Assembly: GCF_002835825.1 (NCBI RefSeq)
Contig: NZ_PIZH01000033.1
Span: forward strand, 1-10,344
Length of the DNA: 10,344 nt
Direction: 5' to 3'
From: Methanoregula sp.
Lineage (GTDB): Archaea; Halobacteriota; Methanomicrobia; Methanomicrobiales; Methanospirillaceae
Shown piece after piece: positions 1-10,344 of this stretch (position 1 is its first letter; the number at the start of each line of letters is the position of its first letter). The notes under the pieces were generated by a model. The model was not told where the DNA came from. It saw nothing but the letters and a program-made list of their open reading frames with translations, and did no database searches. A program made the translations under genes and the position numbers.

Positions 1-138
1 GCCGCGAGGGCACCTGCCACCTGCAAGCGCGTCAAGGGACGACTCAATGTCCGGCCGCACCTGGCCAACCGCGGGCAGTTCCGTGCGGTGATGGTCTCCA
101 TCCGCGAAAAGACCCCGAAACCCGGGATGCCCCAGTAA
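1..138 (+). CDS. C-terminal fragment of an unrecognised protein
   Basis: The first 45 codons are open in the frame starting at base 1 and end at a TAA at 136-138; the 5' end lies outside the window. The visible tail is very basic and proline-rich at the end (it finishes KTPKPGMPQ). I recognise no domain. It lies 18 bp upstream of the methyltransferase gene on the same strand, so the two are probably co-transcribed. That it is coding is inferred from the uninterrupted frame, the GC-rich codon choice shared with the next gene, and the position of the next gene's Shine-Dalgarno directly after its stop. Confidence 0.55.
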   Translation, partial: AARAPATCKRVKGRLNVRPHLANRGQFRAVMVSIREKTPKPGMPQ

Positions 139-156
139 CGGTGAGGTGACAGCAGG

Positions 157-843
157 ATGGAACACATCCGGCACGCGTTCAACTGTTTTGCGCAGGACTA
201 TGACCGGCAGCGGGAGCATATCATTCCGGATCTCCGGCAGTTTTATGGCACCGCGGTCTGGGCCGCAGAATCCGATAAGCCCGAACCGGAGATCCTCGAC
301 ATCGGTGCCGGCACCGGCCTCTTCTCTGCGTACCTGCTGGAGAAGTTCCCGGAAGCGCACCTGACGCTCATCGACATTGCCGAGAACATGCTGGAGATGG
401 CACACCAGCGGTTCACCGGCCGGGAGCACACGGAGTATATCGTGCGCGATTACTCCTCGGGGGAACTCGGCGGGCCGTACGATATTGTCTGCTCGGCGCT
501 ATCGATCCACCACCTCGAACCGGAAGACAAGCGCCGGCTCTTTGTACGGATCTACACGGCGCTCCGGCCCGGGGGCATGTTTGTCAATGCCGACCAGGCC
601 GACGGTGAGACACCGTACTTCCATGAACGGTACCTGGAGTACTGGAATGATTTTCTGGAGACCGGCCCCATGAGCGCGGAGCAGCATGCCGAAATCCTGA
701 AACGCCGGGACACGCTGGACAAAAACGAGAAGCTCTCCGACCAGCTCGCGTGGCTGAAGGAAGCCGGGTTCCCCGACGTGGACGTGGTGTACCGGAACCG
801 GACATTCATCGTCACCGTTGCCCGGAAAGGCGGGACTCCGTAA
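157..843 (+). CDS. Class I SAM-dependent methyltransferase
   Basis: This cytosolic protein of 228 residues has a Rossmann-type methyltransferase fold. The glycine-rich SAM loop is DIGAGTG at residues 48-54. An acidic residue that would bind the SAM ribose (D73, in LTLID) ends strand 2. A D98 acidic position follows in RDY. Motif II is YDIVCSALSIHHL (108-120), and LRPGGMF follows at about 137-143. The SIHHL segment and the overall layout resemble small-molecule or tRNA-modifying methyltransferases of the UbiE/CmoA-like group, but the substrate cannot be read from the sequence. The start at 157 is preceded by a GGTGAGGTGA stretch at 140-149, a suitable Shine-Dalgarno. It follows the partial gene by 18 bp, which suggests an operon. 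The length is normal and nothing is missing. The family call is firm; the substrate is unknown. Confidence 0.9.
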   Translation: MEHIRHAFNCFAQDYDRQREHIIPDLRQFYGTAVWAAESDKPEPEILDIGAGTGLFSAYLLEKFPEAHLTLIDIAENMLEMAHQRFTGREHTEYIVRDYSSGELGGPYDIVCSALSIHHLEPEDKRRLFVRIYTALRPGGMFVNADQADGETPYFHERYLEYWNDFLETGPMSAEQHAEILKRRDTLDKNEKLSDQLAWLKEAGFPDVDVVYRNRTFIVTVARKGGTP

Positions 844-877
844 GGAACCCGTTCCGGGATCCTGTGTTCAAACCGCA

Positions 878-891
878 GGACTATGTAGTCC
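878..891. repeat. Short palindrome in the spacer before the TPR gene
   Basis: GGACTA and TAGTCC form a perfect 6-bp inverted repeat around a TG centre. It lies 34 bp after the methyltransferase stop and 29 bp before the TPR gene start. It could be an operator or the foot of a weak terminator. No T-run follows, so a terminator role is not supported. Confidence 0.35.
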
Positions 892-920
892 CGCGTAGTA
901 TCTCTCATCAGTGATTCCTC

Positions 921-1727
921 ATGAGAGTGCCCGCCAGACTCTTTATCATCATTTTCCTCTCGTTCTTCCTGTTGATCGCCACTGCCGCTGCTGCCCCGGC
1001 TGCTGCCGGGATCTCGTCCGCTGCAGCCGACACGTCGGGCACTCCCCCTCAGGATGCCGCGGCATATATTGCCGAAGCACAAGGCGCAGTTGCGGAATCG
1101 AACTGGACGTTCGTGCTCACTGTCACGACCCGGGGCCTGGCTTGGTACCCGGACAACCCGGACCTTCTCTGCCTCCAGGGCTACACGTTCCGGAAGACGG
1201 GGCAGTACCAGAAATCCGTTGACATCATCTCAAAAGCGATTCCCCTGGACCCAAAGGCAGTGCGTTACGCGAACCGGGGGTACGGGTATCTTGCGCTCGG
1301 GAACTATTCTGCGGCGCTGAACGATGCGGATACCGGCATCTCCCTGGATGCAAACTATACGGCAAACTATGGCGTGAAAGCATTAGCCCTCAGTGGACTG
1401 GGGAGAAACGGTGAGGCGCTTGCTGCCGTTGATACGGCTCTTGGGCAGTCCCCGGAGAGCGCCCATTACTGGCACGTGAAAGGCGCTGTCCTTGCAGCAG
1501 GCGGGGACTGTACCGGTGCTCAGTCAGCACTGGAACGCTCGATCGCGATCAACCCGGAGTATGTATTGCCCTGGCCGGGCTTTGGCACTGCAGAGGAGAA
1601 ACTTGCTGCTGTGAAAACCGGCTGCAACCCCGCTCCTGCCGGGACAACGCCGGTGAAATCCCCGCTCGGGTGGATCGCGGTTGCCGGGGCTGCCGGTGCA
1701 GTCATGGCCCTTGGATGGAGAAAGTAA
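921..1727 (+). CDS. Secreted, membrane-anchored TPR-repeat protein
   Basis: This protein of 268 residues begins with a signal peptide: a basic start (MRVPAR), a long hydrophobic stretch and an alanine-rich region ending around residue 29. A spacer follows, then about four tetratricopeptide repeats at roughly residues 80-113, 114-147, 148-181 and 182-215. They show the usual pattern, for example a GY/GNYSAAL core and repeat ends such as LDP and INPEY. TPRs are protein-interaction scaffolds, here predicted outside the membrane. A proline/threonine linker leads to a C-terminal hydrophobic segment of about 18 residues beginning SPLGW and ending in WRK, so the protein is anchored at both ends or processed at the tail. 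No convincing Shine-Dalgarno precedes the ATG. A start a little downstream is possible but would remove the signal peptide. Partner unknown. Confidence 0.82.
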   Translation: MRVPARLFIIIFLSFFLLIATAAAAPAAAGISSAAADTSGTPPQDAAAYIAEAQGAVAESNWTFVLTVTTRGLAWYPDNPDLLCLQGYTFRKTGQYQKSVDIISKAIPLDPKAVRYANRGYGYLALGNYSAALNDADTGISLDANYTANYGVKALALSGLGRNGEALAAVDTALGQSPESAHYWHVKGAVLAAGGDCTGAQSALERSIAINPEYVLPWPGFGTAEEKLAAVKTGCNPAPAGTTPVKSPLGWIAVAGAAGAVMALGWRK

Positions 1728-1737
1728 TCTTCCACAA

Positions 1738-1752
1738 TCAGTTTTTTTAAAA
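1738..1752. terminator. T-run after TPR gene, A/T block shared with the tRNA 3' flank
   Basis: Seven T residues (1742-1748) lie 15 bp after the TPR stop codon, a typical archaeal oligo-T termination signal. The AAAA that follows reads TTTT on the minus strand, 8 nt past the tRNA 3' end. The block may therefore end both convergent transcripts. Confidence 0.5.
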
Positions 1753-1759
1753 CAGCCAG

Positions 1760-1834
1760 TAGCGAGGGATGGATTTGAACCATCGATCTACGGGTTATGA
1801 GCCCGTCGGGATATCCTGACTACCCTACCTCGCT
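1760..1834 (-). tRNA. Initiator tRNA-Met (anticodon CAT)
   Basis: Read on the minus strand, this is a complete 75-nt cloverleaf. The acceptor stem is AGCGAGG/CCTCGCT, the anticodon arm ACGGG-CTCATAA-CCCGT, and the T arm GATGG-TTCAAAT-CCATC, with discriminator A. Two features mark it as the initiator rather than elongator Met or Ile2: the A1:U72 pair at the acceptor end, and three consecutive G:C pairs (GGG/CCC) next to the anticodon loop. CCA is not encoded, because the genomic bases after the discriminator read CTGG. No intron is present. A TATA-like element lies at about 1869-1880 on the same strand. Confidence 0.95.
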
Positions 1835-1868
1835 TCCTATAATCAGGGTTATACTATAGTCTCGGGGC

Positions 1869-1880
1869 GCTGATATACTT
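1869..1880 (-). promoter_or_regulatory. Probable promoter of the initiator tRNA
   Basis: On the minus strand the sequence reads AAGTATATCAGC, with a TATA-box centre near 1875. With the usual archaeal spacing of about 26 nt, transcription would start near 1849, leaving a leader of about 14 nt for RNase P to remove. A second AT-rich stretch (1849-1858) lies too close to the mature 5' end to be the main box. The TATATCAGC core also precedes the thioredoxin gene on the other strand. Confidence 0.45.
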
Positions 1881-1923
1881 TACTCACTCACTCTCTCCCG
1901 TATTGCCCGCAGCCTCCGCTAAC

Positions 1924-1934
1924 ATTATATCAGC
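1924..1934 (+). promoter_or_regulatory. Probable promoter of the thioredoxin gene (leaderless)
   Basis: ATTATATCAGC has a TATA-box centre near 1928. Standard spacing puts the transcription start at about 1954, exactly the A of the ATG, so the mRNA would be leaderless. The lack of any Shine-Dalgarno before 1954 agrees with this. Confidence 0.5.
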
Positions 1935-1953
1935 CTAACGGTATAGTGAATCC

Positions 1954-2355
1954 ATGGATGACGAGCTTGTCCGGATACGGGAGAAGCGCAAGCAGGAGTT
2001 GGCCGGAAAAATGCAGGACGCAGGCAGGAGCGGGGTACAGAACGTCGATGAGATGCACTTCCAGCAATTCGTGACCACCAACCAGTTTGCCGTCATCGAT
2101 TTCTGGGCGGAATGGTGCGGACCCTGCCGGCGGATTGCACCGATCATGGACGAACTCTCCATAGAATTTGCCGGGAAAGTTGCCTTTGGCAAGTGCAATA
2201 CCGATGATAACCGGCGCCTTGCCATGCAGTTCAACATCGATGCCATCCCGGCGATGATGCTCTTCTCCCGCGGCCAGCTGGTGGACCGGATCATCGGGGC
2301 GTATCCCAAGGACGCGATCCGGGAGAAGATCGTCCGCAGGTTCGGGCTCGATTAA
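1954..2355 (+). CDS. Thioredoxin with N-terminal helical extension
   Basis: This protein of 133 residues has a thioredoxin fold starting around residue 28. The active site is WCGPC at 54-58, preceded by the usual FWAEW context. The cis-proline loop is IPAM with P99; many thioredoxins have T directly after this proline, here it is A. A third cysteine, C81, lies in KCNTDDN. Thioredoxins reduce protein disulfides in the cytosol, with electrons from an NADPH- or ferredoxin/F420-dependent reductase. The first 25 or so residues (MDDELVRIREKRKQEL) form a charged helix absent from the classic 105-residue proteins. It resembles the start of the archaeal PDCD5-like DNA-binding family. The upstream promoter predicts a leaderless mRNA. 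No reductase gene is adjacent. The thioredoxin call is firm; the role of the extension is unknown. Confidence 0.93.
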   Translation: MDDELVRIREKRKQELAGKMQDAGRSGVQNVDEMHFQQFVTTNQFAVIDFWAEWCGPCRRIAPIMDELSIEFAGKVAFGKCNTDDNRRLAMQFNIDAIPAMMLFSRGQLVDRIIGAYPKDAIREKIVRRFGLD

Positions 2356-2356
2356 C

Positions 2357-2374
2357 CCCGCTTTTTCACGCGGG
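2357..2374. repeat. Small hairpin after the thioredoxin gene
   Basis: CCCGC (2357-2361) pairs with GCGGG (2370-2374) around an 8-nt loop containing five T residues. It sits directly after the thioredoxin stop and 58 bp before the transporter start. It is a weak candidate for a transcript end or mRNA 3' protection. No T-run follows the stem. Confidence 0.3.
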
Positions 2375-2432
2375 TCATAACGGCGCAGGAAATGAAAAGG
2401 TTTACCCGATCTCAATCCCCACTACTGGGATA

Positions 2433-4247
2433 ATGGGCGAGACGGGAACTCCTTTATCGAAGATCGTCAAGTCCCTCGGGCTCGTATTCGGGGATATCGG
2501 GACGAGCCCCATCTACACGATGGGTGCGGTCATGCTCTTCATGATCCCGTCCTCGTTCAACATCTTCGGCCTCCTCTCCCTTGTCACCTGGACGCTCCTT
2601 ATCGTCATCTCTGTCCAGTACATCTGGCTTGCGATGTCGCTCTCCGATAAGGGTGAGGGCGGGACAATCGTTCTGAAAAATATCGTTGATACGCTTTTGC
2701 AGCCCGGCATTGGTGCGTCTGCGGTTTCGGTCCTCACTATCATCGGGATCGCCCTCTTCATCGGCGACGGGGTGATAACCCCGGCGATCAGTATTCTCTC
2801 GGCAGTGGAGGGAATTGCCCTGATACCCGGGTTCGAGGAGACCTCCCAGGTCACGCTCCTCCTCATCGCGGCCGCGATTGCCATCGGGCTCTTCCTCTTC
2901 CAGAAGCGCGGAACCGATCGCGTTGCCTGGACGTTCGGCCCGGTCATGGTGGTCTGGTTTGCCGCCCTCGCCCTCTCCGGGGCCATCTCCATCATCGCTG
3001 CCCCGCAGGTCCTGTATGCCTTAAGCCCGACCTATGCCATTGATTTCATTCTCGACAATGGCTGGGCATCGATGATGGTCATGTCGGCAGTCATCCTCTG
3101 TGTCACCGGCGGCGAAGCGCTGTATGCCGACATGGGTCACCTGGGCAGGGAACCGATTGTCAAGGGCTGGGTCGTGGTCTTCCCGGCACTCGTGCTCAGT
3201 TATCTGGGGCAGGGGGCGTACGTCATGCAGACGGACAATACCCATAATGTCCTCTTTTCCATGATCAATCACATCAATCCCCTGCTCCTGGTCCCGTTTT
3301 TAATCCTCTCCGTCTGCGCCACGGTCATTGCGTCGCAGGCGATGATCTCCGGCATGTTCTCGATCATGTACCAGGGAATGATGAAGAAGATCATCCCCAA
3401 GATGAAGATCGAGTACACCTCCCCCGAGCTCCGGTCCCAGATCTATATCGATGCGGTCAACTGGATGCTCCTCTTTGGCGTTCTCCTCGTCATCTTCGAG
3501 TTCCGGTCCTCGGAGAACCTCTCGGCCGCGTACGGCCTTGCCGTCTCGGGCTCGATGATGATCTCCGCCATCCTGATGACGATCATCTTCTTCAAGAGGA
3601 ACCAGAACATCAAGATGCTCATTGCCGGCTCATTGTTCGTCCTCGACGCGATCTTCTTCATCTCCACACTCTTCAAGATCCCCCACGGCGCGTACTGGTC
3701 GTTTTTCATCGCCACGATCCCGCTGATCGTCATCGTCACGTTCATCCTCGGCCAGGACAGGCTTCATGCAATCCTCCGCCCGGTCCCGATCGAGGAGTTC
3801 CTCCCCAAGTACAAGGAGAGTTACGCGAACCTGCACAAGATCCGCGGCACCGCCCTTTATTTCGTCGGGGATATCCACCGGCTCTCCCCGTACCTCTCCC
3901 AGGTCATCTTCAAAAACGAGATCCTGTACGAGAACAACATCCTCGTCTCCATCCAGATCACGGAGAAGCCGTTTGGCATCACCACGGACTTTGATACCGG
4001 GATAGCTCCCGGCCTCCATATCTTCCGGGTCACGTGCGGGTACATGGAGATCGTGGACGTAGTGAAGCTGCTGCAGGAGAAGGGCATTGACGAGAAGACG
4101 ATCTTCTACGGCATCGAGAGCGTGGTCTCCGACACGCTCATCTGGAAGATCTACGGCATCATCAAGAAGAACACCCCGCCGTTCATCCAGTTCTATGCTC
4201 TTCCCCCGGAGAAAATCCACGGCGTCGTGACCCGGGTCGTGATGTAA
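2433..4247 (+). CDS. kup: KUP/HAK-type potassium transporter
   Basis: This integral membrane protein of 604 residues takes up K+, probably with protons. It carries the family signatures in order: GLVFGDIGTSPIYT at residues 16-29; FIGDGVITPAISILSAVEG at about 107-126; TGGEALYADMGHLG at about 224-237 (most family members have TGAEALYAD here); and SYLGQGAYVMQ at about 256-266. About 12 hydrophobic segments fill residues 10-450. A hydrophilic cytosolic C-terminal domain follows to 604, similar in length to E. coli Kup (about 620). The ATG at 2433 places the conserved GDIGTSP motif at the expected distance from the N-terminus. Shine-Dalgarno support is weak (CTGGGA). Codon use is strongly biased to ATC and CTC, as in a well-expressed native gene. 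It forms its own unit 77 bp after thioredoxin. Confidence 0.96.
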   Translation: MGETGTPLSKIVKSLGLVFGDIGTSPIYTMGAVMLFMIPSSFNIFGLLSLVTWTLLIVISVQYIWLAMSLSDKGEGGTIVLKNIVDTLLQPGIGASAVSVLTIIGIALFIGDGVITPAISILSAVEGIALIPGFEETSQVTLLLIAAAIAIGLFLFQKRGTDRVAWTFGPVMVVWFAALALSGAISIIAAPQVLYALSPTYAIDFILDNGWASMMVMSAVILCVTGGEALYADMGHLGREPIVKGWVVVFPALVLSYLGQGAYVMQTDNTHNVLFSMINHINPLLLVPFLILSVCATVIASQAMISGMFSIMYQGMMKKIIPKMKIEYTSPELRSQIYIDAVNWMLLFGVLLVIFEFRSSENLSAAYGLAVSGSMMISAILMTIIFFKRNQNIKMLIAGSLFVLDAIFFISTLFKIPHGAYWSFFIATIPLIVIVTFILGQDRLHAILRPVPIEEFLPKYKESYANLHKIRGTALYFVGDIHRLSPYLSQVIFKNEILYENNILVSIQITEKPFGITTDFDTGIAPGLHIFRVTCGYMEIVDVVKLLQEKGIDEKTIFYGIESVVSDTLIWKIYGIIKKNTPPFIQFYALPPEKIHGVVTRVVM

Positions 4248-4312
4248 GCCGGGGTGTGTCCGGCGGGTGTACCGGGCAGCAGCCTTCCGTACCGGCCCGG
4301 CGCTTTTCGGGC
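4248..4312 (+). repeat. Set of competing hairpins in the spacer upstream of the LysE-family gene
   Basis: GCCGG (4248-4252) pairs with CCGGC (4260-4264) just after the transporter stop. Further on, CCGGGC (4272-4277) can pair with GCCCGG (4295-4300), or GCCCG (4295-4299) can pair with CGGGC (4308-4312). The last two cannot form together. This could be the 3' end of the transporter transcript or a leader that switches between folds. No T-run follows. The stems are only 5-6 bp in GC-rich DNA, so chance is possible. Confidence 0.35.
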
Positions 4313-4378
4313 GTGACAGTACAACATTGATGACGGGACACAATCAACAGAGTAACCAGGAACACCGGGTTTTGTGCT

Positions 4379-5020
4379 ATGGACATCGGGCTCGTCATCC
4401 AGGGAATCATCGTCGGTCTCATCCTTGCCGTACCGGTCGGGCCGCTGTCCCTCGTCTGCATCCAGCGGACCCTTTCTTCCGGCAGGCTGCACGGCCTTCT
4501 CTCCGGGTTTGGCATAACCGCTGGCGATTCCGTGTATGCGGGCATCGCGTTCCTCGGGCTTGCCGCCATCTCCGGTTTTATCCTCTCGTTTGAAGTCCCG
4601 CTCAGGATCTTCGCGGGGCTGGTCCTCATTGCAGTCGGGGTGAGGATCATCGGGTTTGTCCCCGACCGCGGTCAGGACAAGACCGGCCAGGGCCGGTATT
4701 CAAAGGACTTTTTCTCGATGCTCGCCCTTGCGCTTGCAAACCCGATGACGCTCGTCTTCCTGATGGTGACCCTCCCGGGCTATGGTTTTGTCTTTGGCGG
4801 GACCTCGCTCTTCTCGGCAGGCTGGTTTGTCTCAGGATTCATTGCTGGCTCGGCATTGTGGTGGGTTATCCTGTGCGGGGTGGTCGGGTCGTTCCGTGCC
4901 CGGCTCACCGAAAGGAACCTGACCCTGATCAACCATGCCTCCGGTCTCTTCATTGCCGGTATCGGGGTGGTCATGATCCTCGCGCCAGTCCTTGCACTGG
5001 CGGGGATCGCCAGTCCGTGA
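4379..5020 (+). CDS. LysE-family translocator (amino-acid or metabolite exporter)
   Basis: This protein of 213 residues has about six hydrophobic segments, the normal size and layout for the LysE/RhtB family of exporters. The first segment leads into PVGP at residues 19-22 (family PGP-type motif), followed by QRTLSSGRLHGLLSGFGITAGD, matching the conserved SxxxGRxxGLxxGxGxxxGD pattern. The mid-protein ALANPMTLVFLM matches the family's second conserved block (LxNPxxxxFF-like). The substrate cannot be assigned, because the family covers lysine, homoserine, threonine, cysteine metabolites and others. The ATG at 4379 has no clear Shine-Dalgarno, but it is the only start that keeps the whole first helix. 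The 131-bp spacer before it holds possible alternative hairpins. Confidence 0.88.
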   Translation: MDIGLVIQGIIVGLILAVPVGPLSLVCIQRTLSSGRLHGLLSGFGITAGDSVYAGIAFLGLAAISGFILSFEVPLRIFAGLVLIAVGVRIIGFVPDRGQDKTGQGRYSKDFFSMLALALANPMTLVFLMVTLPGYGFVFGGTSLFSAGWFVSGFIAGSALWWVILCGVVGSFRARLTERNLTLINHASGLFIAGIGVVMILAPVLALAGIASP

Positions 5021-5047
5021 CACGGTGCAGCCCGACTCCCGCAAGAA

Positions 5048-5060
5048 GAAAATATATTTT
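5048..5060 (+). promoter_or_regulatory. Promoter of the aIF1A gene
   Basis: A strong archaeal TATA box, AAATATATTTT, is preceded by a purine-rich GAAGAA stretch that could serve as the TFB recognition element. Its centre near 5055 predicts a transcription start around 5080-5085 and a leader of about 40 nt before the proposed CTG start at 5122. That leaves room for the Shine-Dalgarno at 5109-5113. Confidence 0.6.
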
Positions 5061-5108
5061 CTGAAGCGCCAATAATTAAGCACGTACGAGCCGTCGTAAC
5101 GGGATCAC

Positions 5109-5113
5109 GGGAG
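5109..5113 (+). promoter_or_regulatory. Shine-Dalgarno that decides the aIF1A start
   Basis: GGGAG (core GGAG at 5110-5113) ends 8 nt before the CTG at 5122, normal spacing for that codon. The in-frame ATT at 5116 would leave only 2 nt. The first ATG of the frame (5200) lies far downstream, inside the conserved domain. Confidence 0.6.
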
Positions 5114-5121
5114 AGATTCCA

Positions 5122-5430
5122 CTGACAGAGAAGAAACCGGCAGCACCTCCGGGCGATGAGATCGTCAGGGTCAGGCTGCCCCAGAAACGCAACCGGGAGA
5201 TGTTCGGCAGTGCCGAGCTCATGATGGGTGCAAACCATATCCGCGTCCGCTGCTTTGACGGTGTGACCCGGATGGGAAGGATCAAGGGAAAGATCAAGAA
5301 GAAAGTCTGGATCCGGGAGGGCGATATCCTGATTGTCATCCCGTGGAACTTCCAGGATGAAAAATGCGATATCGTGTACCGCTACACCGGCCCGCAGGTC
5401 GAGTGGCTCCGGCGGAATAAGTACCTGTGA
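5122..5430 (+). CDS. eif1A: Archaeal translation initiation factor 1A with a CTG start
   Basis: The reading frame encodes aIF1A, the archaeal homologue of eIF1A and bacterial IF1. It is an OB-fold protein that binds the A site of the small ribosomal subunit during initiation. From 5122 the product is 102 residues, a normal length. It begins TEKK after the initiator and continues with RVRLPQKRNREMFG, the OB core GANHIRVRCFDG, KGKIKKKVWIREGD, PWNFQDEKCDI and QVEWLRRNKYL, all family hallmarks. No ATG, GTG or TTG occurs in frame between the upstream stop (5077-5079) and 5200, where an ATG would cut off the first conserved block. CTG at 5122 has a well-spaced GGGAG and gives the usual (M)TEKK start. 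It has its own strong TATA promoter and an oligo-T terminator, so it is monocistronic. ATT at 5116 is the only nearby alternative and is badly spaced. Confidence 0.93.
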   Translation: MTEKKPAAPPGDEIVRVRLPQKRNREMFGSAELMMGANHIRVRCFDGVTRMGRIKGKIKKKVWIREGDILIVIPWNFQDEKCDIVYRYTGPQVEWLRRNKYL

Positions 5431-5437
5431 CAGTGTC

Positions 5438-5445
5438 TCTTTTTT
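5438..5445 (+). terminator. Oligo-T terminator after aIF1A
   Basis: A pyrimidine tract with six consecutive T residues (5440-5445) begins 8 bp after the stop codon, consistent with archaeal oligo-T termination. Confidence 0.55.
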
Positions 5446-5480
5446 CTGCACTCTGCTACTGCATTCCGGTGATACGAGGC

Positions 5481-5525
5481 ATTGTTCCTTTTCATCGGCG
5501 CATACGGGAAGGAGAAGGGAACAAT
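5481..5525. terminator. Stem-loop between convergent transcripts
   Basis: ATTGTTCC (5481-5488) pairs perfectly with GGAACAAT (5518-5525). As a plus-strand RNA the stem extends four more pairs including two G:U, closing a loop of about 21 nt. It lies in the 129-bp gap between the aIF1A stop and the end of the minus-strand operon (5560). That is the right place for a bidirectional 3'-end structure protecting or ending the long surface-operon mRNA. No T-run follows on the minus strand, so intrinsic termination is not assured. Confidence 0.4.
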
Positions 5526-5559
5526 TCCCCCTCAGGCCCCAATACTATGATATCCTCAT

Positions 5560-6363
5560 CTAGAGCGAGCGGATGATCACTTCGTATTGCTTGATTACCA
5601 GCCGGCTGGTTTGTGGCAGTTCGTATTCCAGTGGTTGTCCCGTTCCCGATCCGGGGGTTCCTGAGTTCCGTGACATTCCCAGGGTTTGCCGGAGGTAATT
5701 ATCCCAGGCAACCGAGTAATCCTTCACGCTGTCGGGAGTATACGTGAGATAGATGGGGACGAGCCCGGTGGTATCGTAGTTATCAAACCGGGTCTCGCCC
5801 AATGCCATCTGCACGGTGCCGATACCATCCCGGGCCATCAGGCCGTTGCTTGTCAGATTTACCAGGTTGATGACCAGGGTTTTCGTCTGCCCGTCGTAGA
5901 ACCACCGCGGTTCAGCAAGCATTACCGAACCCTGATTCTGACGCTTCACAACAGCGCCGTTCTGGAGTGAAACTTCTGTATTGGCAGATGCGGAGGAGTA
6001 GGTAAGATCCCCGGACCTGAAATCAGTGACAAAGATGACTCCATTCGCATCGCGGATCGTAATCTTTGAGGCCGGGGGAGTATGGTGTGAATTGTATATT
6101 GTCAGGGCCCCACCTCCGATCTTGAGCGAGGTCTCCTTGTAAGGGACGGTCTTGTACGCGAGGCTTTTTACATCGTTCTGGAGCACGATCATGTTCTTTT
6201 CCATGATCTGCTCATCGGCGCTCGTCTGCTGCTGCATCAGCAGCGGGTACCCGTACAGGGTCACAAGGCCGATGCCTGCCATCATCAGGGTAAAGATGAG
6301 GAGAAACCCTATGGACTCCGATACGCCCTCGGTGCATGGTGCCTGGATTTTTCTCTTTGTCAT
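5560..6363 (-). CDS. Pilin-like exported protein, last gene of the surface operon
   Basis: This protein of 267 residues has a basic N-terminus (MTKRK), then EGVSESIGFLLIF and one membrane helix at about 18-42. The rest is predicted outside the cell. The GVSESIG start is much like archaeal pilins and the pilin-like SE(T/V)xG proteins of haloarchaea (DUF7289-type, from memory). Cleavage by the archaeal prepilin peptidase after G13 would leave glutamate at +3. The exported part is rich in beta-prone stretches and contains an NLTS glycosylation sequon. ATG at 6363 overlaps the previous stop as ATGA and has GGAGG 6 nt upstream. It is probably a minor pilin or pseudopilin subunit. The exact family and function are not settled. 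Confidence 0.8.
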   Translation of the reverse strand: MTKRKIQAPCTEGVSESIGFLLIFTLMMAGIGLVTLYGYPLLMQQQTSADEQIMEKNMIVLQNDVKSLAYKTVPYKETSLKIGGGALTIYNSHHTPPASKITIRDANGVIFVTDFRSGDLTYSSASANTEVSLQNGAVVKRQNQGSVMLAEPRWFYDGQTKTLVINLVNLTSNGLMARDGIGTVQMALGETRFDNYDTTGLVPIYLTYTPDSVKDYSVAWDNYLRQTLGMSRNSGTPGSGTGQPLEYELPQTSRLVIKQYEVIIRSL

Positions 6364-6833
6364 ACGAATCCTCCGGAATTGTAACTGATCCTGTTCATAC
6401 CGCTGCCCGTGGTATTCCCGCCTGCCCTGCGCGTGGATCCTATCCCGGCAATTGCCACGTTGGCTGTAACCGTAGTGCCGCTGATGCGCACGGTCTGGGC
6501 AGAAAGGTCCTCGCCATAGAGATTCCCGACCTCGACCAGGTAGCCTTGCCCGGCAACTTCATCCGGGATGTCGAACCGGGATGTGATATTACCGTTTGCC
6601 GGTGCGATGGCATAGATGTCAACGATTCTTGTCGAGATCCCGTTGCTGATGTCGGTATATGCCGAGTACGTGATGGTTTTTGCGGGCATTTCCATGAAAT
6701 GCGTGTTCGTGAGAAGGAGTACAACGATGAACAGGCCGGTGAGAACGCCGGAGATCAGGATGTACTCGATCAGGTTTGCCACACCTGCGTCAGTCTTTGT
6801 CCCGTGGTTCTTATTCGGATCGCCAGGTCTCAT
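6360..6833 (-). CDS. Small pilin-like exported protein
   Basis: This protein of 157 residues has a charged 15-residue N-terminus, then DAGVANLIEYILI and a membrane helix at about 25-45. ANLIE resembles the start of type IV pilins, with glutamate at +5 if cleavage follows V18, or +6 after G17. The exterior domain of about 110 residues has NIT and NTT sequons and a Gly/Thr-rich tail. The start at 6833 is supported by GGAGTGA 9 nt upstream. The gene overlaps the previous one by 23 bp and its stop overlaps the next start by 4 bp, so translation is probably coupled throughout. It resembles haloarchaeal DUF7266-type proteins in layout (tentative, from memory). It probably forms a complex with the neighbouring products. 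Confidence 0.78.
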   Translation of the reverse strand: MRPGDPNKNHGTKTDAGVANLIEYILISGVLTGLFIVVLLLTNTHFMEMPAKTITYSAYTDISNGISTRIVDIYAIAPANGNITSRFDIPDEVAGQGYLVEVGNLYGEDLSAQTVRISGTTVTANVAIAGIGSTRRAGGNTTGSGMNRISYNSGGFV

Positions 6834-7182
6834 TGTATGCCGTCACTCCGTTGTTGTAATGCATTTCAATATGGGTGTACGGATCCGATCCCGCCGGAGG
6901 TGAAGAAGAGAATTCTACCACGGCGTTATGCCTGCTTAAGGACAGGTTCCGTATCTCCCTCTGCACGTTGGTTTTATCGTTTTCATCACCAAGGAATTCC
7001 GACTGGATGATCATGCCCCGGACCTCACGGATATCGGTTTTCGGGAATTCCGAGACCGCTTCAGCCGTGGTCTGTCCTACGATCGTTGACTGGTTGATCA
7101 GTATCGCGATAAAGAACAGGGCAAAACTCACGATAAATCCCATCAGCACGATCCACTGTGCATCATCGTTCAGTCGCGCCAT
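6811..7182 (-). CDS. Short pilin-like membrane protein
   Basis: With the start at 7182 this is a 123-residue protein. MARLNDDAQWIVLM leads directly into one membrane helix at about 10-31 (aromatic and aliphatic), followed by an outside domain of about 90 residues. The frame stays open to an earlier ATG at 7263. That start would add a cysteine- and arginine-rich stretch that only mirrors the neighbouring gene in another frame, whereas 7182 has GGAGG 9 nt before it. The NQST, NLSL and NETW sequons are all on the predicted outer side. The DDAQW segment just before the helix takes the place of the acidic pilin residue. It overlaps the upstream gene by 13 bp and the downstream gene by 23 bp. No enzyme motif is visible. 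Function is inferred from the operon only. Confidence 0.78.
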   Translation of the reverse strand: MARLNDDAQWIVLMGFIVSFALFFIAILINQSTIVGQTTAEAVSEFPKTDIREVRGMIIQSEFLGDENDKTNVQREIRNLSLSRHNAVVEFSSSPPAGSDPYTHIEMHYNNGVTAYNETWRSE

Positions 7183-7679
7183 ACTAACGCCTCCACAAGT
7201 ACTGCATGCTTGCCGGAAGTGACGTCCGAACAGAGTGGACAGGGGCTGTCGACAATGACCCACTCGGTTACCCTGACGGCATGTTCCCTTCCCGTGAATA
7301 TATGGGAGGATGCGCCCAGGGGGACATCGCCGACGGTTCCATCTGACCGTTCGTAGGTCACGTTTGCCATGAACTGGATGCGATCCCTGCCGGTGCCGGT
7401 CTTTGCATTCACGATACTGTCAAACATCTCCTGGAACTGTACAGCATCGCCCGTTTCAATGATGGTCCGCAGAGATGTTTTTTCCACCGAACTGTTGGGT
7501 GCAGTATTCATCATCTTCAGTGCATCATCCCCCACAACTTCGAGCTGCATGTCGCTGATGTGGGTGTCCCCCATCGTATAAACAGATGTGGAGTTCACCA
7601 CGATGTACGCCGTAAGGAGGAGGATCAGGGCTGCTGCAACCCCCTCGATAGTGTATAGCTGTCCGTCGGCATTTACCAT
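7170..7679 (-). CDS. Pilin-like exported protein with a CPLC motif
   Basis: This protein of 169 residues has an N-terminus reading ADGQLYTIEGVAAALILLL. LYTIE followed by a helix at about 13-32 is close to the classic FTLIE start of type IV pilins, with E12 at +5 or +6 depending on the cleavage site. The layout matches haloarchaeal GQAHTLEG-type proteins (DUF7288, from memory). The outer domain contains NST, NSS and NVT sequons and, near the end, CPLC at 147-150, which could form an exported disulfide or bind metal. The start at 7679 has GGAGGTG 5 nt upstream. It overlaps the preceding stop by 7 bp and the next start by 13 bp. It is a likely structural subunit of the same surface complex. Confidence 0.82.
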   Translation of the reverse strand: MVNADGQLYTIEGVAAALILLLTAYIVVNSTSVYTMGDTHISDMQLEVVGDDALKMMNTAPNSSVEKTSLRTIIETGDAVQFQEMFDSIVNAKTGTGRDRIQFMANVTYERSDGTVGDVPLGASSHIFTGREHAVRVTEWVIVDSPCPLCSDVTSGKHAVLVEALVWRD

Positions 7680-8767
7680 ACCGCCACCTCCAACACCGCA
7701 TCTTTGAGTTCAGGCTGCGTGACATTCACCGGGTTGTAGTCATACAGGAAGGGCCGGGTGTGGGTATTGTTCAGGAACTGCTGTTCCGGGACCACTTCAA
7801 AGGTCAGGTTGATAAAGATCGTGTCATCCGTGCCTGCGTTAATGAAAAAGCCCGGATCAAATACCAGTGCCACATCCTTTGAAAAACTCGCCGGAGGAGT
7901 AACGGGAGTTCCTTCTCCGTCCTTATAGAGGAAACTCCCGTATGATGCTGCAGGAACGACAAACGGGTCGAGTGTGGACTTCCCATACGATTTCGTGAAG
8001 AATTGGACGTTTGACACGGACATGGTCAGAGCTGAACCTTGTTTATCCGGGGCCCGGGATTCTTCCAGGTCCGTGATATTGATGATGATCCTCTCCCTGA
8101 GCGGGTTGATGCGGTACGCGGCAGCACCAGTCGGCCTCTTCAGAAATCCCACATCATCGAATAACAGGGACGAGGTATTGATCATAATCGAGAACCGGTG
8201 ATGCCCAACTTCCTCTGTATTATTATATCCATATGCTTCGATGAGTGTCTTCCCGATCGTAGCATTGCTTCCGCTCCTGGTTTTTACCGCCCTGCGTATT
8301 GAGCCATACTGGTAAAATTCCGGGATGACATCGCCGACAGACATCAGGGTATCTTTTCCTGTCTCTTGTAAGGAAATATTGAACCGGTACGGGAAATCCC
8401 CGAATATTGCCCGTTTCTGGTAATCTGCTGGATAGGTGAAATCCACGGTGTTGAAAAACCGGTGTACCTTACTTTCATCGAGAATGTTGGGGGTATCTTT
8501 TGCAATGGCAAGGCCGAACCGGGCAATATTGAGCTTGTTTTTCTGCAGTTCCCAGGGTATGCTTGCATCCGCTGAGGGACTGACATCCCCGGGATCCTCG
8601 ACAAGGATAACTCCAGTCCGGTAGGCCACGGCATCGAAATCGATCGTGTGGGACTGGATCCCAAGAAAAAGCCCCGGGATCATGGTTGCCACCCAGATGA
8701 ATGCAAGGATGAAAATGGTAAATCCGACCAGGAAGTCTACGGACATTGCACCGGCATCGTCAGTCAT
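7673..8767 (-). CDS. Large pilin-like exported protein with many sequons
   Basis: At 364 residues this is the largest product of the operon. A short acidic start (MTDDAGAMS) precedes VDFLVGFTIFILAF and one membrane helix at about 12-33. D11 takes the place of the acidic pilin residue. The remaining 330 residues are predicted outside the cell and rich in beta-strand-like segments, with about eight N-glycosylation sequons (for example NIS, NAT, NTS, NIT, NLT, NVT). The STDFLVG-like opening is shared with a haloarchaeal pilin-like family (DUF7287-type, tentative). The start ATG overlaps the stop of the upstream gene by 8 bp, and the nearest GGAG is rather far away (15 nt), so translation probably depends on coupling. 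It may be the tip or main exposed subunit of the complex. This role is inferred. Confidence 0.8.
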   Translation of the reverse strand: MTDDAGAMSVDFLVGFTIFILAFIWVATMIPGLFLGIQSHTIDFDAVAYRTGVILVEDPGDVSPSADASIPWELQKNKLNIARFGLAIAKDTPNILDESKVHRFFNTVDFTYPADYQKRAIFGDFPYRFNISLQETGKDTLMSVGDVIPEFYQYGSIRRAVKTRSGSNATIGKTLIEAYGYNNTEEVGHHRFSIMINTSSLLFDDVGFLKRPTGAAAYRINPLRERIIINITDLEESRAPDKQGSALTMSVSNVQFFTKSYGKSTLDPFVVPAASYGSFLYKDGEGTPVTPPASFSKDVALVFDPGFFINAGTDDTIFINLTFEVVPEQQFLNNTHTRPFLYDYNPVNVTQPELKDAVLEVAVW

Positions 8768-9362
8768 TTGCGGAAATCAGTGCTCCTGTTGTTGCGTTGA
8801 ACCTGAGTTCCCGTTGAATTCCCGGACCGGTGATAGTAAGATAATAGGTATTTCCCACGAGGCTCAGGTCCCACGACTCGGTCGTCATCGAATCTGGCAG
8901 GGTTACAATCCGCTCCTGGTGTTCCAGGAACAGCTCCCGTGGCGTGATTATCAGGTCAGGGTGAATCTCCTGTTCCGGACACCTGCCTGACCAGTTGTAT
9001 ACCTTTTCTCCTGAACGGCTGTACGTGATAAGAAATGAACGCTCCTCCTGGCAGACTATAATGTCCCAGCTGCTGGCATTTCCGGAAGTATCGAGTCGAT
9101 AGCCCTGGATCATCCGGATACCAAAGGTTCCGGTAGTGTTTCCCTCCCATTCGGGGAGGCTGAACAGGATGCGGGATGCGGTATCCGGAAAACTGATCCC
9201 CGTGACAGGATCGGATTCGTTGAGAATGATAAAACCGGTACCGGCTTCTGGTTCCTTTGTCTCGGAAGAAAAACTGAATGAAGGCAGGGAGAAAAAACCT
9301 GTAATACCGAGAAGAACTCCTGCTATCGCGATAAAAAAAAGGAGATATGCCAGTTTTTTCAT
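8760..9362 (-). CDS. Membrane-anchored exported protein, first gene of the surface operon
   Basis: From the ATG at 9362 this is a 200-residue protein. MKK is followed by a hydrophobic stretch at about 4-24, which acts as a signal anchor or uncleaved signal peptide, and an exported domain of about 170 residues. It has no acidic pilin residue next to the helix, so it may be an accessory rather than a pilin. The exterior part has about five sequons (NES, NTT, NAS, NWS, NATT) and two cysteines (C104, C128) that could form a disulfide. The frame continues upstream to 9458, but 9362 starts with a normal signal anchor and lies just downstream of a TATA box, and the longer version would begin upstream of that box. 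Its stop overlaps the next start by 8 bp. I recognise no family. Confidence 0.72.
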   Translation of the reverse strand: MKKLAYLLFFIAIAGVLLGITGFFSLPSFSFSSETKEPEAGTGFIILNESDPVTGISFPDTASRILFSLPEWEGNTTGTFGIRMIQGYRLDTSGNASSWDIIVCQEERSFLITYSRSGEKVYNWSGRCPEQEIHPDLIITPRELFLEHQERIVTLPDSMTTESWDLSLVGNTYYLTITGPGIQRELRFNATTGALISAND

Positions 9363-9395
9363 GGAATTACTCAATGGTTTATAGGAGGGAGCCGG

Positions 9396-9407
9396 AATAT
9401 AAATTTT
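9396..9407 (-). promoter_or_regulatory. Promoter of the six-gene surface operon
   Basis: On the minus strand the sequence reads AAATTTATATTCC, a good TATA box centred near 9401. Normal spacing puts the transcription start near 9375, about 13 nt before the ATG at 9362. All five downstream genes overlap, so this single promoter probably drives the whole unit. Confidence 0.55.
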
Positions 9408-9458
9408 CGTTAATTGCGATACGTCTGTTACTGCTTTTGTTATACCGATTACGAACAA

Positions 9459-9726
9459 TTGGATGATTTTATGTTCACGATCCCGATCCTCCGGGAGTTT
9501 TTAGAGAACTCGTGGCACACGGTGCCCCGGCATCCTGAATCCTGTCAGAGGATTGAAGGAAAAAAATTCCCGTGTAATTAACCTAACCTTTCCTTCAGGA
9601 ATGCCCGGCCGGCTCTCTGATTCTCCTGGAGAAAACCGTAAAGAGTGCGCGAGTCTGGCGGATATCAGCGCTGAAAAAATTGCTATTTCGCAAATCTGAC
9701 AATAATATGAAGAAAAAACAAAATAC
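9459..9726. other. Intergenic region rich in short inverted repeats
   Basis: I see no convincing gene in this stretch between the divergent surface operon and the Ig-like gene. It holds many short perfect inverted repeats: GAGTT/AACTC (9495-9511), GGCAC/GTGCC (9514-9526), CCGG/CCGG enclosing both (9491-9494 and 9527-9530), AATCCT/AGGATT (9538-9554), TTCCTTCAGGAA (about 9590-9601), CCGGCCGG (about 9605-9612) and TTCTCC/GGAGAA (9621-9633). A 36-codon ATG frame (9471-9581, plus strand) and a 75-codon minus-strand frame (9501-9728) exist but look non-conserved. The first four hairpins could fold as one compact RNA with a three-way junction. Confidence 0.4.
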
Positions 9727-9740
9727 AAAATTATATATAC
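9727..9740 (+). promoter_or_regulatory. Promoter of the Ig-like surface protein gene
   Basis: AAAATTATATATAC is a strong TATA box, set in AT-rich DNA, centred near 9735. It predicts a transcription start near 9760, about 20 nt before the GTG start. Confidence 0.6.
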
Positions 9741-9744
9741 TAAA

Positions 9745-9764
9745 GAGAGAGAAAAACCTCTCTC
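9745..9764. repeat. 7-bp interrupted palindrome at the predicted start of transcription
   Basis: GAGAGAG (9745-9751) and CTCTCTC (9758-9764) form a perfect inverted repeat around AAAAAC. It lies between the TATA box (9727-9740) and the Shine-Dalgarno (9770-9774) and covers the predicted transcription start. It could be a repressor operator or, if transcription starts further upstream, an mRNA hairpin next to the ribosome site. Confidence 0.45.
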
Positions 9765-9769
9765 AGGAA

Positions 9770-9774
9770 GGAGG
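9770..9774 (+). promoter_or_regulatory. Shine-Dalgarno for a GTG start
   Basis: GGAGG lies 7 nt before the GTG at 9782. It fixes the start of the Ig-like protein, whose signal peptide begins directly there. Confidence 0.7.
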
Positions 9775-9781
9775 CAGGATA

Positions 9782-10344
9782 GTGAAACGAACGATTCTGG
9801 GATTGATCGGATTTCTCCTCCTTGTCAGTTCAGCAGCAGCACTGGATCTCTCTTCGTCAACGATAAGCACGCCGGAATGGATCAGAGCAAACGGAGCAGA
9901 CAGTTCCGTAATCACGGTAACCGTGATGGATACGACAAATAGTCCTGTTGCCGGTGCGGATGTAACCTTCGCCCTTGATGCTGCCTCGCAGACACTGGGG
10001 ACGATATCCCCTTCAATTCCTGTCAAAACCGATGCCGCTGGTATTGCGACAGCAGTCTTTACTACAAAAACGATCAGTGGCAATGCAATTATTCATGCAT
10101 CTGTCTCCGTCAATGATGGAGAAACACCCCCCGTTACGCTCACCACATACCAGCGAATCGATCACAACACCCCGGATAAGGCGATTTTTGATACCTATCC
10201 AACCGAGCTGATGGTTGGTTCCGAGACGCGGGTGAACCTGACGGTATACGATTACTGGAACAACCGCGTTGACAACAGGAATGTATCGGAAGCGGTCCGG
10301 ATAACCGTAACAGGTGGTAACGGCGTCGGGTTGAAGGATGGCAC
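9782..10344 (+). CDS. Secreted protein with bacterial Ig-like (Big_1 type) domains, 5' part
   Basis: The gene starts with GTG and stays open to the end of the window (187 complete codons), so it is truncated by the window edge. The N-terminus (KRTILGLIGFLLLVSSAAA) is a clear signal peptide with likely cleavage around residue 21. A Big_1/invasin-type Ig domain follows at about 22-118. It has the typical DSSVITVTVMDTTNSPVAGA start, DVTFALDA, and the TDAAGIATAVFTT strand pair close to the family's TDxxGxAxAxxT pattern. A second similar domain begins around residue 137 (YPTELMVGSETRVNLTVYD). Such domains make rod-like surface or adhesive proteins. It is divergent from the pilin-like operon. The length, further repeats and anchor are not visible. 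Confidence 0.85.
   Translation, partial: MKRTILGLIGFLLLVSSAAALDLSSSTISTPEWIRANGADSSVITVTVMDTTNSPVAGADVTFALDAASQTLGTISPSIPVKTDAAGIATAVFTTKTISGNAIIHASVSVNDGETPPVTLTTYQRIDHNTPDKAIFDTYPTELMVGSETRVNLTVYDYWNNRVDNRNVSEAVRITVTGGNGVGLKDG

Follow-up and report, generated by a model that had tools for sequence, protein, structure and literature searches.

Genomic context of the aIF1A gene

The window, i.e., the whole stretch of 10,344 nucleotides analysed here, carries on its forward strand a coding sequence for the initiation factor aIF1A (5122..5430; 102 codons and a TGA stop, read directly at 5428-5430). The encoded protein belongs to the eIF-1A family (PF01176; 75.7 bits against a curated cut-off of 30.2) and matches solved aIF1A chains (1jt8, 4mno, 5jb3), with 1jt8 as best match (E 4.3e-33). 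The ORF at 2433-4247 (+) resembles a gene for a Kup-type potassium transporter, and the nearby ORFs at 1954-2355 and 4379-5020 may encode a thioredoxin-like protein and a LysE-type exporter, respectively. A tRNA gene is located at 1760-1834 (minus strand; Rfam RF00005, 66.1 bits). A run of ORFs with hydrophobic N-terminal stretches at 5560-8767 (minus strand; 267, 157, 150, 169, and 364 aa) is perhaps a pilin- or archaellum-like cluster.

The aIF1A frame is closed upstream by an in-frame TAA (5077..5079, +). Direct reading confirmed the statement of the initial annotation that ATG, GTG, and TTG are absent from this stop to position 5200, and that 5200 lies in the conserved NREMF block. The ATG at 5200..5202 (+) is the first canonical in-frame codon; it is located within the PF01176 match, which begins at 5197, and a start there would cut into the aIF1A domain. 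The CTG at 5122..5124 (+) is preceded by GGGAG (5109..5113, +), with 8 nt separating its final G from the first base of CTG, also as first described. GGGAG can act as a Shine-Dalgarno (SD) sequence, since the 16S rRNA 3' end of the window's own genome (...GGATCACCTCC) is complementary to GGAG and can pair with it; the SD block is conserved in the 32 loci compared below. Initiation at CTG would give an N-terminal tail of the expected length, since residue 3 of the query pairs with residue 4 of P. abyssi chain 4mno in the sequence alignment. The SD score at the window is -7.7, equal to the median (-7.7) of 327 gene pairs from the window's genus, on an energy scale usable for ranking sites only (approximate stacking values, some of those for G-U rough). 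SD strength is therefore ordinary for the genus and provides no marked compensation for a weak start here.

A TATA-like run, AAATATATTTT (5050..5060, +), is a possible archaeal promoter, and a similar AT run was seen by eye at about the same distance in most Methanoregula-type relatives. Judged from this run, the transcript would start near 5080, with a leader of approximately 40 nt. The leader matched no Rfam family, and a scan for bacterial promoters returned nothing.

Start codons in the order and in the phylum

The order sample consisted of the best 80 of 136 named relatives (all 80 counted with the order, four of them titled only 'Euryarchaeota archaeon') and of order genomes, 189 of 199 with a match. 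Alignment with related Methanomicrobiales, the check suggested in the initial annotation, bore out the CTG: it is the homologous codon in 104 of 141 called order loci, followed by ATT (23), ATC (6), ATA (5), ATG (2), and TTG (1). These calls comprise 121 loci and 20 added ones; two were corrected by hand to the listed second candidate (L015, ATC to CTG; L364, GTG to ATT). Nearly all window-type genes that were read have CTG at this codon; one Methanoculleus (L051/L107) has TTG. A second aIF1A paralog has a comparable SD and mostly starts with ATT, ATC, or ATA. Both order loci with ATG (L368 in G011, L369 in G017) are extra copies; both genomes have other aIF1A genes as well, which start with CTG or ATC. 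The window's genome itself carries a paralog (L002; contig C751, about 2629-2910, minus strand) with an apparent ATT start behind GGAGTTGTT.

The phylum sample, in which chosen matches of further families were read, yielded an aIF1A match in 145 of 148 genomes. Starts were called as the best SD-supported codon 4-32 codons before the RVRLP motif, with seven start-type codons as the only possible returns. Under this rule, the 213 non-haloarchaeal loci gave CTG 148, ATT 23, TTG 21, ATG 7, ATC 6, ATA 5, GTG 1, and two uncallable (L170, and L163, where CAG occupies the expected position); the GTG (L181) is uncertain. The start is neither ATG nor GTG in 203 of the 213, and in 182 it is CTG, ATT, ATC, or ATA, i.e., a codon other than AUG, GUG, and UUG behind an SD, as in infC. 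The non-standard start thus extends far wider than the initial annotation had thought, over most of the non-haloarchaeal sample. Loci were merged only when their 250-bp keys were identical, so that the counts refer to related, not independent, loci and a species may count twice. An earlier tabulation of 193 loci (CTG 133, TTG 21, ATT 19, ATC 7, ATA 5, ATG 5, GTG 1, uncallable 2) differs by one correction and 20 further loci. A best-SD scan over all 64 codons also had CTG as the commonest codon (54 of 215 loci) but was noisy, because GC-rich coding sequence contains many SD-like words, and was replaced by the seven-codon scan.

The seven ATG loci belong to four genomes of one genus, g76 (G316, G268, G293, G301), to G216, and to two extra paralogs. 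The g76 loci (L161, L311, L312, L313) have ATG behind a full GGAGGTGAT; this is the one genus found with that arrangement, and its relatives within the family start with CTG or TTG. Among 22 haloarchaeal loci (families f13, f17, f21, f23, and f25, assigned to the haloarchaea by sequence), ATG was called in 16, GTG in five, and none in one. These calls follow a different rule, nearest canonical codon, because SDs are mostly weak there; the rule cannot return CTG, which weakens the contrast with the other loci.

On a protein-core tree (fasttree, 89 columns, many forks unresolved), strong (ATG or GTG) and weak starts are separated by five changes, or four without the haloarchaea. A single base change would turn CTG, TTG, or ATT into ATG; that changes between strong and weak are nevertheless few was counted in favor of a selected weak start. 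The comparison covered archaea of one phylum.

Evidence for initiation at CTG

Codon periodicity was analysed in 32 aIF1A loci of equal N-terminal length, the window included. The 24 nt that precede the SD are without periodicity (mean entropies 1.84/1.87/1.87 and 1.74/1.52/1.76); entropy is 0 at all three bases of CTG, the third included; and codons 2-15 have entropies of 0.78/0.77/1.57, so that third-position variability begins right after CTG. The codon is not merely that of a conserved leucine, because the codons for the RVRLP leucine are mixed in 121 order loci (CTG 57, CTC 21, CTT 19, TTG 9, TTA 9, CTA 1), with isoleucine (ATT) as replacement in another five. Among 192 loci, 17 have a stop immediately in front of the start as called (e.g., L056, L034, L019, L048, and L049) and 72 have one within 10 codons; 85 have no ATG, GTG, or TTG at all from the upstream stop to RVRLP (the 192 take in L015, miscalled there, and L163, a weak case). 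Three NCBI proteins have their Met exactly at the CTG: P0020 (as L041), P0043 (as L066), and P0095 (as L028). Numerous further aIF1A entries in the databases begin far upstream, and the annotated start of so short a protein cannot be relied on.

Other genes served as controls. The start of aIF1 (SUI1) is ATG in all 30 loci read, from 67 matches listed, and that of uS10 is ATG in 29 and GTG in one of 30 loci read. In a mechanical scan of aIF6, aIF5A, and aIF2beta, all 76 of 76 loci had a canonical codon within the N-terminal range (best canonical codon: ATG 58, GTG 9, TTG 9). Ranking by SD alone placed a non-canonical codon ahead of it in 27 of these 76, so SD scoring by itself proves little.

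For a genome control, samples of 800 kb each (0.8 Mb, a part of the genome) from two members of the window's genus were set side by side, with colinearity checked for the first 400 kb. This gave 619 non-overlapping ortholog pairs; coding-type substitutions were present in 554 of the 595 pairs tested. The best conserved canonical start was ATG in 441, GTG in 82, and TTG in 23 of the 554; five pairs had no candidate and three no conserved canonical start. The search for conserved CTG, ATT, ATC, or ATA starts gave nine flags in eight pairs, with aIF1A as the only clear case. Six flagged pairs were dismissed by eye because an obvious ATG, conserved in both genomes, lies 8-13 codons further downstream, and pair a2803 (683 codons) was dismissed by eye for conservation that continues upstream. 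This control is a rerun with set criteria of an earlier one, in which 365 pairs had given 24 rows, mostly weak. CTG starts are thus not general in these genomes, aIF1A being the sole convincing case of 554 pairs.

Conservation and the gene and genome controls together lend strong support to the original proposal of a non-standard start, and we regard translation of aIF1A from CUG at 5122 as very probable on sequence grounds. Three other accounts of the start were weighed. Initiation at ATT 5116, two codons 5' of CTG, is very unlikely: a related NCBI protein (P0004, MPLTDNKPG...) looks as if annotated in this way, judged from the protein alone, but the ATT is just 2 nt past GGGAG, and in L003 and other relatives GTT takes its place, CTG being the invariant codon. 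The ATG at 5200, or another downstream codon, is still less probable as a start; being the first canonical codon in frame speaks for that ATG, but it lies within the family domain, the codons 5' of it are conserved except for variation at their third positions, and solved homologues extend upstream. As to a sequencing or assembly error, which the initial annotation had raised together with ATG-bearing relatives, the genome is indeed fragmented (814 contigs); however, the same codon in many genomes, including the single-contig genomes G064, G140, G085, and G093, refutes such an error, whose probability we put at next to nil.

Possible control of aIF1A synthesis

A conserved weak start suggests a built-in brake on the amount of aIF1A. 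We propose that this Methanoregula-type archaeon makes aIF1A from a leadered mRNA with a Shine-Dalgarno sequence, on which translation begins at CUG 5122, a codon that the initiator tRNA would read as Met. CUG would initiate less well than AUG in vivo, and selection would keep the start weak; retention of a weak start (CUG, UUG, or AUU/AUC/AUA) over most of the phylum could be explained if synthesis of aIF1A has to be held at a controlled level. Taken together, a CUG start and a selected role for it as a translational brake or control are somewhat favored by the data.

The likeliest mechanism would be feedback, in which initiation at CUG falls and less aIF1A is made when pre-initiation complexes, which contain aIF1A, discriminate strictly, while loose discrimination of start codons would raise its output. 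Such a loop fits the start-codon pattern and the infC and eIF1 precedents and is plausible, although we put true feedback of aIF1A on its own start at somewhat below even probability. A loop, if any, would sit on aIF1A and not on aIF1, as the latter, although better known as an archaeal fidelity factor, has ATG in every locus read. In P. abyssi, the complexes that contained both aIF1 and aIF1A were the most dynamic ones, and in vitro aIF1A stabilised initiator tRNA when aIF1 was absent (PMC6237735). The former would presumably disfavor near-cognate starts; from the latter it follows that extra aIF1A might favor CUG, so that feedback could have either sign. In Haloferax volcanii, two genes encode aIF1A, and the factor is essential (PMC3828320).

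Two other explanations accept the CUG start and differ on its role. A weak start may serve only to keep aIF1A low relative to ribosomes, with no feedback; this accounts for conservation and for the exchange of CTG, TTG, and ATT without any sensor. However, low output could presumably be attained otherwise, for instance by a weaker SD or promoter, and the fact that an initiation-factor gene is concerned, a parallel to infC and eIF1, hints at a further role; we consider this static role a real possibility at about one chance in three. Alternatively, discrimination by aIF1 or aIF2 might set the use of CUG, so that the output of aIF1A would depend on how abundant or active another factor is, and not on aIF1A itself. 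In favor of such cross-control, aIF1 promoted discrimination against non-canonical starts in S. solfataricus, as stated in the same source (PMC6237735), and the aIF1 gene itself starts with ATG; we judge it a serious alternative, though an unlikely one.

Returning to feedback through aIF1A, a broader reading, offered tentatively and as one that may well prove wrong, is that the SD-using archaea of the phylum carry an ancient feedback device on this gene, that the weak start reads the stringency of start selection, and that the haloarchaea have lost it; aIF1A rather than aIF1 would then be the regulated, level-setting fidelity factor. In any case, a non-standard start has been retained, deep within a single archaeal phylum, on a gene whose own product takes part in start selection, and the loci of this gene supply natural CUG, UUG, and AUU starts for probing the effect of aIF1A on codon discrimination.

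Comparison with known systems

A weak start on an initiation-factor gene is a known theme; no paper on a conserved CUG start of aIF1A was found in the open-licence library searched, and the archaeal case appears new. Bacterial infC, encoding IF3, has an AUU start under autocontrol, and eukaryotic eIF1 autoregulates through the poor start context of its own mRNA. With infC, the aIF1A gene shares the function in initiation, the conserved non-AUG start behind an SD, and a product active in start selection; it differs in that aIF1A (as encoded in the window, according to PF01176 and the structure matches) is related to IF1 and not to IF3, in its archaeal host, and in the use of mostly CUG. Autocontrol of infC is known in bacteria, whereas its aIF1A counterpart is proposed here from sequence. 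In S. aureus, infC starts with AUA (PMC13009471). Gene-specific conserved non-AUG starts described for bacteria (by title) are like that of aIF1A in kind. With eIF1, the common element is an initiation factor whose mRNA has a poor start; there, however, an AUG in poor context is met by scanning, while the gene in the window encodes aIF1A, not eIF1/aIF1, and combines a non-AUG codon, CTG, with an SD. If feedback on aIF1A holds true, self-control through a weak start would be found in bacteria (IF3), eukaryotes (eIF1), and archaea, with a different factor in each.
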